Part shown: positions 1 through 64,000 of the stretch, piece by piece
Layout of the letters: each line of letters begins with the position of its first letter
Position numbering within the stretch: position 1 is the first letter of the stretch
Origin: Pseudomonas deceptionensis
GTDB taxonomy: Bacteria; Pseudomonadota; Gammaproteobacteria; Pseudomonadales; Pseudomonadaceae
NCBI RefSeq assembly: GCF_900106095.1
Contig: NZ_FNUD01000002.1
Coordinates: 620,001 to 684,000 of the forward strand
Direction of reading: 5' to 3'
Length of the DNA: 64,000 bases
Program-made: the position numbers and the translations under genes
Notes under the pieces: model-generated
What the model saw: only the letters and a program-made list of their open reading frames with translations
Database searches by the model: none
What the model was told of the DNA's origin: nothing

Positions 1-233
1 ACGTCAAATACCTGCGCAAGATCCGCCCGTACGTGATCATCGGCTGCTTCGTGGTTGGCATGATCCTGACCCCGCCGGACATCTTCTCGCAAACCTTGCT
101 GGCGATCCCGATGTGGATGCTGTTTGAAATCGGCATCCTGTTTGGCAGCCTGATCAGCAAAAACAAGCGCGGTGAAGACCCGGACGAACAACCGGCAGAC
201 AACGACGCCCAACCGCCAGCGCCACAAGCGTGA
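1..233 (+). CDS. tatC: Sec-independent translocase TatC, C-terminal fragment
   Basis: This is the 3' end of a gene that begins before the window; the frame is open from base 3. TatC is the polytopic inner-membrane receptor for twin-arginine signal peptides in the TatABC translocase. The visible part ends the last transmembrane helix (residues rich in I, V, F and L around [20 protein letters not shown]) followed by the short hydrophilic tail [15 protein letters not shown], typical of Pseudomonas TatC. The stop codon overlaps the GTG start of the next gene (GTGA), so the two are probably translationally coupled. Identity rests on the conserved last helix and the neighbour. Confidence 0.9.
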
Positions 234-940
234 ACCTGCTGCTCCTCGAAGAGGCTGATTTCATTGCCGCCGACCGTGTGATCCTGCGCGATCGGCGCCT
301 GACTCACATGCAGGAAGTTCACCGTGCCGCTGTCGGCGACAGCCTGCGCGTCGGCCGGATTGGCGGATTGATGGGCAGCGCCGAGCTGGTGCGCCTTGAG
401 GCTAAGGAAGCCGAACTGGTTATCCACAGCCTTGACCAGCCGCCCCCGGCCAAACTGCCCCTGACCCTGTTGCTGGCCCTGCCGCGCCCGAAAATGCTGC
501 GTCGGGTGCTGCAAACCGTGGCCTCGATGGGCGTGCCCAAGGTCATCCTGGTCAACAGTTACCGGGTTGAAAAAAGCTTCTGGCAGACCCCGTTTCTGGA
601 GCCCGAAGCCATTCGTGAGCAACTGATTCTTGGCCTTGAGCAATCACGTGACAGCGTCTTGCCCGAGATCATTATCGAAAAGCGCTTCAAGCCCTTTGTA
701 GAAGACCGACTGCCGGCACTGGTCGAAGGCACGCTGGGTCTGGTTGGCCATCCGGGTGATTACCCGGCCTGCCCGCGCGGGCTGGACGAGGCGGTCACCC
801 TGGCCATCGGCCCGGAAGGTGGCTGGATCCCTTACGAAATCGACTTGCTGGCCAAGACAGGTCTGCAACCGGTGCAACTGGGTGCGCGCATCCTGCGGGT
901 CGAAACCGCCGTTACCGCTCTGCTCGCACGCCTGTTCTAG
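230..940 (+). CDS. rsmE: 16S rRNA m3U1498 methyltransferase RsmE
   Basis: RsmE methylates N3 of U1498 in helix 44 of 16S rRNA using S-adenosylmethionine. The 236-residue protein has the family's usual size: an N-terminal PUA-like RNA-binding part (about 1-70) and a C-terminal SPOUT methyltransferase domain. The trefoil-knot SAM site is marked by IGPEGGW (193-199) and [11 protein letters not shown] (217-227), which are diagnostic. It starts at GTG, overlapping the tatC stop by three bases. tatC-rsmE adjacency is common in pseudomonads. Confidence 0.95.
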
Positions 941-1013
941 CCCTCCAGAATCAGTGGCCGCTGCAGCAGCGGCTACTGACATTTGACCTCGGTCACACAT
1001 TCAACCTCTGCCC

Positions 1014-1040
1014 TTCAGTTATCTCCCTGCGCGCCGATGC
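1014..1040 (+). promoter_or_regulatory. Candidate sigma-28 (FliA) promoter for the chemoreceptor
   Basis: TTCAGTTA at 1014-1021, an 11-base spacer, then GCCGATGC at 1033-1040. This fits the flagellar sigma-28 layout (TAAAGTTT-N11-GCCGATAA) with five of eight matches in the -35 and six of eight in the -10, and exact spacing. It would start transcription about 45 bases before the receptor ATG. FliA control of chemoreceptors is established in gamma-proteobacteria; assignment here is by pattern only. Confidence 0.5.
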
Positions 1041-1093
1041 CCTTACAACCCAGAAAGACTGTCACGAGTCTCGGTCAGTAAAGGAGTATCACC

Positions 1094-2662
1094 ATGTACC
1101 GTCAGTTGGCCCAACTGCTCGGCAACATAAGCGTCAAACGTAAACTCAGCCTGGGCTTCGGCCTGGTACTCGTGTTGACCTTATTGATCACCGCCACCGG
1201 CTGGAATGGCCTGGTGTCCGTGATCGACCGGGGTGACAAGCTGGCCAACATCTCGAAAATCATCGGGCTGACCAAAGACCTGCGCATTGCCCGCCTGGAA
1301 TATGAGCGCCAGCCCGGGGAAAACACCCTTGCCGACGTCACCCACCAGTTGACCGAACTGGACAACGCGCTGGAGCTCTCACATGCACAGCTGGTAGCTC
1401 CCGAAGACCTGACCCTGGTCGAGCAGCAACTCAACGCCGTGACTGAGTACAAGCGCGCCTTCGCTGACCTCATTCAGGGCTCCCGGCCCGGTGACCAGGC
1501 CGTTGAGCGCATGCACCAGCAGGGCAATGTCCTGATCGAGCAGAGCCAAAAGCTTTCGGCGCTGCAAACAGCCAAACGCAACACCGAAAGCCAGCAAGCC
1601 ACCAACCTGCTGATCGGTTGTGCGCTGCTGGCGCTGGTACTGGGCTTCATTGCCGCCTGGGTCATTACCCGCCAGATTGTGATCCCGCTGCAGCGCACGC
1701 TGAAAACCGTTGAGCAGATCGCATCCGGCGACCTGACCCATGACCACCCGACCAACCGCCGCGACGAACTGGGCCAGCTACAGCAAGCCATTCAACGGAT
1801 GACCACCGGTCTGCGCGAGTTGATTAGCGGCATCAGCGACGGCGTGACACAAATCGCCAGCGCGGCCGAAGAGCTCTCGGCGGTGACCGAGCAGACCAGC
1901 GCCGGGGTCAACAACCAGAAGGTCGAAACCGATCAGGTCGCCACCGCCATGCATGAAATGGCTGCGACGGTTCAGGAAGTGGCTCGCAATGCCGAAGAGG
2001 CCAGCGAAGCTGCAGTCGCTGCCGACCAGCAGGCCCGCGAAGGCGACAAAGTGGTCGCCGAAGCCATCTCCCAGATAGAGAAGTTGGCGATCGAAGTTGG
2101 TCACTCCACCGAGGCCATGGGCCATCTCAAGCGTGAAAGCGACAAGATTGGCAGCGTGCTGGACGTGATCAAGTCCGTCGCCCAGCAAACCAACCTGCTG
2201 GCCCTCAACGCGGCCATCGAGGCTGCGCGGGCCGGTGAAGCCGGTCGCGGGTTTGCGGTGGTCGCGGACGAGGTGCGCAGCCTGGCGCAGCGCACGCAAA
2301 AATCCACCGAGGAGATCGAAGAGCTGATTGCGGGCCTGCAAAGTGGCACCCAGCAAGTGTCGAGCAGCATGGACAGCAGCCGCGCCCTGACCGACAACAG
2401 CGTTGAGCTGACCCGTCGCGCAGGCGAGTCTCTGGGCAATATCACCCGCACGGTGTCGACGATTCAGGGCATGAACCAGCAGATCGCGGCCGCGGCCGAG
2501 CAGCAAAGTGCTGTGGCCGATGAGATCAACCGCAGTGTGTTGAATGTGCGTGATGTGTCCGAGCAAACCGCCGCGGCCAGCGAAGAGACTGCCGCGTCCA
2601 GCATTGAGCTGGCGCGTCTGGGTACGCATCTTCAAGCATTGGTTGGGCGGTTCAAGGTTTAA
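1094..2662 (+). CDS. Methyl-accepting chemotaxis protein
   Basis: A 522-residue transmembrane chemoreceptor feeding the CheA/CheW array at the cell pole. TM1 is at about residues 17-37, TM2 at about 172-192, with a periplasmic domain of about 135 residues between them, the size of a four-helix-bundle (4HB) sensor rather than a dCache or HBM domain. A HAMP domain (about 193-245) includes [13 protein letters not shown]. The signalling domain carries the hairpin tip [20 protein letters not shown] and [19 protein letters not shown]. Start ATG has AAGGAG nine bases upstream (taAAGGAGtatcaccATG). The ligand cannot be read from sequence. Confidence 0.93.
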
Positions 2663-2666
2663 AGAG

Positions 2667-2783
2667 TCAAAAGCCCCTCACCCCCAACCCTCTCCCAAAG
2701 GGAGAGGGAGCTGGCGGGTGGTGTTCTTGAGATCGCATGCGGTCAGCCCCCTCTCCCTCCGGGAGAGGGTTAGGGCGCTTTTA
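2667..2783. repeat. Dispersed intergenic repeat, family C, copy 1
   Basis: A block made of CCCCTCACCC...CCCTCTCCC, a central GCGGTCAG, then CCCTCTCCCTCCGGGAGAGGG and TTAGGG. The arms GGGAGAGGG and CCCTCTCCC recur inverted. Closely similar blocks lie at 40996-41055 and 60120-60235, each starting within about ten bases of a rightward stop codon. Here it runs between the chemoreceptor stop and the convergent ABC ATPase stop, so it may also end transcripts from either side. Confidence 0.75.
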
Positions 2784-3515
2784 AAGCACCTGCCGCAAAA
2801 ACGCCTGGGCGCGCAGGTCTTTGGGCGAGTTGAAGAAGTCTTGCGGGTTGGAGTCTTCCAGCAACTTGCCATGGTCAAAGAACAACACGCGGTTCGCCAC
2901 TTCGCGGGCAAAGCCCATTTCGTGGGTCACACAGACCATGGTCATGCCTTCGCGGGCCAGGGTCTTCATGACGTCCAGTACTTCGCCGACCATCTCCGGG
3001 TCCAGCGCCGAGGTGGGTTCGTCAAACAACATCACCTTGGGTTCCATCGCCAGCGCACGGGCAATCGCCACGCGCTGTTGCTGACCGCCCGAGAGGCGTG
3101 ACGGGAACTCATTGGCCTTCTGCCCGATACCGACCTTCTCCAGCAGCGCACGGGCCTTGGCTTCGCGCTCGGCCTTGCCACGCTTGCGCACGACCTTCTG
3201 CGCCAGGCACAGGTTTTCGAGCACGGTCATGTGCGGGAACAGGTTGAAATGCTGGAACACCATGCCGACTTCACGCCGATAGGCATTGACGTCGGTTTTG
3301 GGGTTGGCCAGGTCCAGACCGTCAATGCTGACAGAGCCGGAGTCGAAGTCTTCCAGGCCATTGAGGCAGCGCAGAAAGGTCGACTTGCCCGAGCCCGACG
3401 GGCCGATCACCACCAGTACTTCGCCCTGGGCGACGGTGGTGCTGACGTTGTCTACCGCGCGAACAATGTGCCCGCGGGTGTCGAAGACTTTTACCAGTTC
3501 GCGAACTTCAATCAC
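2781..3515 (-). CDS. Polar amino-acid ABC transporter, ATP-binding protein
   Basis: ATPase of the GlnQ/AapP class that drives uptake of polar amino acids across the inner membrane. Walker [10 protein letters not shown] (38-46), Q-loop in [12 protein letters not shown], signature LSGGQQQR, Walker [14 protein letters not shown] and the switch His in CVTHEMGFA are all present. I start it at GTG 3515, giving 244 residues beginning [14 protein letters not shown] as in relatives. GGAGG sits ten bases upstream, and the GTGATTGA overlap with the permease stop suggests coupling. A TTG further up (3536) would add seven residues and lacks support. Last gene of a three-gene operon. Confidence 0.93.
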
Positions 3516-4470
3516 TTTGCGCGAGCCTCCGCTCAAGCCGGCTGGCGAAATGCGACAGCGGCAGGTTGATCAACAGGTACAGGCCCGCAACGCAGAACAG
3601 GATTTCGAACGGCGAAAACGAGGTGGTGATGACTTCACGGCCGCTTTTGAGCAGCTCGGTAATGGCGATCACCGACACCAGCGAGGTGTCTTTGACCAGG
3701 CTGATAAATTGCCCGGCCAGCGGCGGCAGCACACGTTTGAACGCTTGCGGCAACACGACGTAGCGCATCGACTGGCTGCTGTTGAGCCCCAGCGAGCGAG
3801 CGGCTTCGTTTTGCCCGCGGGCGATGGACTGCACACCCGAACGCACGATTTCAGCCACGTAAGCGCCGGTGAACAACGACAGCGCGGCAATACCGGCAAA
3901 CTCGCGGGACAGGTTGAGTACGGTGCCAATAAAGAAGTAGAAGATAAAAATCTGTACCAGCAGCGGCGTGCCGCGCACCAGTTCGACGTACAGCGTCGAG
4001 AGGTCGCGCAGGGTCGGGTTATTCGACAAACGGCACAGGCCGGTGGCCAGCCCGATGATCAAACCCAATACGCCAGAAACCAGCGACAACCAGACCGTGG
4101 TCCACAGGCCCCAGAGCAGCGGCCCTGCTGCCCAATGGCGGTTAACGCCAATCACGTCGCCTTCGGCCACATCGTCGCCCTCAGCCACTTGCAGGCTGTT
4201 ATCGGCAACGGTTACGCGCTGTTCTTTGCCATCTTCGCCACGCAATACCACTTCAGCGGCATCGCCTTTGCGCACCAGCTCGATAACGGTCGAGGCTTCA
4301 GCGGCACGCTGGGCTTCTTCGGCCTGATAGGCGAAGTACTGCGGCACCCGGTTCCAGCGCCACTCGTAGGACATCAATGAGGTGGCGTAATACAACGCCC
4401 CCGCCAGGCCGATGAGCACCAGCACGGTCAATACGTGCCAGGGCCACTGGGCTTTTTTTTGTTTGATCAC
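3508..4470 (-). CDS. Polar amino-acid ABC transporter, permease
   Basis: Inner-membrane permease of the HisMQ/GlnP family, 320 residues. After TM1 (about 11-31) comes a periplasmic hydrophilic segment of about 75 residues (33-110), larger than in a minimal GlnP-type permease of about 220 residues. The usual core follows: the EAA loop is visible as [25 protein letters not shown], which contacts the ATPase. Only one permease gene is present, so the channel is probably a homodimer. It starts at GTG. The 3' end overlaps the ATPase gene. The 187-base gap to the binding-protein gene holds a REP pair, which could set unequal expression within the operon. Confidence 0.92.
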
Positions 4471-4500
4471 TTTCAGGTTCCGTCAGGAGAAAAGCCAGGC

Positions 4501-4636
4501 CCGTAGCAGTTGCCGAAGGCTACGTCCGGGCGCGAAGCGCTCGTAAATCGAACGCCTCCGTTTTTCATCTGAACCGCATTCCGCTTCTTTACGGCTGCTG
4601 CGCAACCGGACGCAGCCTTCGGCAGCTGCTACAAAA
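4501..4636. repeat. REP pair, GTAGCAG(C/T)TGCCGAAGGCT family (family B)
   Basis: GTAGCAGTTGCCGAAGGCT (4503 onward) and its inverse AGCCTTCGGCAGCTGCTAC (ending about 4632) flank about 95 bases, the arrangement of an inverted REP pair (REPIN). It separates the solute-binding gene from the permease gene within one operon. Related singlets occur at 33938 and 46856. Confidence 0.75.
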
Positions 4637-4657
4637 GTAGCGGAATGCGATCAGCGC

Positions 4658-5455
4658 TTATTCCATGTCTTTGAGCCAGGCGGTGTCTTTGAACCACTTG
4701 TCATGGATGCGATCGTAGGTGCCGTCTTCGTGGATCTGGTGCAGGAAGTTGTTGATGTAGTTGATGCTGTCGTAGTCGCCTTTCTTCAGACCGAAGGCCA
4801 GCGGCTCGTAGGTGAACGGCTTGTCGAGGAACACCAGCTTGCCGTTACCGAACTTGTTCACCGCTACAACGTTGTAAGGCGCGTCGTAGATGAAGGCATC
4901 AGCCTTGCCGTTAACCACGTCCAGAACACCTTCTGGCTCGTTGTCGTAGCCGTGGTACTGGGCTTTGGAGATCAGCTTGCGAGCCACGATTTCACCCGTG
5001 GTGCCGATCTTGGACGTCAGGCGGTATTGCGGGTCGTTGAGGTCTTTGTAGGATTTGATCTTGTCTTCAAGTTCTTTGCGAATGAGCAGGGTCTGGCCCA
5101 CAACGATAAAGGGTTCGCTGAAGTTCAGGCGCAGGTTGCGCTCCTGGGTCAGGGTCATGCCGCTGCCGATCATGTCGAACTTGTTGGTCATCAGGGCCGG
5201 GATGATGCCGTCATAACCGGTGGAAACCAGCTCCAGCTTGACGCCCATGGACTTGGCCATGGCTTTGAGCAGGTCAACTTCGAAACCAATGATCTGGCCA
5301 CGCTTGTTGGTCATTTCGAACGGCATATAGGTCGGGTCCATGCCCACCTTCAAGGTGCCGCGCTTGACCGCGTCATCAATGGCGCCTGCATGGGCGGCGC
5401 TGACCGCCAGTAGTGCAGTGACACCGAACATCAGTTTCGATAGAAACTTCTTCAT
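4658..5455 (-). CDS. Polar amino-acid ABC transporter, periplasmic binding protein
   Basis: Solute-binding protein of family 3, 265 residues. A Sec signal peptide (MKKFLSKLMFGVTALLAVSA, cleavage after AHA) is followed by the family's opening GTLKVGMDPTYMPFEM and GFEVDLLKAMAKSMGVKLE. The binding lobe retains GSGMTLTQERNLRLNFSEPF. The start is chosen at the ATG with GGGGGAG six bases upstream; TTG-ATG codons just before it are poorer. First gene of a leftward operon with the permease and ATPase. The substrate is a polar amino acid or oligo-derivative; it cannot be named from sequence. Confidence 0.92.
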   Translation of the reverse strand: MKKFLSKLMFGVTALLAVSAAHAGAIDDAVKRGTLKVGMDPTYMPFEMTNKRGQIIGFEVDLLKAMAKSMGVKLELVSTGYDGIIPALMTNKFDMIGSGMTLTQERNLRLNFSEPFIVVGQTLLIRKELEDKIKSYKDLNDPQYRLTSKIGTTGEIVARKLISKAQYHGYDNEPEGVLDVVNGKADAFIYDAPYNVVAVNKFGNGKLVFLDKPFTYEPLAFGLKKGDYDSINYINNFLHQIHEDGTYDRIHDKWFKDTAWLKDME

Positions 5456-5603
5456 CATCAACTCCCCCTCACCTGCTCAATAAAGTCGGGCACTCACCCA
5501 TTCGGAGGCGGATGCTAACTCACTGGGGGGTTGTGACACGAGTGTTGCGAGAGAAAAGCAGGATGGGGGTGGGCGATGGATCCGCTACCGAGAAACTTCA
5601 ACG

Positions 5604-5654
5604 GTGGGAGCGAGCCTGCTCGCGAAGTGCGTTCGCGAGCAGGCTCGCTCCCGC
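5604..5654. repeat. REP hairpin, GTGGGAGCGAGCCTGCTCGCGAA family (family A)
   Basis: GTGGGAGCGAGCCTGCTCG followed by CGAA, a five-base spacer and the exact inverse TTCGCGAGCAGGCTCGCTCC. This is the commonest intergenic repeat in the window (also at 14815, 26461, 41645, 48109, 51370) and matches the REP doublets widespread in P. fluorescens-type genomes. No RAYT transposase gene is present in the window. Confidence 0.85.
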
Positions 5655-5671
5655 AGCCCCCCCATAAAGCA

Positions 5672-5700
5672 CAAACCCCACCGAAGTGGGGTTTGTTTTG
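5672..5700. terminator. Terminator downstream of opgH
   Basis: Perfect 10-bp stem CAAACCCCAC / GTGGGGTTTG with CGAA loop, immediately beyond the opgH stop. The plus strand is followed by TTTTG; the leftward strand has a weaker T-rich tail, so it may work in both directions. Confidence 0.75.
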
Positions 5701-5703
5701 GCA

Positions 5704-8256
5704 TCAAGCCGCGGGCTGTAACGGCAACAACGGCGCGTGAGGGTCAGCGGCAACCGACTCTCGCCAGGCGTTCAGCCAGCCTTCGTGACCTTCGTTCCAC
5801 ACCAGTGCATGCAGGCGGGCAAGGGCCACAGGGTCACTCAACAGCTCCATGCGCTCTTTGTTGGTCACGCCCTGAGGGCCGACCTTGAGGGCGTGGCGCA
5901 CACGTTCGATACGCAGCCACTCAATCGGCTCGGCTTCACGGTGACGCGACGTCGCCAGGGCACAAGCCAGGGCGTTCTGCTTCGGATCAACCACTGCCCG
6001 CACAAAACCGTCGTGCAGTGCGTGGTAGCGGTTCTCGTGGGTGTATTCAGCAGTGGCCGACAATTCACGCGGCGGCGCGTATTCCTCAGGAATCAGGAAC
6101 AGGCTTTCGTCACGCGTCTTGAGGCCCAGCTTGACCCGGCTGGAGATCACCGAAACCGGGATCGACAGCATCAGCGAACCGACAATCGGCACCAGCCACC
6201 ACAAGAAGCTCGGGTTCAACCACAACACCAGCGCAGCCCAGGCCGCACCCAGCAGGGTTTGCGGGCCATGACGGCGCACGGCTTCGCTCCACGGCGTGGA
6301 GTCATCGTCACGCTGTGGCGAGTTCCAGGTCGCTTCCCAACCCAGGAACGCGGCCAGAACAAAGCGGGTGTGGAAGATCATGCGCACCGGTGCCAGCAGC
6401 ATCGAGAACAGCATTTCCAGCAACATCGACAGCGTGACCTTGAACCTGCCGCCGAACGCTTTGGCGCCCTTGGCCCAGATCAAGATAATGCTCAGCAGCT
6501 TGGGCAGGAACAACAGCACGATCGTAGTCGAGAACAGTGCCACGGCTTTATCCGGGTGCCATTGTGGCCACAGCGGATACAACTGGCGCGGTTCCATGAA
6601 GTACTGCGGCTCCATCAGCGTGTTGACCGCCAGCAAGGCCGTCGACAGCAACAGGAAGAAGAACCACAACGGCGCTGACAGGTACGACATCACGCCCGTG
6701 AGGAACACCGCACGGTGGACCGGGTGCATGCCTTTAACCAGGAACAGGCGGAAGTTCATCAAGTTGCCGTGGCACCAGCGACGGTCACGCTTGAGTTCGT
6801 CCAGCAAGTTGGGCGGCAGTTCTTCGTAGCTGCCCGGCAAGTCGTAGGCAATCCATACACCCCAACCGGCACGGCGCATCAGCGCTGCTTCAACGAAGTC
6901 GTGAGACAGGATCGCGCCCGCAAAAGCCCCTTTACCCGGCAACGGCGCCAAGGCGCAGTGCTCGATAAACGGCTTCATTCGGATGATTGCGTTGTGGCCC
7001 CAGTAGTGGGATTCACCCAACTGCCAGAAGTGCAGACCGGCGGTGAACAGCGGCCCGTATACCCGCGTCGCAAATTGCTGCATGCGTGCATACAAGGTGT
7101 CCATGCCCGAAGCACGCGGCGCAGTCTGGATGATGCCCGCGTCTGGCGTGGCTTCCATCAGGCGCACCAGGCTGGTCAGGCATTCACCGCTCATGACGCT
7201 GTCCGCGTCCAACACCACCATGTAGGTGTAATCGCCGCCCCAGCGACGGCAGAAGTCGTCGAGGTTGCCGCTTTTACGCTTCACACGACGGCGGCGACGG
7301 CGATAGAAAATCCGCCCGAAGCCTTCTGTTTCGCGACACACATCCAGCCAGGCCTGTTGCTCGGCGACGCAGATATCAGGGTCGTTACTGTCGCTGAGGA
7401 CGAAGAAGTCGAAGCGGTCCAGATCACCTGTGGCCGCTACCGACTCGTACGTTGCCCGCAAACCGGCAAATACGCGGGTCACGTCTTCGTTACAGATCGG
7501 CATTACCAGTGCAGTACGCGCCTGCTCCGGGATCGGCTCATTGCCGGCGCTGGCGCCGGAAATGCGGTATTTGTCGTGCCCGGTCAGCAGTTCCAGAAAG
7601 CCCATCAAGGCTGTCCAGAAACCCGCCGACACCCAGCAGAACAGAATCCCGAACAGGATCAGGATGCTGGTCTGCAAGGCGTATGGCAGCACTTGCTGCG
7701 CCGTTTGCATCAACGGCTGGTGCAGCACTTCTTCAAGGTCAACGAACGCCCAGCCCTGATACGGCATGATGCCTTTCATGTACCAGCCGGCCACGATGGT
7801 CTGGCCGAGCATCAACACCAGCAGGATGTAACGGCGGATAGAACCCACCGTGCGCCATCGGGCATGGGGCAATACGCGCTCATCGATCTTCGGTGCAGGC
7901 GGGTTGCTGCGCCCGGTCAGACGCCGCCAGCCGCGAACCAGAATGTTGGTGCGCCATGGCTCTGGCACCACCTTGGTGCGGCGAATCGGCGGCGTAGCCT
8001 TGAGCATCACCCGGCCGCTGGCGTCGAGGGCAAGCATTTCTGCTTCCTCGAGTTCAGCGGCCGATGTCAGGTTAAGACGCGTGCCCACCGAGGCCTGTGC
8101 GGCCTCGGCAGGTTCTACGTCAGCCTGCGCCGACAAGCGCGCATGCAACTCGGCGAACGAGGTGCAGCTCGCCAGTTCGGCGCGCTGCTCATCGCTCAGT
8201 GGCAAATGCGCCAGGTACTCGCTGAGCGAGGCCGGTTGGGGCTGAGCATTACTCAT
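5704..8256 (-). CDS. opgH: Glucans biosynthesis glucosyltransferase H
   Basis: OpgH (MdoH) is the inner-membrane family 2 glycosyltransferase that makes the beta-1,2 glucose backbone of osmoregulated periplasmic glucans from UDP-glucose. The 850-residue length is normal. Two N-terminal membrane segments flank about residues 140-210. The large cytosolic GT2 domain contains the nucleotide-binding D in [11 protein letters not shown], the DxD-like VVLDADSVM and the catalytic [11 protein letters not shown] (Q/RxxRW-type) motif. A cluster of membrane helices follows. Its ATG overlaps the opgG stop by eight bases (ATGAGTAA), so the pair is an operon with coupled translation. Confidence 0.96.
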
Positions 8257-9985
8257 CGGCTGGCAACTGGTAGCTCCAGGTCTCGGTCAGTACTTTTTCA
8301 GTCTTCACCGGTTCCGGAGTGGCTGGGGTAGCGTCGGCCGCAGGGGCTTTGGCGTCCTTGGCGGCTACGTGTTCTTTCTTCTCTTGTGCCTTGGCCGCTG
8401 CTTTTTCAGCTTTGGTCACTGGCGCTGCCGGCTTGGCCGCAGGGGCTTGCTCGACGTCCTGGACCAGCGCTGCACGCATTTCCGTGGACTTGCTCGGATC
8501 CTTGATTTTCATCCGCAGGGTCAAGCGCCAGCCCTTGGTTTCAGGGTTGTAACGCACGTTGTTCTCAACCAGTTCGGCGTTGTCACCGACACTGACCTGG
8601 CTGCGTACAGCCGCATCTTCCGCCAAGCCCTTGAGCGACGGGCCTTCGAAATCAACCAGGTAAGCCACGCTGCCGTCTGGCTGGCGGATCAGGTTGGATT
8701 GCTTGACGTCGCCGGTCGAACGCAGGGTTTGCTTGACCCAGGCGCTGTCACCCGGGTGCAGGGCTGCTTCGTCCAGGGTCCAGTGCATGCGGTAAGCGAA
8801 ATCGAACGGTTTGAGAGGCTCGGGCAGAGTGTCCGGGCTCCAGAACGCAACGATGTTGTCGTTGGTTTCGTCAGCCGTCGGGATTTCTACCAGGTCAACA
8901 GAGCCTTTGCCCCAGTCGCCCTGCGGTTCGATCCAGGCGCTTGGGCGCTTGTCGTAGCGGTCATCGAGGTCTTCGTAGTGGCTGAAGTCACGGCCACGTT
9001 GCAGCAAGCCAAAGCCACGCGGGTTTTCAACCGAGAAGTTGCTCACGGACAAGTGTTTCGGGTTGTTCAGCGGACGCCAGATCCACTCGCCGTTGCCGGC
9101 ATGAATGGCCAGGCCCGACGAATCGTGCAACTCGCGACGGTAGTTGAGCACTTTGGACGGCTGGTTGGCGCCGAACAGGAACATGCTGGTCAGCGGAGCG
9201 ATGCCCAGCTTGCCTACCTTGTCACGCAGGAACATCTGCGCCTTGACGTCCACCACCGTGTCTACGCCAGGGCGCAGGGTAAAGCGGTAAGCGCCGGTAG
9301 CCCGTGGCGAATCCAGCAAGGCGAAGATCACCAGGTGCTTGTCGTTAGGCTTGGGTTTTTCGATCCAGAATTCGGTGAAGCGCGGGAACTCTTCGCCCGA
9401 TGGCAATGCGGTGTCGATCGCCATACCACGGGCCGACAGGCCGTAGATCTGGCCTTTGCCCACAACGCGGAAGTAACTCGCGCCGAGCATGGTCATGATT
9501 TCGTCCTGCTTATCCGCCTTGTTGATCGGATACAGCACGCGGAAACCCGCCCAACCGAGGTTCTCGGTAGCTTTCGGGTCAAACTTGACGTCACCGAAAT
9601 CGAAACGACTGGAGTCGTACTTGATCTCTTCAACCTTGGTGGCGGTCACTTCGTTGATTTTCACCGGCGTGTCGAAATGCATGCCCTGGTGATAGAAGGA
9701 CAATTTGAACGGGGTTTTATCGCCCGCCCACTGCGCCTTTTCACGATTGAACTGAATTTTCTGGTAGTCCGCGAACTTCATGTCGCGGAACTCTTTTGGC
9801 AAATTGCTGCGTGGCGCTTGGTATTTCTGTTCGGCGAGGGTTTTAGCCTCAGCCGCCACGTCATCCAGACTGAATGCCCACAGTTGACCCGCACCGAACA
9901 AGCAAAAGAGCGCAGAGCCCGTCACCAGTGCGTTGCGTAACCGCTTGGCAGACATTTTTGGTGCATTTAATGGACTAACAATCAC
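8249..9985 (-). CDS. opgG: Glucans biosynthesis protein G (periplasmic)
   Basis: OpgG (MdoG) is a periplasmic protein needed for release or branching of osmoregulated periplasmic glucans. I start it at GTG 9985 (GAGG seven bases upstream), giving 578 residues; a longer frame upstream adds 23 residues that break the signal peptide. The signal peptide reads [20 protein letters not shown] with cleavage near LWAFS. Mature features include [23 protein letters not shown] strands and the C-terminal immunoglobulin-like domain. An Ala/Lys-rich stretch (about 520-560, [19 protein letters not shown]) near the C-terminus is an unusual low-complexity insert. Overlaps opgH. Confidence 0.95.
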
Positions 9986-10117
9986 GAGCAAACCTCGCCG
10001 AATACAGATGATGAAACCAACCACCAGCGATCTAAATGCCAGGTTGGCGAGCACTGTTCCGACAATTGGTAGAAGTTTTAATTCCCCCAGCGTGCCGGAT
10101 TAGTCTCTGTGTAGCGC

Positions 10118-10216
10118 GGGATTATCTAGTAGCCCGCGTTACAACGCATCTACTGTCAGCAAGTATTTCTCGCTAAAACCCCCTGTTTTCAGACGAAAAC
10201 ACCGATTTTCAGGGTT
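10118..10216 (-). terminator. Hairpins between dtd and opgG
   Basis: Downstream of dtd, read leftward, AAAACCCTG ... CAGGGGGTTTT forms an imperfect stem with T-rich flanks at about 10175-10220, plausible as the pip-dtd terminator. A second short stem GCGGG/CCCGC lies at 10118-10140 in the likely opgG leader. The rest of the 230-base opgG upstream region shows nothing else recognisable. Confidence 0.45.
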
Positions 10217-10654
10217 TTAGATTTGTAACAGAAATGTCACAGGGCCATCATTGATCAAATGTACCTGCATATCGGCTCCAAAACGCCCTGATTCCACCCT
10301 CGGGTGAAGGCGTTTTGCCTCGCTGAGCAGGTGATTGAACAACTCCTCGGCCAAGGCAGGGGGTGCTGCCGTGGAAAAACTCGGGCGCAGGCCATTTTTG
10401 GTGTCGGCCGCCAGGGTAAATTGCGAAACCAGCAGCAGACCGCCACCGATATCGGCCAGTGACAGGTTCATTTTGCCTTCGGCATCGCTGAACACCCGGT
10501 AGTTGAGCAACTTGTGCAATAACTTGGTGACGCTCGCCCCGGTATCGCCGGGCTCGACCGCGACAAGCACCAGCAAGCCCTGATCAATTGAACCGACAAT
10601 CTCCCCTGCCACTTCTACCCGCGCACCCCTGACGCGCTGCAGCAGGCCCTTCAT
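10217..10654 (-). CDS. dtd: D-aminoacyl-tRNA deacylase
   Basis: DTD hydrolyses D-amino acids mischarged on tRNA (for example D-Tyr-tRNA), keeping translation homochiral. The 145-residue protein has the usual length and hallmarks: [12 protein letters not shown] at the start, the SQFTLAADT motif (about 80-88), GLRPSF, and the gly-cis-pro region [11 protein letters not shown] at the end. The ATG overlaps the pip stop (ATGA). The reading frame extends upstream into pip without a start that would fit the family, so the short form is chosen. Confidence 0.95.
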
Positions 10655-11622
10655 GCTTCGTCCGGCTGCAATTTGAGCAACTGGCGGGCCATTTGCTCGG
10701 TGGCACGTACCAAGGCATCGGTGATTCCGGGCTCGGAGGCCACATGGCCGGCTTCGCGGATCACTTGCAGCTCGCTGCCGGGCCAGGCCTGATGCAGCTC
10801 CCAGGCGTTGTCCAGCGGGCAAATCATGTCGTAGCGACCATGGACGATCACGCACGGCAGGTGAGCGATCTTGTACATGTCGCGCAGCAACTGGTTGGGC
10901 TCCAGGAACGCGTTGTTCATGAAGTAATGGCATTCGATACGGGCGATGGATAATGCCCGGTGCGGCTCACAGAAACGTTCGACCACTTGCGGGTTGGGCC
11001 GCAGGGTTGCGGCACGCCCTTCCCAGGTCGACCAGGCCTTGGCCGCGTGCATTTGGGCAATCTGATCATTGCCTGTCAGACGTTTGTGAAAAGCACTCAT
11101 CAGGTCGTGACGCTCTTCAGGCGGGATCGGGGCTATATATTCCTGCCAGTAATCCGGGAAGATCCGGCTGGCACCCTTCTGATAGAACCATTCGATTTCT
11201 TGAGGACGGGCCAGGAAGATCCCGCGCAGGATCAGGCCGTGTACCCGCTCCGGATGGCTTTGCGCGTACGCCAGTGACAGGGTCGAACCCCACGAACCGC
11301 CGAACACCACCCACTTGTCGATCCCGAGGAACAGACGAATCCGCTCCATGTCCGCGACCAGATCCCACGTGGTGTTGCTGTCCAGGCTGGCATGCGGCGT
11401 CGAGCGCCCACAGCCGCGCTGATCGAAGGTGATGATCCGGTACAGACCCGGATCAAAGTAACAGCGACTGTTGGCATCGCAGCCCGAACCCGGCCCGCCG
11501 TGGACAAACACCACGGGCAGGCCGTCTGGCGAACCGCTTTCGTCAACGTAGAGAACATGCGGCCCATCAACCGCCAGCTCATGCCGGGCGTAGGGTTTGA
11601 TCTGCGGGAACAAGGTCTGCAT
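10651..11622 (-). CDS. pip: Proline iminopeptidase
   Basis: Alpha/beta-hydrolase of peptidase family S33 that removes N-terminal proline from peptides in the cytoplasm. 323 residues. The oxyanion-hole motif HGGPGSGCD (about 40-48), the nucleophile elbow [10 protein letters not shown] (GxSxG, Ser about 110), the Asp in HGRYDMICP and the catalytic His in [11 protein letters not shown] form the expected triad. RGCGRSTPH is also typical of family S33. It forms a two-gene operon with dtd. Confidence 0.95.
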
Positions 11623-11706
11623 TACGCACTCCGAGGGGGGGCTGGAAAATGTTGCCGTCTGGCATCATAAACCCGATTGAGTGCAATGAGCATGTCCTTA
11701 CACGCA

Positions 11707-11740
11707 ACCCTTTGGGAGCTGGCTTGCCAGCCCCCAAAAG
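11707..11740 (-). terminator. Stem-loop downstream of hutT
   Basis: GGGGGCTGG CAAG CCAGCTCCC (read leftward) forms a stable stem just beyond the hutT stop; no long T-run follows. It may end the hutU-H-T transcript or be a REP-like singlet. Confidence 0.45.
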
Positions 11741-11749
11741 GTCGGAAAC

Positions 11750-13153
11750 TCAGGAAAGCTCGGGAGCCACTTCAATCGCCCGACCTGCTGCCGGCTTTAC
11801 CCACAACAGATAAGCCACCACCAGGAATGCAATCCAGACCACGCCGACCATCAGCGCCGCTTGAGTCTCAGGGAAGTAGCCCAGTACGCCGAAGATGAAC
11901 ACCATGAACGCAATCGCGGCCATCGGCGCATACGGCCAGAACGGCACCGGGAACTTGAGCTCGGCCACTTGCTCGCGGGTCATGGAGCGACGCATGGCCA
12001 CCTGAGTCACCAAAATCATCAACCACACCCACACCGTGGCAAAGGTGGCAATCGAGGCGATCACCAGGAAGATGTTTTCCGGGATCAGGTAGTTGAGCAC
12101 CACACCGCCCAACAACGTAGCGCCCATCACCAGGACCGTCATCCACGGCACGCCATGGCGGGAGATTTTGGCGAAGCCTTTAGGCGCCTGCCCTTGCTGT
12201 GCCAGACCGTACATCATGCGGCCTGCGCCGAAGATGTCGCTGTTGATGGCCGACACCGCAGCCGAGATCACCACGATGTTCAGAATGGTGGCCGCCGAGC
12301 TGATACCCAGGCTGTCAAAAATCTGCACAAACGGGCTGCCCTGGCTGCCGATCTGGGTCCAAGGGTAAATAGCCATCAACACAAACAGGGTCAGCACATA
12401 GAACAACAGAATGCGTAACGGCACTGCGTTGATCGCTTTAGGGATCACGCGTTGCGGGTCTTTGGCTTCGCCGGCGGTGATGCCGATGATTTCAATGCCG
12501 CCAAAGGCAAACATCACCACCGCAAACGAAGCGATCAAGCCGCCCACGCCATTAGGCATAAAGCCGCCGAATGACCACAGGTTGCTGATGCCGGTGGCCA
12601 CCGCATCTGAACTGCCGGAGGTACCGATGCCGAACAGCATGATGCCGAAACCGGCCAGGATCATCGCCACGATGGCGGCAACCTTGAGCAGCGACAGCCA
12701 GAACTCCATTTCACCGAAGACTTTGACGCTGCACAGGTTAAGCCCGCCAATCAGCAGCACGATGCCCAATACCCAGATCCAGCGCGCCACCTCCGGGAAC
12801 CAGAAGCCCATATAGATACCGAAGGCGGTGACATCGGCCAGACACACGATGATCATCTCAAAGGCATAGGTCCAACCCAGGATAAAGCCGGACATCGGGC
12901 CCAGGTAGGTACTGGCGTAGTGGCCGAACGAACCGGACACCGGGTTGTGCACGGCCATTTCGCCCAGTGCGCGCATCACCATGAATACCGCAGCACCACC
13001 AATCAGGTACGCCAGCAACACAGCAGGTCCAGCCATTTGGATGGCAGCGGCTGAACCATAAAAAAGACCCGTTCCGATCGCTGAACCCAGCGCCATAAAA
13101 CGGATGTGACGGGCCGATAGCCCGCGTTTCAAACCTTGAGTCTGGTTTTGCAT
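11750..13153 (-). CDS. hutT: Amino-acid permease of the APC family, probable histidine transporter
   Basis: 467-residue, 12-helix amino acid-polyamine-organocation transporter of the AAT subgroup (opening [27 protein letters not shown] with the substrate-binding GSAIGTG in TM1, and [20 protein letters not shown] around TM6). Its position directly behind hutH2 in the hutU unit points to histidine uptake; HutT of P. fluorescens belongs to this family and place. An alternative substrate such as proline or GABA cannot be excluded from sequence. A hairpin (13191-13219) separates it from hutH2 and a Crc/Hfq-type A-rich motif precedes its start, so it may be expressed less than the enzymes. Confidence 0.8.
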
Positions 13154-13165
13154 TTCGCGTCCTTG

Positions 13166-13174
13166 ATTATTATT
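13166..13174 (-). promoter_or_regulatory. Candidate Crc/Hfq catabolite-repression motif before hutT
   Basis: Read leftward the leader has AATAATAAT just upstream of the Shine-Dalgarno CAAGGA and start codon. AAYAAYAA is the known Hfq/Crc target in Pseudomonas mRNAs, and hut expression is known to be under catabolite control. Confidence 0.45.
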
Positions 13175-13190
13175 GTCGGCGAAAACAGAG

Positions 13191-13226
13191 ACGCAGAGAG
13201 CCCGGGAGGCTCTCTGCGTTTTTTTG
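13191..13226. terminator. Hairpin between hutH2 and hutT
   Basis: 12-bp stem ACGCAGAGAGCC / GGCTCTCTGCGT with loop CGGGA. On the plus strand it is followed by seven T; on the leftward (coding) strand only a weak T tail (CTCTGTTTT) follows. It could attenuate read-through from hutH2 into hutT. Confidence 0.6.
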
Positions 13227-13229
13227 GGG

Positions 13230-14762
13230 TTACAGGCTTGGCAGAACGTGTGCTGGCAGCAGATCGTTCAGGCAACGGGTTGCCAACAGCTTCATGGCAA
13301 TTTCGATGTCCGGAGCGAAGAAGCGGTCTTTCTCATAGTGCGCAACCTTGCTACGCAAGGTGGTGCGAGCGATTTCAAGCTTGGCCGAGGTTTTCAGGCC
13401 ATCACGCAGGTCCAGACCCTGGCACGCGGCCAGCCACTCAATCGCCAATACACCACGTACGTTTTCAGCCATTTCCCACAGACGCTTGCCAGCAGAAGGG
13501 GCCATCGATACGTGGTCTTCCTGGTTGGCCGAGGTTGGAATGCTGTCGACGCTGTGCGGGTGCGACAACGCCTTGTTCTCGCTGGCCAGGGCCGCAGCCG
13601 TCACCTGAGCGATCATGAAGCCGGAATTCACGCCGCCATTGGCCACCAGGAACGGCGGCAATTGCGACATGTGCTTGTCCATCATCAACGAGATACGGCG
13701 CTCGCTCAGCGAGCCGATTTCGGCAATCGCCAGAGCCATGTTGTCTGCGGCCATCGCAACCGGTTCGGCGTGGAAGTTACCGCCGGAGATCACGTCGCCC
13801 TGCTCGGCAAATACCAGCGGGTTATCCGACACCGCGTTGGCTTCAATGCCCAGCACTTCGGCAGCCTGACGGAACTGAGTCAGGCAGGCGCCCATCACTT
13901 GTGGCTGGCAACGCAGGGAGTACGGGTCTTGTACCTTGTCGCAGTTTTTGTGCGACTCGGAGACTGCACTGCTCGCGCCCAGCAGGTCGCGATAAATCGC
14001 AGCTGCATCGATCTGCCCGCGTTGACCGCGTGCCGCATGGATACGTGGGTCGAACGGCGAGCGCGAACCCAGCACGGCTTCAACCGTCAGGCCGCCACAT
14101 GCCATGGCAGCAGCGAACAGGTCTTCGCCTTCAAACAGACCGCGCAAGGCGTAAGCCGTGGATACCTGAGTACCGTTGAGCAGGGCCAGACCTTCTTTGG
14201 CGGCCAGGGTCAGCGGCTCAAGACCGGCTTGTTTCAAGGCGCTTACGGCATCGAGCCACTCGCCTTTGTAACGTGCCTTGCCTTCGCCCAGCAGTACCAG
14301 CGACATATGCGCCAACGGCGCCAGGTCGCCCGATGCGCCCACCGAACCTTTCAGCGGGATGTGCGGGTAAACCTCGGCATTGATCAGTGCGATCAATGCG
14401 TCGATAACCACGCGGCGAATCCCGGAGAAACCACGGCTCAGGCTGTTGACCTTGAGCACCATGATCAGGCGCACCAGATCATCGCTGATCGGCTCGCCGA
14501 TACCGGCTGCGTGGGACAGCACCAGGGAACGCTGGAGGTTTTCCAGGTCTTCGCTGGCGATTTTGGTCGAAGCCAGCAAACCGAAACCTGTGTTGATGCC
14601 GTAGGTGGTGCGGTTTTCGGCAAGGATCTGCTCAACGCACGCCACACTGGCATCGATCTGCGCCGAGGCGCTCTCGTCCAGGCTGAGCGTTACCGGCTGC
14701 TGATAAATGTCACGCAGTTGGGCAAGGCTCAGTTGGCCGGGGATCAGGTTTAGCTCAAGCAC
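13230..14762 (-). CDS. hutH: Histidine ammonia-lyase, catalytic copy (HutH2)
   Basis: Converts histidine to urocanate and ammonia, the first step of the hut pathway. 510 residues, standard length. The MIO prosthetic group forms from Ala143-Ser144-Gly145 in [16 protein letters not shown], fully intact here. Catalytic Tyr lies in [11 protein letters not shown] (51-61). Starts at GTG with AGGAG seven bases upstream. Preceded by hutU in the same leftward unit, with a REP element between them. The second homologue at 18940-20469 lacks the MIO triad, so this gene is likely the sole source of histidase activity. Confidence 0.97.
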
Positions 14763-14814
14763 GTTAATACTCCTTCACACGTGTAACCGAAATTATAGAA
14801 ATCTTTAGCAACCT

Positions 14815-14867
14815 TGTGGGAGCTAGCCTGCTCGCGAAGACCGTTCGCGAGCAGGCTAGCTCCCACA
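14815..14867. repeat. REP hairpin, family A, between hutU and hutH2
   Basis: TGTGGGAGCTAGCCTGCTCG and its inverse around GACCG form a near-perfect stem. It carries the same compensatory change in both arms (GCTAGCC/GGCTAGC instead of GCGAGCC/GGCTCGC), indicating that the hairpin structure is kept. It lies inside the hutU-H-T unit. Confidence 0.85.
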
Positions 14868-14878
14868 GAAGACCAATG

Positions 14879-16576
<1,698 letters not shown>

Positions 16577-16636
16577 GGGTAACTCCTCAGCGATGGGCAG
16601 ATGCGTCGGGTGTGAGAAGAGGATCGACGCACACTT

Positions 16637-16676
16637 ATGTACTTGTACATACAAGCATATGCAAGTAAGCGGCCAA
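16637..16676 (-). promoter_or_regulatory. Sigma-54 promoter and HutC operator for hutU-H-T
   Basis: Read leftward TGGCCGCTTACTTGCA (16675-16660) has GG and GC ten bases apart, the -24/-12 sigma-54 pattern. The start site would be about 16649, inside the palindrome CTTGTATGTACAAG (16655-16642), the type of site bound by HutC. A repressor there would block the start site. The 40 bases 16637-16676 are identical to 23360-23399 before hutX. Confidence 0.8.
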
Positions 16677-16786
16677 TGTCATATTTCAGCAGGTGAAATT
16701 GTTTAATCGCTGCTACAGGCCCCGTAAATAAAGGCTTAAATTTACGCAGGTAGTCTCTTTGACAGATGAGGGGTAAAGCGCGGGAA

Positions 16787-16832
16787 TGTTACTGGGAGGG
16801 GGTTTTGCGTCTTTTTGGGGCGTTCGGTAACA
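16787..16832. promoter_or_regulatory. Distal activator half-sites of the hutU promoter
   Basis: TGTTAC (16787-16792) and GTAACA (16827-16832) are inverted half-sites 34 bases apart, about 110 bases upstream of the sigma-54 promoter. Such half-sites resemble those reported for CbrB, the enhancer-binding activator of hut genes, though the spacing is wider than the one I recall. The G/T-rich interior, including GGGGTTTTGCGTCTTT, is shared with the hutX copy at 23510-23555. Confidence 0.55.
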
Positions 16833-16852
16833 GGAGGGGGTGCTGATCGCGT

Positions 16853-16888
16853 CACCCCATGGGCGCTGATGCCAGCGCCCATGGGGTG
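16853..16888 (-). terminator. 16-bp perfect hairpin downstream of hutG
   Basis: CACCCCATGGGCGCTG, loop ATGC, CAGCGCCCATGGGGTG: a perfect 16-bp stem ten bases past the hutG stop. No T-run follows on the leftward strand, so it may be a transcript-stabilising hairpin or a weak terminator separating hutG from the hutU promoter. Confidence 0.55.
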
Positions 16889-16898
16889 TATTGAGTCA

Positions 16899-17702
16899 TT
16901 ACTTTGCGTAACGCTGTTGCCCCCACTCAATAATCCGCGCGAGCAATTGCTTGAGCACCACCCGGGTCGGTGCCGCCAGGTCCTGGCGATAGTTGAACGG
17001 TTCGAACTCTTCCATATAGGTGCACTGCGCCAGCTCCAGTTGCACCGCATGGATGTTGTCGGCGGGGCTGCCGTAATGGCGGGTGATATGGCCGCCCTTG
17101 AAGCGCCCGTTCAGCACATGGCTGTACGCCGGGTGCTCGGCGCAAATGGCTTCCAGATCGCGGGCCAGTGCCGGGTCGCAGCTGGCGCCATTGAACGTGC
17201 CCAGGTTGAAGTCCGGCAAACGCCCGTCAAACAGGTGCGGCACGCAAGAACGGATAGAGTGCGCATCGAACAGCAACGCATAGCCAAACTCGTCTTTGAG
17301 GCGTTTGAGCTCCTGTTGCAAGGTCTGGTGGTAGGGCTTCCAGATCTGCTCCAGGTACGTCGCACGCTCTTGCTCCGAAGGCACTTGCCCTTCGCGGAAC
17401 AGGGGCACGCCATCAAACAGCGTGGCCGGGAACAGCCCCGTGGTCGCGCCCACGTACATCGGTGCATCGTCTTCGGGGCGATTGAGGTCAATCACGAAGC
17501 GCGAGTACTCGGCAGCCAAGGTGCTGGCGCCCAGCTCAGCAGCAAAGTCGTAGAGCTGCGGGATGTGCCAGTCGGTGTCCGGCAGGCTTTGCGCCTCCGG
17601 GATCAGACCGGCCTTTACCGCCGGCGTCAGTTTCAAGCCTGCGTGGGGCATGCTGATCAGCAATGGCACACGGCCTTGTTTGAATGTCAGAACCTTATCC
17701 AC
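16899..17702 (-). CDS. hutG: N-formylglutamate deformylase
   Basis: Last enzyme of the five-step pathway: N-formyl-L-glutamate to glutamate and formate. 267 residues, usual for the HutG/FGase family, which is a zinc hydrolase fold. Visible motifs: LLISMPHAG near the start (metal-binding His), FVIDLNRPEDDAP, LLFDAHSIRSCVPHLFDG with DAHS, and a C-terminal FKGGHITRHYG. Starts 11 bases after hutI, so transcribed with it. Its presence together with hutF means the formamide-releasing four-step route is not used. Confidence 0.95.
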   Translation of the reverse strand: MDKVLTFKQGRVPLLISMPHAGLKLTPAVKAGLIPEAQSLPDTDWHIPQLYDFAAELGASTLAAEYSRFVIDLNRPEDDAPMYVGATTGLFPATLFDGVPLFREGQVPSEQERATYLEQIWKPYHQTLQQELKRLKDEFGYALLFDAHSIRSCVPHLFDGRLPDFNLGTFNGASCDPALARDLEAICAEHPAYSHVLNGRFKGGHITRHYGSPADNIHAVQLELAQCTYMEEFEPFNYRQDLAAPTRVVLKQLLARIIEWGQQRYAK

Positions 17703-17713
17703 AAACTTTTCTC

Positions 17714-18919
17714 CTAAAGCGCTACGTCAACGCCATTGCGCACGACGCGTTTATCCAGATCACCGCCCAGCCAATAGGCGAGGTCTGCCGGGCGATCAAT
17801 ATTCCAGGCCACAAAGTCGGCCACTTTGCCGGGTTCCAGCGAGCCATGGGTCTCGCCCATGCCCAGCGCCGTGGCAGCATGCTGGGTAACACCGGCCAAG
17901 GCTTCTTCAGGGGTCATGCGGAACAGGGTACAGGCCATATTCAGCATCAAGCGCAGCGACAGGCCCGGCGAAGTGCCCGGGTTCAGGTCGCTGGCGATAG
18001 CGATTTTCACCCCGTGCTTGCGCAGGGCCTCCATCGGCGGCAGCTGGGTTTCACGCAAAAAGTAAAACGCACCGGGCAACAACACGGCCACGGTACCGGA
18101 TTGGGCCATGGCGATGGCGTCTTCTTCAGTCATGAATTCCAGGTGGTCAGCCGACAACGCCTGATAGCGCGCCGCCAGGCTTGAACCATGCAGGGAGGAC
18201 AGCTGCTCGGCGTGCAGTTTGACCGGCAGACCCAGTTGCTGCGCCACTTTAAAGACGCGCTCAACCTGGGCCGGCGAAAAGGCCAGGTATTCGCAGAAGG
18301 CATCCACTGCGTCTACCAGCCCTTCGTCCGCCAGCGCGGGCAGCATCTCGTTGCAGATGTGGTCGATGTAGTCGTCGGCGCGGTCCTTGTACTCCGGTGG
18401 CAAGGCGTGGGCCGCCAGGCAGGTGCTGCGCACCGTGACCGGTAATTCCTGGCCAAGGCGACGAATCACCCGCAGGATTTTGCGTTCGCTCTCAAGGCTC
18501 AGGCCATAACCGGACTTGATCTCGACGCTGGTGACGCCATCGCGCAGCAAGCAGATCAAACGCTGACGGGCACTGGCGAACAACTCCTCTTCGCTGGCCG
18601 CACGGGTCGCACGCACAGTGCTGGCAATGCCGCCACCGGCGGCAGCGATTTCGGCATAGCTCACGCCCTGCAAGCGCTGCTCGAATTCACCGCTGCGATT
18701 ACCGCCAAACACCGTATGGGTGTGGCAATCGATCAGTCCCGGCGTAACCCACGCGCCTTCCAGGCCGTGGGTTTGGCCATACTCGCCGGCAGGCAACTGC
18801 TGACGCGGGCCAATCCACTCAATGTAGCCGTCACGGGTAACAAGGGCGGCATCCTCGATAATCGAGTACGTACCATTGGCCATGGTTGCGACATTGCAGT
18901 GTTGCCAAAGAGTTTTCAT
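17714..18919 (-). CDS. hutI: Imidazolonepropionase
   Basis: Hydrolyses 4-imidazolone-5-propionate to N-formimidoyl-L-glutamate. 401 residues, amidohydrolase superfamily. Metal-binding [10 protein letters not shown] (HxH), [12 protein letters not shown] with the family's [25 protein letters not shown] and [11 protein letters not shown] are all in place. The start ATG lies 20 bases after hutH1, the stop 11 bases before hutG; it belongs to the hutX-W-V-H1-I-G unit. Confidence 0.97.
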
Positions 18920-18939
18920 TCAAACACTCCATCATTGAT

Positions 18940-20469
18940 TCAAGCCAGATGCGGCAACAACTCATGTAACAAGCGTTGATCCTTGAGAATCCCAGCGCTG
19001 CTGGCAATGTCCGGCGCCAGCCAGCGATCCTGATCATACGGTGCCACGCGCTCACGCAGCAGGTTCAAGGCTTTTTGGGTACCGGCGCCAAAACGCTGCG
19101 GTTTGAGAAACTCAAATGCCTGGGCCGCCAACAAATATTCAATGGCCAGGATCTGCGTACAGTTTTCGAGCAGTTGCAGCAGTTTGAGCGCCGAGTTGGT
19201 ACCCAGGCTCAGGTGATCTTCCTGCAGCCCTGAAGTCACGTAGTTATCCAGCACTGCCGGTTGGGCCAACTGGCGATTTTGCGCGCAGAGGGACGCCGCG
19301 ACGTATTGCACGATCATCATTCCCGAGTTAACCCCGGGCTGACTGACCAAAAACGCGGGCAGACCGCTCACATGCGGATTGATCAGACGATCCAGGCGGC
19401 GCTCGGCAATCGAGCCGATCTCGGCCATCGCAATGGCAAGCATATCGGCAGCCAGGGCCACCGACTGGCCATGGGGGTTGGCCTGGCTAACCACCCGATA
19501 GGCTTCAGGCGTGCCCAGGACCATCGGGTTGTCATTGACCGAATTGAGCTCGGTTTCGATTTGCAGCGCGGCATGTTGCAGCTGGTCACGCGCGGCGCCA
19601 TGCACCTGCGGGATTGAGCGCAAGCTCAGGGCGTCTTGAGTGCGCACCCCTTTGCTGCTGGCAATGACTTCACTGTCTGCCAGCAAATGCCGCAGGTTTT
19701 CACCCACACGCTGCATGCCGGGATGAGGCTTGAGTGCCAGGATTTCAGGGTCAAACGCATCCAGCTGACCGCGCAACGCCTCAAAACTCATGGCCCCCGT
19801 CACATCGGCCCACTGCAACAAATGCGTGGCATCGGCCAAGGCCAGGCAGCTCAGGCCGGTCATGCACGGCGTGCCGTTGACCAGGCACAAGCCATCCTTG
19901 GCACCCAGTACCACCGGGCTCAGGCCTTCGGCAGCCAGTGCCTGCTGCGCAGGGACAACCTGCCCGCGGTAGCTGACGTCGCCAACGCCCAGCAGGCTGA
20001 TGCCGATATGCGCCATGTGGGTCAAATAACCCACAGAGCCCTGGGAAGGCACTTGCGGAGTGATCCGGTGATTGAGCAACGCCAGCAGCCCTTCAACCAC
20101 TTGGCGGTGCAAACCCGACTTGCCCTGGCTGAACTGGATAACGGCCGCGCAAATGATGGCCCGGGTTTGCTCATTGCTGAGCACGGGGCCCACGCCGCAG
20201 GCATGGCTGAGCAAGGTGTTGCGCGACAGCGCGCTCAGTTGCTCGTCCTGCAACGAGACGTTGCTCAGCCCACCCAGCCCCGTATTGATGCCATACGCAC
20301 GCTCACCACTGCGCACAATGCGCTGCACGATGGCCTGCGCATTGTCGATCCGGGCCCGGGCCTGATCCGACAACGTCAACAGTGCACCATGCCGGGCGAC
20401 AGCCACGACGTCCTTCCACCCCATGCGGGTGTTGTCTATAACCACTGCTTCAATCTGCACGCTGTTCAC
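18940..20469 (-). CDS. hutH1: Histidine ammonia-lyase homologue lacking the MIO triad (HutH1)
   Basis: 509 residues, intact frame, clearly of the histidase/phenylalanine ammonia-lyase family: SGERAYGINTGLGGLSN keeps the catalytic Tyr region, and NDNPMVLG and MIVQYVAAS are retained. At the cofactor site the catalytic copy reads [15 protein letters not shown]; here it is GSVGYLTHMAHIG, an exact three-residue loss of Ala-Ser-Gly. Without these residues the MIO group cannot form, so histidase activity is not expected. P. fluorescens SBW25 is reported to carry two hutH copies, one nonfunctional. GTG start at 20469 has GAGG six bases upstream. Role unknown: regulatory pseudoenzyme, other substrate or relic. 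Confidence 0.88.
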   Translation of the reverse strand: MNSVQIEAVVIDNTRMGWKDVVAVARHGALLTLSDQARARIDNAQAIVQRIVRSGERAYGINTGLGGLSNVSLQDEQLSALSRNTLLSHACGVGPVLSNEQTRAIICAAVIQFSQGKSGLHRQVVEGLLALLNHRITPQVPSQGSVGYLTHMAHIGISLLGVGDVSYRGQVVPAQQALAAEGLSPVVLGAKDGLCLVNGTPCMTGLSCLALADATHLLQWADVTGAMSFEALRGQLDAFDPEILALKPHPGMQRVGENLRHLLADSEVIASSKGVRTQDALSLRSIPQVHGAARDQLQHAALQIETELNSVNDNPMVLGTPEAYRVVSQANPHGQSVALAADMLAIAMAEIGSIAERRLDRLINPHVSGLPAFLVSQPGVNSGMMIVQYVAASLCAQNRQLAQPAVLDNYVTSGLQEDHLSLGTNSALKLLQLLENCTQILAIEYLLAAQAFEFLKPQRFGAGTQKALNLLRERVAPYDQDRWLAPDIASSAGILKDQRLLHELLPHLA

Positions 20470-20492
20470 ATTTGACCTCAACCTGTCTAACC

Positions 20493-21317
20493 CTAAACCG
20501 TGACGGCACGGCGCTGAACAAAGCGATCCACGTAATCGTCAGCCGGCGAGTGAAGAATGTCCTTGGGCGTGCCCACCTGAATCAACCGGCCATCCTTGAG
20601 GATCGCAATCCGGTTGCCGATGCGCACCGCTTCATCCAGGTCATGGGTAATGAAGACAATGGTTTTATGCAGGGTCTTTTGCAGCTCAAGCAATTGATCC
20701 TGCATCTCGGCGCGGATCAACGGATCCAGGGCGCTGAAGGCCTCATCCATCAGGATGATGTCGGTGTCGCTGGCCAAGGCCCGCGCCAGACCCACGCGCT
20801 GGCGCATGCCGCCGGACAGCTGGTGCGGGTATTTGTTTTCGTAGCCTTTGAGACCCACGGTATTGATCCAGTGCATGGCGCGCTCGGCGCACAGGGCTTT
20901 GCTTTCGCCACGCACTTTCAGGCCATAGGCCACGTTGTCGATCACAGTTCTGTGGGGCAACAGGCCAAAGCTCTGGAACACCATGCTGATCTTGTGCCGA
21001 CGGAATTGGCGCAAGGCTTCCATGTCGTATTGCAGGATGTCTTCACCGTCCACCAGGATCGCACCGCTGGTGGGATCGATCAGGCGATTGAAGTGGCGTA
21101 CCAGCGTCGATTTCCCCGACCCGGACAAGCCCATGATGACGAAGATCTCACCGGTGCCGATGCTCAATGACAAGTCATTGACCCCGACGACGCAGCCGGT
21201 CTGGGACAAGACCTGATCCTTGGTTTTCTCTTGCTGGATCATGGCCAGCGCTTCCTTGGCACGGCTGCCAAAGATCTTGAACACGTTTTTCACTTCAATT
21301 TTAGGGGGCATGCTCAT
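20493..21317 (-). CDS. hutV: Histidine/quaternary-amine-type ABC transporter, ATP-binding protein
   Basis: ATPase of the glycine betaine/choline (ProV/OpuA) transporter group, 274 residues. Walker A MGLSGSGKSTLVRHFNRL, Q-loop VFQSFGLLPHRTV, signature LSGGMRQRVGLARALA, Walker B IILMDEAFSALDP and the His switch FITHDLDEAVRI are present. It ends soon after the signature half, without the C-terminal CBS domains of long ProV. HutXWV in P. fluorescens is a histidine uptake system of this family. The ATG overlaps the hutW stop by three bases. Confidence 0.9.
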   Translation of the reverse strand: MSMPPKIEVKNVFKIFGSRAKEALAMIQQEKTKDQVLSQTGCVVGVNDLSLSIGTGEIFVIMGLSGSGKSTLVRHFNRLIDPTSGAILVDGEDILQYDMEALRQFRRHKISMVFQSFGLLPHRTVIDNVAYGLKVRGESKALCAERAMHWINTVGLKGYENKYPHQLSGGMRQRVGLARALASDTDIILMDEAFSALDPLIRAEMQDQLLELQKTLHKTIVFITHDLDEAVRIGNRIAILKDGRLIQVGTPKDILHSPADDYVDRFVQRRAVTV

Positions 21318-22165
21318 TTGCTCACCTCGTGCCGTGGGCGGCCATAGGCCTGCGTGATGCGGTCGATAACCACTGCCAGAATCACAATCGCCAGACCGGC
21401 TTCAAGCCCGCGACCGACGTTCAGCGTCTGGATCCCCACCAGTACGTCCTCACCCAGACCCCGCGCACCAATCATCGAGGCGATCACCACCATCGACAGC
21501 GCCATCATGGTGGTTTGGTTGATCCCTGCCATGATGCTCGGCATCGCCAGCGGCAACTGCACACCAAACAGCTGTTGCCAGCGGTTGGCACCAAAGGCGT
21601 TGATGGCTTCCATCACTTCGGCGTTAACCTGGCGAATGCCCAGATCGGTCAAGCGAATCAGCGGTGGCGCAGAGTAGATAACCGTGGCGAAGATCGCCGG
21701 GACTTTGCCCAGGCCAAACAGCATCAGCACCGGAATCAGGTACACGAAGCTGGGCATGGTTTGCATGATGTCGAGCATCGGCATCAATACGGCGCGCAAG
21801 CGATCGCTGCGGGCCGCGAGAATCCCCAGCGGGATGCCGATCAACACCGAAATCACCGTGGCGACCATCATCAAGGCCAGCGTTTGCATCAGCTTGTCCC
21901 ACAAGCCAACAGCCCCCACCAGGAACAACAAGCCGACGATAACGGCCGTGGTCACCAGCTTGCGGGTAGCGTGCCAGGTGACACCTGCAACGATCGCCAG
22001 CACCAGCCACCAGGGAGCCATGCGCAGCACGGTCTCAAGATTGACGATGGCCCACAGCATGGTGTCGGAAATATGCCGGAAGATATCGCCATAGTTGGTC
22101 ACCAGGGCGTCGACCCAACTGTTGACCCAGTCGGCAATTGAAAATGTAAAACGGTCGGGAAACAT
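21314..22165 (-). CDS. hutW: Histidine/quaternary-amine-type ABC transporter, permease
   Basis: Inner-membrane permease of the ProW/OpuAB group, 283 residues with about six helices (around 60-80, 85-105, 110-150, 160-180, 215-240, 250-272). The cytoplasmic EAA-type loop is AEVMEAINAFGANRWQQLFGVQLPLAMPSIMAGINQ (partly quoted: EVMEAINAFGANRWQQL). PLGILAARSDRLRAVLMP is also typical. Located between hutX and hutV in one operon. Confidence 0.9.
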   Translation of the reverse strand: MFPDRFTFSIADWVNSWVDALVTNYGDIFRHISDTMLWAIVNLETVLRMAPWWLVLAIVAGVTWHATRKLVTTAVIVGLLFLVGAVGLWDKLMQTLALMMVATVISVLIGIPLGILAARSDRLRAVLMPMLDIMQTMPSFVYLIPVLMLFGLGKVPAIFATVIYSAPPLIRLTDLGIRQVNAEVMEAINAFGANRWQQLFGVQLPLAMPSIMAGINQTTMMALSMVVIASMIGARGLGEDVLVGIQTLNVGRGLEAGLAIVILAVVIDRITQAYGRPRHEVSK

Positions 22166-22218
22166 AAGAACTCTCGATCAAATGAAAGGAACGTACGCGA
22201 CAGACAGAACGTCCGTGT

Positions 22219-23187
22219 TCAGAGTGCAGCCTCAATTTTCTTCGCGGCAGCTTCGTCTACCCATGCGTGCCAGACCTCTGGATGCTCCTTGAGGAACAAC
22301 ACGGCCAGTTGCGGCGACTTGATATTTTCATGGGTCATGCGGGCCAGGTTTTGATTGAGCAGATCGATCGGCAAGTTGACCTTTTCCAGGACGCTGATCA
22401 GCTCTGGCGCTTGCTCGTTGAAGACGCTCGACACGCCCACTTTGATCGTCAGGCTCTTGTCGACACCGGGCTTTTCTTCCAGTTTGACCAGATCAAGCTT
22501 GCCCATCAGCGGGGTCGGCGACCAGTAATAGAACAGAATCGGTTCGCCGCGCTTGTAGCTCGACAACACGGCGATATCCAGCGCCGGACCGGTGCCCGGG
22601 CGGAAGTTGGTAAAGGTGTTTTCCAGCCCGTAGCTCTTGAGCATTTCACTGTTTTCAAGCTCGCACGTCCAGCCGGCCGGGCAGTTGTAGAAACGCCCCT
22701 TGGACGGTTCTTCCTGATCCTTGAACAGTGCGGCGTACTGCCCCAGGTCGGCGATGGATTTGAGGTTCGGTGCCTTCGCTTCAATATTGCGGCCGGCATC
22801 GCCTTCAATCACGTAACGTGGCACATACCAGCCTTCAACAGCACCCACCACCGGTGCCCCAACGCCTACCACCTTGCCCGCCGCCTCAGCCTTGGACCAC
22901 ACTTTACTGCGCCCCACCCACTCCTCGGCAAACACCTGAATATCGTTGCTGCCCAGCGCGTTCTCCATGGAAATGGAGTTACCCGGCAAAGCATCAACCT
23001 TACAGTCGTAGCCCTTTGCCAGAACGAACTGCATCAGGTCAGTGAGCAACATCCCGCTTTCCCAGTTAAGCCCGGCGAACTTCACCGGTTTTCCTGACTC
23101 GCACCATGTGGCCGCCTGAGCAGTACCGGCACCGACCAAAAGGCTGATGGACAGTAAAGGGGTCAGCAGAGTCTTGTGGATGTTCAT
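22219..23187 (-). CDS. hutX: Histidine/quaternary-amine-type ABC transporter, binding protein
   Basis: Periplasmic solute-binding protein of the glycine betaine/OpuAC type, 322 residues. Signal peptide LLTPLLSISLLVGAGTAQA (cleavage after AQA). Mature part begins TWCESGKPVKFAGLNWESG; aromatic residues in EWVGRSKVW and FYYWSPTPLM are of the kind that line the ligand cage in this family. First gene of the hutX-W-V-H1-I-G unit, with AGGAG near its start and a leader of about 180 bases from the sigma-54 promoter at 23383-23398. Histidine as ligand is inferred from context. Confidence 0.9.
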   Translation of the reverse strand: MNIHKTLLTPLLSISLLVGAGTAQAATWCESGKPVKFAGLNWESGMLLTDLMQFVLAKGYDCKVDALPGNSISMENALGSNDIQVFAEEWVGRSKVWSKAEAAGKVVGVGAPVVGAVEGWYVPRYVIEGDAGRNIEAKAPNLKSIADLGQYAALFKDQEEPSKGRFYNCPAGWTCELENSEMLKSYGLENTFTNFRPGTGPALDIAVLSSYKRGEPILFYYWSPTPLMGKLDLVKLEEKPGVDKSLTIKVGVSSVFNEQAPELISVLEKVNLPIDLLNQNLARMTHENIKSPQLAVLFLKEHPEVWHAWVDEAAAKKIEAAL

Positions 23188-23359
23188 TGAGTGACGCTCC
23201 TAATCATTAAAAGGCTAAGGCTGGCTACGGCATACGGTTTCCAGGAGCTTTCAGCGGGTCCCTGCGCAGTGGGTCAATCAGCTCAGTAATGCTCCCTCTC
23301 GGTGTGGCTAAAGGCGTGGCAAATCAGGGGGTGTGCAAGCAAGCACTCGATGTACAGTC

Positions 23360-23399
23360 ATGTACTTGTACATACAAGCATATGCAAGTAAGCGGCCAA
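23360..23399 (-). promoter_or_regulatory. Sigma-54 promoter and HutC operator for hutX-W-V-H1-I-G
   Basis: Read leftward TGGCCGCTTACTTGCA (23398-23383) fits -24/-12 exactly; start site about 23372. The palindrome CTTGTATGTACAAG (23378-23365) covers the start site. A second imperfect GTAC...GTAC palindrome lies at 23352-23365. Identical over 40 bases to the hutU block at 16637-16676. Confidence 0.8.
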
Positions 23400-23509
23400 G
23401 ATGAGCTTACCGCGGGCGAAATTATTCAAACGCCGCTGCAAGGCCCAAAAACAAGGGCGACTACGGAGGTAGGAATTTTCTTTAAATTGCGAAAGGTAAG
23501 GCGAAGGGA

Positions 23510-23555
23510 TGTTACTGAGACGGGGTTTTGCGTCTTTCTGGGGCGTTAAGTAACA
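23510..23555. promoter_or_regulatory. Distal activator half-sites of the hutX promoter
   Basis: TGTTAC (23510-23515) and GTAACA (23550-23555), 34 bases apart and about 112 bases from the sigma-54 promoter. Spacing, orientation and interior match the hutU copy. Likely a site for an enhancer-binding protein such as CbrB. The remainder of the 437-base gap (23188-23624) holds the hutX leader and the hairpin behind hutD. Confidence 0.55.
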
Positions 23556-23582
23556 AGCAGGGGCACTGTTTACTGTTCAAGG

Positions 23583-23608
23583 GTGGAAGCTGGCGGACCA
23601 GCCTCCAC
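23583..23608 (-). terminator. Hairpin downstream of hutD
   Basis: GTGGAAGCTGG, loop CGGA, CCAGCCTCCAC: an inverted repeat 16 bases beyond the hutD stop, with no T-run. Probable 3' end hairpin or REP singlet. Confidence 0.45.
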
Positions 23609-23624
23609 GGGCGCAACCTTTGCT

Positions 23625-24203
23625 TCAGACCGCACTCAACTCAATCACGCAGCAACGGCCTGTGACCGTGACTTCCAGCAACTCGCGATTGGCGCTCAGT
23701 TGCAGGCAATCGTAACGCCCCAAGTGTTCGTGGCAGGTTTTACCCAGGCCCACTTGCACGTGTTCACCAGCGCTGAAAATCACCAGGGTGTGCGCCGAAC
23801 TGAACAACCGCTGCGGGGTTGTCGCCTCCAGCCATTGCAGCCGGGCGGTGTAACGTTGCGGGGCGTAGATCAGGTTGAAGTCGCGAATCGGCCCCTCTAT
23901 CAGGGTGCAGCTGACGGCACTTTCGCCTTTAAACGCGAACGCATCGAACGGCAGCAAGGCCCGGGTACTGACGCCGTCGACTTGCAGGTTCATGCCCGCG
24001 CCTTGCAGTACGCTGATAATCCGCTGATAGCCGTCGAAGCGCGAAAAACCGCCTGACTCACCAATATCGGCAATCGACAGGCGCCAGCCAAAGCCATCAA
24101 GGCCTTCACCGGCGTCGCGGGTGATTTCTTCGGTGCTGCCACCGCCGTTTTTCCAAGGCATGCGCGGGTAATCGGCGGCGCGTAAAACTCTCAGCTCTTT
24201 CAT
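23625..24203 (-). CDS. hutD: HutD family protein
   Basis: 192 residues, HutD/DUF886 family with a bicupin-like fold. Starts with the family motif LRAADYPRMPWKNGGGSTEE and has SIADIGESGGFSRFDGYQR. In P. fluorescens SBW25 HutD is reported to set an upper limit on hut expression independently of HutC; biochemical role unclear. Its ATG overlaps the hutC stop (ATGA), so the two are co-translated from the hutC promoter. Confidence 0.93.
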   Translation of the reverse strand: MKELRVLRAADYPRMPWKNGGGSTEEITRDAGEGLDGFGWRLSIADIGESGGFSRFDGYQRIISVLQGAGMNLQVDGVSTRALLPFDAFAFKGESAVSCTLIEGPIRDFNLIYAPQRYTARLQWLEATTPQRLFSSAHTLVIFSAGEHVQVGLGKTCHEHLGRYDCLQLSANRELLEVTVTGRCCVIELSAV

Positions 24204-24949
24204 TTACTGAAACGTCCTTCGAGACGGTGACGGGAACCGGGGTGGATCAGACGAGCCGCGGTAACGGGCTGGCGCCCCGACCAGGTGCGGCGGCGAATCA
24301 GCAGACACGGTTCGCCGGGCTCGATTTGCAGCAACTTGCACTCTTTGGGGTCAGCCAAAATCGCTTCGACCACGTGCTCGCCTTCGGTCAGGGGGGCGAC
24401 CTGAGACAAATAGGCGTAGGGCGTTTGCAGGGTAAAGTCTTGCTTGAGGTAGTCCGGCGCCACTTGGGCATTCACGAAACGGTCCTCAATTTGCACGGCA
24501 ATCCCGTTCTCGTAGTGCACGATCAGTGAATGAAAGACTTTCTGCCCTTCACGCATGTCGAGCACGGCGGCGCGTTCGGAACCGGCCATTTCTTCACCCA
24601 GGCTGATCACTTTGCAGGTGTGCTTGTGCCCACGCGCGGCGATTTCATCGGCGATGTTGTTGACTTGAAACAGCGCAGACTGAGTTTTGGGCTCAGCCAC
24701 AAAGGTACCGACGCCCTGCATGCGCACCAGCAAACCGTCGGCGGTCATTTCACGCAGCGCACGGTTGATGGTCATGCGGCTGAAGCCCAACTGGCTGACC
24801 AGTTCGCTTTCAGAAGGCACACGGTAATGCGGCGGCCAGTTCCCGCTCTGGATTTGCGCAGTGATCATCTGCTTTACACGGGCATATAGCGGGGCCGGAC
24901 TGTCGCCCATGTGGGCGGCCAGCGGGGACACGACAGGCGGAGTCGACAC
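24200..24949 (-). CDS. hutC: Histidine utilisation repressor HutC
   Basis: GntR-family regulator, 249 residues: N-terminal winged helix (about 15-80; LYARVKQMITAQIQSG, RVPSESELVSQLGFSRMTIN) and C-terminal UTRA effector domain (about 95-245) that binds urocanate. GTG 24949 is chosen (AAGGA six bases upstream, length and N-terminus match Pseudomonas HutC); the open frame to 25042 would run over the operator. Candidate HutC palindromes precede hutX, hutU and hutC/hutF, so it likely represses its own gene too. Confidence 0.95.
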   Translation of the reverse strand: MSTPPVVSPLAAHMGDSPAPLYARVKQMITAQIQSGNWPPHYRVPSESELVSQLGFSRMTINRALREMTADGLLVRMQGVGTFVAEPKTQSALFQVNNIADEIAARGHKHTCKVISLGEEMAGSERAAVLDMREGQKVFHSLIVHYENGIAVQIEDRFVNAQVAPDYLKQDFTLQTPYAYLSQVAPLTEGEHVVEAILADPKECKLLQIEPGEPCLLIRRRTWSGRQPVTAARLIHPGSRHRLEGRFSK

Positions 24950-25013
24950 AGGCAATCCTTGTTCATGAGTTAAGGGGCGTAGCTTGCCGGAGTTTACCGA
25001 GCAGGCAAACGTC

Positions 25014-25029
25014 TGTATATGTATATACA
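25014..25029. promoter_or_regulatory. HutC-type operator between hutC and hutF
   Basis: TGTATATGTATATACA is a perfect palindrome (TGTATAT / ATATACA around GT) midway between the divergent hutC and hutF starts. Its TGTA/TACA ends match the operators before hutX and hutU, so one bound HutC could repress both directions. Confidence 0.7.
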
Positions 25030-25037
25030 AATAACAA
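25030..25037 (+). promoter_or_regulatory. Candidate Crc/Hfq catabolite-repression motif before hutF
   Basis: AATAACAA fits the AAYAAYAA motif bound by Hfq/Crc, and lies 20 bases before the hutF ATG, where it could block ribosome entry. Confidence 0.45.
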
Positions 25038-25056
25038 ACCATGGGGTGCCGAACCG

Positions 25057-26421
25057 ATGTCCGTCTTCTTTGCCGAGCGCGCGCTGTTACCTACAGGCTG
25101 GGCGACCAACGTCCGAATCGAGGTCGGCGCCGATGGCTGCTTGACCCGAATTCAAGCCAATGCCGACGCGCACGGCGCCGAACGCCTGAGCGGTCCCCTG
25201 CTGCCGGGCATGCCCAACCTGCACTCCCACGCGTTCCAGCGGGCCATGGCCGGCTTGGCCGAAGTGGCGGGCAACCCCAACGACAGCTTCTGGACCTGGC
25301 GCGATTTGATGTATCGGCTGGTCGGAAAAATCAGCCCGGAGCAGCTCGGCATCATCGCCCGCCAGCTGTACATCGAAATGCTCAAGGCCGGTTACACCTC
25401 GGTGGCCGAATTCCATTACGTACACCACGACCTGTCGGGCCAGCCCTATGCCAACCCGGCAGAACTGGCGTTGCGCATCAGCGAAGCGGCCCGCTCGACC
25501 GGTATTGGCCTGACCCTGCTGCCAGTGCTGTACAGCCACGCAGGTTTTGGCGGCCAGACACCCAATGACGGCCAGCGACGTTTTATCAACAGCACCGAGC
25601 AATACCTGAAATTGCAGCAACAGTTGCAGCCGCTGCTGGCTCAACAGCCGGCACAAGCGCTGGGCTTGTGCTTCCACTCGCTGCGCGCCGTCACCCCCGA
25701 GCAAATCCACGAAGTCATGCAGGCCAGCGACAAGGCTTGCCCGGTGCATATCCATATCGCCGAGCAGCAAAAGGAAGTCGACGACTGCCTGAGCTGGAGC
25801 GGCAAACGTCCGATCCAGTGGCTGTATGACAACGTTGAGGTGGACCGGCGCTGGTGCCTGGTGCACGCAACCCACGCCAATGCAGACGAAGTGTGGCTTA
25901 TGGCGCAAAGCCAGGCCGTGGCTGGGTTATGCCTGACCACTGAAGCCAACCTGGGCGACGGTATTTTCCCGGCCGTGGACTATCTGGCCCAGGGCGGGCG
26001 TATGGGCATCGGTTCAGACAGCCATGTGTCGCTGAGTGTGGTTGAGGAGCTGCGCTGGCTGGAATACGGCCAGCGCTTGCGCGATCAGCGCCGCAACCGG
26101 ATGTACCGCAGCGATCAACCGATGGTCGGCCGCACGCTGTACGACGCAGCCCTCGCAGGCGGCGCACAGGCGATGGGGCAACCCGTGGCCGGACTGGCCG
26201 TGGGCCAGCGCGCCGACTGGCTGGTACTGGACGGCAACGACCCGTACCTGGCCACCGCTCAGGACGATGCCATTCTCAACCGCTGGTTGTTTGCCGGCGG
26301 CGACCGCCAGGTGCGCGATGTACTGGTCAATGGCCAGTGGGTCGTGCGCGATGGGCATCACGCCGATGAAGAAGCCAGTTGCCGCGACTTCACCCGGGTA
26401 CTGCGCGAGTTGCTGGGTTAA
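25057..26421 (+). CDS. hutF: Formimidoylglutamate deiminase
   Basis: Deiminates N-formimidoyl-L-glutamate to N-formyl-L-glutamate and ammonia, the step that defines the five-step pathway. 454 residues, amidohydrolase superfamily. Motifs: MPNLHSHAFQRAMAG (HxH metal ligands), TSVAEFHYVHHD, CPVHIHIAEQQKEV, WCLVHATHANADE and MGIGSDSHVS with the metal Asp. Divergent from hutCD, sharing its control region, and encoded on the opposite strand from the other hut genes. Confidence 0.97.
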   Translation: MSVFFAERALLPTGWATNVRIEVGADGCLTRIQANADAHGAERLSGPLLPGMPNLHSHAFQRAMAGLAEVAGNPNDSFWTWRDLMYRLVGKISPEQLGIIARQLYIEMLKAGYTSVAEFHYVHHDLSGQPYANPAELALRISEAARSTGIGLTLLPVLYSHAGFGGQTPNDGQRRFINSTEQYLKLQQQLQPLLAQQPAQALGLCFHSLRAVTPEQIHEVMQASDKACPVHIHIAEQQKEVDDCLSWSGKRPIQWLYDNVEVDRRWCLVHATHANADEVWLMAQSQAVAGLCLTTEANLGDGIFPAVDYLAQGGRMGIGSDSHVSLSVVEELRWLEYGQRLRDQRRNRMYRSDQPMVGRTLYDAALAGGAQAMGQPVAGLAVGQRADWLVLDGNDPYLATAQDDAILNRWLFAGGDRQVRDVLVNGQWVVRDGHHADEEASCRDFTRVLRELLG

Positions 26422-26460
26422 TTTTTAACCGCAGCCTGCGGCTGCAGGAAAACTTCATCA

Positions 26461-26511
26461 GTGGGAGCGAGCCTGCTCGCGAAGGCCGTTCGCGAGCAGG
26501 CTCCCTCCCAC
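26461..26511. repeat. REP hairpin, family A, downstream of hutF
   Basis: GTGGGAGCGAGCCTGCTCG, spacer, inverse ending CTCCCTCCCAC. One arm has a CTCCC for CTCGC change. Lies between the convergent hutF and helicase stops. Confidence 0.85.
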
Positions 26512-26539
26512 AGGGGGGGCTTGATCGGTCGCAGAGTAT

Positions 26540-28477
26540 CTACAAGGAAAGCAGATGTTTCGCCGCCCATTCCCGGACCTCGGCATAGGGGTAGTACTCC
26601 AATGCCGCAAAACCCGGAATGGCCCGCGCCTTCATCTTGGTAAACATCGGTACGCTGATCCCGCATAAAAACCGGGTCAGCCGTTCTGCCGGGGGATAAC
26701 TTCCCGTGTATTCCTGATGCCTGTGGATAAAAGCACCACACAGCGCTTCAACGTTTTTATCCACAAGCGGTAACAACGCGGGCGGTTCTGGCAAGCGGGC
26801 GACCTGCCCTGCACACACCGAACAATGCCCGCACTGCTGCGGGGCCTGCTCGTCGCCAAAGTACTGGGCCAGTCGGTAACTCAGGCAGGTGTCACTGGCA
26901 AACAACGCCAGCATCGCGTGAATGCGCACAATCTCGCCGCGCTCATGGGCAGTGAAATACCGGTGCAATTCCAGGCTCAGCGCCTCGGCATCAAACTCTG
27001 TCACCAGCAGGCTGTAGACCTCGGTCATTTGCTTGCTTTCAAGCTCGATCCAGCCCTTCTCCTGAAAGTAATCCAGCGCCTTGACCACACGATTGCGGTC
27101 GGCCTGATGCTGGCTGTACAACGCGTCGAAATTCACCGTGGCCCAGGTTCTGGCGCGAGTGGAGGTCTGGATGATGGCCGAGACAAACTGCTGACGCTCA
27201 CCCTCGAACCTGGCCAACAACACCTCAGGCTCGATCAGGAACTTGAACCGGTACTCGGCAAAATAGGCATAGCGCGGAGCAATCAGGCCGCGCAGTTCCA
27301 ACTGCACCAACAGGGTTTTGAGCGGTAGCTGACGAATATTGCTCTGATCGGACAACGGCAGGAGCATGAACTCCCACTGCCCTTCAGGTATCGCCCCGCG
27401 CAACTCATCGAGCACACAGCGAATACCCTGCAACTCAGGCGTGTCGCCATATACAAAGTTTTCCAGCACGTTGAGGCTGTCGCGGTTGGCCAGCACCAAA
27501 CACTCGGACGGCTGGCCATCACGCCCGGCGCGACCGATTTCCTGGCTGTAATTTTCAATCGACTTGGGCAAGTCGAAATGCACCACATTGCGGATGTCAC
27601 TCTTATCGATACCCATCCCGAAGGCGATGGTGGCAACAATGCAGTTCAACTGGCCGCCCATAAACTGGCGCTGAATACCCTCACGCTGCTCATGGGGTAA
27701 ACCGGCGTGATAGGCGTTGGCGCTGATACCGTGCTGGCTGAGGTGCTGGGCGATCTGCTCGGCCGTCTTTTGCAGCGTGACATAGACAATGCTCGGCTGG
27801 CCGATGCGCTCGCCCATCCACTGCACCAGTCGCTGGCGCTTGGCCGCACCACTGACCGGTTCAACCCACAAATTGAGGTTGGCGCGATAGAAACCGGTCG
27901 TGATGACGTCCGATTCGGCAATCGCGAATTTGGTCTGCATGTCAGCGATAACATTCGGCGTGGCCGTCGCCGTCAGCAGCAAGGCTTGAGGGATATTGAA
28001 CTGGCGCTGGTAGTCCGGAAGCTTCAAGTAGTCCGGGCGAAAGTTATGCCCCCACTCGGAAATACAGTGCGCCTCGTCCACCACCAGCAACGAAATCGGC
28101 ACCTGCTGCAAAAAATTACGGAAGCGCTCGTTTTTCAGGCGCTCGACCGAAATCATCAGAATCTTCAATTCGCCCGACTTGGCCCGGGCCATGACTGCAC
28201 TGGCGTCCTCACGGCTTTGCGCCGAATCAATGCTGGCCGCCGCAATCCCGTGACGCTGCAAAAACGCCAATTGGTCCTGCATCAGAGCCAACAAGGGCGA
28301 AACCACCAACGTCAGGTGAGGCAGCAGCAAAGCCGGCAGCTGGTAGCACAACGACTTGCCCGACCCCGTCGGAAAGATCGCCGCCGCCGAGCGCCCAGCC
28401 AACACCGCGCTGATCGCTGCTTCTTGCCCGGCACGAAACTGTGGATAACCGAAAACCTGTTCCAGGGTGTTGTGCAT
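26540..28477 (-). CDS. RecQ-family ATP-dependent DNA helicase
   Basis: Superfamily 2 3'-5' DNA helicase, 645 residues from ATG 28477 (GGAG eight bases upstream). Opening YPQFRAGQEAAI (motif 0), Walker A FPTGSGKSLCYQLPAL, DEAH box VVDEAHCISEWGHNFRPDY, SAT-like LTATATP, and motif VI EIGRAGRDGQPSE are clear. The C-terminal region has the RecQ zinc cluster (CGHCSVC) but I see no HRDC domain. It may be a second RecQ paralogue rather than the housekeeping RecQ, which I cannot check here, so no symbol is given. Confidence 0.92.
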   Translation of the reverse strand: MHNTLEQVFGYPQFRAGQEAAISAVLAGRSAAAIFPTGSGKSLCYQLPALLLPHLTLVVSPLLALMQDQLAFLQRHGIAAASIDSAQSREDASAVMARAKSGELKILMISVERLKNERFRNFLQQVPISLLVVDEAHCISEWGHNFRPDYLKLPDYQRQFNIPQALLLTATATPNVIADMQTKFAIAESDVITTGFYRANLNLWVEPVSGAAKRQRLVQWMGERIGQPSIVYVTLQKTAEQIAQHLSQHGISANAYHAGLPHEQREGIQRQFMGGQLNCIVATIAFGMGIDKSDIRNVVHFDLPKSIENYSQEIGRAGRDGQPSECLVLANRDSLNVLENFVYGDTPELQGIRCVLDELRGAIPEGQWEFMLLPLSDQSNIRQLPLKTLLVQLELRGLIAPRYAYFAEYRFKFLIEPEVLLARFEGERQQFVSAIIQTSTRARTWATVNFDALYSQHQADRNRVVKALDYFQEKGWIELESKQMTEVYSLLVTEFDAEALSLELHRYFTAHERGEIVRIHAMLALFASDTCLSYRLAQYFGDEQAPQQCGHCSVCAGQVARLPEPPALLPLVDKNVEALCGAFIHRHQEYTGSYPPAERLTRFLCGISVPMFTKMKARAIPGFAALEYYPYAEVREWAAKHLLSL

Positions 28478-28658
28478 CACTGTCACTCCATTGACCGCTG
28501 CAAAACGCAAAACTTTATCGCGAGAAATACAGTCGATCGAGAAAAGGTCGGGGGCAAATTGAGAGGGGATGATACAGGGTCGGCCTTGTAGTGGCTGTCG
28601 AGTACCCTGCCATCAGAAACAGCGTTAAAGTTCAGGTCCAATGAGCTGGACCTCCATT

Positions 28659-29009
28659 ATGAAACTCGCCACCGATCTGCCTGACACCCACACCTTGCGC
28701 GAGCTGATGCAATTTCTGCATGAAGAAATCGGCCTGCCGGACCACAAAACCATCAGCCTGAAAACGTCGATCAATCTCGACCTGGGTTGCAACGGCACGG
28801 ATGCCCAGCATCTGATGGAAGCCCTTGAAGAGCGTTTCGGCCTGGAGTTGGCGGACTATGATGCCTATCGCTATTTCCAGCCCGCAGGCAACGACCCGCA
28901 CTTCAAGCGCAACGCCAAAGGCCGGGGTAGCAAGGTGCCGCTGACCATTGGGATGTTGTATGAGGCCATCAAGGCTGGCCATTGGGATACGCAAGCGCTG
29001 GAAGGTTAA
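28659..29009 (+). CDS. DUF1493-like small protein
   Basis: 116 residues. The first half resembles acyl-carrier-type folds of the DUF1493 family: LRELMQFLHEEIGLP, ISLKTSINLDLGCNGTDAQHLMEALEERFGLEL, where an Asp-Leu-Gly occupies the place of the usual Asp-Ser-Leu attachment motif, so phosphopantetheinylation is not expected. ATG 28659 is taken as start; an upstream in-frame start would add six residues. Function not known. Stands alone, divergent from the helicase and convergent with pckA, sharing a terminator. Confidence 0.75.
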   Translation: MKLATDLPDTHTLRELMQFLHEEIGLPDHKTISLKTSINLDLGCNGTDAQHLMEALEERFGLELADYDAYRYFQPAGNDPHFKRNAKGRGSKVPLTIGMLYEAIKAGHWDTQALEG

Positions 29010-29020
29010 ATGTCAGGCAC

Positions 29021-29051
29021 AAAAAAGCCGCCCTCTCAGGCGGCTTTTTTG
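29021..29051. terminator. Bidirectional terminator between the DUF1493 gene and pckA
   Basis: AAAAAAGCCGCC, loop CTCTCA-type, GGCGGCTTTTTTG: GC stem with A-run before and T-run after, ideal for both converging genes. Confidence 0.88.
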
Positions 29052-29075
29052 TGGATCAACACACTGACCGAATGC

Positions 29076-30617
29076 TTACGCCTTCGGGCCAGCAGCCTTG
29101 ATCGCGTCGCTGACGTCGAACTTCTTGAAGTTCTCTACGAACAGGCCGGCCAATGCCTTGGCAGCTTCGTCGTAGGCAGCTTTGTCAGCCCAGGTGTTGC
29201 GTGGGTTGAGCAGAACAGTGTCAACGCCCGGTACGCTCAATGGCACGTCGAGGTTGATGGTGTCCAGGTGCTCGGTTTCTGCGCCGATCAGAGCACCGCT
29301 CTGGATCGCTGCAATCACGCCGCGAGTAGTCGGGATGTTGAAACGCTTGCCAACGCCGTAGCCACCGCCGGTCCAGCCGGTGTTAACCAGGTACACCTTG
29401 GAGCCGAAACCGCGGATGCGCTTGATCAGCAGCTCTGCGTATTCGCCGGCAGGGCGCGGGAAGAACGGTGCGCCGAAGCAAGTGGAGAACGTCGACTTGA
29501 TGCCGCTGCCCGAACCCATTTCAGTCGAGCCCACCAGAGCGGTGTAGCCAGACAGGAAGTGGTAAGCCGCTTGTTCTTCGCTGAGGATCGACACAGGCGG
29601 CAGTACGCCAGTCAGGTCGCAGGTCAGGAAGATCACAGCGTTTGGCTCGCCGCCCAGGTTCTTCTCGGAACGCTTGGCAACGTGCTCCAGCGGGTAAGCT
29701 GCGCGGCTGTTCTGGGTCAGGCTGACATCGGCATAGTCAGGGTGCTTGGCATCGTCGAGAACAACGTTTTCCAGCACAGCGCCGTGCTTGATGGCTTTCC
29801 AGATAACCGGTTCGTTCTTCTCGGACAGGTCGATGCACTTGGCATAGCAACCGCCTTCGATGTTGAACACCACACCTTCACCCCAGCCGTGTTCGTCATC
29901 ACCGATCAGGTAACGGCTTTCATCGGCGGACAGGGTGGTTTTGCCGGTACCGGACAGGCCGAAGAACAGGGTCACGTCGCCCTCTTCGCCAATGTTGGCA
30001 GCGCAGTGCATCGGCAATACGTCAGCAGCAGGCAACAGGAAGTTCTGTACCGAGAACATGGCTTTTTTCATTTCACCGGCGTAACGCATGCCGGCGATCA
30101 GCACTTTTTTCTGGGCGAAGTTGAGGATCACGCAACCGTCAGAGTTGGTGCCATCACGCTCAGGTACGCACTCGAAGTTGGCCACATTGAGCACTTGCCA
30201 CTCGTCACGACCGGCCGGGTTGTACTGAGCCGGATTGATGAACAGGCAACGACCGAACAGGTTCTGCCAGGCAGTCTGGGTGGTCATTTTCACGGCAAGG
30301 TAGTGGTCTTCGGAAGCACCTACATGCACGTGGGAAACGAAATGCTCTTGCGCGTTGTTGAAAGCCTCGACGCGGTCCCACAGGGCATCGAACTTGTCGG
30401 CCGGGAACTTGCGGTTGATCGGGCCCCAGGCAATGGATGCCTGAGTGGACGGTTCTTCAACAATGAAGCGGTCAGCCGGTGAACGGCCTGTACGGTGGCC
30501 AGTTTCGACAACCAGTGCGCCATTGTCGGCAAGCTCGCCTTCACCGCGGCTCAGGGCTTCTTTGACCAGATCGTCGATGCTCAGATCGGTGTACACGGCG
30601 TTATTAGCTTGCGTCAT
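29076..30617 (-). CDS. pckA: Phosphoenolpyruvate carboxykinase (ATP)
   Basis: Converts oxaloacetate to phosphoenolpyruvate using ATP, the entry to gluconeogenesis. 513 residues, usual length. The kinase P-loop [40 protein letters not shown] near the N-terminus, and [15 protein letters not shown] near the C-terminus are characteristic. Single-gene unit with a strong Shine-Dalgarno before ATG 30617. Together with fbp (46937) it serves growth on organic acids. Confidence 0.97.
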
Positions 30618-30736
30618 GAGGTTCCCCGTCGGCCATTGGCCGAGTGCGCCAAACGTTTTGTAGTAGAAAAGTTTGCACTACTACCGCGAAAAAAGTGGGC
30701 CGGATTATGCCAGAAAACCCCAAAAAGAGTAGGGCC

Positions 30737-30779
30737 CACCTGTCAGAACCGCGCAAGAACGGGCTTTGACAGGTGTTTT
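30737..30779. terminator. Inverted repeat between hslO and pckA
   Basis: CACCTGTCA (30737-30745) and TGACAGGTG (30767-30775), followed by TTTTA on the plus strand. Nine-base stem with a 21-base loop. It lies 21 bases beyond the hslO stop; the T-run is on the wrong strand for hslO, so its role is uncertain. Confidence 0.4.
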
Positions 30780-30796
30780 ACCTAGGCTGAAACGTT

Positions 30797-31699
30797 TTAG
30801 TGATGAGTGTCAGAAGGGGATTCAACACCCGCACCAGCGAACAATTGATCGACATCCGCTGCATCAAACAGGTAACGCTCGTTACAAAATTGGCAGTCAA
30901 TTTCGATATGGCCGCCATGTTCAGTCACCAGCGCCAGCGCATCGTCATGGCCCAGGCTGGTCAAGGCATTACCCGAACGTTCACGCGAGCAGCTGCATTT
31001 GAATTCAATGACCTGGTTGTCGAACAGGCGCACTGTTTCTTCGTGATACAGGCGATGCAGAATGGTTTCGTTGTCCAGGCCCAGCAGCTCTTCAGCCTTG
31101 AGCGTATCGCCCAACATCAGCAACTTGTCCCAGCTGTCCACACGCTCGTCTTCATCCTTGACCACGTCGGCTGGCAACTGCTGCAGGAACATGCCACGCG
31201 CACGCTTGCCATCAGCGACAAGCCAGAAGCGGGTCGGCACTTGCTCAGACATTACGAAGTAGTTGGTGAAACAGTCCGCCAGGGTTTCGCCGTTCAAATC
31301 CACAATCCCCTGGTAGCGTTTGCCAACAGTAGGATCAATGGTAATGGCCAGTACGCCGTTGGGCAGCAGGTCGGCCAGAGTGGCATCCGGAGCAATCTTG
31401 TCGGCGTCAAAACGTGCCAGGCCGCGTATTTCACGGTCGCTGGTGCATTCGATCATCAGCAGCGGCACCGGGCCTTCGGAACGCGCCTGCAGGCTCAGCA
31501 AACCATCGATTTTCTGGTTGCCCACCAGCAACGCAGCCGCTGCCATCAGCTCGCCCAGCAACTGCTGAACCGGCTGCGGGTAAGCATGCTTGGCCAACAC
31601 ATCGGCGTAGCTGTGGTCCAGCGAAGCCAGCTCGCCGCGGGCATCGCTGGTGTCGAACATAAAGCGTTGTGTGGCATCTGTTTTGAGTAAGTCGGACAT
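30797..31699 (-). CDS. hslO: Redox-regulated chaperone Hsp33
   Basis: Hsp33 is an oxidation-activated holdase: four C-terminal cysteines bind zinc when reduced and form disulphides under oxidative stress. 300 residues from ATG 31699 ([15 protein letters not shown] as in relatives; nine extra upstream residues are unlikely). The zinc site is complete: [13 protein letters not shown] (CxC) and [12 protein letters not shown] (CxxC). Follows hslR on the same strand with about 145 bases between, so separate promoters are likely. Confidence 0.96.
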
Positions 31700-31844
31700 A
31701 AGAATAGAGTTCTGAATTGGTGACAAAATGTGTTCGAGTCTTTAAATATCGTACAAATCTAATGAGCCTATATGGCGTCATGCTTCAACGATTACAAGCT
31801 ATGTGCCCACAGACACGACGTACGGTTTACACGAATCGGCCGGA

Positions 31845-32252
31845 TCACTCCCCGCCACTGGCGTCATGGAACTGATGCAATTGGCGCCGTTGTTTCTTGG
31901 TTGGCTTGCCATCGGTGCTGATGCCCATGGCTCCGGACTTGCGCATGGCCGCTGCATTTTCGCGCTTGGCGATGCTTTGTTCGGTTTCGGCGTACAGCAA
32001 CTGGGCTTCCGGGGCGCCACGGCGCACCACCGATAGCGCTTTGACTTCTACCGTGCGCTCTTCAAGGCCCACACGAATTTGCAGCTCGTCGCCCAAGCGC
32101 GGCTCTTTGCTCGGCTTGCAACGTTCGCCGCGGCAATGCACTTTGCCGCTTTCAATGGCGGCTTTCGCCAGTGCACGGGTTTTGTAAAAACGCGCTGCCC
32201 AGAGCCACTTATCCAGGCGAACCTTATCGTCCTCTTCGTGCTTTTGCGCCAC
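31845..32252 (-). CDS. hslR: Ribosome-associated heat shock protein 15
   Basis: Hsp15 rescues stalled 50S subunits carrying peptidyl-tRNA after heat damage. 135 residues: an S4 RNA-binding domain (about 10-70; VRLDKWLWAARFYKTRALAKAAIESGKV) and a basic C-terminal tail (about 100-125; GKPTKKQRRQLHQFHD). Usual length and architecture. Precedes hslO, a common pairing in pseudomonads and enterics. Confidence 0.95.
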   Translation of the reverse strand: MAQKHEEDDKVRLDKWLWAARFYKTRALAKAAIESGKVHCRGERCKPSKEPRLGDELQIRVGLEERTVEVKALSVVRRGAPEAQLLYAETEQSIAKRENAAAMRKSGAMGISTDGKPTKKQRRQLHQFHDASGGE

Positions 32253-32400
32253 TGGAATTCCTCTTCACTTAAATAGTCAGAACAGTACTACTACTTGCGA
32301 TGAACAACTGAAGCAATTGGCCCGATAGAATGCCCGCCTGCCAAATAGCGTGCACGTAGATAACTGTCGCCATTTGCCGGATATTCTGCGTGAATACCCA

Positions 32401-32461
32401 TAGGGGCTGTTGACGTTTCGTTGTGGCCGCGCGTGTCACAACGAAACCTCAACAGCCCCTA
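32401..32461. repeat. 61-base near-perfect hairpin between hslR and rimB
   Basis: Arms 32401-32425 and 32437-32461 are inverse copies over 25 bases with a single mismatch (TAGGGGCTGTTGA, then GTTTCGTTGTG); loop GCCGCGCGTGT. No T-run. Not related to the REP families A-C here. It lies between divergent genes. Could be one of the larger inverted repeats known in P. fluorescens genomes, a miniature element or a structured 5' leader. The rest of the 294-base gap shows no gene. Confidence 0.7.
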
Positions 32462-32546
32462 GTACGCTGTCAAATCGGCTTCGCCGGTTGCTTTACCTGC
32501 AGGGTTCCTCCTGCGGCCTGAATACGTTAATCGCTGGTTACTTATA

Positions 32547-33029
32547 TTGAAGACTTTTGATCACTTGGCCGTTGTCGGTCTGCGCGAGTGGGTGGCGCTT
32601 CCCGATTTGGGAGTCGCGGGCCTGCGGGCGAAAATCGACACCGGCGCCAGTACTTCCAGCCTGCACGCCACCGAAATCGAGCCGTTTGAGCGCGATGGTG
32701 TCGAGTGGGTACGTTTCAATGCCCATCTGGGCACGTTGGTGCAATTGCGTCATCGTCGCTGTGAAGCGCCTTTGGTGGCGATTAAAACCATCAAAAGCTC
32801 CAACGGCCACACACAGGTTCGTTACGTGATCCGCACCGGCCTGGCGCTGGGTGACCGGGTCTGGCAGGTCGAGTTCACGCTCGCTTGCCGAAAATCGATG
32901 CGTTATCGCCTGTTGCTGGGCTCAAAAGCCCTGGTTCACGGCCAGTTGGTCGTCAATCCGGCACTGAAATACATACAAGACAAGCCGGTTTTTCCGGTCA
33001 CTACTACCTCTGCCACAGGTGTTGCATGA
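32547..33029 (+). CDS. rimB: RimB, retropepsin-like aspartic protease
   Basis: 160 residues of the DUF785/RimB family with a retropepsin-like fold. [22 protein letters not shown] holds the catalytic-type DTGAS. In P. fluorescens RimB is reported to work with RimK, trimming the poly-glutamate tail that RimK adds to ribosomal protein RpsF. Starts at TTG (family N-terminus [15 protein letters not shown]). The stop overlaps the rimK ATG. No rimA-like frame is visible upstream, where the long hairpin lies. Confidence 0.88.
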
Positions 33030-33931
33030 AGATCGCTGTGCTGTCGCGTAACCCGCGTCTGTATTCCACTCGTCGTCTGGTTGAAGCCGGTACTGAACGT
33101 GGCCATGAAATGGTAGTGATCGATACCCTGCGCGCCTATATGAACATTGCCAGTCATAAGCCGCAGATTCACTACCGCGGAAAGCCGCTCGAAGGTTTCG
33201 ACGCCGTGATCCCGCGTATTGGAGCCTCGGTCACTTTCTATGGCTGTGCGGTGTTGCGCCAGTTCGAAATGATGGGGGTTTTCCCGCTCAACGAATCGGT
33301 GGCAATTGCCCGTTCACGGGACAAACTGCGCTCGCTGCAGCTGTTGTCGCGTCGGGGGCTGGGTTTGCCGGTAACGGGTTTTGCCCACTCGCCGGATGAC
33401 ATCCCCGACCTGATCGAGATGGTCAACGGTGCCCCGCTGGTGATCAAGGTGCTGGAAGGCACGCAAGGTATCGGCGTGGTGCTGTGTGAAACCGCCACCG
33501 CCGCCGAGTCGGTGATTGAAGCCTTTATGGGGCTCAAGCAAAACATCATGGTGCAGGAGTACATCAAGGAAGCCGGCGGGGCTGATATTCGCTGCTTCGT
33601 GGTCGGGGACAAGGTTATCGCGGCCATGAAGCGTCAGGCCAAACCGGGAGAGTTCCGCTCCAACCTGCATCGGGGCGGCAGCGCCAGCCTGATCAAGATC
33701 ACCCCCGAAGAACGCATGACCGCTATTCGCGCGGCCAAAGTCATGGGGTTGAGCGTGGCGGGTGTCGATATCCTGCGCTCCAACCACGGCCCGTTGGTGC
33801 TGGAAGTCAACTCGTCACCAGGGCTGGAAGGCATTGAAACCACCACAGGCAAGGACGTGGCAGGCATCATCATTCAGCATCTGGAGAAAAACAGCAGCCC
33901 GCATATGACGCGCACCAAAGGCAAAGGCTGA
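33026..33931 (+). CDS. rimK: Ribosomal protein S6--L-glutamate ligase RimK
   Basis: ATP-grasp ligase that adds glutamates to the C-terminus of ribosomal protein S6. 301 residues. Opening [20 protein letters not shown]-grasp segments [17 protein letters not shown] and [20 protein letters not shown], and the magnesium site [15 protein letters not shown] match the family. ATG overlaps the rimB stop (ATGA), so the two are coupled. In P. fluorescens RimK affects the proteome during plant colonisation. Confidence 0.96.
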
Positions 33932-33937
33932 TTGCCC

Positions 33938-33968
33938 CTGTAGCAGCTGCCGGAGGCAGCTGCTACGC
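33938..33968. repeat. REP singlet, family B, between rimK and envZ
   Basis: CTGTAGCAGCTGCC, GGAG-type loop, GGCAGCTGCTACGCG: a short perfect hairpin between two convergent stops, sequence-related to the pair at 4501-4636. Confidence 0.75.
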
Positions 33969-33980
33969 GGATTCCCTGCC

Positions 33981-35294
33981 CTACACCGCTCCGCGCGGCA
34001 ACATAAGCCCCAGCGGCAGGCGTACACGGGCTTCCAGGCCGCCGCCGCTGCGGTTACGCAACTCGACATTGCCACCATGCATGGAGGCAATGCGCTTGAC
34101 GATCGCAAGGCCCAATCCCGTGCCTTTGCCGCCACGGGCACGGTCGCCGCGTATGAACGGATTGAAGATATCTTCAAGCTCCGAAGGGTCAATCCCTGCT
34201 CCCCGGTCCATCACGCTCAGCACCACGTACGGTGCACTGACGTCTCCAGACACATAAGCCGCAACCTCAACGTCTTCGCCCGCATGGTGCAAGGCATTGC
34301 CGATCAGATTGTTAAGCAGGCGCTTCATCGATACCCGACGCAACGCAAACGGCTGGATCGGCTGCAAGCGCAAACGCACCTGCTCGCCGCTCTGGTTGTA
34401 GGGCGCCACCACTTCGCGGATCAGATCACACAGATCAACTTCTTCGACCGGCTCATCGCGCCCGTCACGAATAAAGGCCAGGAATTGATCGAGGATTGCG
34501 TCCATGTCTTCAATGTCACGCACCATATCGTCCGTAAGGTCGGTGTGGTTGCCCATGAGCTCCAGAGAGAGGCGCAAACGGGTCAGCGGTGTTCGCAGGT
34601 CATGGGACACGCCCGCGAGCATCAGCTCACGCTCGCGGCCTGCCTGCTCGACATCTTCAGCCATCTGATTGAACGCGCTGTATACCTCGGTCATCTCGCT
34701 GGGCGTGTCGCTGATCGGCAAGCGCACACTACGCCCCTGCCCTAGCTGGCGCGCCGCATACACCAGACGCTTGAGCGGCTGATTGAGCTGGCTGACGAAA
34801 ATCCACGCCGACGCGGTGGATAACAAGCCGATGGCCAGGAACCAGCCCAGTACGTTCCAGATTTTCTGCCCGCGAAGCGGATGCGGATACAGTGGCACTT
34901 TCAGCCAGCCATCACCCAGGCTCGGGGCACGTACCCAGAGCGCAGGGGACGTATGCATGCGCAAGCGGACTTCAGTGTCAGGGCCAAGTTCGGCCTGCAT
35001 CTGACGCTGATAAATTTCGCTGTAAGGCCAGTGCTGCTCACCCTCGGGCACACCGCCGCCCACGACGCGTACCAGGTCGACAGCATCGATAATTTTATTG
35101 CGATTTTCTTCATCCACCGCCCAGTAAGCGCGCAGGGTCAGTGCCACACCGTGGCTGTATTGGCGGTCGACCAATACGTCCTCGTTCATGAGCAGATAGA
35201 CCAGCGTCAGCGCCTTGGAAAACAGGACGACTATCAGGACGAGCCAGAGTGTGCGGGAGAAGAAACTTTGGGGAAACCAGAGAGGGGTTTTCAT
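33981..35294 (-). CDS. envZ: Sensor histidine kinase EnvZ (AmgS-type)
   Basis: Membrane histidine kinase of 437 residues: TM1 about 13-35, periplasmic domain about 36-145, TM2 about 147-168, HAMP about 170-222, HisKA with H-box LAGVSHDLRTPLTRLRL (His231), and HATPase with N-box LLNNLIGNALHHAGED and G-box GKGTGLGLAIVKRI. Partner of OmpR just upstream. In P. aeruginosa the orthologous pair is known as AmgRS, a membrane-stress system tied to aminoglycoside tolerance. The gap to ompR is 114 bases, wider than the usual overlap of the pair. Confidence 0.94.
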   Translation of the reverse strand: MKTPLWFPQSFFSRTLWLVLIVVLFSKALTLVYLLMNEDVLVDRQYSHGVALTLRAYWAVDEENRNKIIDAVDLVRVVGGGVPEGEQHWPYSEIYQRQMQAELGPDTEVRLRMHTSPALWVRAPSLGDGWLKVPLYPHPLRGQKIWNVLGWFLAIGLLSTASAWIFVSQLNQPLKRLVYAARQLGQGRSVRLPISDTPSEMTEVYSAFNQMAEDVEQAGRERELMLAGVSHDLRTPLTRLRLSLELMGNHTDLTDDMVRDIEDMDAILDQFLAFIRDGRDEPVEEVDLCDLIREVVAPYNQSGEQVRLRLQPIQPFALRRVSMKRLLNNLIGNALHHAGEDVEVAAYVSGDVSAPYVVLSVMDRGAGIDPSELEDIFNPFIRGDRARGGKGTGLGLAIVKRIASMHGGNVELRNRSGGGLEARVRLPLGLMLPRGAV

Positions 35295-35408
35295 AGGCAG
35301 CCGTTTCTACACTTTGCAGGAACGAGCCCTGAGGCCCGCAAAAAAATGAATCACGAGCCATTCAGGTACCGAAAGGCACCTGCATGGCCCGCTCCTACAA
35401 GTGATCTG

Positions 35409-36149
35409 TTACTTGGTGGCATTACCATCTGGCACAAACACATAACCTACGCCCCAGACGGTCTGGATATAACGCGGTTTGGACGGGTCAGGCTCAATCA
35501 TGCGGCGCAAACGCGAGATCTGGACGTCGATGGAACGCTCCAGTGCATCCCACTCGCGACCACGGGCCAGGTTCATCAGCTTGTCGCGGGTCAACGGCTC
35601 TCGCGCATGCATCACCAGGGCTTTAAGCACCGCAAACTCACCTGTGGTGAGCATGTGAACTTCGTCACCACGCTTGAGTTCACGAGTCGCCAGGCTCAGT
35701 TCGTAATCACCGAACGTCACGCTTTCGTCTTCGCTGCCCGGCGCACCCGGTACCGGAGCCGACTGGCGGCGCAGTACAGCGCGCACCCGTGCCATCAGTT
35801 CATCCGGGTTGAACGGTTTGGCCAGGTAATCGTCAGCGCCCAGCTCCAGGCCCTTGATACGGCTCAGCTCATCGCCCTTCGCGGTCAGCATGATGATTGG
35901 CACCCGATTGCCCGCTGCACGCAGACGGCGGCAGGCGGACAAGCCGTCTTCGCCGGGCAGCATCAAATCCAGTACCACCAGATTGAATACCTCACGAGCC
36001 AGCAAACGATCCATTTGCTCGACGTTCGGCACAGCGCGGGCGCGATAGCCCTTGCTGACGAAGAAACGTTCCAGCAGGCTGCTCAGCCCCGGGTCGTCAT
36101 CAACGATAAGAATTTTTTCGCCTTCAGCCGTTTGTGCAATGCTGCTCAT
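35409..36149 (-). CDS. ompR: Response regulator OmpR (AmgR-type)
   Basis: OmpR-family DNA-binding response regulator, 246 residues. Receiver domain about 11-130 with acidic pocket IVDDDP (17-20), phosphoacceptor Asp61 in NLVVLDLMLPGEDG and conserved Lys in YLAKPFNPDEL. C-terminal winged helix about 150-240 (REPLTRDKLMNLARGREWDALERSIDVQISRLR; quoted in part). First gene of the ompR-envZ unit. Upstream 36150-36506 is its likely promoter region, shared with divergent tex. Confidence 0.96.
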   Translation of the reverse strand: MSSIAQTAEGEKILIVDDDPGLSSLLERFFVSKGYRARAVPNVEQMDRLLAREVFNLVVLDLMLPGEDGLSACRRLRAAGNRVPIIMLTAKGDELSRIKGLELGADDYLAKPFNPDELMARVRAVLRRQSAPVPGAPGSEDESVTFGDYELSLATRELKRGDEVHMLTTGEFAVLKALVMHAREPLTRDKLMNLARGREWDALERSIDVQISRLRRMIEPDPSKPRYIQTVWGVGYVFVPDGNATK

Positions 36150-36506
36150 TAGATGCTCCTGTGATCTCGGCGCGCATTATGGCTTAGCTGCTGTCATACG
36201 CATGGTGTGCATTGTTAGCAGATTTTTCCTCTACAAACAGCAGACCAATCAATGAGGCCGTAGCCTGCAGTCCCCTGAATCCGGGAACGCTGGTTATAAT
36301 GCGCCGCCTTTTGTGTCAGGCAACCTCGAATTTTCAATGTTTGCGCCAGGATTTATTTTTTCAACACCCGGCGTAATCAGCTGACTTCACGGGTCAACAG
36401 GCTGCCCTTTTGGCCCAGGTAGCGGCGCCCTCCAGGCCGCTCAACCAGCCTCGCAAGCCTCAAGCCCGGGCATGCGAGCCTGCATCACAATTTGTCAGGT
36501 GGTTTT
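36150..36506. other. Non-coding gap between ompR and tex
   Basis: 357 bases between divergent genes. A clear TATAAT at 36295-36300 could be the -10 of a rightward promoter for tex, giving a leader of about 200 bases; its -35 is not convincing. No coding frame, repeat or terminator is seen. Confidence 0.5.
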
Positions 36507-38828
36507 ATGGACAGCATCAACAGCCGCATCGCCGAAGAACTTGGCGTGCGCCCGCAGCAGGTCGAAGCGGCCGTCGCTCTTCTGGATGAAGGCTCCACCG
36601 TACCCTTCATCTCTCGCTACCGTAAGGAAGTGACCGGCAGCCTGGATGACACCCAGTTACGTCATCTGGAAGAACGCCTGCGCTATCTGCGTGAACTCGA
36701 CGAACGGCGCCTGAGCATCCTCGCCAGCATCGAAGAGCAAGGCAAGCTGACCCCGGAGCTGGCTCGCGACATCAAACTCGCCGAGACCAAAACCCGCCTC
36801 GAAGACTTGTACCTGCCGTACAAGCAAAAGCGCCGCACCAAGGGTCAGATCGCCTTGGAAGCCGGCCTCGGCGAACTGGCTGATGGCCTGTTCAACGACC
36901 CGACACTCAATCCTGAAACCGAAGCTGCCCGCTTTGTCGACGCCGAAAAAGGCGTGGCCGACGTCAAGGCTGCCCTCGATGGCGCCAAGTACATCCTCAT
37001 GGAGCGCTTCGCCGAAGACGCCAGCCTGCTGGATAAACTGCGCAGCTTCCTCAAGCAGGAAGCCATCCTCAGCGCCCGCGTAATTCCTGGCAAAGAAGAG
37101 GAAGGCTCGAAGTTTCGCGACTACTTCGAGCACGATGAGCCGCTCAAAAGCATGCCGTCACACCGTGCGCTGGCGATTTTCCGTGGCCGCAACGAAGGCA
37201 TTCTCAGCTCTTCGCTCAAGGTCGGTGAAGAACTGCCCGGCACCATGCACCCTGGCGAGATGATGATTGCCGAGCGTTTCGGCCTGCAAAACCAGAACCG
37301 CCCGGCTGACAAGTGGCTGAGCGAAGTGGTGCGCTGGACCTGGAAGGTCAAGCTCTATACCCACCTCGAAACCGACTTGCTGGGTGAGCTGCGCGACGGC
37401 GCCGAAACCGAAGCGATCAACGTATTCGCCCACAACCTGCACGACCTGCTGCTGGCTGCACCGGCCGGCCCGCGGGCCACACTGGGGCTGGACCCGGGCC
37501 TGCGCACCGGCTGCAAACTGGCCGTGGTTGATGCCACCGGCAAAATGCTGGAATACGCCACCGTTTACCCGCACGTGCCGCACAACAAGTGGGATCAGAC
37601 CATCGCCGTCATGGCCGCCCTGTGCGCCAAGCACTCGGTCGAGCTGATTGCCATCGGAAACGGTACCGCCAGCCGCGAAAGCGACAAGCTGGTCGCTGAC
37701 CTGATCAAGAAATACCCGGCGCTGAAAGTCACCAAGGTGATGGTGTCCGAAGCCGGTGCTTCGGTGTATTCGGCCTCGGAACTGGCCGCCAAGGAATTCC
37801 CGGATCTGGATGTATCGATCCGTGGCGCAGTATCGATCGCCCGCCGCCTGCAAGACCCGTTGGCCGAGCTGGTGAAAATCGACCCTAAATCCATCGGTGT
37901 CGGCCAGTACCAGCACGATGTGTCCCAGCTCAAGCTGGCACGCGGCCTGGACGCAGTGGTGGAAGACTGCGTAAACGCCGTGGGCGTGGACGTAAACACC
38001 GCGTCCGTGGCGCTGCTGGCCCGCATCTCGGGCCTCAATGCCACGCTAGCGCAAAACATCGTGAGCCATCGCGATGAAAACGGCGCTTTCAAAACCCGTG
38101 CCGCACTGAAAAAAGTCAGCCGCCTGGGCGAAAAAACCTTTGAGCAGGCCGCCGGCTTTTTGCGCGTCATGAATGGCGACAACCCGCTGGACAGCTCGGC
38201 GGTTCACCCCGAAGCCTACCCGCTGGTCAAGCGTATTGCGGCCGACACCGACCGCGACATTCGTTCGCTGATCGGTGACGCGAGCTTCCTCAAGCGCCTT
38301 GATCCAAAGAAATTCACCGACGAAACCTTCGGCCTGCCGACCGTCACCGACATTCTGCAAGAGCTGGAAAAACCTGGCCGCGACCCGCGTCCCGAGTTCA
38401 AGACCGCCGAGTTCCAGGAAGGCGTTGAAGACCTCAAGGACTTGCAGCTGGGCATGATTCTGGAAGGTGTTGTCACTAACGTGACCAACTTCGGTGCCTT
38501 CGTCGATATCGGCGTGCATCAGGACGGTCTGGTGCATATCTCGGCATTGTCCGAGAAGTTCATCAAGGACCCGCGTGAAGCGGTGAAAGCCGGTGACGTC
38601 GTCAAGGTCAAGGTCATGGAAATCGACATTCCGCGCAAACGCGTAGGCCTGTCGATGCGCATGAGCGATACCCCCGGCGAGAAAATCGACGGCGCTCGCG
38701 GTGCCCGCCCGGGTTCCGCTCCGCGCCAGCAAAGCACTGCACCACGCAAGGAAAGCGTAGCCGCAGCACCGAGCAATCATGCGATGGCCTCGCTGTTTGC
38801 CAACGCCAAACAGCTGAAGAAACGCTGA
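36507..38828 (+). CDS. tex: Transcription accessory protein Tex
   Basis: Conserved nucleic-acid-binding protein of 773 residues, thought to act on transcription complexes and RNA. Order of domains: N-terminal HTH-like (about 1-190), YqgF RNase H-like (about 325-450; [21 protein letters not shown]), helix-hairpin-helix region (about 490-560), and a C-terminal S1 RNA-binding domain (about 650-720; [20 protein letters not shown]). Starts at ATG 36507 with AGGTGG five bases upstream; an upstream TTG is rejected. Coupled to the next gene by TGATG. Confidence 0.96.
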
Positions 38829-39211
38829 TGGAGCTCCCGGACGGCCTGACCCAAAGCGCTTTCAGCGAGTTGATCGGTTGCCGCGTGCAGTCCGTGGAAG
38901 ACGGCGTGGCGCACGTAGCGCTCAGCCTGGAGCCACAATTGCGCAACCGGGGTGGCAAGCTGCACGGGGGGGCGCTGTTCAGCCTGGTGGATATCAGCAT
39001 GGGGCTGGCGTGTTCCAGCTCCCATGGGTTCGATCAGCAAAGCGCTACCATCGAGTGCAAGATCAACTACATCCGCGCGGTGTCTGAAGGCGAGGTCCTG
39101 TGCATCGCCAAAGTCATCCACCCCGGCCGACGCACACTGGTGGTCGAAGCGGATGTATTCCAGAACGACAAACTGGTCGCAAAAGCACAAGGCACCTTCG
39201 CTGTCCTGTAG
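38828..39211 (+). CDS. PaaI-type hotdog thioesterase
   Basis: 127 residues, single hotdog domain of the acyl-CoA thioesterase PaaI/YbgC-like group. GGKLHGGALFSLVDISMGLACSS holds the conserved HGG and the catalytic Asp; TIECKINYIRAVSEGEVLCIAKV is the typical following strand. Its ATG overlaps the tex stop (TGATG), so it is translated with tex. The substrate is unknown. Confidence 0.9.
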   Translation: MELPDGLTQSAFSELIGCRVQSVEDGVAHVALSLEPQLRNRGGKLHGGALFSLVDISMGLACSSSHGFDQQSATIECKINYIRAVSEGEVLCIAKVIHPGRRTLVVEADVFQNDKLVAKAQGTFAVL

Positions 39212-39411
39212 CCGCCACCGGGCATTTTGAGTTAATTTCGGCACTGCTAATGCGGTGCCGAAATGCGCTTGGAGCGCTCAGGGGCCAAAACAGGGACGGG
39301 GCCAAAGCAGTATCAACAAAAGCCAGGCGACCACGCCGGTTTCAACTTCACCCTTGTAGACCGTCCTGACCACCCCCATATTGGGGCGACTGACGCGTGA
39401 AGGAATCCAAC

Positions 39412-40995
39412 TTGAGCCAACTTCTCAACCGCCGCCTGGCTCTGCTCAGCGAGCGCACTAACCTCACTCTGCTTGAGCAATGCCTGCACGGCATCGAGCG
39501 CGAATGCCTGCGCGTCACGGCTGATGCTCGCCTGGCGCAGACTCCGCACCCCGAAGAACTGGGCTCGGCCCTCACCAACGATCAAATCACCACCGACTAT
39601 TCCGAGTCGCTGCTGGAGTTCATCACCCCGGCCCTGCCCGACCCGGCAGAGACGCTGGCCAGCCTCGACAAGATTCACCGCTTTGCCTACAGCAAGCTCG
39701 GCAACGAGTTCCTGTGGAGCCCTTCGATGCCGTGCCCGCTGCCGGCCGAAGAAGACATCCCGATTGCCTACTACGGTACGTCCAACATCGGGCAGCTCAA
39801 GTACGTGTATCGCAAGGGCCTGGCCCTGCGTTACGGCAAGACCATGCAGTGCATCGCCGGTATCCACTACAACTTCTCCCTGCCCGAGGCCTTGTGGCCT
39901 GTGCTGATGCAGGCTGAAGGCTTTGTCGGTACCGAACGCGACTATCAATCGAACGCCTACATTGCCCTGATTCGCAACTTCCGCCGTTACAGCTGGCTGC
40001 TGATGTACCTGTTCGGCGCCTCGCCTGCGCTGGATGCAGGCTTCCTGCGGGGCCGTTCGCACCAGTTGGAGCAACTGGACGCCGACACGCTCTACCTGCC
40101 GTACGCCACCAGCCTGCGCATGAGCGACCTGGGTTACCAGAGCAACGCCCAGGCCGGCCTGACACCGTGCTACAACGACCTCGACAGCTACACCGACAGC
40201 CTGCGCAAAGCAGTGGCCACACCTTACGCGCCCTATGTTGAAATCGGCACGCACAAGGATGGCGAATGGGTGCAGCTGAACACCAACATTCTGCAAATCG
40301 AAAACGAGTACTACTCCAACATCCGCCCCAAGCGCGTGACCTATACCGGCGAACGGCCGATTCAGGCGCTGGTGTCCCGTGGCGTGCAGTACGTTGAAGT
40401 ACGCTTGCTCGACATCAACCCGTTCCTGCCTGTGGGCATCGACCTGCCGGAGGCCCGTTTCCTGGATGCCTTCCTGCTGTATTGCGCGCTGCAAGAAAGC
40501 CCGCAATTCGATAGCCCGGAATGCGGCAGCTGCACGTCGAACTTCCTGAGCGTGGTCAAGGAAGGTCGCCGTCCGGGCCTGCAATTGCAGCGTGATGGCG
40601 CAGCAGTCGACATGAAGGAATGGGCGGCAGAACTGCTGGAGAAGATCGCTCCGCTGGCGGCCCTGCTCGACCAGAGCCATGGCGGCGACACCCACAGCAA
40701 AGCGCTCGACGACCAGCTTGCCAAAATCAGGGACGTTTCACTGACGCCGTCTGCCAAAGTGTTGGCCAGCATGGCTGAGCACAAGGAAAGCTTCGCCCAG
40801 TTCTCGATGCGTCAAAGCCAGGCCCATGCCGAGTTCTTCCGCAGCGAGCCCTTGAGCCCTGAAGACCAGGCTGCATTCGAGGAAAAAGCCCGCAAGTCAC
40901 TGCTCGAACAAGCCCAGACCGAACAAACGGAAGAAGGCGACTTTGACCTGTTTGTGGCCTCGTATCAGGCGAGTATTTTGGCGATCAGTAACTAA
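39412..40995 (+). CDS. gshA: Glutamate--cysteine ligase
   Basis: First enzyme of glutathione synthesis (glutamate + cysteine + ATP). 527 residues of the gamma-proteobacterial type: [61 protein letters not shown] and [16 protein letters not shown] are diagnostic. I prefer TTG 39412 (AAGGA seven bases upstream; N-terminus [11 protein letters not shown] as in relatives). GTG 39397 would add five residues. Confidence 0.96.
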
Positions 40996-41055
40996 AAACC
41001 CCCTCAACCTAGCCCTCTCCCGGAGGGCGAGGGGACTGATCGGTGGTGCTCGTGC
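40996..41055. repeat. Dispersed intergenic repeat, family C, copy 2 (partial)
   Basis: Starts one base after the gshA stop: CCCCCTCAACCTAGCCCTCTCCCGGAGGGCGAGGGGACTGATCGG in fragments matches the left arm of the blocks at 2667 and 60120; the right arm is missing or decayed. Confidence 0.65.
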
Positions 41056-41132
41056 GAGCGCGTAGGTCAGTTCCTACGACCACTGAGGCAAGGGACGGCT
41101 TCCGAGTTTTGAAGTCAGGCGTACTGTGCACC

Positions 41133-41340
41133 GTCACTGAAAAAAACAGTGACCGGGCATGAGAATCCGATGAACAATATCGAACTGAACGCCATCGCAA
41201 GATGGCATTCATTGTGTACAGTCCAACGTGTTATGGCGGCTGTGCGCGGGAGGCCTTTGTGCCTGCCGGGGTTCCTATTGTCCCGATTCTCAGCCCGCGT
41301 ACGGCTGCCACCATTTGCCTGAGAACCAAAAGTGGCAGCT
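41133..41340 (+). ncRNA. Candidate structured regulatory leader of the DUF3077-type gene
   Basis: Four helices can be drawn. (1) GTCACTG/CAGTGAC with A7 loop, 41133-41153. (2) GCCATC-GCAA-GATGGC, a GNRA tetraloop hairpin, 41191-41206. (3) A three-way junction: a 17-bp closing stem 41234-41250 with 41294-41310 (all pairs Watson-Crick or G-U), enclosing hairpins AGGC...GCCT (41251-41264) and CGGG...CCCG (41267-41285). (4) GCTGCCAC 41304-41311 can instead pair with GTGGCAGC 41332-41339, excluding the closing stem. Helix 4 ends 12 bases before the Shine-Dalgarno AGGAG. The design is switch-like. A 50-codon frame (ATG 41170 to TGA 41322) overlaps it and may be a leader peptide or chance. Confidence 0.5.
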
Positions 41341-41364
41341 CTAAATCCCATAGGAGCGCACTCA

Positions 41365-41628
41365 ATGGTTGATCATCCCCCAATCAAAACCCTCGGCACC
41401 GTCACCTTCGGCCCATGCGGCCAGGACAACCACGATCTGTTTCGCGTCAACCCCGACATACCCCTGCGCCAGGCGCTGGAACAGGTGTCGACGTTGCTGT
41501 ATTGCGCAAAAAAACTGGCGCTGGATGCCGCGCTGGACAAGGACTGTCAGCGCCATGCCTGGGCTTCGCATTACTTGTGCGACATGGGCAAGGCGGTGAT
41601 TGATGATGTGTGTTTGCGGGAGTTTTGA
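41365..41628 (+). CDS. Small DUF3077-type protein
   Basis: 87 residues from ATG 41365 (AGGAG eight bases upstream). It resembles the small Pseudomonas proteins of the DUF3077 group: KTLGTVTF near the start, a helix-rich middle LRQALEQVSTLLYCAKKLALDAALD, and a C-terminal helix with AWASHYLCDMGKAVIDDV. No signal peptide, membrane segment or catalytic motif is visible. Function unknown. It stands alone behind an unusually structured leader (41133-41340), which suggests RNA-level control. Confidence 0.8.
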   Translation: MVDHPPIKTLGTVTFGPCGQDNHDLFRVNPDIPLRQALEQVSTLLYCAKKLALDAALDKDCQRHAWASHYLCDMGKAVIDDVCLREF

Positions 41629-41644
41629 CGGGGCTTGTTGAGCC

Positions 41645-41699
41645 CTGTGGGAGCGAGCCTGCTCGCGAAAGTCATCGCGAGCAGGCTCGCTCCCACAGT
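41645..41699. repeat. REP hairpin, family A, downstream of argA
   Basis: CTGTGGGAGCGAGCCTGCTC, short spacer AAAGTCATC, inverse GCGAGCAGGCTCGCTCCCAC. Sits between the convergent small gene and argA. Confidence 0.85.
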
Positions 41700-41720
41700 T
41701 GAATTGTTCCTCGTCAGCGG

Positions 41721-43019
41721 TTACAGCGTTTTTTCGAAGATCTTGGAGTTGCGCTGATAGTTGTACAGCGATGCTCGCGCTGCCGGCAGGCGCTCAACGC
41801 CGCTAGGCTCGAAACCGCGTTCGCGGAACCAGTGCGCAGTGCGCGTAGTCAGTACGAACAGGGTTTTCAGCCCCTGAGCCCGGGCACGGTTTTCGATGCG
41901 CTCCAGCAGCTCATCCCCACGGCGACCATGACGGTACTCCGGGTTCACCGCCAGACACGCCAACTCTCCCGCATCCGAATCAGCAATCTGGTACAGCGCC
42001 GCACAGGCGATGATCATGCCTTCGCGCTCAACCACACTGAACTGCTCGATCTCGCGCTCCAGCACTTCGCGCGAGCGACGTACCAGAATGCCCTGCTCTT
42101 CCAGCGGGCTGATCAGGTCCAGCAAGCCGCCGACGTCTTCAATCGCCGCCTCACGGATCAGCTCGAATTGCTCCTGGGCCACCAGCGTACCGCCACCGTG
42201 ACGGGTGAACAGTTCCGTCAGCAATGCGCCATCTTCGGCGTAGCTGACAATATGGCTGCGAGCTACGCCGCCACTGCAGGCCTCGGCGGCAGCTTCAAGC
42301 AGTTCAGCCTGGTAGTCGCTGCCCAAGCGCTTCATGTGCGCCGGCACCTGCTGAGGGCGCAGCTCACGCACCAAGCGCCCTTCTGCGTCGAGCAAGCCGG
42401 ACTCGGCGCCGAACAACAACAGCTTGTCAGCCTCCAGGTCGATCGCTGCGCGGGTGGCAACGTCTTCACAGGCCAGGTTGAAAATCTCACCGGTCGGCGA
42501 GTAGCCCAAGGGCGATAGCAGCACAATCGAGCGCTCATCGAGCAGACGGTTGATGCCCTTGCGGTCGACGCGGCGCACTTCGCCGGTGTGGTGGAAGTCC
42601 ACGCCATCGAGTACGCCGATCGGCCGTGCCGTTACCAGGTTGCCGCTCGCTACCCGTAGCCGCGAGCCCTGCATCGGCGAAGACGCCATGTCCATCGACA
42701 AGCGCGCCTCAATCGCGATGCGCAACTGCCCCACGGCGTCGATCACGCATTCCAGGGTGGAGGCGTCGGTGACGCGCATGCCGTTGTGGTAGTACGGCAC
42801 CAGACCACGGGCTTCAAGGCGACTGTCGATTTGCGGACGCGAGCCGTGAACCAGTACCAGACGCACGCCCAGGCTGTGCAACAGCACCAGGTCGTGGACG
42901 ATATTGCCAAAGTTGGGATGCGCCACACCGTCGCCGGGAAGCATGACGACAAAGGTGCAATCGCGGTGGGCATTGATGTAAGGAGACGCGTGACGCAACC
43001 AGTTAACGTAATCGTGCAT
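41721..43019 (-). CDS. argA: N-acetylglutamate synthase
   Basis: First step of arginine synthesis: acetyl-CoA + glutamate to N-acetylglutamate. 432 residues: an amino-acid-kinase-like domain (about 1-280; VVMLPGDGVAHPNFGNIVHDL, LVLVHGSRPQI) that binds arginine as feedback inhibitor, and a C-terminal GNAT acetyltransferase domain (about 290-432; CLAVNPEYRHGRRGDELLERI, the acetyl-CoA-binding RxxGxG/A type). Start ATG 43019, matching relatives' HDYVNWLRHASPYI. argE follows upstream on the same strand. Confidence 0.96.
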   Translation of the reverse strand: MHDYVNWLRHASPYINAHRDCTFVVMLPGDGVAHPNFGNIVHDLVLLHSLGVRLVLVHGSRPQIDSRLEARGLVPYYHNGMRVTDASTLECVIDAVGQLRIAIEARLSMDMASSPMQGSRLRVASGNLVTARPIGVLDGVDFHHTGEVRRVDRKGINRLLDERSIVLLSPLGYSPTGEIFNLACEDVATRAAIDLEADKLLLFGAESGLLDAEGRLVRELRPQQVPAHMKRLGSDYQAELLEAAAEACSGGVARSHIVSYAEDGALLTELFTRHGGGTLVAQEQFELIREAAIEDVGGLLDLISPLEEQGILVRRSREVLEREIEQFSVVEREGMIIACAALYQIADSDAGELACLAVNPEYRHGRRGDELLERIENRARAQGLKTLFVLTTRTAHWFRERGFEPSGVERLPAARASLYNYQRNSKIFEKTL

Positions 43020-43154
43020 AACCAAAGCCTGTAAAAAATAAACCGCCTAAAAAGGGCTGAAACAGCAAACGCACAACGGGCTGATGGTTATCGTCGAAAC
43101 TGGGTTGGCAACACGCGTGCTCTCCTTGTGTGTCATGCATAGGGGGGATCTTCA

Positions 43155-44297
43155 CTATTTCAGGCAATAGTGTTCGATCAATTGAGTCAGTAGACGCACT
43201 GTCGGCTGCAAACGTGACATTTCCAGGTATTCCCCCGGCTGATGCGCACAGGCGATGTCTCCCGGGCCCAGCACCAGCGTTTCGCAGCCAAGTTGCTGAA
43301 GATAAGGCGCTTCGGTGCCAAACGCTACTGCTTGAGCGCGATGCCCGGTGAGTCGCTCGGCAACCCGTACCAGCTCTGCATCGGCGTCCTGTTCGAATGG
43401 CGGCACTCCGGCAGCAATGGGGGCGAAATCAATTTTCACCTGATGACGCTCGGCCAACGGTTGCAGCTTGCCGCGAATGATGGACCGCAGTTCGTTGGGG
43501 TCCATGCCCGGCAACGGTCGCAGGTCAAATTCCAGCGAACACTGCCCGCAAATCCGGTTCGGGTTGTCGCCGCCATGAATACAGCCAAAGTTCAGGGTCG
43601 GCTGCGGCACACTGAACTGCGGGTTGCGGTATTCGTTGAGCCACTGCTGGCGCAGGCCTTTAAGCTCGCTGATGGCGTCATGCATGGCCTCCAACGCGCT
43701 GTGGCCCAGGCTTGGGTCGGATGAATGGCCGCTGCGCCCCAGAATATCGATGCGCTCCATCATCACGCCTTTGTGCATGCGGATCGGCTTGAGCCCGGTG
43801 GGTTCGCCAATCACTGCGGCGCGGCCCAGCGGCCGCCCGGCTTCAACCAGCGCGCGAGCACCTGCCATTGAGGTTTCTTCGTCGCACGTGGCCAAAATCA
43901 GCAGCGGCTGCTTGAACGGTTGATCGAGCAGTGGCCGGACCGCTTCGATGACCAGCGCGAAAAAACCCTTCATGTCGCAGCTGCCCAGGCCAACCCAGCG
44001 GTTATCGACCTCGGTGAGCTTGAGCGGGTCGGTCTGCCATAGCGCCTCGTCGTAGGGCACCGTGTCGCTGTGCCCCGCCAGCACCAGCCCTCCGGGGCCG
44101 CTGCCGAAGCTGGCGAGCAAGTTGAATTTGCCGGGGCTGACTTGCTGGATATCACAGCTGAAACCCAGCTCGGCAAGCCAGGTAGCCAGCAAATCGATCA
44201 CGCCGCGGTTGGTTTGATCCAGGGAAGGCTGGGTGCAACTGACCGACGGTGTGGCGATCAAAGCCGCGAATTGCTCTTTCATGGAAGGTAAAGGCAT
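43155..44297 (-). CDS. argE: Acetylornithine deacetylase
   Basis: Zinc-dependent M20 peptidase-family enzyme that removes the acetyl group from N-acetylornithine. 380 residues from ATG 44297 (AGGAAG seven bases upstream); a longer frame has no family support. Metal-site motifs: VLAGHSDTVPYDEALW (HxD), VGLGSCDMKGFFAL, LATCDEETSMAGA (catalytic EE), and C-terminal LGPGDIACAHQPGEYLE. Lies 136 bases upstream of argA and reads the same way, a common Pseudomonas pairing. Confidence 0.94.
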   Translation of the reverse strand: MPLPSMKEQFAALIATPSVSCTQPSLDQTNRGVIDLLATWLAELGFSCDIQQVSPGKFNLLASFGSGPGGLVLAGHSDTVPYDEALWQTDPLKLTEVDNRWVGLGSCDMKGFFALVIEAVRPLLDQPFKQPLLILATCDEETSMAGARALVEAGRPLGRAAVIGEPTGLKPIRMHKGVMMERIDILGRSGHSSDPSLGHSALEAMHDAISELKGLRQQWLNEYRNPQFSVPQPTLNFGCIHGGDNPNRICGQCSLEFDLRPLPGMDPNELRSIIRGKLQPLAERHQVKIDFAPIAAGVPPFEQDADAELVRVAERLTGHRAQAVAFGTEAPYLQQLGCETLVLGPGDIACAHQPGEYLEMSRLQPTVRLLTQLIEHYCLK

Positions 44298-44455
44298 GCG
44301 CTGACTTCCTGTTGGCTGGGCGAGGCCCATCATAGAGCCATCTGAACTGCAGAATAAACCCGCGCGACGCGCCAGGGCGGCTTGTCCTGTACACTGCACG
44401 GCCTTGGCAGCCACACTTTTTCCCGGCTGCGCAACCGTTCCTGGATTTTCCGGCC

Positions 44456-45844
44456 ATGCAAAAAGAAACCGAAATTAAACTGCGCGTCAGCCGCGAAACC
44501 CTCGCCGCCTTGCGCGAGCACCCTTTGCTGAAAAAGCGCAACAAAAGTGGCTGGGAAAGCCGTGAGTTGTTGAACCAGTATTTCGACACGCCTGAGCGTG
44601 ACCTGGCCAAGGCCAAGGTAGCCCTGCGCCTGCGCCGCGACGGCGAAGAAGTGATCCAGACCCTCAAGACCCGCGGCCAAAGCATTGCCGGCCTGTCGGT
44701 GCGTAATGAGTACGACTGGAACCTGCCTAAAGCCAAGCTCGACGTCAAAAAACTCGACGCAGAATGCTGGCCTGAAGAGTTGGCCGAGCTGGACAAGAAG
44801 ACCCTGAAGCCGATCTTCACCACGGACTTCGTGCGCGAACGCGCTGAAATCTCCTGGGGTCGCGGCAAGGCCAAAGTCGTGATCGAAGCGGCTCTGGATC
44901 TGGGCTACGTCATCGCGGGCAAGCAGAAAGAAGAAATCTGCGAGCTGGAACTTGAACTGCGCGAAGGCGAGCCGTCTGCTTTGCTGGAACTGGCCGCTGA
45001 ACTGGCCGAGAAGCTGGCCCTGATGCCGTGTGACATCAGCAAGGCCGAGCGTGGCTATCGCCTGTTCGATGCCAACAGCTACGCCGTGAGCCTGCCTGCG
45101 CCGATATTGACCCCTGAGACGCCACTGGATGATGCCTTTGCCGCATTGGCCTGGCACTTGTTGGGTAGCAGCCAGCGTCTGGCCGAACAATACCGCTTCA
45201 ATGGTCACTGGCGTTTGCTGCAAGACTGGGTACAGCAGTTGATCGACTTGCGCGCTTTGGTCAGCAGCCTTGGCCAAGCCGCTCCACGCCCGTCGACACA
45301 ATCCTTGCGCGCCGCCCTGGACGCACTGCTTGAAGACTGGCGCCCGCTGGTACAAATCGGTCAGGACGACGAAGACGTCCGTAAAGCCGCACCTGAGCAG
45401 TTCCTTGAAGAGCTGGAAGACCCGCGCTGGGGCCAGTTCTCGCTGAACACTTCGCGCTGGTTGATGGATCGCAGCTGGACTGTTGATCGTGGCACCACCC
45501 GTGGCAATCGCCAGGGCGCCGCACAGCTGCACAGCTGGTTGCCGCGTTTGCTGTCGGATGAGGCCATTGCCCTGCGCTTGAACCGCTACCAGCAGCAACC
45601 CGAAGATCTGGCCGAGCAACTGCCGCGCATTGAGCGCATTCAGGCATGGTTGCGCCTGGCGCGTAACGTGCTGGAAATTCCGGAACTGGACCGTTTGTAC
45701 GGTGAGATGAACAAGCTGCAGGAATTGGCCAACGTGCCAATCACTGACGACGCCGAGCACAACGACGAACTGCTCAACGCCCGCAAGCAGCAAGCAATCG
45801 CCGTGTACCAGAACCGCGCCTGGAAGACCCTGCTGCGCGCTTAA
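44456..45844 (+). CDS. CYTH/CHAD-domain inorganic triphosphatase
   Basis: 462 residues. N-terminal CYTH domain (about 1-200) with the ExExK metal/triphosphate motif ETEIKL at residues 4-9 and DTPERDLAKAKVALRLRRDGEE; C-terminal CHAD domain (about 220-455), a histidine- and arginine-rich helical bundle that binds polyphosphate (SLNTSRWLMDR, LRLARNVLEIP). Homologous to E. coli YgiF, which hydrolyses tripolyphosphate. Divergent from argE. Confidence 0.92.
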   Translation: MQKETEIKLRVSRETLAALREHPLLKKRNKSGWESRELLNQYFDTPERDLAKAKVALRLRRDGEEVIQTLKTRGQSIAGLSVRNEYDWNLPKAKLDVKKLDAECWPEELAELDKKTLKPIFTTDFVRERAEISWGRGKAKVVIEAALDLGYVIAGKQKEEICELELELREGEPSALLELAAELAEKLALMPCDISKAERGYRLFDANSYAVSLPAPILTPETPLDDAFAALAWHLLGSSQRLAEQYRFNGHWRLLQDWVQQLIDLRALVSSLGQAAPRPSTQSLRAALDALLEDWRPLVQIGQDDEDVRKAAPEQFLEELEDPRWGQFSLNTSRWLMDRSWTVDRGTTRGNRQGAAQLHSWLPRLLSDEAIALRLNRYQQQPEDLAEQLPRIERIQAWLRLARNVLEIPELDRLYGEMNKLQELANVPITDDAEHNDELLNARKQQAIAVYQNRAWKTLLRA

Positions 45845-45854
45845 GCGTACAGCC

Positions 45855-45889
45855 AACGCCCCCTGGTGCTTGCCAGGGGGCGTTTTTGT
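45855..45889. terminator. Terminator between triphosphatase and lipocalin genes
   Basis: 12-bp stem AACGCCCCCTGG / CCAGGGGGCGTT, loop TGCTTG, then TTTTGTTTATTT on the plus strand. Serves the rightward gene and, through the A/T flanks, possibly the converging lipocalin gene. Confidence 0.88.
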
Positions 45890-46459
45890 TTATTTCGTGC
45901 CTTTGGGCATCTTCGAATCCGGCGTTCGCCAAATCAGACGTGTGGTGTCATAGCCCTGTTGCTGAGCCTTGCTGAGCAGCTCATCACGGGTTTGCTGATC
46001 GACCTGCGGCTTGCGCGACAACAGCCACAAATAGCGACGGTCGGGGTTACCCACCAACGCCGTGCTGTAGTCGTCCCCCAGGTACAACACCCAATAATCG
46101 CCCTTGGTCACACCCGGCAGTACTGTCGAGACCCAATTGTCGAACTCGACCCACAGTTTGTCGGTTTTACCTTCGACCTGCGGGGTGGCTGTGCCCTTGG
46201 CCTCTTCCCACTTGCCCTCTGCGGTCCGGCAGCGGTTCAGTACCGCCACGTCGCCTTCAGGCTTGAGGCTGTAATGGGCTTCGGATTGCGCACAGTTGCG
46301 CTGGAAGAACATCGGCAAGCGCGCCTGTTCGTACCATGTGCCCTGATAGCGCTTCAAGTCGACATGCCCGACCGTTTTCGGTGCCAGAGAATCGATGCCG
46401 GAACTCGCGCACCCGGCCAAAAACAGGGCGGCCCCAAGGCCGATTAAAAGACGTTTCAT
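45890..46459 (-). CDS. Bacterial lipocalin (Blc-like outer-membrane lipoprotein)
   Basis: 189 residues. Lipoprotein signal LLIGLGAALFLAGC with lipobox LAGC (Cys at about 17). Lipocalin signature YQGTWYEQARLPMFFQRNC, and VNPDR-like C-terminal strand (NPDRRYLWLLSRKPQV). Blc-type lipocalins bind lysophospholipids and fatty acids and are linked to envelope stress. The gene precedes, on the same strand, nothing but the terminator; the next small lipoprotein gene lies 21 bases upstream, so they form a two-gene unit. Confidence 0.92.
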   Translation of the reverse strand: MKRLLIGLGAALFLAGCASSGIDSLAPKTVGHVDLKRYQGTWYEQARLPMFFQRNCAQSEAHYSLKPEGDVAVLNRCRTAEGKWEEAKGTATPQVEGKTDKLWVEFDNWVSTVLPGVTKGDYWVLYLGDDYSTALVGNPDRRYLWLLSRKPQVDQQTRDELLSKAQQQGYDTTRLIWRTPDSKMPKGTK

Positions 46460-46480
46460 TGCAAACGCTCCTGATCCGTC

Positions 46481-46735
46481 TTACTTCAAGCCTTGCCCGG
46501 AAAACATCAGCACTTTGTCGCCGGCATATTGCACGCTGATAAAGCTGTTTTTATCGCCCCACGTGCAGCTCGACATACCCAGCGCACCCGAGCAATCGGC
46601 GGGGCTGCCCAACAGTTTTTCAACCTCGGCTTTGGGCATGCCCGTCGACAGTTTCGAGAAGTTTTGCTGGTTGATCTTGCTGCATGCCGCCAGCAACACA
46701 CAGAACGACAACAACGCCAAAGTACGCAATTTCAT
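46481..46735 (-). CDS. Small lipoprotein with BamE/OmlA-like repeat
   Basis: 84 residues. Signal peptide KLRTLALLSFCVLLAAC with lipobox (Cys about 18), then INQQNFSKLSTGMPKAEVEKLLGSPADC, the pattern seen in SmpA/OmlA (BamE)-type small domains (here shorter than BamE). Likely an outer-membrane lipoprotein; it is not the essential BamE itself. ATG 46735 is chosen because the lipoprotein signal starts there. Probably co-transcribed with the lipocalin gene. Confidence 0.8.
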   Translation of the reverse strand: MKLRTLALLSFCVLLAACSKINQQNFSKLSTGMPKAEVEKLLGSPADCSGALGMSSCTWGDKNSFISVQYAGDKVLMFSGQGLK

Positions 46736-46855
46736 GGAAAGCTCCTGCATGGGAAAGTCGGCATGACTGCCTGATGCAAGCTTAGAAGAGAAAAGCGCGG
46801 GGTGGTTCCCGGTGAGGCGGGGGATTTGTTTGGCGGGGGTCGGGCGAGGATTCTG

Positions 46856-46922
46856 TAGCCGCTGCCGAAGGCTGCGATAAGGGCCGAAGGCCCTTCAAGA
46901 ACAAGGGCTGCGGCAGCGGTTA
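46856..46922. repeat. REP-like hairpin, family B, downstream of fbp
   Basis: GTAGCCGCTGCCGAAGGCTG and its inverse GGGCTGCGGCAGCGGTTAC, around GGGCCGAAGGCCC. Longer loop structure than the other family B copies. It lies between the fbp stop and the small lipoprotein promoter. Confidence 0.7.
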
Positions 46923-46936
46923 CAGTGTTATGCGTT

Positions 46937-47947
46937 TTACGCTTTGTGGTAATCGGTAATGCGCGCCACTTCTTCTTTCGAGCCCAGGTACACGGCTACA
47001 CGCTGGTGCAGGCCTTCAGGCTGGATGTCGAGAATGCGCTGATGGCCGTCAGTGGATGCACCGCCCGCCTGCTCCACGAGGAACGACATCGGGTTGGCTT
47101 CGTACATCAAACGCAGCTTGCCCGGCTTGGACGGCTCACGGCTGTCGCGCGGGTACATGAACAGGCCACCGCGGGTCAGAATGCGGTGTACGTCAGCAAC
47201 CATCGCGGCGACCCAACGCATGTTGAAGTTCTTTTTCAGCGGGCCTTCTTCGCCAGCCAGCAATTCGTCAACGTAGCGTTGTACCGGAGCTTCCCAGTGA
47301 CGCTGGTTGGACATGTTGATGGCAAATTCCTGGGTGGTTTCAGGAATGGTGATGTCTTCGTGGGTCAGAACGAAGCTGCCCATTTCACGATCCAGGGTGA
47401 AGCCTTTAACGCCGTCGCCCAGGGTCAATACCAGCATGGTCTGAGGACCGTAGATGGCATAACCGGCAGCTACCTGCTGGGTCCCTGGCTGCAGGAAGGC
47501 CTTTTCATTCAAAGGCTCGTTCTGAGTCAGGTATTCATTCGGGCAACGCAGCACCGAAAAGATAGTGCCTACCGGTGCGTTGATATCGATGTTCGATGAA
47601 CCGTCCAGTGGGTCGAATACCAGCAGGTAGGCGCCTTTTGGGTATTTGCCCGGGATCTGGTAGGCGTTGTCCATTTCTTCGGACGCCATGCCGGCCAGGT
47701 GACCGCCCCATTCGTTGGCTTCGAGCAGGATCTCGTTGGAAATCACATCGAGCTTCTTCTGCACTTCACCTTGTACGTTTTCGGTGCCCATGCTGCCCAG
47801 AACACCACCCAGGGCGCCTTTGGACACGGCGTGGCTGATCTCTTTGCAAGCACGCGCCACCACTTCGATGAGGAAACGCAAATCAGCAGGCGTGTTGTTG
47901 CTGCGGGTCTGCTCGATCAAATAGCGACTCAGGGTAACGCGGGACAT
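46937..47947 (-). CDS. fbp: Fructose-1,6-bisphosphatase class I
   Basis: Hydrolyses fructose-1,6-bisphosphate to fructose-6-phosphate in gluconeogenesis. 336 residues. The magnesium site [21 protein letters not shown] (about 115-135, shown in part) and GGLFMYPRD plus [20 protein letters not shown] near the C-terminus are diagnostic of class I. Together with pckA it supports growth on non-sugar carbon. Single-gene unit. Confidence 0.97.
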
Positions 47948-48108
47948 GTAAGGCTCCGAACAAGGGGGAGGGGGCGAAAAACCCGCGCAGTTTAACGCGT
48001 GTTGCCGTGCAAATCTTCTAATCAGACTCAGAACCGGCCAAGCGGGTTCAGCTGAATCCTTAAATCAGGCGAAAACGGGTAGAGACTCTGCTCCCGGTCA
48101 AGGCCCCT

Positions 48109-48160
48109 TGTGGGAGCGAGCCTGCTCGCGAATGCTCTTCGCGAGCAGGCTCGCTCCCAC
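48109..48160. repeat. REP hairpin, family A, downstream of glgP
   Basis: TGTGGGAGCGAGCCTGCTCG, spacer ATGCTC, inverse TTCGCGAGCAGGCTCGCTCC. Located between fbp's promoter side and the glgP stop. Confidence 0.85.
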
Positions 48161-48178
48161 GGCTACAGTGGCTGTGCC

Positions 48179-50626
48179 CTACAGCGCTTTCCAGATTTCA
48201 GTCGCGTATTCACGGATGGTCCGATCAGACGAGAACCAGCCCATGCGCGCCGTGTTGAGTACCGCCGTGCGCCACCAGGCTTCCTTGTCGTGCCACAAGT
48301 GCTCGACCCGCATCTGCGCATCCCAGTAGGCATCGAAGTCGGCACAGACCAAAAACCGGTCGTATTCGATCAGTGAATCCACCATCCCGGTGTAACGTGC
48401 CGGGTCATCGTGGGAGAAGACCCCGCCGCGAATCGCCTGCAATACATCATTGAGCCGATGGGAAGCCGCCACATCCGGTGCTGCATGGAACTCGCCATTG
48501 CGCTTGCGCGCTTCAACCTGCTGGGAGCTGAGGCCGAAGATAAACATGTTGTCGGCGCCCACCCGCTCACACATCTCGACGTTGGCCCCGTCCATCGTGC
48601 CGATGGTCAGTGCGCCGTTAAGGCCAAACTTCATGTTGCTGGTGCCGGACGCTTCGTAGCCGGCGGTGGATATCTGCTCGGACAAGTCCGCCGCCGGAAT
48701 GATGCTTTCGGCCAGGCTGACGTTGTAATTGGGGATAAACACCACTTTGAGCAGGCCACGAACGGTGGGGTCGTTGTTGATGGTACGGGCAATGTCATTG
48801 GCCAGTTTGATGATGAGTTTGGCCTGCTCATAACTGGCCGCCGACTTGCCGGCAAAAATCTTCACCCGCGGCACCCATGGGCTGCCCGGTTCGGCACGAA
48901 TGGCCTGGTACAGCGCCACGGTATGCATCAGGTTGAGTAACTGGCGCTTGTACTCGTGAATCCGTTTGACCTGAACGTCGAACATCGCTTCAGGATTGAC
49001 CACGATGCCCAGACGCTCATAAATCAGCGCCGCCAGGGTGCATTTGCTTTGCAGGCGCTGCTCGGCGAAACGCTTGCGAAAATCGGCGCGCTCGGCAAAA
49101 GGCTCCAGTTTGATCAGTTTGTATTCGGTTTCATCGAGCACATCAGCGCCCAGCGCATCCACCAGCATCGCGGTCAACGGCGGGTTGGCCTGGAACAGCC
49201 AGCGGCGGAAGGTGACCCCGTTGGTCTTGTTGTTGATCCGGTCCGGGTAAAGTTTGTGCAGCTCGGAAAAAACGGTGCTGCGCATCAGCTGGGTGTGCAA
49301 GCCGGAAACCCCATTGACGCTGTGGGAGCCCAAAAATGCCAGATTGCCCATGCGCACCCGGCGGCCGTGGTCTTCCTCAATCAGGGATACCGCACGCAAC
49401 ACGTCAAAGTCGTGAATGCCCTTGGCCCGCAGCGCATCGATATGGTGCGCATTGATCAGGTAAATGATCTGCATGTGGCGCGGCAACAGGCGCTCCATCA
49501 AGCCAACGGGCCATGTCTCGAGCGCTTCGGGCAGCAGCGTGTGGTTGGTGTAAGACAGGGTAGCGACGGTGACTTTCCACGCGGTGGGCCACTCGATGCC
49601 GTGTTCGTCGACCAGAATGCGCATCAACTCGGCAACGGCAATCGAGGGATGGGTGTCATTGAGCTGGATCGAGACATGCTCGGCCAGGTTCAGCAGCGTT
49701 TCATGGACATGCAGGTGACGGCGCAGCAGATCCTGCAGCGAAGCCGACACAAAGAAGTATTCCTGACGCAGGCGCAGCTCCTGCCCTGCTTCGTTGCTGT
49801 CCGCCGGGTAGAGCACCCGGGAGATGCTTTCAGCCCGCACCACTTCGGCCACCGCACCCAGATGGTCACCCGCATTGAAACGCCCAAGGTTCAGGTCGTG
49901 CAACGCCCTCGCCCGCCACAGGCGCAAGGTGTTGACACTGGCACCGCGCCAACCCACGACCGGTGTGTCATAAGCGATGGCGCGTACTGTCTCGCCAGGC
50001 CACCAGATTTGCCGTATCTGGCCCTGTTCGTTCTGTTTGGTTTCAACCGAGCCGCCAAACCCGACCGAATACAGCACTTCGGCACGCTCGAATTCCCAGG
50101 GGTTGCCGAAGTCCAGCCAGTTCTCGGTCTGCTCCTGTTGCCAGCCGTCGACAATGCTCTGGCGGAACAACCCGTGCTCATAGCGAATGCCGTAACCATG
50201 GGCCGCAATGCCCAGGGTCGACATGCTTTCCATGAAGCACGCTGCCAAACGCCCGAGCCCGCCGTTACCAAGCGCCGCATCCGGCTCCAACAGGCGGATG
50301 CGCTCCAGGTCGACCCCAAGGTCGGTCAGCGCCTCACGCGCGACCTCCAGCAGCCCCAGATTGCTCAGGCTGTCGTACAGCAACCGCCCGATCAGAAATT
50401 CCAGCGAGAGGTAGTACACCCGCTTCTGGTCCTTGCGATAAATCTGCCGCGTGTGGTCCATCCAGTGCTCGACCATATGGTCGCGGGCGGCCAGAGCAAT
50501 AGCTTCAAACCAGTCATGGTCAAACGCGTGTTCCGGGTCCTTACCCACCGCGTAAGTCAGTTTGGCTACTACAGCGGCACGGAAAGCCGCCACCTGTGCG
50601 TCACGAACAAGCGGTTCCTGGGGCAT
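48179..50626 (-). CDS. glgP: Glycogen/starch phosphorylase
   Basis: Family 35 glucan phosphorylase releasing glucose-1-phosphate from alpha-1,4-glucan ends; uses pyridoxal phosphate. 815 residues. N-terminal RVYYLSLEFLIGRLLYDSL, NGGLGRLAACFMES, and the PLP-lysine region EASGTSNMKFGLNGAL with GTMDGANVEM are diagnostic; VKRIHEYKRQLLN is also typical. It stands alone; the glycogen synthesis genes are not in this window. Confidence 0.95.
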   Translation of the reverse strand: MPQEPLVRDAQVAAFRAAVVAKLTYAVGKDPEHAFDHDWFEAIALAARDHMVEHWMDHTRQIYRKDQKRVYYLSLEFLIGRLLYDSLSNLGLLEVAREALTDLGVDLERIRLLEPDAALGNGGLGRLAACFMESMSTLGIAAHGYGIRYEHGLFRQSIVDGWQQEQTENWLDFGNPWEFERAEVLYSVGFGGSVETKQNEQGQIRQIWWPGETVRAIAYDTPVVGWRGASVNTLRLWRARALHDLNLGRFNAGDHLGAVAEVVRAESISRVLYPADSNEAGQELRLRQEYFFVSASLQDLLRRHLHVHETLLNLAEHVSIQLNDTHPSIAVAELMRILVDEHGIEWPTAWKVTVATLSYTNHTLLPEALETWPVGLMERLLPRHMQIIYLINAHHIDALRAKGIHDFDVLRAVSLIEEDHGRRVRMGNLAFLGSHSVNGVSGLHTQLMRSTVFSELHKLYPDRINNKTNGVTFRRWLFQANPPLTAMLVDALGADVLDETEYKLIKLEPFAERADFRKRFAEQRLQSKCTLAALIYERLGIVVNPEAMFDVQVKRIHEYKRQLLNLMHTVALYQAIRAEPGSPWVPRVKIFAGKSAASYEQAKLIIKLANDIARTINNDPTVRGLLKVVFIPNYNVSLAESIIPAADLSEQISTAGYEASGTSNMKFGLNGALTIGTMDGANVEMCERVGADNMFIFGLSSQQVEARKRNGEFHAAPDVAASHRLNDVLQAIRGGVFSHDDPARYTGMVDSLIEYDRFLVCADFDAYWDAQMRVEHLWHDKEAWWRTAVLNTARMGWFSSDRTIREYATEIWKAL

Positions 50627-50894
50627 CGATACAACCTCAATCGAGATGGGGCGATTTGAAGAACGAGTGGTGTCAGCCTAGACGCTTGAACAGAAACAAA
50701 GTGCATTGATTCGGGCTTATTTGGGCGGTTTTTTGAAAAAAACTGACGAAATGAGCGCTGCCCCAAAACGAGGCGCATACGCAGTTGAACGCTTTAAAAC
50801 ATGGCCCTGATCGAAAAACCGGCAAATGGTTGTTCACACATTCACCAACACCGGTATGATCGCGCGCCCTGATGCACGCTGGAATACAAGCCTG

Positions 50895-51329
50895 ATGAAG
50901 TCCAACCTGATCGCCGCCGCGGAAATCGACCGTCTCGATACCTGGGCCAAATACTCCGCGCCCATGTGCGGCTCCTGTGTTTCCAGCTGCTGCACGCTGC
51001 CGGTCGAGGTCAAGATCAAAGACCTGATCCGCATCGGCATTGTTGATGAGTTCGAGATGGGCGATCCGCCGAAGAACATCGCCAAGCGCCTGCAAAAAGA
51101 AGGGATCGTGGAGCGCTTCAACCAGAAGTCCGGGATTTTCACCCTGCAGCGCATGAGCAACAACGACTGCCTGTACCTGGATCGCAAGTCGCGCATGTGC
51201 ACCATCTACGAAATACGCCCGGATACCTGCCGCAACCATCCGCGAGTGGGCCCGCGCCCCGGTTATTGCGCCTACGTGCCCAAAGCCGTCGAGCGTAAAA
51301 ACAGCAGCGAGAAGTTGATGGTGTTCTAA
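50895..51329 (+). CDS. YkgJ-family cysteine-cluster protein
   Basis: 144 residues, YkgJ/DUF (zinc- or iron-chelating) family. Eight cysteines in CGSCVSSCCTL, NNDCLYL, RMCTIYEIRPDTCRNHP and PGYCAYVP form a probable metal cluster (CxxCxxxCC...C...C...C). ATG 50895 is preferred; further upstream ATGs would add 13-23 residues outside the family consensus. Function unknown. Confidence 0.85.
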   Translation: MKSNLIAAAEIDRLDTWAKYSAPMCGSCVSSCCTLPVEVKIKDLIRIGIVDEFEMGDPPKNIAKRLQKEGIVERFNQKSGIFTLQRMSNNDCLYLDRKSRMCTIYEIRPDTCRNHPRVGPRPGYCAYVPKAVERKNSSEKLMVF

Positions 51330-51369
51330 GACACCACCTGTAGATCCTCTGTTGTAGGTCAAGCCGTAT

Positions 51370-51422
51370 TGTGGGAGCGAGCCTGCTCGCGAACGACCTT
51401 CGCGAGCAAGCTCGCTCCCACA
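51370..51422. repeat. REP hairpin, family A, downstream of the YkgJ-like gene
   Basis: TGTGGGAGCGAGCCTGCTCG, spacer, inverse with AGCAAGCTCGCTCCCACA (one mismatch in the right arm). Confidence 0.85.
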
Positions 51423-51497
51423 GTTGCCGTTTTCCTGTAGATACTCTGTTGCCGGTCAAGCTTTCGATACGTGTTTTTCATCAAAATCCCGGACATA

Positions 51498-51537
51498 AAA
51501 AAACGCCCCCGGCCGCAAGGCCGGGGGCGTTTTTTAT
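51498..51537. terminator. Strong bidirectional terminator downstream of typA
   Basis: 17-bp stem AAAAAACGCCCCCGGCC / GGCCGGGGGCGTTTTTT with GCAA tetraloop; T-run on both strands. Confidence 0.92.
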
Positions 51538-51553
51538 TCAGCAGCTAAATCTA

Positions 51554-53374
51554 TTACTTGCTGCTTTTTTTGCTAGCGCGGGTACGCTCGCTTTCGCCCA
51601 GGATCTTCTTACGAAGACGGATGGACTTAGGCGTTACTTCGCACAGTTCATCTTCTTGTACGAATTCCAGAGCTTGCTCCAGAGTGAAGCGGATAGGCGG
51701 AACCAAAGCGATGGTTTCGTCTTTACCCGAAGCACGCATGTTGTCGAGCTTCTTGCCTTTGGTTGGGTTAACGCCCAGGTCGTTGTCGCGGCTGTTGATG
51801 CCGACGATTTGACCTTCGTACACGTCTTCACCGTGACCCAGGAACAGTTTGCCGCGAGCCTGCAGGGTTTCCAGCGAGTAAGTCAGAGCCTTACCGGTAG
51901 CAACCGAAACCAGAACGCCGTTCTGACGGCCGGACATGTCGCCCGACTTCATCACGTCGTAACGGTCGAAGATCGAGGTCAGGATGCCAGCGCCCGAAGT
52001 CAGAGTCAGGAACTCGTTACGGAAACCGATCAAGCCACGTGCAGGGATGTTGTATTCAAGACGAACACGGCCCTTGCCATCCGGAACCATGTTGGTCAGA
52101 TCGCCTTTACGGATACCGATCTGTTCCATGATTGCGCCCTGCGATTCTTCTGGCAGGTCGATGGTTACGTTTTCGTACGGTTCGTGCTTAACGCCGTCAA
52201 CCATGCGGATGATCACTTCCGGACGACCAACACCCATTTCGAAGCCTTCGCGACGCATGGTTTCGATCAGTACCGACAAGTGCAGCTCACCACGGCCAGA
52301 CACTTTGAACTTGTCAGCGGTGTCGCCTTCTTCAACGCGCAGAGCAACGTTGTAGAGCAGTTCTTTGTCCAGACGCTCTTTGATGTTACGGCTGGTTACG
52401 AACTTGCCTTCACGGCCGCAGAACGGCGAGTCGTTAACCTGGAAGGTCATCGAAACGGTTGGTTCGTCAACGGTCAGCGGCTTCATCGCTTCAACATTCA
52501 GTGGGTCACACAGAGTGTCGGAGATGAACAGCGAATCCATACCGCTGATGCAAACGATGTCGCCTGCCGAAGCTTCTTCAACGTCGATACGGTGCAGACC
52601 GTGGTGACCCATCAGCTTCAGGATACGACCGGTGCGGCGCTTGCCGTCGGCATCGATAGCCACAACCTGGGTGTTCGGCTTGACGCGACCGCGAGCAATA
52701 CGGCCAACGCCGATGATGCCCAGGAAGCTGTTGTAGTCCAGTGCCGAGATTTGCATCTGGAACGGGCCGTCACGGTCAACTTGTGGAGCAGGAACGTGGT
52801 CAACAATCGCCTGGTACAGCGGGGTCATGTCTTCAGCCATGTCGGTGTGGTCAAGACCAGCAATACCGTTCAGGGCAGAGGCGTAAACCACTTTGAAGTC
52901 CAGCTGTTCTTCGGTAGCACCCAGGTTGTCGAACAGGTCGAAGATCTGATCCAGAACCCAGTCCGGACGCGCGCCTGGACGGTCAACCTTGTTGATAACC
53001 ACGATTGGACGCAGGCCGGCTTCGAAAGCCTTCTTGGTCACAAAGCGGGTTTGCGGCATAGGGCCGTCTTGAGCGTCAACCAGCAGCAGAACGGAGTCAA
53101 CCATCGACATTACGCGTTCTACTTCGCCGCCGAAGTCGGCGTGGCCCGGGGTATCCACGATGTTGATGTGGTAGCCGTTCCAGTTGATGGCAGTGTTCTT
53201 CGCCAGAATGGTAATACCGCGCTCTTTCTCCTGGTCGTTGGAGTCCATCACGCGCTCGTCGTTGAGCTCGCCGCGCTCCAGAGTGCCGGATTGACGCAAG
53301 AGTTTGTCTACCAGGGTGGTTTTACCGTGGTCAACGTGAGCAATGATGGCGATGTTACGTAGATTTTCGATCAC
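51554..53374 (-). CDS. typA: Ribosome-associated GTPase TypA/BipA
   Basis: Translational GTPase of 606 residues, related to EF-G and LepA, that aids 50S assembly and stress adaptation. G motifs: [16 protein letters not shown] (G1), [14 protein letters not shown] (G3), [13 protein letters not shown] (G4), with the [11 protein letters not shown] (G2) switch. C-terminal elements [21 protein letters not shown] and [15 protein letters not shown] are characteristic. Ends in the lysine-rich tail TRASKKSSK. Single gene with strong terminator. Confidence 0.97.
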
Positions 53375-53514
53375 TTGTGTATCTCGATCAGAGGATTCGG
53401 TGTGCTGACTGAGTCCAGGCAGCGATTAACAGTAGAGTCCGTGCAAGCCGTTACAGCTTGACGGCGGCGTCGGGGGGCCGGTGACGCAGGCCACAGGCAT
53501 ACAGCCCCGGGCTC

Positions 53515-54969
53515 TTAGCTCGGTCGATAAACGCGCACATTGGCATGTCCCTCACTGAGCAAATGGTGAGCATGCAGGCGACTCATCACGCCTTTGTCGC
53601 AATACAACAGGTACTGACGGGTGTCATCCAGTTCCTTGAAGCGGCTGTTCAGTGCATAGAACGGCATCGCTTGTACTTCGATGCCAGCCAGTTCCAGCGG
53701 TTGATCTTCCTGAGCATCCGGGTGACGGATGTCGATCACGATCTGGCCCGCCAGCACTTCGCTGACTTCTTCGACTTGCAAGTCCTGGCCCAATTCATCG
53801 ATCACCCGATCAATCGGCACCAGTTTGGCCCGCTCAAGCGCTCGCTCAAGCACGGCCATATCGAACTGTTGTTCTTCGTACTCCACGCGGTTGCGTTTGG
53901 CGTGGGTCTTGGGGTTGACCGAAATCACCCCGCAATATTCAGGCATGTGCTTGGCAAAATCGGCCGTACCGATTTCAACCGCCTGATCAATGATGTCCTG
54001 CTTGTGGCTCGCAATCAGCGGGCGCAGCACCAGTTTGTCGGTCGCCGAGTCGATCAGCGACAGGTTGGGCAGCGTCTGGCTCGAAACCTGGGAAATCGCT
54101 TCTCCGGTCACCAGCACTTCGATGTCGAGCCGTTCAGCGATACGGGTTGCAGCGCGCAACATCATACGCTTCAAAATGACGCCCATATGACTGTTATCGA
54201 CTTTGCCGAGAATTTCGCCCAAAACTTCTTCGAACGGAACGCTGACAAACAGCACGCGCTGCGAGCTGCCGTACTTCTTCCATATATAGTGCGCGACTTC
54301 CATCACGCCCAGCTCGTGGGCACGCCCGCCGAGGTTGAAGAAGCAGAAATGGCTCATCAGGCCGCGACGCATGATCTGGTAAGCCGCGACGGTGGAGTCG
54401 AAACCACCGGACATCAATACCAGGGTCTGCTCCAGCGAGCCCAGCGGGAAGCCGCCAATGCTGTCGTGCTGGCTGTGAATCACAAACAACCGTTGGTCGC
54501 GTATTTCGAAACGCACTTCAATTTCCGGCTTTTTCAGATCAATTCCAGCCGCCCCACACTCACGACGCAGCTTGCTGCCGACGTATTTCTCGATTTCCAT
54601 CGAGGTAAATGGGTGCTTGCCACCGCGCTTGCAACGCACGGAAAAAATCTTGCCGGCCAGCGCATCGCCAAAGTGCAGTTTGCACTTTTCAGCGACGTCG
54701 TCGAAGTCGCCCAACGGGTACTCGTCAACCTGCAGAAAATGCGCGATGCCCGGCATGCAGCTCAGGCGCTCGGTCATTTCCTTCAAGGCTTTGGGGTCAC
54801 TTACGCGCGTTTGCAGCTCGATGTTGTCCCACACGCCCGTCACCACCACAGCCGGGTCCAGATCGCGGAGCACAGTACGGATGTTTTTGGCCAATTGACG
54901 GACGAAACGCATCCGAACCGGACGGCTCTTGATAGTGATTTCGGGGAAGACTTTAACGATTAGTTTCAT
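53515..54969 (-). CDS. thiI: tRNA 4-thiouridine synthetase ThiI
   Basis: Transfers sulphur to U8 of tRNA and, in enterics, into thiazole of thiamine. 484 residues from ATG 54969: THUMP domain (about 60-165; [23 protein letters not shown]), PP-loop ATP site [21 protein letters not shown] (about 180-200), and a C-terminal rhodanese domain carrying the persulphide Cys in [22 protein letters not shown]-like -10 read leftward (55017-55012) lies about 45 bases upstream. Confidence 0.96.
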
Positions 54970-55186
54970 GAAAACAGCGCGCGAGCAGCCTGCCAAAAAA
55001 GGGGGGCGCGGATTATAGCGGAAATTGCTCAAGGTTTAACCAGTTATCGTACAAACGGTTTTGCCCGCACCAAAATGGAACACAAACGCGAGATTTCGCT
55101 TCATTTGAGTGCGATAAATACCGCCAGTCGGTAGTCTGCGTCACTTAAATGCTTAAGATTGGCGCATTACACCCAAGTCAGGGCAC
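54970..55186. other. Upstream region of thiI and glnA, with candidate NtrC site
   Basis: Divergent control region. GCACCAAAATGGAACA (55067-55082) resembles an NtrC box (GCAC-N7-GTGC), with one good and one poor half. It lies about 115 bases before the glnA sigma-54 promoter. No coding frame or repeat is seen in the rest. Confidence 0.45.
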
Positions 55187-55202
55187 TGGCATGCAATTTG
55201 CT
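55187..55202 (+). promoter_or_regulatory. Sigma-54 promoter of glnA
   Basis: TGGCATGCAATTTGCT has GG and GC ten bases apart and TTGC at -12, a full sigma-54 match. Start site about 55213, giving an 89-base leader. NtrC-dependent glnA expression is the known rule in pseudomonads. Confidence 0.85.
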
Positions 55203-55301
55203 CCCTTGTGAGGCAGGTTGCCTTGGCAGAGTATTCGCGCCGGCATCAACCACTTATTAAGGGCACGTAACCAACAGCCCTAAGCCACCCCGGAGGACAC
55301 T

Positions 55302-56708
55302 ATGTCGAAGTCGGTTCAACTCATCAAAGATCATGACGTCAAGTGGATTGATCTGCGCTTCACTGACACCAAAGGCACTCAGCACCACGTGACCATGCCG
55401 GCCCGTGATGCGCTGGATGAAAACTTCTTCATCGACGGCAAAATGTTCGACGGCTCCTCCATTGCTGGCTGGAAAGGCATCGAAGCGTCCGACATGATCC
55501 TGCTGCCAGACGACAGCACTGCCGTTCTGGACCCGTTCACCGAGCAGCCTACGCTGATCCTGGTGTGCGACATCATCGAACCTTCGACCATGCAAGGCTA
55601 TGACCGCGACCCACGCGCCATCGCTACCCGTGCCGAGGAATACCTGAAGTCCACCGGTATCGGTGACACCGTTTTCGTCGGCCCTGAGCCAGAGTTCTTC
55701 ATCTTCGACCAAGTGAAGTTCAAGTCCGATATCTCCGGTTCCATGTTCAAGATCTACTCCGAACAAGGTTCGTGGATGTCCGACCAGGACGTGGAAGGCG
55801 GCAACAAAGGCCACCGTCCAGGCGTCAAAGGCGGCTATTTCCCTGTTCCGCCGTTCGACCATGACCACGAAATCCGTACCTCCATGTGCAACGCCATGGA
55901 AGAGATGGGCCTGGTTATCGAAGTACACCACCACGAAGTGGCAACTGCCGGCCAGAACGAAATTGGCGTGCAGTTCAACACCCTGGTGAAAAAGGCTGAC
56001 GAAGTTCAGACCCTGAAGTACTGCGTACACAACGTGGCAGACGCCTACGGCCGTACCGCTACTTTCATGCCTAAACCTCTGTACGGCGACAACGGCTCGG
56101 GTATGCACGTTCACATGTCCATCTCCAAAGATGGCAAGAACACCTTCGCAGGCGAAGGCTATGCCGGCCTGTCCGATACCGCTCTGTACTTCATCGGCGG
56201 CATCATCAAGCACGGTAAGGCACTGAACGGCTTCACCAACCCGGCTACCAACTCCTACAAGCGTCTGGTACCAGGTTTCGAAGCTCCGGTAATGCTGGCC
56301 TACTCGGCTCGTAACCGTTCCGCTTCGATCCGTATTCCTTACGTGTCCAGCCCTAAAGCTCGCCGTATCGAAGCACGTTTCCCGGACCCGGCAGCCAACC
56401 CGTACCTGTGCTTCGCAGCACTGATGATGGCTGGTCTGGACGGTATCCAGAACAAGACTCACCCTGGCGACGCAGCTGACAAAAACCTGTATGACCTGCC
56501 GCCTGAAGAGGCTAAAGAGATCCCACAAGTTTGCGGCAGCCTGAAGGAAGCCCTGGAAGAGCTGGACAAAGGTCGTGCGTTCCTGACCAAAGGCGGCGTT
56601 TTCAGCGACGATTTCATCGACGCTTACATCGCTCTGAAAAGCGAAGAAGAAATCCAGGTTCGTACCTTTGTACACCCACTGGAATACGAGCTGTACTACA
56701 GCTGCTAA
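55302..56708 (+). CDS. glnA: Glutamine synthetase type I
   Basis: ATP-dependent glutamate + ammonia to glutamine; dodecamer. 468 residues, GSI-beta type. [21 protein letters not shown], the ATP-binding [16 protein letters not shown], and the adenylylation-loop NLYDLPPEE (Tyr about 397) are present, so activity should be controlled by GlnE. Shine-Dalgarno GGAGG five bases before ATG. Upstream sigma-54 promoter; downstream the NtrBC genes that control it, separated by a cupin gene. Confidence 0.98.
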
Positions 56709-56740
56709 TCCAGAATCACCCGCGCAAGCGGCGTGATTTA

Positions 56741-56769
56741 AAAAGGCCTCCTTCGGGAGGCCTTTTTTA
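56741..56769 (+). terminator. Terminator of glnA
   Basis: 11-bp stem AAAAGGCCTCC / GGAGGCCTTTT with TTCG tetraloop and T-run. Confidence 0.92.
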
Positions 56770-56881
56770 TGCGCTACGTCTTACCCCCCTCGGCAATTCC
56801 CGGCCAATTAATCTCCCCAACCCGACATCCCTCCTAAAGTGTGATCTGTAGCTTGAGCCGACTCATTAAACGGACGTTGCC

Positions 56882-57301
56882 ATGACACTTCCAAATACCT
56901 TCAAAGCCCCTCTCCTGCCGCTTGCCTGCCCCACATTGCTCGGATGCAGCAACAACCCTCCCGGCGTACTGGTCGAGCAACTGCTCAAGACCGACAAAAC
57001 CTGGGATGGCGCAACTTACGCCCCATACCCGGCCGGCCAACCTGAATTAACCGTACTCAAAATCACCATCCCCGCCAAAACCGCACTCAACTGGCACAGC
57101 CACCCCATGCCCAATATCGCCTACGTGCTGTCGGGAGAGCTGCGGATCGAAACCCGGGACGGCAAACACACCACCACCGTGCAGGCAGGCCAGGTATTGC
57201 CCGAAGTGATCAACACCGTTCACCGCGGTATAAGCACCGACAAGCCCGTGGAGCTGATCGTCTTCTACGCAGGCACCCCTGGCATGCCCCTCTCGCAATA
57301 A
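56882..57301 (+). CDS. Cupin-domain protein
   Basis: 139 residues; single cupin barrel. Metal-binding motif 1 is WHSHPMPNIAYVLSGE (HxH...E/G type), and motif 2 LPEVINTVHRG holds the His. The N-terminus LLPLACPTLLGC could be a weak lipoprotein signal (Cys about 21), but it is not basic as usual. Substrate unknown. It lies between glnA and ntrB but reads independently; no nitrogen link is shown. Confidence 0.8.
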   Translation: MTLPNTFKAPLLPLACPTLLGCSNNPPGVLVEQLLKTDKTWDGATYAPYPAGQPELTVLKITIPAKTALNWHSHPMPNIAYVLSGELRIETRDGKHTTTVQAGQVLPEVINTVHRGISTDKPVELIVFYAGTPGMPLSQ

Positions 57302-57391
57302 GCACCTTGCGCACGATTTCTGAACGGCCTGCTGCCCAAAAGCAGACCGTTCAGCTCATATTTGAGAACAACTGAAACCATTCACCAGATA

Positions 57392-57408
57392 TGCACTATA
57401 TTGGTGCA
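57392..57408 (+). promoter_or_regulatory. NtrC box upstream of ntrBC
   Basis: TGCACTATATTGGTGCA has perfect TGCAC and GTGCA ends around seven bases, the classic NtrC binding site. It is about 150 bases before a sigma-54-like promoter (57535-57549) and suits autoregulation of ntrBC. Confidence 0.75.
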
Positions 57409-57534
57409 CTGATTACCGAGTGACACATTAATCAGCCCAAATTGGGTCAAAAAGCCCCTCTCGCCGGGCGACGGCGCTATCCAAACAAGTTCCAAAGCCT
57501 TATTTCAGGCGATTAGCGCTTCTTTTCGGAGCCT

Positions 57535-57550
57535 TGGTTTGGTTTTTGCA
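57535..57550 (+). promoter_or_regulatory. Candidate sigma-54 promoter of ntrBC
   Basis: TGGTTTGGTTTTTGCA has GG and GC ten bases apart and TTGCA at -12, but the -24 box lacks the CA of TGGCA. Start site about 57561, ATG at 57600. Confidence 0.5.
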
Positions 57551-57599
57551 TTTTCCTTGCACCAGCGCCTCACCCGCGCACGCAATCCGGGATCGGCCC

Positions 57600-58685
57600 A
57601 TGACCATCAGTGACGCCCTGCACCGACTGTTACTCGATAACCTGACCACCGCCACGCTTTTACTCAATGCGGATTTACGCCTTGAGTACATGAACCCGGC
57701 GGCGGAAATGCTGCTGGCAATCAGCGGTCAACGCAGTCATGGCCAATTCATCAGCGAGCTGTTCACCGAATCTACCGAAGCCCTGCACTCGTTGCGCCAG
57801 GCCGTCGAGCAAGCCCACCCGTTCACCAAGCGCGAAGCCATGCTGACCTCGCTGACGGGGCAGAACCTGACGGTGGATTACGCCGTGACGCCCATTTTGA
57901 GCAACAGCGGCACGATGCTGCTGCTTGAAGTGCACCCCCGCGACCGTTTGCTGCGCATCACCAAAGAAGAAGCCCAGCTGTCAAAACAGGAAACCAGCAA
58001 GATGCTGGTGCGCGGCCTGGCCCATGAAATCAAGAACCCGCTGGGCGGTATCCGCGGCGCTGCCCAGTTATTGGCCCGTCAGCTACCCGACGAAAGCCTG
58101 CGCGACTACACCAATGTCATCATCGAAGAAGCCGACCGCCTGCGTAATCTGGTCGACCGCATGCTGGGCTCCAACAAGCTCCCCTCGCTGGCCATGACCA
58201 ATGTCCACGAGGTGCTCGAGCGCGTATGCAACCTGGTGGAGGCCGAAACACAGGGCAGCATCACATTGGTGCGCGACTACGACCCAAGCCTGCCCGACCT
58301 GCTGATCGATCGTGAACAAATGATCCAGGCCGTACTCAACATCGTGCGTAACGCGATGCAGGCCATCGGCAGCCAGAACGAGCTGCGTTTGGGCCGCATC
58401 AGCCTGCGCACCCGCGCCATGCGCCAGTTCACCATCGGTCATGTGCGCCATCGGCTGGTCACCAAAATCGAAATTATCGATAACGGCCCGGGCATCCCGG
58501 CCGAGCTGCAAGACACCCTGTTCTTCCCGATGGTCAGCGGCCGCCCTGATGGCACCGGGCTGGGCCTGGCCATTACGCAGAACATCATCAGTCAGCACCT
58601 AGGGTTGATCGAGTGTGAAAGCCACCCCGGCCACACCCTTTTTTCGATCTTCCTACCCCTGGAACAAGGAGCCGCATCGACATGA
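57600..58685 (+). CDS. glnL: Nitrogen regulation sensor kinase NtrB
   Basis: Cytosolic histidine kinase/phosphatase responding to PII and nitrogen status. 361 residues: PAS domain about 10-110, HisKA with H-box LVRGLAHEIKNPLGGIRGAAQ (His about 140), and HATPase with IIDNGPGIP and GRPDGTGLGLAIT. ATG 57600 is chosen; an upstream frame has no family match. The stop overlaps the ntrC ATG (ATGA). Confidence 0.96.
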   Translation: MTISDALHRLLLDNLTTATLLLNADLRLEYMNPAAEMLLAISGQRSHGQFISELFTESTEALHSLRQAVEQAHPFTKREAMLTSLTGQNLTVDYAVTPILSNSGTMLLLEVHPRDRLLRITKEEAQLSKQETSKMLVRGLAHEIKNPLGGIRGAAQLLARQLPDESLRDYTNVIIEEADRLRNLVDRMLGSNKLPSLAMTNVHEVLERVCNLVEAETQGSITLVRDYDPSLPDLLIDREQMIQAVLNIVRNAMQAIGSQNELRLGRISLRTRAMRQFTIGHVRHRLVTKIEIIDNGPGIPAELQDTLFFPMVSGRPDGTGLGLAITQNIISQHLGLIECESHPGHTLFSIFLPLEQGAAST

Positions 58686-60115
58686 GCCGAAGTGAAACCG
58701 TGTGGATCGTCGACGACGACCGTTCTATCCGTTGGGTCCTGGAAAAAGCCTTGCAACAGGAAGGCATGACCACACAAAGTTTCGACAGCGCCGATGGGGT
58801 GATGAGCCGTCTGGCTCGCCAGCAGCCTGATGTAATCATTTCCGATATCCGCATGCCCGGCTCCAGTGGCCTGGACTTGCTGGCCAAGATTCGCGAGCAG
58901 CACCCGCGTCTGCCCGTGATCATCATGACCGCCCATTCCGACCTGGACAGCGCGGTGGCCTCTTATCAAGGCGGCGCTTTCGAATACCTGCCCAAGCCAT
59001 TTGACGTCGATGAAGCCGTGTCACTGGTCAAACGTGCCAACCAGCACGCCCAGGAACAACAAGGCCTGGCCGTGCCCCCTGCACTGGCCAGAACCCCGGA
59101 AATCATCGGCGAAGCGCCGGCGATGCAAGAGGTGTTTCGCGCCATTGGCCGCCTGAGCCACTCCAACATCACGGTGCTGATCAACGGCGAGTCAGGCACG
59201 GGCAAAGAGCTGGTAGCCCACGCCCTGCACCGCCACAGCCCACGAGCTACGTCGCCGTTTATTGCGCTGAACATGGCCGCGATCCCCAAGGACCTGATGG
59301 AGTCCGAGCTGTTCGGCCACGAAAAGGGCGCCTTTACCGGCGCAGCGAACCTGCGCCGGGGCCGCTTTGAGCAGGCTGATGGCGGGACCCTGTTCCTGGA
59401 CGAAATCGGCGACATGCCCGCCGACACACAAACCCGTCTGCTGCGTGTCCTGGCCGATGGCGAGTTCTACCGTGTCGGTGGGCATACGCCGGTCAAGGTC
59501 GACGTTCGCATTATCGCCGCCACGCACCAGAACCTCGAAACCCTGGTCCAGGCCGGCAAGTTCCGCGAAGACCTGTTCCACCGCCTGAACGTGATCCGCA
59601 TCCATATCCCGCGCCTGTCGGACCGTCGAGAAGACATCCCGACCCTGACGCGGCATTTCCTCAGCAGCGCTGCGCAAGAGCTGTCGGTGGAGCCCAAGCT
59701 CCTGAAGGCCGAAACCGAGCAATACCTGAAAAACCTGCCGTGGCCGGGCAACGTGCGCCAGCTTGAAAACACCTGCCGCTGGATCACGGTCATGGCTTCG
59801 GGCCGCGAAGTGCATATCACCGACTTGCCGCCCGAACTGCTGAACCTGCAGCAGGACGCGTCCCCGGTTACCAACTGGGAACAAGCCCTGCGTCAATGGG
59901 CCGATCAGGCCCTGGGCCGTGGCCAGTCCAACTTGCTGGACAGTGCGGTGCCCACCTTTGAGCGGATCATGATCGAGACCGCGCTCAAGCACACCGCAGG
60001 CCGGCGCCGCGATGCTGCCGTGCTGCTGGGCTGGGGCCGCAACACCTTGACCCGCAAGATCAAGGAACTGGGCATGAAGATCGACGGCGACGAGGATGAT
60101 GCCGACGAAGCTTAA
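58682..60115 (+). CDS. glnG: Nitrogen regulation response regulator NtrC
   Basis: Sigma-54 enhancer-binding activator, 477 residues: receiver domain with Asp in VIISDIRMPGSSG (about 54), AAA+ domain with Walker A NGESGTGKELVAHALH, the sigma-54-contact GAFTGA (in HEKGAFTGAANLRRG), Walker B TLFLDEIGDMP, and a Fis-type helix-turn-helix C-terminus (RRDAAVLLGWGRNTLTRKI). Partner of NtrB. It would act on the sigma-54 promoters seen before glnA, ntrBC and the NrsZ-type RNA. Confidence 0.97.
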   Translation: MSRSETVWIVDDDRSIRWVLEKALQQEGMTTQSFDSADGVMSRLARQQPDVIISDIRMPGSSGLDLLAKIREQHPRLPVIIMTAHSDLDSAVASYQGGAFEYLPKPFDVDEAVSLVKRANQHAQEQQGLAVPPALARTPEIIGEAPAMQEVFRAIGRLSHSNITVLINGESGTGKELVAHALHRHSPRATSPFIALNMAAIPKDLMESELFGHEKGAFTGAANLRRGRFEQADGGTLFLDEIGDMPADTQTRLLRVLADGEFYRVGGHTPVKVDVRIIAATHQNLETLVQAGKFREDLFHRLNVIRIHIPRLSDRREDIPTLTRHFLSSAAQELSVEPKLLKAETEQYLKNLPWPGNVRQLENTCRWITVMASGREVHITDLPPELLNLQQDASPVTNWEQALRQWADQALGRGQSNLLDSAVPTFERIMIETALKHTAGRRRDAAVLLGWGRNTLTRKIKELGMKIDGDEDDADEA

Positions 60116-60119
60116 GGCA

Positions 60120-60235
60120 GATCAAAGCCCCTCACCCCAACCCTCTAGAGGGAGCTGATCTGTGGTGATATTGACTGCGCGTGCGGTCAGTCCCCTCTCC
60201 CTCCGGGAGAGGGCTAGGGTGAGGGCTCTCGATCT
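60120..60235. repeat. Dispersed intergenic repeat, family C, copy 3
   Basis: Starts five bases past the ntrC stop: AAAGCCCCTCACCCCAACCC, then GAGGGAGCTGATCTGTGGTG, GCGGTCAG, CCCTCTCCCTCCGGGAGAGG and TAGGGTGAGGG. Same order as the copy at 2667-2783, with differing middle. Confidence 0.75.
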
Positions 60236-60318
60236 GGCCGCACCACTCAAAAGCAACCCGCCCCAAAATCGTGCACAGCTCTAGATCAGTGCTTTCAGCC
60301 TAGCGAGAGCGCTATGCG

Positions 60319-60353
60319 CAAAAGCCCCGGATTCCGGGGCTTTTGCGTTTTCA
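60319..60353 (+). terminator. Terminator of ntrBC
   Basis: Perfect 14-bp stem CGCAAAAGCCCCGG / CCGGGGCTTTTGCG with ATT loop and TTTT, shielding the sRNA locus that follows. Confidence 0.9.
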
Positions 60354-60384
60354 TCAGACAATTTCTACAGAAAAACAAAAATTG

Positions 60385-60400
60385 GCACGCGCCCTGCAAC
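60385..60400 (+). promoter_or_regulatory. Sigma-54 promoter of the NrsZ-type RNA
   Basis: TGGCACGCGCCCTGCA is close to the ideal -24/-12 (TGGCAC-N5-cTGCA), with exact GG-N10-GC. Start site about 60411. Confidence 0.85.
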
Positions 60401-60410
60401 ACCTATTACA

Positions 60411-60575
60411 AGCAACACCGCTTTAGGGGACCTTGATACAGGCAGGTCAAGACTCCCCACTTTTATACCCGCAGCCTTGATGCCTTTCGCATCAACGCGC
60501 ACAACGCTTTTGGGGAACCCGGTACAGGCAGGCTGGAATTCCCTCTTTTATTACTCCCGCAGGTTCACCTGCAAC
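60411..60575 (+). ncRNA. nrsZ: NrsZ-like nitrogen-regulated sRNA with two similar modules
   Basis: Downstream of ntrC, with its own sigma-54 promoter, lie two related modules of about 65 bases: 60415-60476 and 60504-60564. Both have a GC-rich stem (GGGGACCTTGA/TCAAG...CCCC; GGGGAACCCGG/CTGGAATTCCC) around the same loop TACAGGCAGG, then a CTTTTAT and CCCGCAG tail. Between them is a TTGATGC/GCATCAA hairpin. P. aeruginosa NrsZ lies at the same place, is RpoN/NtrC-dependent and is processed into similar short modules. The 3' end is inferred: it runs into the convergent small gene. Position and promoter make the call likely; base identity to NrsZ not checked. Confidence 0.75.
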
Positions 60576-60988
60576 CGCCAGCGCCCGTCCTGCGGCGCTC
60601 CGGCCCAGTCCCCCTGCAGGGCACGGGCCGCCACCAGCGTCAGCAGCAAACCTCCGTCCGTTGCACGTACCCGCCAGTTCACATTCTTGCCGTTGAGTTT
60701 TAACTGGCCGCTCTGCGCCTTGCCCTTGGCATCAAACAGCAAGCCCAGTGTGCCGTCGACCAGCTCGCCATGCAGCTTGGGTTCATCGTTGAACCACACC
60801 ACCAGGCCATCCGCCAGCACGTCCACCTGTTGCAGCTCAATCGGCTCTGGCGCCGTCAAACGCCCGATCATCATCCCCACCATCACACCGACTATCGCCA
60901 AAGAACCTAAAACCCGTGGCCATAGTTTCGGTCGCGGGTCCTCTTCAGGCGTAGAATGCTGCCCATCATTAAGTTCGGAGCCGTGCAT
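60551..60988 (-). CDS. Conserved hypothetical membrane-anchored protein
   Basis: 145 residues. A single membrane helix (about 25-45; LWPRVLGSLAIVGVMVGMM) follows a short acidic N-terminus, and the C-terminal part is soluble, with GQLKLNGKNVNWRVRATDGGLLLTLVA. Function unknown. Its ATG (60988) overlaps the trmL ATG (60987) on the other strand within CATG, so either the true start is internal or both promoters lie inside coding sequence. The 3' end overlaps the NrsZ-like RNA. Confidence 0.75.
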   Translation of the reverse strand: MHGSELNDGQHSTPEEDPRPKLWPRVLGSLAIVGVMVGMMIGRLTAPEPIELQQVDVLADGLVVWFNDEPKLHGELVDGTLGLLFDAKGKAQSGQLKLNGKNVNWRVRATDGGLLLTLVAARALQGDWAGAPQDGRWRLQVNLRE

Positions 60989-61442
60989 GTTTCACGTCAT
61001 CCTTTTTCAACCAGAAATTCCGCCGAATACCGGCAACATTATCAGGCTGTGCGCCAACAGCGGCTGCCACCTGCATTTGATCGAGCCTATCGGTTTTGAG
61101 CTGGACGACAAGCGCTTGCGCCGCGCCGGGCTCGATTACCACGAGTACGCACCGCTCAAGCGCCATGCCGACCTGGCCAGCTGCCTTGAGAGCCTGGGCC
61201 ATCCACGGCTCTTCGCCTTCACCACCAAAGGCTCGCGGCCGTTCCACGACGCGCAATTTGCCGAAGGTGATGCCTTTATCTTCGGCCCTGAAAGCCGTGG
61301 CCTGCCGCCGGAGGTGCTCGACGCCCTGGACGGCGACCATCGCCTGCGCCTGCCAATGCGCGAAGGCTGCCGCAGCCTGAACCTTTCCAACACCGTCGCC
61401 GTGGCTGTGTACGAAGCCTGGCGTCAGCTGGGGTTCAAGTAA
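60987..61442 (+). CDS. trmL: tRNA (cytidine/uridine-2'-O-)-methyltransferase TrmL
   Basis: SPOUT-class enzyme methylating the 2'-O of the wobble base in tRNA-Leu. 151 residues, usual for TrmL/YibK. FHVILFQPEIPPNTGNIIRLCANSG at the start, GPESRGLPPEVL and the SAM-knot RSLNLSNTVAVAVYEAWRQL are diagnostic. ATG 60987 is chosen because it is the family N-terminus; a far longer upstream frame is rejected. Confidence 0.96.
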   Translation: MFHVILFQPEIPPNTGNIIRLCANSGCHLHLIEPIGFELDDKRLRRAGLDYHEYAPLKRHADLASCLESLGHPRLFAFTTKGSRPFHDAQFAEGDAFIFGPESRGLPPEVLDALDGDHRLRLPMREGCRSLNLSNTVAVAVYEAWRQLGFK

Positions 61443-61474
61443 TTCACATCCCACAGAGCCTTCGACATACCCAA

Positions 61475-61504
61475 TAAAAAAGCGCCCTTAAGGCGCTTTT
61501 TTTG
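61475..61504. terminator. Bidirectional terminator between trmL and secB
   Basis: 11-bp stem AAAAAAGCGCC / GGCGCTTTTTT, loop CTTAA, T-run on both strands. Confidence 0.9.
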
Positions 61505-61515
61505 GCATCGACTGT

Positions 61516-62004
61516 TTATTGAACAGTCGGGGTGCCTTCTTCCTGCATGCGCTGCAGTTCTTGCGCGTACAGGGCATCGAAGTTCACCGGAGCCAGCATC
61601 AACGCAGGGAACGAGCCACGGGTAACCAGGCTGTCCAGGGTTTCACGGGCATACGGGAACAGGATGTTCGGGCAGAACGCGCCCAGGGTGTGGTTCATCG
61701 ACGCTGGATCAAGGTTTTTGATCAGGAAGATGCCAGCCTGTTGAACTTCAGCAATAAACGCCACTTCATCACCGTTTTTCACGGTAACCGACAGGGTCAG
61801 AACCACTTCGTGGAAGTCGCCTTCCAGCGGCTTTTGACGGGTGTTCAGGTCCAGGCCAACGCTCGGTTCCCACTGCTGGCGGAAGATCGCCGGGCTTTTT
61901 GGGGCCTCGAACGACAGGTCACGCACGTAGATGCGCTGCAGGGAGAATTGTGGAGCGGTGTCTTCATCGCTAACAGCAGCGGTGTTCTGTTGGTCAGTCA
62001 TCAC
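61516..62004 (-). CDS. secB: Protein-export chaperone SecB
   Basis: Tetrameric cytosolic chaperone delivering unfolded precursors to SecA. 162 residues. [19 protein letters not shown] at the N-terminus and [18 protein letters not shown] ([20 protein letters not shown]) core motif are diagnostic. In a leftward operon with grxC and the rhodanese gene, the standard gamma-proteobacterial cluster. Confidence 0.97.
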
Positions 62005-62042
62005 AGATCCTTGTTGATCTTGGGGCTTATAGAGAATGAGAG

Positions 62043-62297
62043 TCAGACGTTCAGCAGCGCATCCAATTTACCTGCGCGTTCCAAAGCAAACAGGTCATCG
62101 CACCCGCCAACATGGGTTTCGCCAATCCAGACTTGCGGGACCGACGTACGACCTGCCTTTTGAGCCATCTCGGCCCGTACCTGTGGCTTGCCGTCGACCT
62201 TGATTTCTTCGAAGGCAACGCCCTTTTTCTCAAGCAGAGCCTTGGCTCGCATGCAGTAGGGGCAGTAGTCGCTGGAGTAAACGATGACCTTGGACAT
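62043..62297 (-). CDS. grxC: Glutaredoxin 3
   Basis: 84 residues; glutathione-dependent thiol-disulphide oxidoreductase. Active site CPYC in [17 protein letters not shown] (Cys 11-14), cis-Pro in TSVPQVWIG and GGCDDLFAL for glutathione binding. Three bases after the rhodanese stop, 38 before secB. Confidence 0.96.
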
Positions 62298-62300
62298 AAC

Positions 62301-62714
62301 TTACTTCACCACTGGCAGGTTGTCTGCGCGCCAGCTGGAGATGCCGCCAGACAGCTTGGCTGCGTTGTGACCTGCCTTGAGCAGCTCGCGGGCATGGGAG
62401 CCCGAATGCTGGCCTTGAGCGTCAACCAGAATAATGGTTTTGCCCTTGTGCTTGTCCAGCTCGGCAATGCGCGCCATCAGCTTGTCTTGCGGGATGTTCA
62501 GTGCACCCACGATGTGGCCGGCAGCAAAGTCCTTGGCCGGGCGAATATCAATCACCACACCTTCGTCGCGGTTGACCAGGCCGGTCAGTTCGCCCGTGCT
62601 GATGCTGCGACCGCCACGGCTTATTTCGTGGGTGATCAACAACGCCAGCAGGATGACAAACGCGCCTACAAGCAGGTAGTGAGAAGTCGCAAATGCAATC
62701 AGGTGCTCAACCAT
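62301..62714 (-). CDS. Membrane-anchored rhodanese-like protein without the active-site Cys
   Basis: 137 residues (ATG 62714): one N-terminal helix (about 11-27; HYLLVGAFVILLALLI), then a rhodanese domain about 40-130 with DIRPAKDFAAGHIVGALNIP. The loop that normally holds the catalytic Cys reads VDAQGQHSGSHAR, and the protein contains no cysteine at all. So sulphurtransferase activity is unlikely. It matches the E. coli YibN position (secB-grxC-yibN-gpmI). A membrane-protein-biogenesis or scaffold role has been suggested for YibN-type proteins. Confidence 0.9.
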   Translation of the reverse strand: MVEHLIAFATSHYLLVGAFVILLALLITHEISRGGRSISTGELTGLVNRDEGVVIDIRPAKDFAAGHIVGALNIPQDKLMARIAELDKHKGKTIILVDAQGQHSGSHARELLKAGHNAAKLSGGISSWRADNLPVVK

Positions 62715-62850
62715 CAGAAGGTTCCAGGGTCGTAAAATGTGGGCCAGTATACACAGCCGCCTTGGTCGGCCAAACCCCGCCCGGCGGTGACGCCACATGA
62801 ACTTCGCTTTAAACTGCGCGTCCTCATTAAACCAGCCGCGAGTGGGATCT

Positions 62851-64000
62851 ATGACTACCACGCCTAAACCTTTGGTCCTGATCATCCTGGATGGCTTCGG
62901 TCACAGTGAAAGCCACGAATACAACGCCGTCTACTCGGCCAAGAAACCGGTGCTCGATCGTCTTTGCGCGAGCATGCCAAACGGCCTGATCTCAGGCTCG
63001 GGCATGGACGTCGGTCTGCCTGACGGCCAGATGGGCAACTCCGAGGTCGGCCACATGAACCTTGGTGCCGGCCGCGTGGTGTATCAGGATTTCACCCGCG
63101 TCACCAAGTCGATCCGCGATGGCGAGTTCTTCGAGAACCCGACCATTTGTGCCGCTGTCGACAAGGCGGTGAGTGCAGGCAAGGCCGTGCATATCCTGGG
63201 CCTGCTGTCAGACGGCGGTGTTCACAGCCACCAGGACCACCTGATCGCGATGGCAGAGCTGGCATTCAAACGCGGCGCGGAAAAAATCTACCTGCACGCC
63301 TTCCTGGATGGCCGCGATACTCCGCCCAAAAGCGCGGCATCCTCTATTGAGCTGCTGGACGAAGCGTTCAAAGACCTCGGCAAAGGCCGTATCGCCAGCC
63401 TGATTGGTCGCTACTTCGCCATGGACCGCGACAACCGCTGGGACCGTGTGGAGCAAGCCTACAACCTGATCGTCGACGGCAAGGGCCAGTTCAACGCAGC
63501 CACCGCCCAAGAGGGTCTGGACGCCGCTTACGCCCGCGGTGAAAGCGACGAGTTCGTCAAAGCCACCACTATCGGCGAGCCGGTCAAGGTTGAAGACGGC
63601 GACGCCGTGGTCTTCATGAACTTCCGTGCCGACCGTGCCCGCGAGCTGACCCGCGTGTTCGTTGAAGACGACTTCAACGCATTCGAACGTGCCCGCCAGC
63701 CAAAACTGGCCGGTTTTGTGATGCTGACCCAATACGCTGCCAGCATCCCGGCACCCAGCGCATTTGCGCCCGGCAGCCTGGAGAACGTGCTCGGCGACTA
63801 CCTCGCCAAAAACGGCAAAACCCAGCTGCGCATCGCCGAGACCGAGAAATACGCCCACGTGACCTTCTTCTTCTCGGGCGGACGCGAAGAACCGTTCCCG
63901 GGTGAAGAGCGGATCCTGGTGCCCTCGCCGAAAGTCGCCACCTACGACCTGCAGCCTGAAATGAGCGCCCCCGAAGTCACCGACCACATCGTCGATGCCA
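62851..64000 (+). CDS. gpmI: 2,3-bisphosphoglycerate-independent phosphoglycerate mutase, 5' part
   Basis: Interconverts 3- and 2-phosphoglycerate with two manganese ions. 383 codons are visible; the C-terminal quarter lies beyond the window. [13 protein letters not shown] (first metal-binding Asp about 14), [17 protein letters not shown] with catalytic Ser64, [24 protein letters not shown] and [16 protein letters not shown] are diagnostic. Divergent from the rhodanese-grxC-secB operon with about 136 bases between. Confidence 0.97.

Follow-up and report, generated by a model that had tools for sequence, protein, structure and literature searches.

A phage-type C4 antisense RNA in the leader of a chromosomal DUF3077 gene in Pseudomonas

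In Pseudomonas deceptionensis, a small DUF3077 gene is preceded by a structured leader that turns out to be C4, an antisense RNA of phage type, in a chromosomal copy. In the 64,000-nucleotide stretch analyzed here (the window; positions 620,001 to 684,000 of contig NZ_FNUD01000002.1), an Rfam covariance model search of the whole length placed C4 (RF01695) at 41229-41315 with 61.5 bits against a gathering cut-off of 45 (E = 1.8e-9), and no other Rfam family exceeded its cut-off anywhere in the 64 kb. The first-pass annotation had assigned the layout to no named motif, which does not hold, and an unnamed novel riboswitch was rejected because the C4 score exceeds the cut-off. Its broader suggestion of a cis-regulatory RNA ahead of the gene is right in that the leader is a structured regulatory RNA; it is an antisense RNA and not primarily a ligand-type switch. 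We consider it very likely that leader and gene form a chromosomal C4 cassette in which C4 silences the adjoining DUF3077 gene. The identity of the RNA, its architecture, a covarying a'-a2 contact, a cognate b'-b2 contact, and the association with DUF3077 support this reading directly.

All features described here lie on the plus strand. The three-way junction recognized in the first-pass annotation agrees in coordinates and with the C4 covariance model: a 17-bp stem (41234-41250 with 41294-41310) closes hairpins at 41251-41264 and 41265-41287, and the three elements correspond to P1, P2, and P3 of C4. Folding of 41133-41360 yielded -95.2 kcal/mol (z = -5.98), and 0 of 200 shuffles were as low. 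Across an alignment of 80 loci, P1 and P2 were 99.5% paired with both-sided changes at 16 of 22 pairs (0/500 shuffles); P3, counted in 10 related leaders only, was 85% paired with no both-sided changes. The AUGG expected at the 5' end of C4 is present in the window and invariant in an alignment of 31 C4s, and the mature form would be expected to start at about 41235 (AU/GG). Between C4 and the upstream repeats lies the GNRA-capped hairpin that had been noted 5' of the junction (41191-41206, GCCATC-GCAA-GATGGC in the predicted fold). A further, isrK-like hairpin at 41133-41153 (GTCACTG-A7-CAGTGAC) has an A-rich loop and probably marks the transcript start; in the 10 related leaders, among which L028 and L178 are one and the same contig, its stem is fully paired (100%), and one of its seven pairs has changed on both sides. 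A putative -10 element of the leader promoter, TACTGT, lies at 41122-41127, with a parallel in phage P1. The TAnnnT pattern stands 5 to 8 nt ahead of the first hairpin in 94 of 97 C4 loci (the members of 149 distinct loci where the search pattern found a hairpin with 40 nt in front), compared to 8/97 at a control position about 100 nt farther upstream. Membership of the window in isrK itself (RF01394) was rejected at 27.2 bits against a cut-off of 50.

The main regulatory contacts are predicted to be a'-a2 and b'-b2, that is, an antisense RNA situated within the transcript of its own target. In the window, a' (TTCTCAG, 41287-41293) spans the P3/P1 junction and is perfectly complementary to a2 (CTGAGAA, 41319-41325), while b' (GTTCCTAT, 41271-41278) forms the P3 loop and faces b2 (ATAGGAGC, 41350-41357), which includes the Shine-Dalgarno sequence AGGAG (41352-41356) of the 87-residue DUF3077 gene (41365-41628). 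In the 80-locus alignment, 97.7% of a'-a2 cells were paired compared to 75.7% in shuffles, 154 cells were changed on both sides compared to 40.3, and the covariation score was 0.689 compared to 0.248 (0/500 shuffles for paired and for both-sided cells), with slid partners pairing at 33 to 48%. Of the 7 pairs, 6 show both-sided changes, and at one pair all four Watson-Crick combinations occur with nearly the same frequency (UA 19, AU 18, CG 18, GC 18). Two of the five measures, the number of pairs with both-sided changes and the number of pair types, were not above shuffles (335 and 495 of 500). An alignment-free test over 149 distinct loci out of 156 ranked cognate against noncognate targets at a mean of 0.93 for a' and 0.92 for b' (0/2000 permutations each). 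Single-genome sets count most here because related sequences inflate cognate tests, and within one genome, G005 (n = 40), the ranks were 0.92 and 0.89 (0/2000). The own target was best or joint best for 28/40 C4s in G005 and 19/22 in a second genome, G061, and not best for the remaining 12 and 3; the 40 distinct C4 loci of G005 carry 39 distinct a'/b' combinations.

Upstream of C4, the family carries a1, a copy of a2. In 58 DUF3077 loci a1 tracks a' (cognate match 16.45 compared to 9.53 in permutations, 0/2000). The window a1 (ATGAGAA, 41159-41165) forms 6 of 7 pairs with a', and a candidate b1 (ACAATA, 41174-41179) is a weak, partial copy of the b target assigned by reading only; membership in c4-a1b1 (RF03163) was rejected for the window, which scored 17.6 bits against a cut-off of 46.7.

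For processing, trans action, and repression we reason by analogy with the P1 literature. In phages P1 and P7, RNase P excises C4 by cleaving at its 5' end. We propose that a single transcript starting at the 5' hairpin would carry a1/b1, C4, a2/c2/b2, and the DUF3077 gene in that order, and that RNase P could free C4 as in P1/P7, leaving an RNA of about 77 nt. Freed C4 would then place a' on a2 and b' on b2, covering the Shine-Dalgarno sequence and keeping DUF3077 translation off. While a1 is still attached, its pairing with a', together with that of c' (GCTGCCAC, 41304-41311, the end of the P1 3' strand) with c2 (GTGGCAGC, 41332-41339), is predicted to keep the RNA in an anti-C4 fold, such that leader cleavage, or kinetic folding, may decide whether C4 forms.

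The association with DUF3077 reaches well beyond the window. We screened 70 DUF3077 loci, sampled among the better-scoring ones, with a covariance model derived from 31 C4s; 59 had C4 upstream and 11 lacked it. Two loci outside the 70, L006 (a weak second DUF3077 match in the P. deceptionensis genome) and L066 (on a viral contig), were also without C4. Of the first 20 loci scanned, the Rfam C4 model was positive in 19 and c4-a1b1 was above cut-off in 15. Among the 11 C4-less loci, six have c4-a1b1 above cut-off (L135, L033, L150, L140, L035, and L141), four others have a leader that looks similar by eye, and that of L026 is degenerate. Loci with c4-a1b1 alone look as if C4 had dropped out between the a1/b1 and a2/b2 repeats, and L033 seems to show a decayed C4. 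Silencing of such orphan targets in trans by other C4s of the host was considered for L135 and L141 and rejected, no fully fitting C4 having been seen: by eye, G061 held no C4 with a fitting a', and among the C4s of G128, compared with a C4-less DUF3077 locus, only one fitted at 6 of 7 positions, with a different b'.

The gene itself is DUF3077, as had been annotated (PF11275, E = 4e-33, 113.9 bits). Its dN/dS against eight relatives was 0.05 to 0.43 (at most 0.25 in seven of eight), the ratios being rough for the three relatives in which dS was saturated (>1), and the substitution pattern indicates purifying selection. The predicted fold comprises three strands and two helices (pLDDT 75.6, pTM 0.60). 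Fold searches with this model found no match at E <= 0.001 in the PDB (top hit Aqs1, E = 2.2) or among viral proteins, and a sequence search of solved structures gave a top match of E = 0.096. Under an alternative hypothesis with the same C4 control, C4 and DUF3077 make up an addiction cassette or one resembling a toxin/antitoxin pair: DUF3077 would damage the cell, like Icd of P1, and C4 would serve as antidote. P1 C4 governs icd, an inhibitor of cell division according to the P1 record annotation and the available text of PMC8198154, and small proteins behind antisense RNAs in many dispersed copies would suit such a role. We regard this as doubtful, given that PADLOC returned no match for the window protein, that neither fold search yielded a match within the E-value limit, and that the 11 C4-less loci persist among the 70, which is unexpected for a potent toxin.

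Within the genus, where up to 27 candidates per genome were scored, C4 was present in at least 138 of 149 genomes, in at least 137 above cut-off, and PF11275 in 117 of 149. In an order-wide sample, C4 was found in 20 of 145 genomes (that of P. deceptionensis included) with 1 to 6 matches each. Copy numbers can be much higher: G005 has 42 C4 matches (39 above cut-off) and G061 has 24. The P. deceptionensis genome has three further C4s, near metabolic and transport genes as judged from their open reading frames. In G005, 36 of the 42 C4s are followed at 38 to 63 nt by an open reading frame of at least 25 residues with a loosely defined Shine-Dalgarno match; these 36 first frames comprise 23 DUF6124, 3 Bro-N, and 2 DUF3077 members; at least one of the remainder seems to be spurious. 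The DUF3077 frame is the second one at some loci, behind a short frame. C4s also occur in tandem, with three spaced by about 850 nt in G005 (contig C1, 3628832-3630617) and two pairs about 150 to 170 nt apart in G061 (contig C1, 1136623-1136875 and 868644-868881). At three G005 loci (L098, L107, and L057), C4 precedes an antirepressor-like Bro-N protein; that of L098 starts MIKxTPNPP like DUF6124 proteins, suggesting an N-terminal piece common to C4-controlled genes.

Phage connections are also present. C4 matches were found in 32 phage records, and Rha-family or repressor-like genes lay near C4 in two of the four records opened (H2 and H33); near C4 in H4 and H5 no such gene was found, save a 'transcriptional regulator' in H4. 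The window DUF3077 protein (41365-41625) matches phrog_36471 (PHROG 36471; E = 4.6e-16), and therefore some phage or prophage members of DUF3077 exist. Outside chromosomes, DUF3077 was found on one plasmid and one viral contig; neither tblastn of two DUF3077 proteins nor blastn of the DNA of one DUF3077 locus gave a match in the phage collection. The cassette could thus be read as a remnant of phage immunity, with C4 kept to silence matching antirepressor mRNAs of incoming phages and DUF3077 secondary, as the phage records with their Rha-family or repressor-like neighbors and the Bro-N proteins behind 3 of the 36 G005 C4s might suggest. This is unlikely, as a' and b' match the gene immediately downstream and DUF3077 appears to be under purifying selection.

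The leader also contains the perfect pairing of 41304-41311 with 41332-41339, here c'-c2, on which the first-pass annotation had built its switch. Shuffled downstream DNA equals the score of this match alone in 13/2000 cases for the segment and 87/500 for the whole C4, and the pairing is credible only because it is conserved in related leaders and in the 80 loci. In the 10 related leaders, 93.8% of c'-c2 cells are paired, but 57/500 shuffles reach the covariation score. In the 80 loci, 92.5% are paired compared to 90.8% in shuffles (0/500), 15 cells are changed on both sides compared to 4.5, and the covariation score is 0.171 compared to 0.143 (0/500 each); both-sided changes fall at 4 of 8 pairs, a figure reached by 44/500 shuffles, and a control slid by -3 still pairs at 76.7%. 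Upstream of homologous genes, the arms were found to be conserved and to covary, modestly so in c'-c2. Among relatives, one position differs in the P1 5' strand, in c', and in c2 alike, with the P1 pair AU in 5 and GC in 5 of 10 rows and the c'-c2 pair CG in 4, UA in 4, UG in 1, and unpaired in 1. As a specificity contact c'-c2 was rejected: its cognate rank is near chance (0.54 to 0.61 by group), with permutations as high in 111 and 63 of 2000 cases within single genomes, in 1 of 2000 for the DUF3077 set, and in 0 of 2000 for the whole set. Because the cognate test is weak for c', c2 is best read from these alignments as a conserved but nondiscriminating likeness of the P1 5' strand, and no specificity element. 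A family rule by which c' would pair more strongly with c2 than with the P1 5' strand was likewise rejected, as this holds in only 34 of 149 loci.

Folding predictions, made as equilibrium ensembles of 58 DUF3077 leaders that ignore cotranscriptional kinetics and the cell, assign the larger part in the alternative fold to a1. In the full leader, P1 exceeded a probability of 0.5 in 19/58, c'-c2 in 34/58, and pairing of a' with the upstream part in 38/58. P1 rose above 0.5 in 57/58 leaders when the part upstream of C4 was deleted, in 40/58 with c2 masked, in 50/58 with a1 masked, and in 56/58 with both masked. For the window, the full leader gave a P1 probability of 0.01; masking raised it to 0.98 (a1) or 0.67 (c2), and deleting the part upstream of C4 to 0.98. 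Exchanging the leader for ones from loci with other a' sequences raised mean P1 from 0.33 to 0.82 (own lower in 53/58, p = 2.4e-9), and exchanging the downstream part, c2 included, gave 0.39 compared to 0.33 (own lower in 35/58, p = 0.11). From these masking and swap ensembles it is therefore predicted that a1-a' and c'-c2 jointly form the anti-C4 fold, with a1 the stronger half. The two exclusive folds of the first-pass annotation survive as a model prediction for 34 of 58 leaders, with the amendment that a1 is needed as well as the 41332-41339 arm.

These predictions could also describe a purely cis-acting two-state leader, in which c'-c2 and a1-a' compete with P1 and C4 never becomes a separate antisense RNA. 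The 92.5% conservation of c'-c2, the position varying in all three strands, the mutual exclusion of the folds in the ensembles, and the need for the cognate leader to open P1 all fit such a switch. Against it, the strongest covariation is that of a'-a2, which in cis would cross P1 by our reading of the geometry, and the downstream swap barely alters P1. Moreover, a'-a2 and b'-b2 are the annotated C4 targets in phage P1, where the available text of PMC8546580 describes C4 as trans-acting, and C4-like RNAs of Acinetobacter baumannii appear to be processed in RNA-seq, according to the part of PMC5320573 available. We therefore hold a cis-only switch to be quite unlikely and retain the C4 antisense cassette as our reading.

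In the window the cassette sits between gshA and argA. A near-perfect inverted repeat (GGGAGCGAGCCTGCTCGCGA...) at 41643-41700, between the DUF3077 gene and argA, is presumably akin to the REP-type palindromes of Pseudomonas, which it resembles; microRNA matches from Rfam at 41644-41699, under cut-offs, were rejected as chance matches drawn by this repeat. A protein scan gave eight relatives from named genomes, all Pseudomonas and all with C4 upstream (P. bubulae at 94%, P. psychrophila at 91% and 85%, P. saxonica, P. helleri, two P. lundensis, and one other species). Five of the eight have gshA and argA on either side of the cassette, with gshA about 2.4 kb off in L174; at L173, argA lies beside the cassette and the contig ends before gshA. 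Two close cassette homologues, L175 and L176, had neither gene in their stretches, each of which contains a tRNA about 1.2 kb downstream. No C4 was found within 1.5 kb on either side of argA in 18 other genomes of the genus that were searched. In four of these 18, gshA stands beside argA without C4, separated by 169 nt in G006 and by about 0.5 kb in G008, G012, and G013 (about 69% identity), and these intervals look like empty slots. That the cassette is a decaying, functionless scrap of prophage, as the phage nature of C4 and the degenerate a1b1 of the window could hint, is very improbable given the both-sided changes that preserve a'-a2 and P1 among the 10 related leaders, the dN/dS of 0.05 to 0.43, and the gshA and argA flanks in five of eight relatives, argA adjoining in a sixth.

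Pseudomonas chromosomes thus hold up to dozens of self-matched C4-plus-gene units: a phage immunity RNA has become numerous in a single genus, in units whose antisense codes are matched and diverging. These units form a ready-made collection in which the evolution of antisense specificity can be studied. Through them, the orphan DUF3077 proteins, and the DUF6124 and Bro-N proteins beside them, are connected with an antisense RNA that is already known, which provides a handle on their switching. We further speculate that up to about 40 self-silencing RNA/gene cassettes per chromosome could form a coded array, each with its own antisense key. The uncut leader would mask C4 through a1-a' and c'-c2, cutting would free C4 and close the gene, and a foreign transcript with matching a/b sites would sequester C4 and so allow the gene to be expressed, making each cassette an RNA sensor with a small protein as its output. 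Although this extension is a long shot, a phage leader with a matching a/b site, for example, would be a trigger if it were true.

Chromosomal C4 is already known: the available text of Weinberg 2010 (PMC2864571) lists C4 in Proteobacteria and phages. The open-access literature, as far as its accessible text extends, does not connect C4 with DUF3077 or DUF6124, and describes neither C4 copies that each match their own gene nor c'-c2; DUF3077 is mentioned once, in an unrelated context, and DUF6124 not at all. With the C4 of phages P1 and P7 (RF01695), the window cassette shares the covariance model, P1/P2/P3, and the a'/b' contacts with a2/b2 at the Shine-Dalgarno sequence. The order a1-b1-c4-a2-b2-icd annotated in the P1 record is also shared, and the annotated P1c4 -10 stands, by reading, 6 nt before the first hairpin, a distance similar to that in the window. 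A c2-like match is present as well, with GGTAGCAGG opposite CCTGCCACC forming 8 of 9 pairs by reading; the P1 record annotates no target there, nor c2 or an anti-C4 fold, making c'-c2 a third C4-mRNA complementarity that is unannotated in phage P1. The cassette differs from the immI operon c4-icd-ant in being chromosomal, between gshA and argA, and in having one DUF3077 gene instead of icd-ant; with DUF3077 following C4, gshA/argA flanks, and two DUF3077 proteins without a phage tblastn match, it does not belong to the P1-type operon. Unlike in P1/P7, paralogous copies are many per genome in the genus Pseudomonas. Among related leaders, c4-a1b1 (RF03163) shares the a1/b1 arrangement upstream of C4, although the window itself scores below its cut-off. 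The IsrK/Gifsy-1 leader is linked to an antirepressor. It is a prophage leader RNA of Salmonella (RF01394; PMC4825925, as far as its text is available), and the 5' part of the window matches it weakly. The closest chromosomal parallel lies in A. baumannii, where the available part of PMC5320573 describes 21 similar chromosomal C4-like RNAs (Group 1 sRNAs), 15 of them full-length, with a variable a' loop. That text names no targets for them, whereas C4 in Pseudomonas is usually followed by a matching target and its gene.
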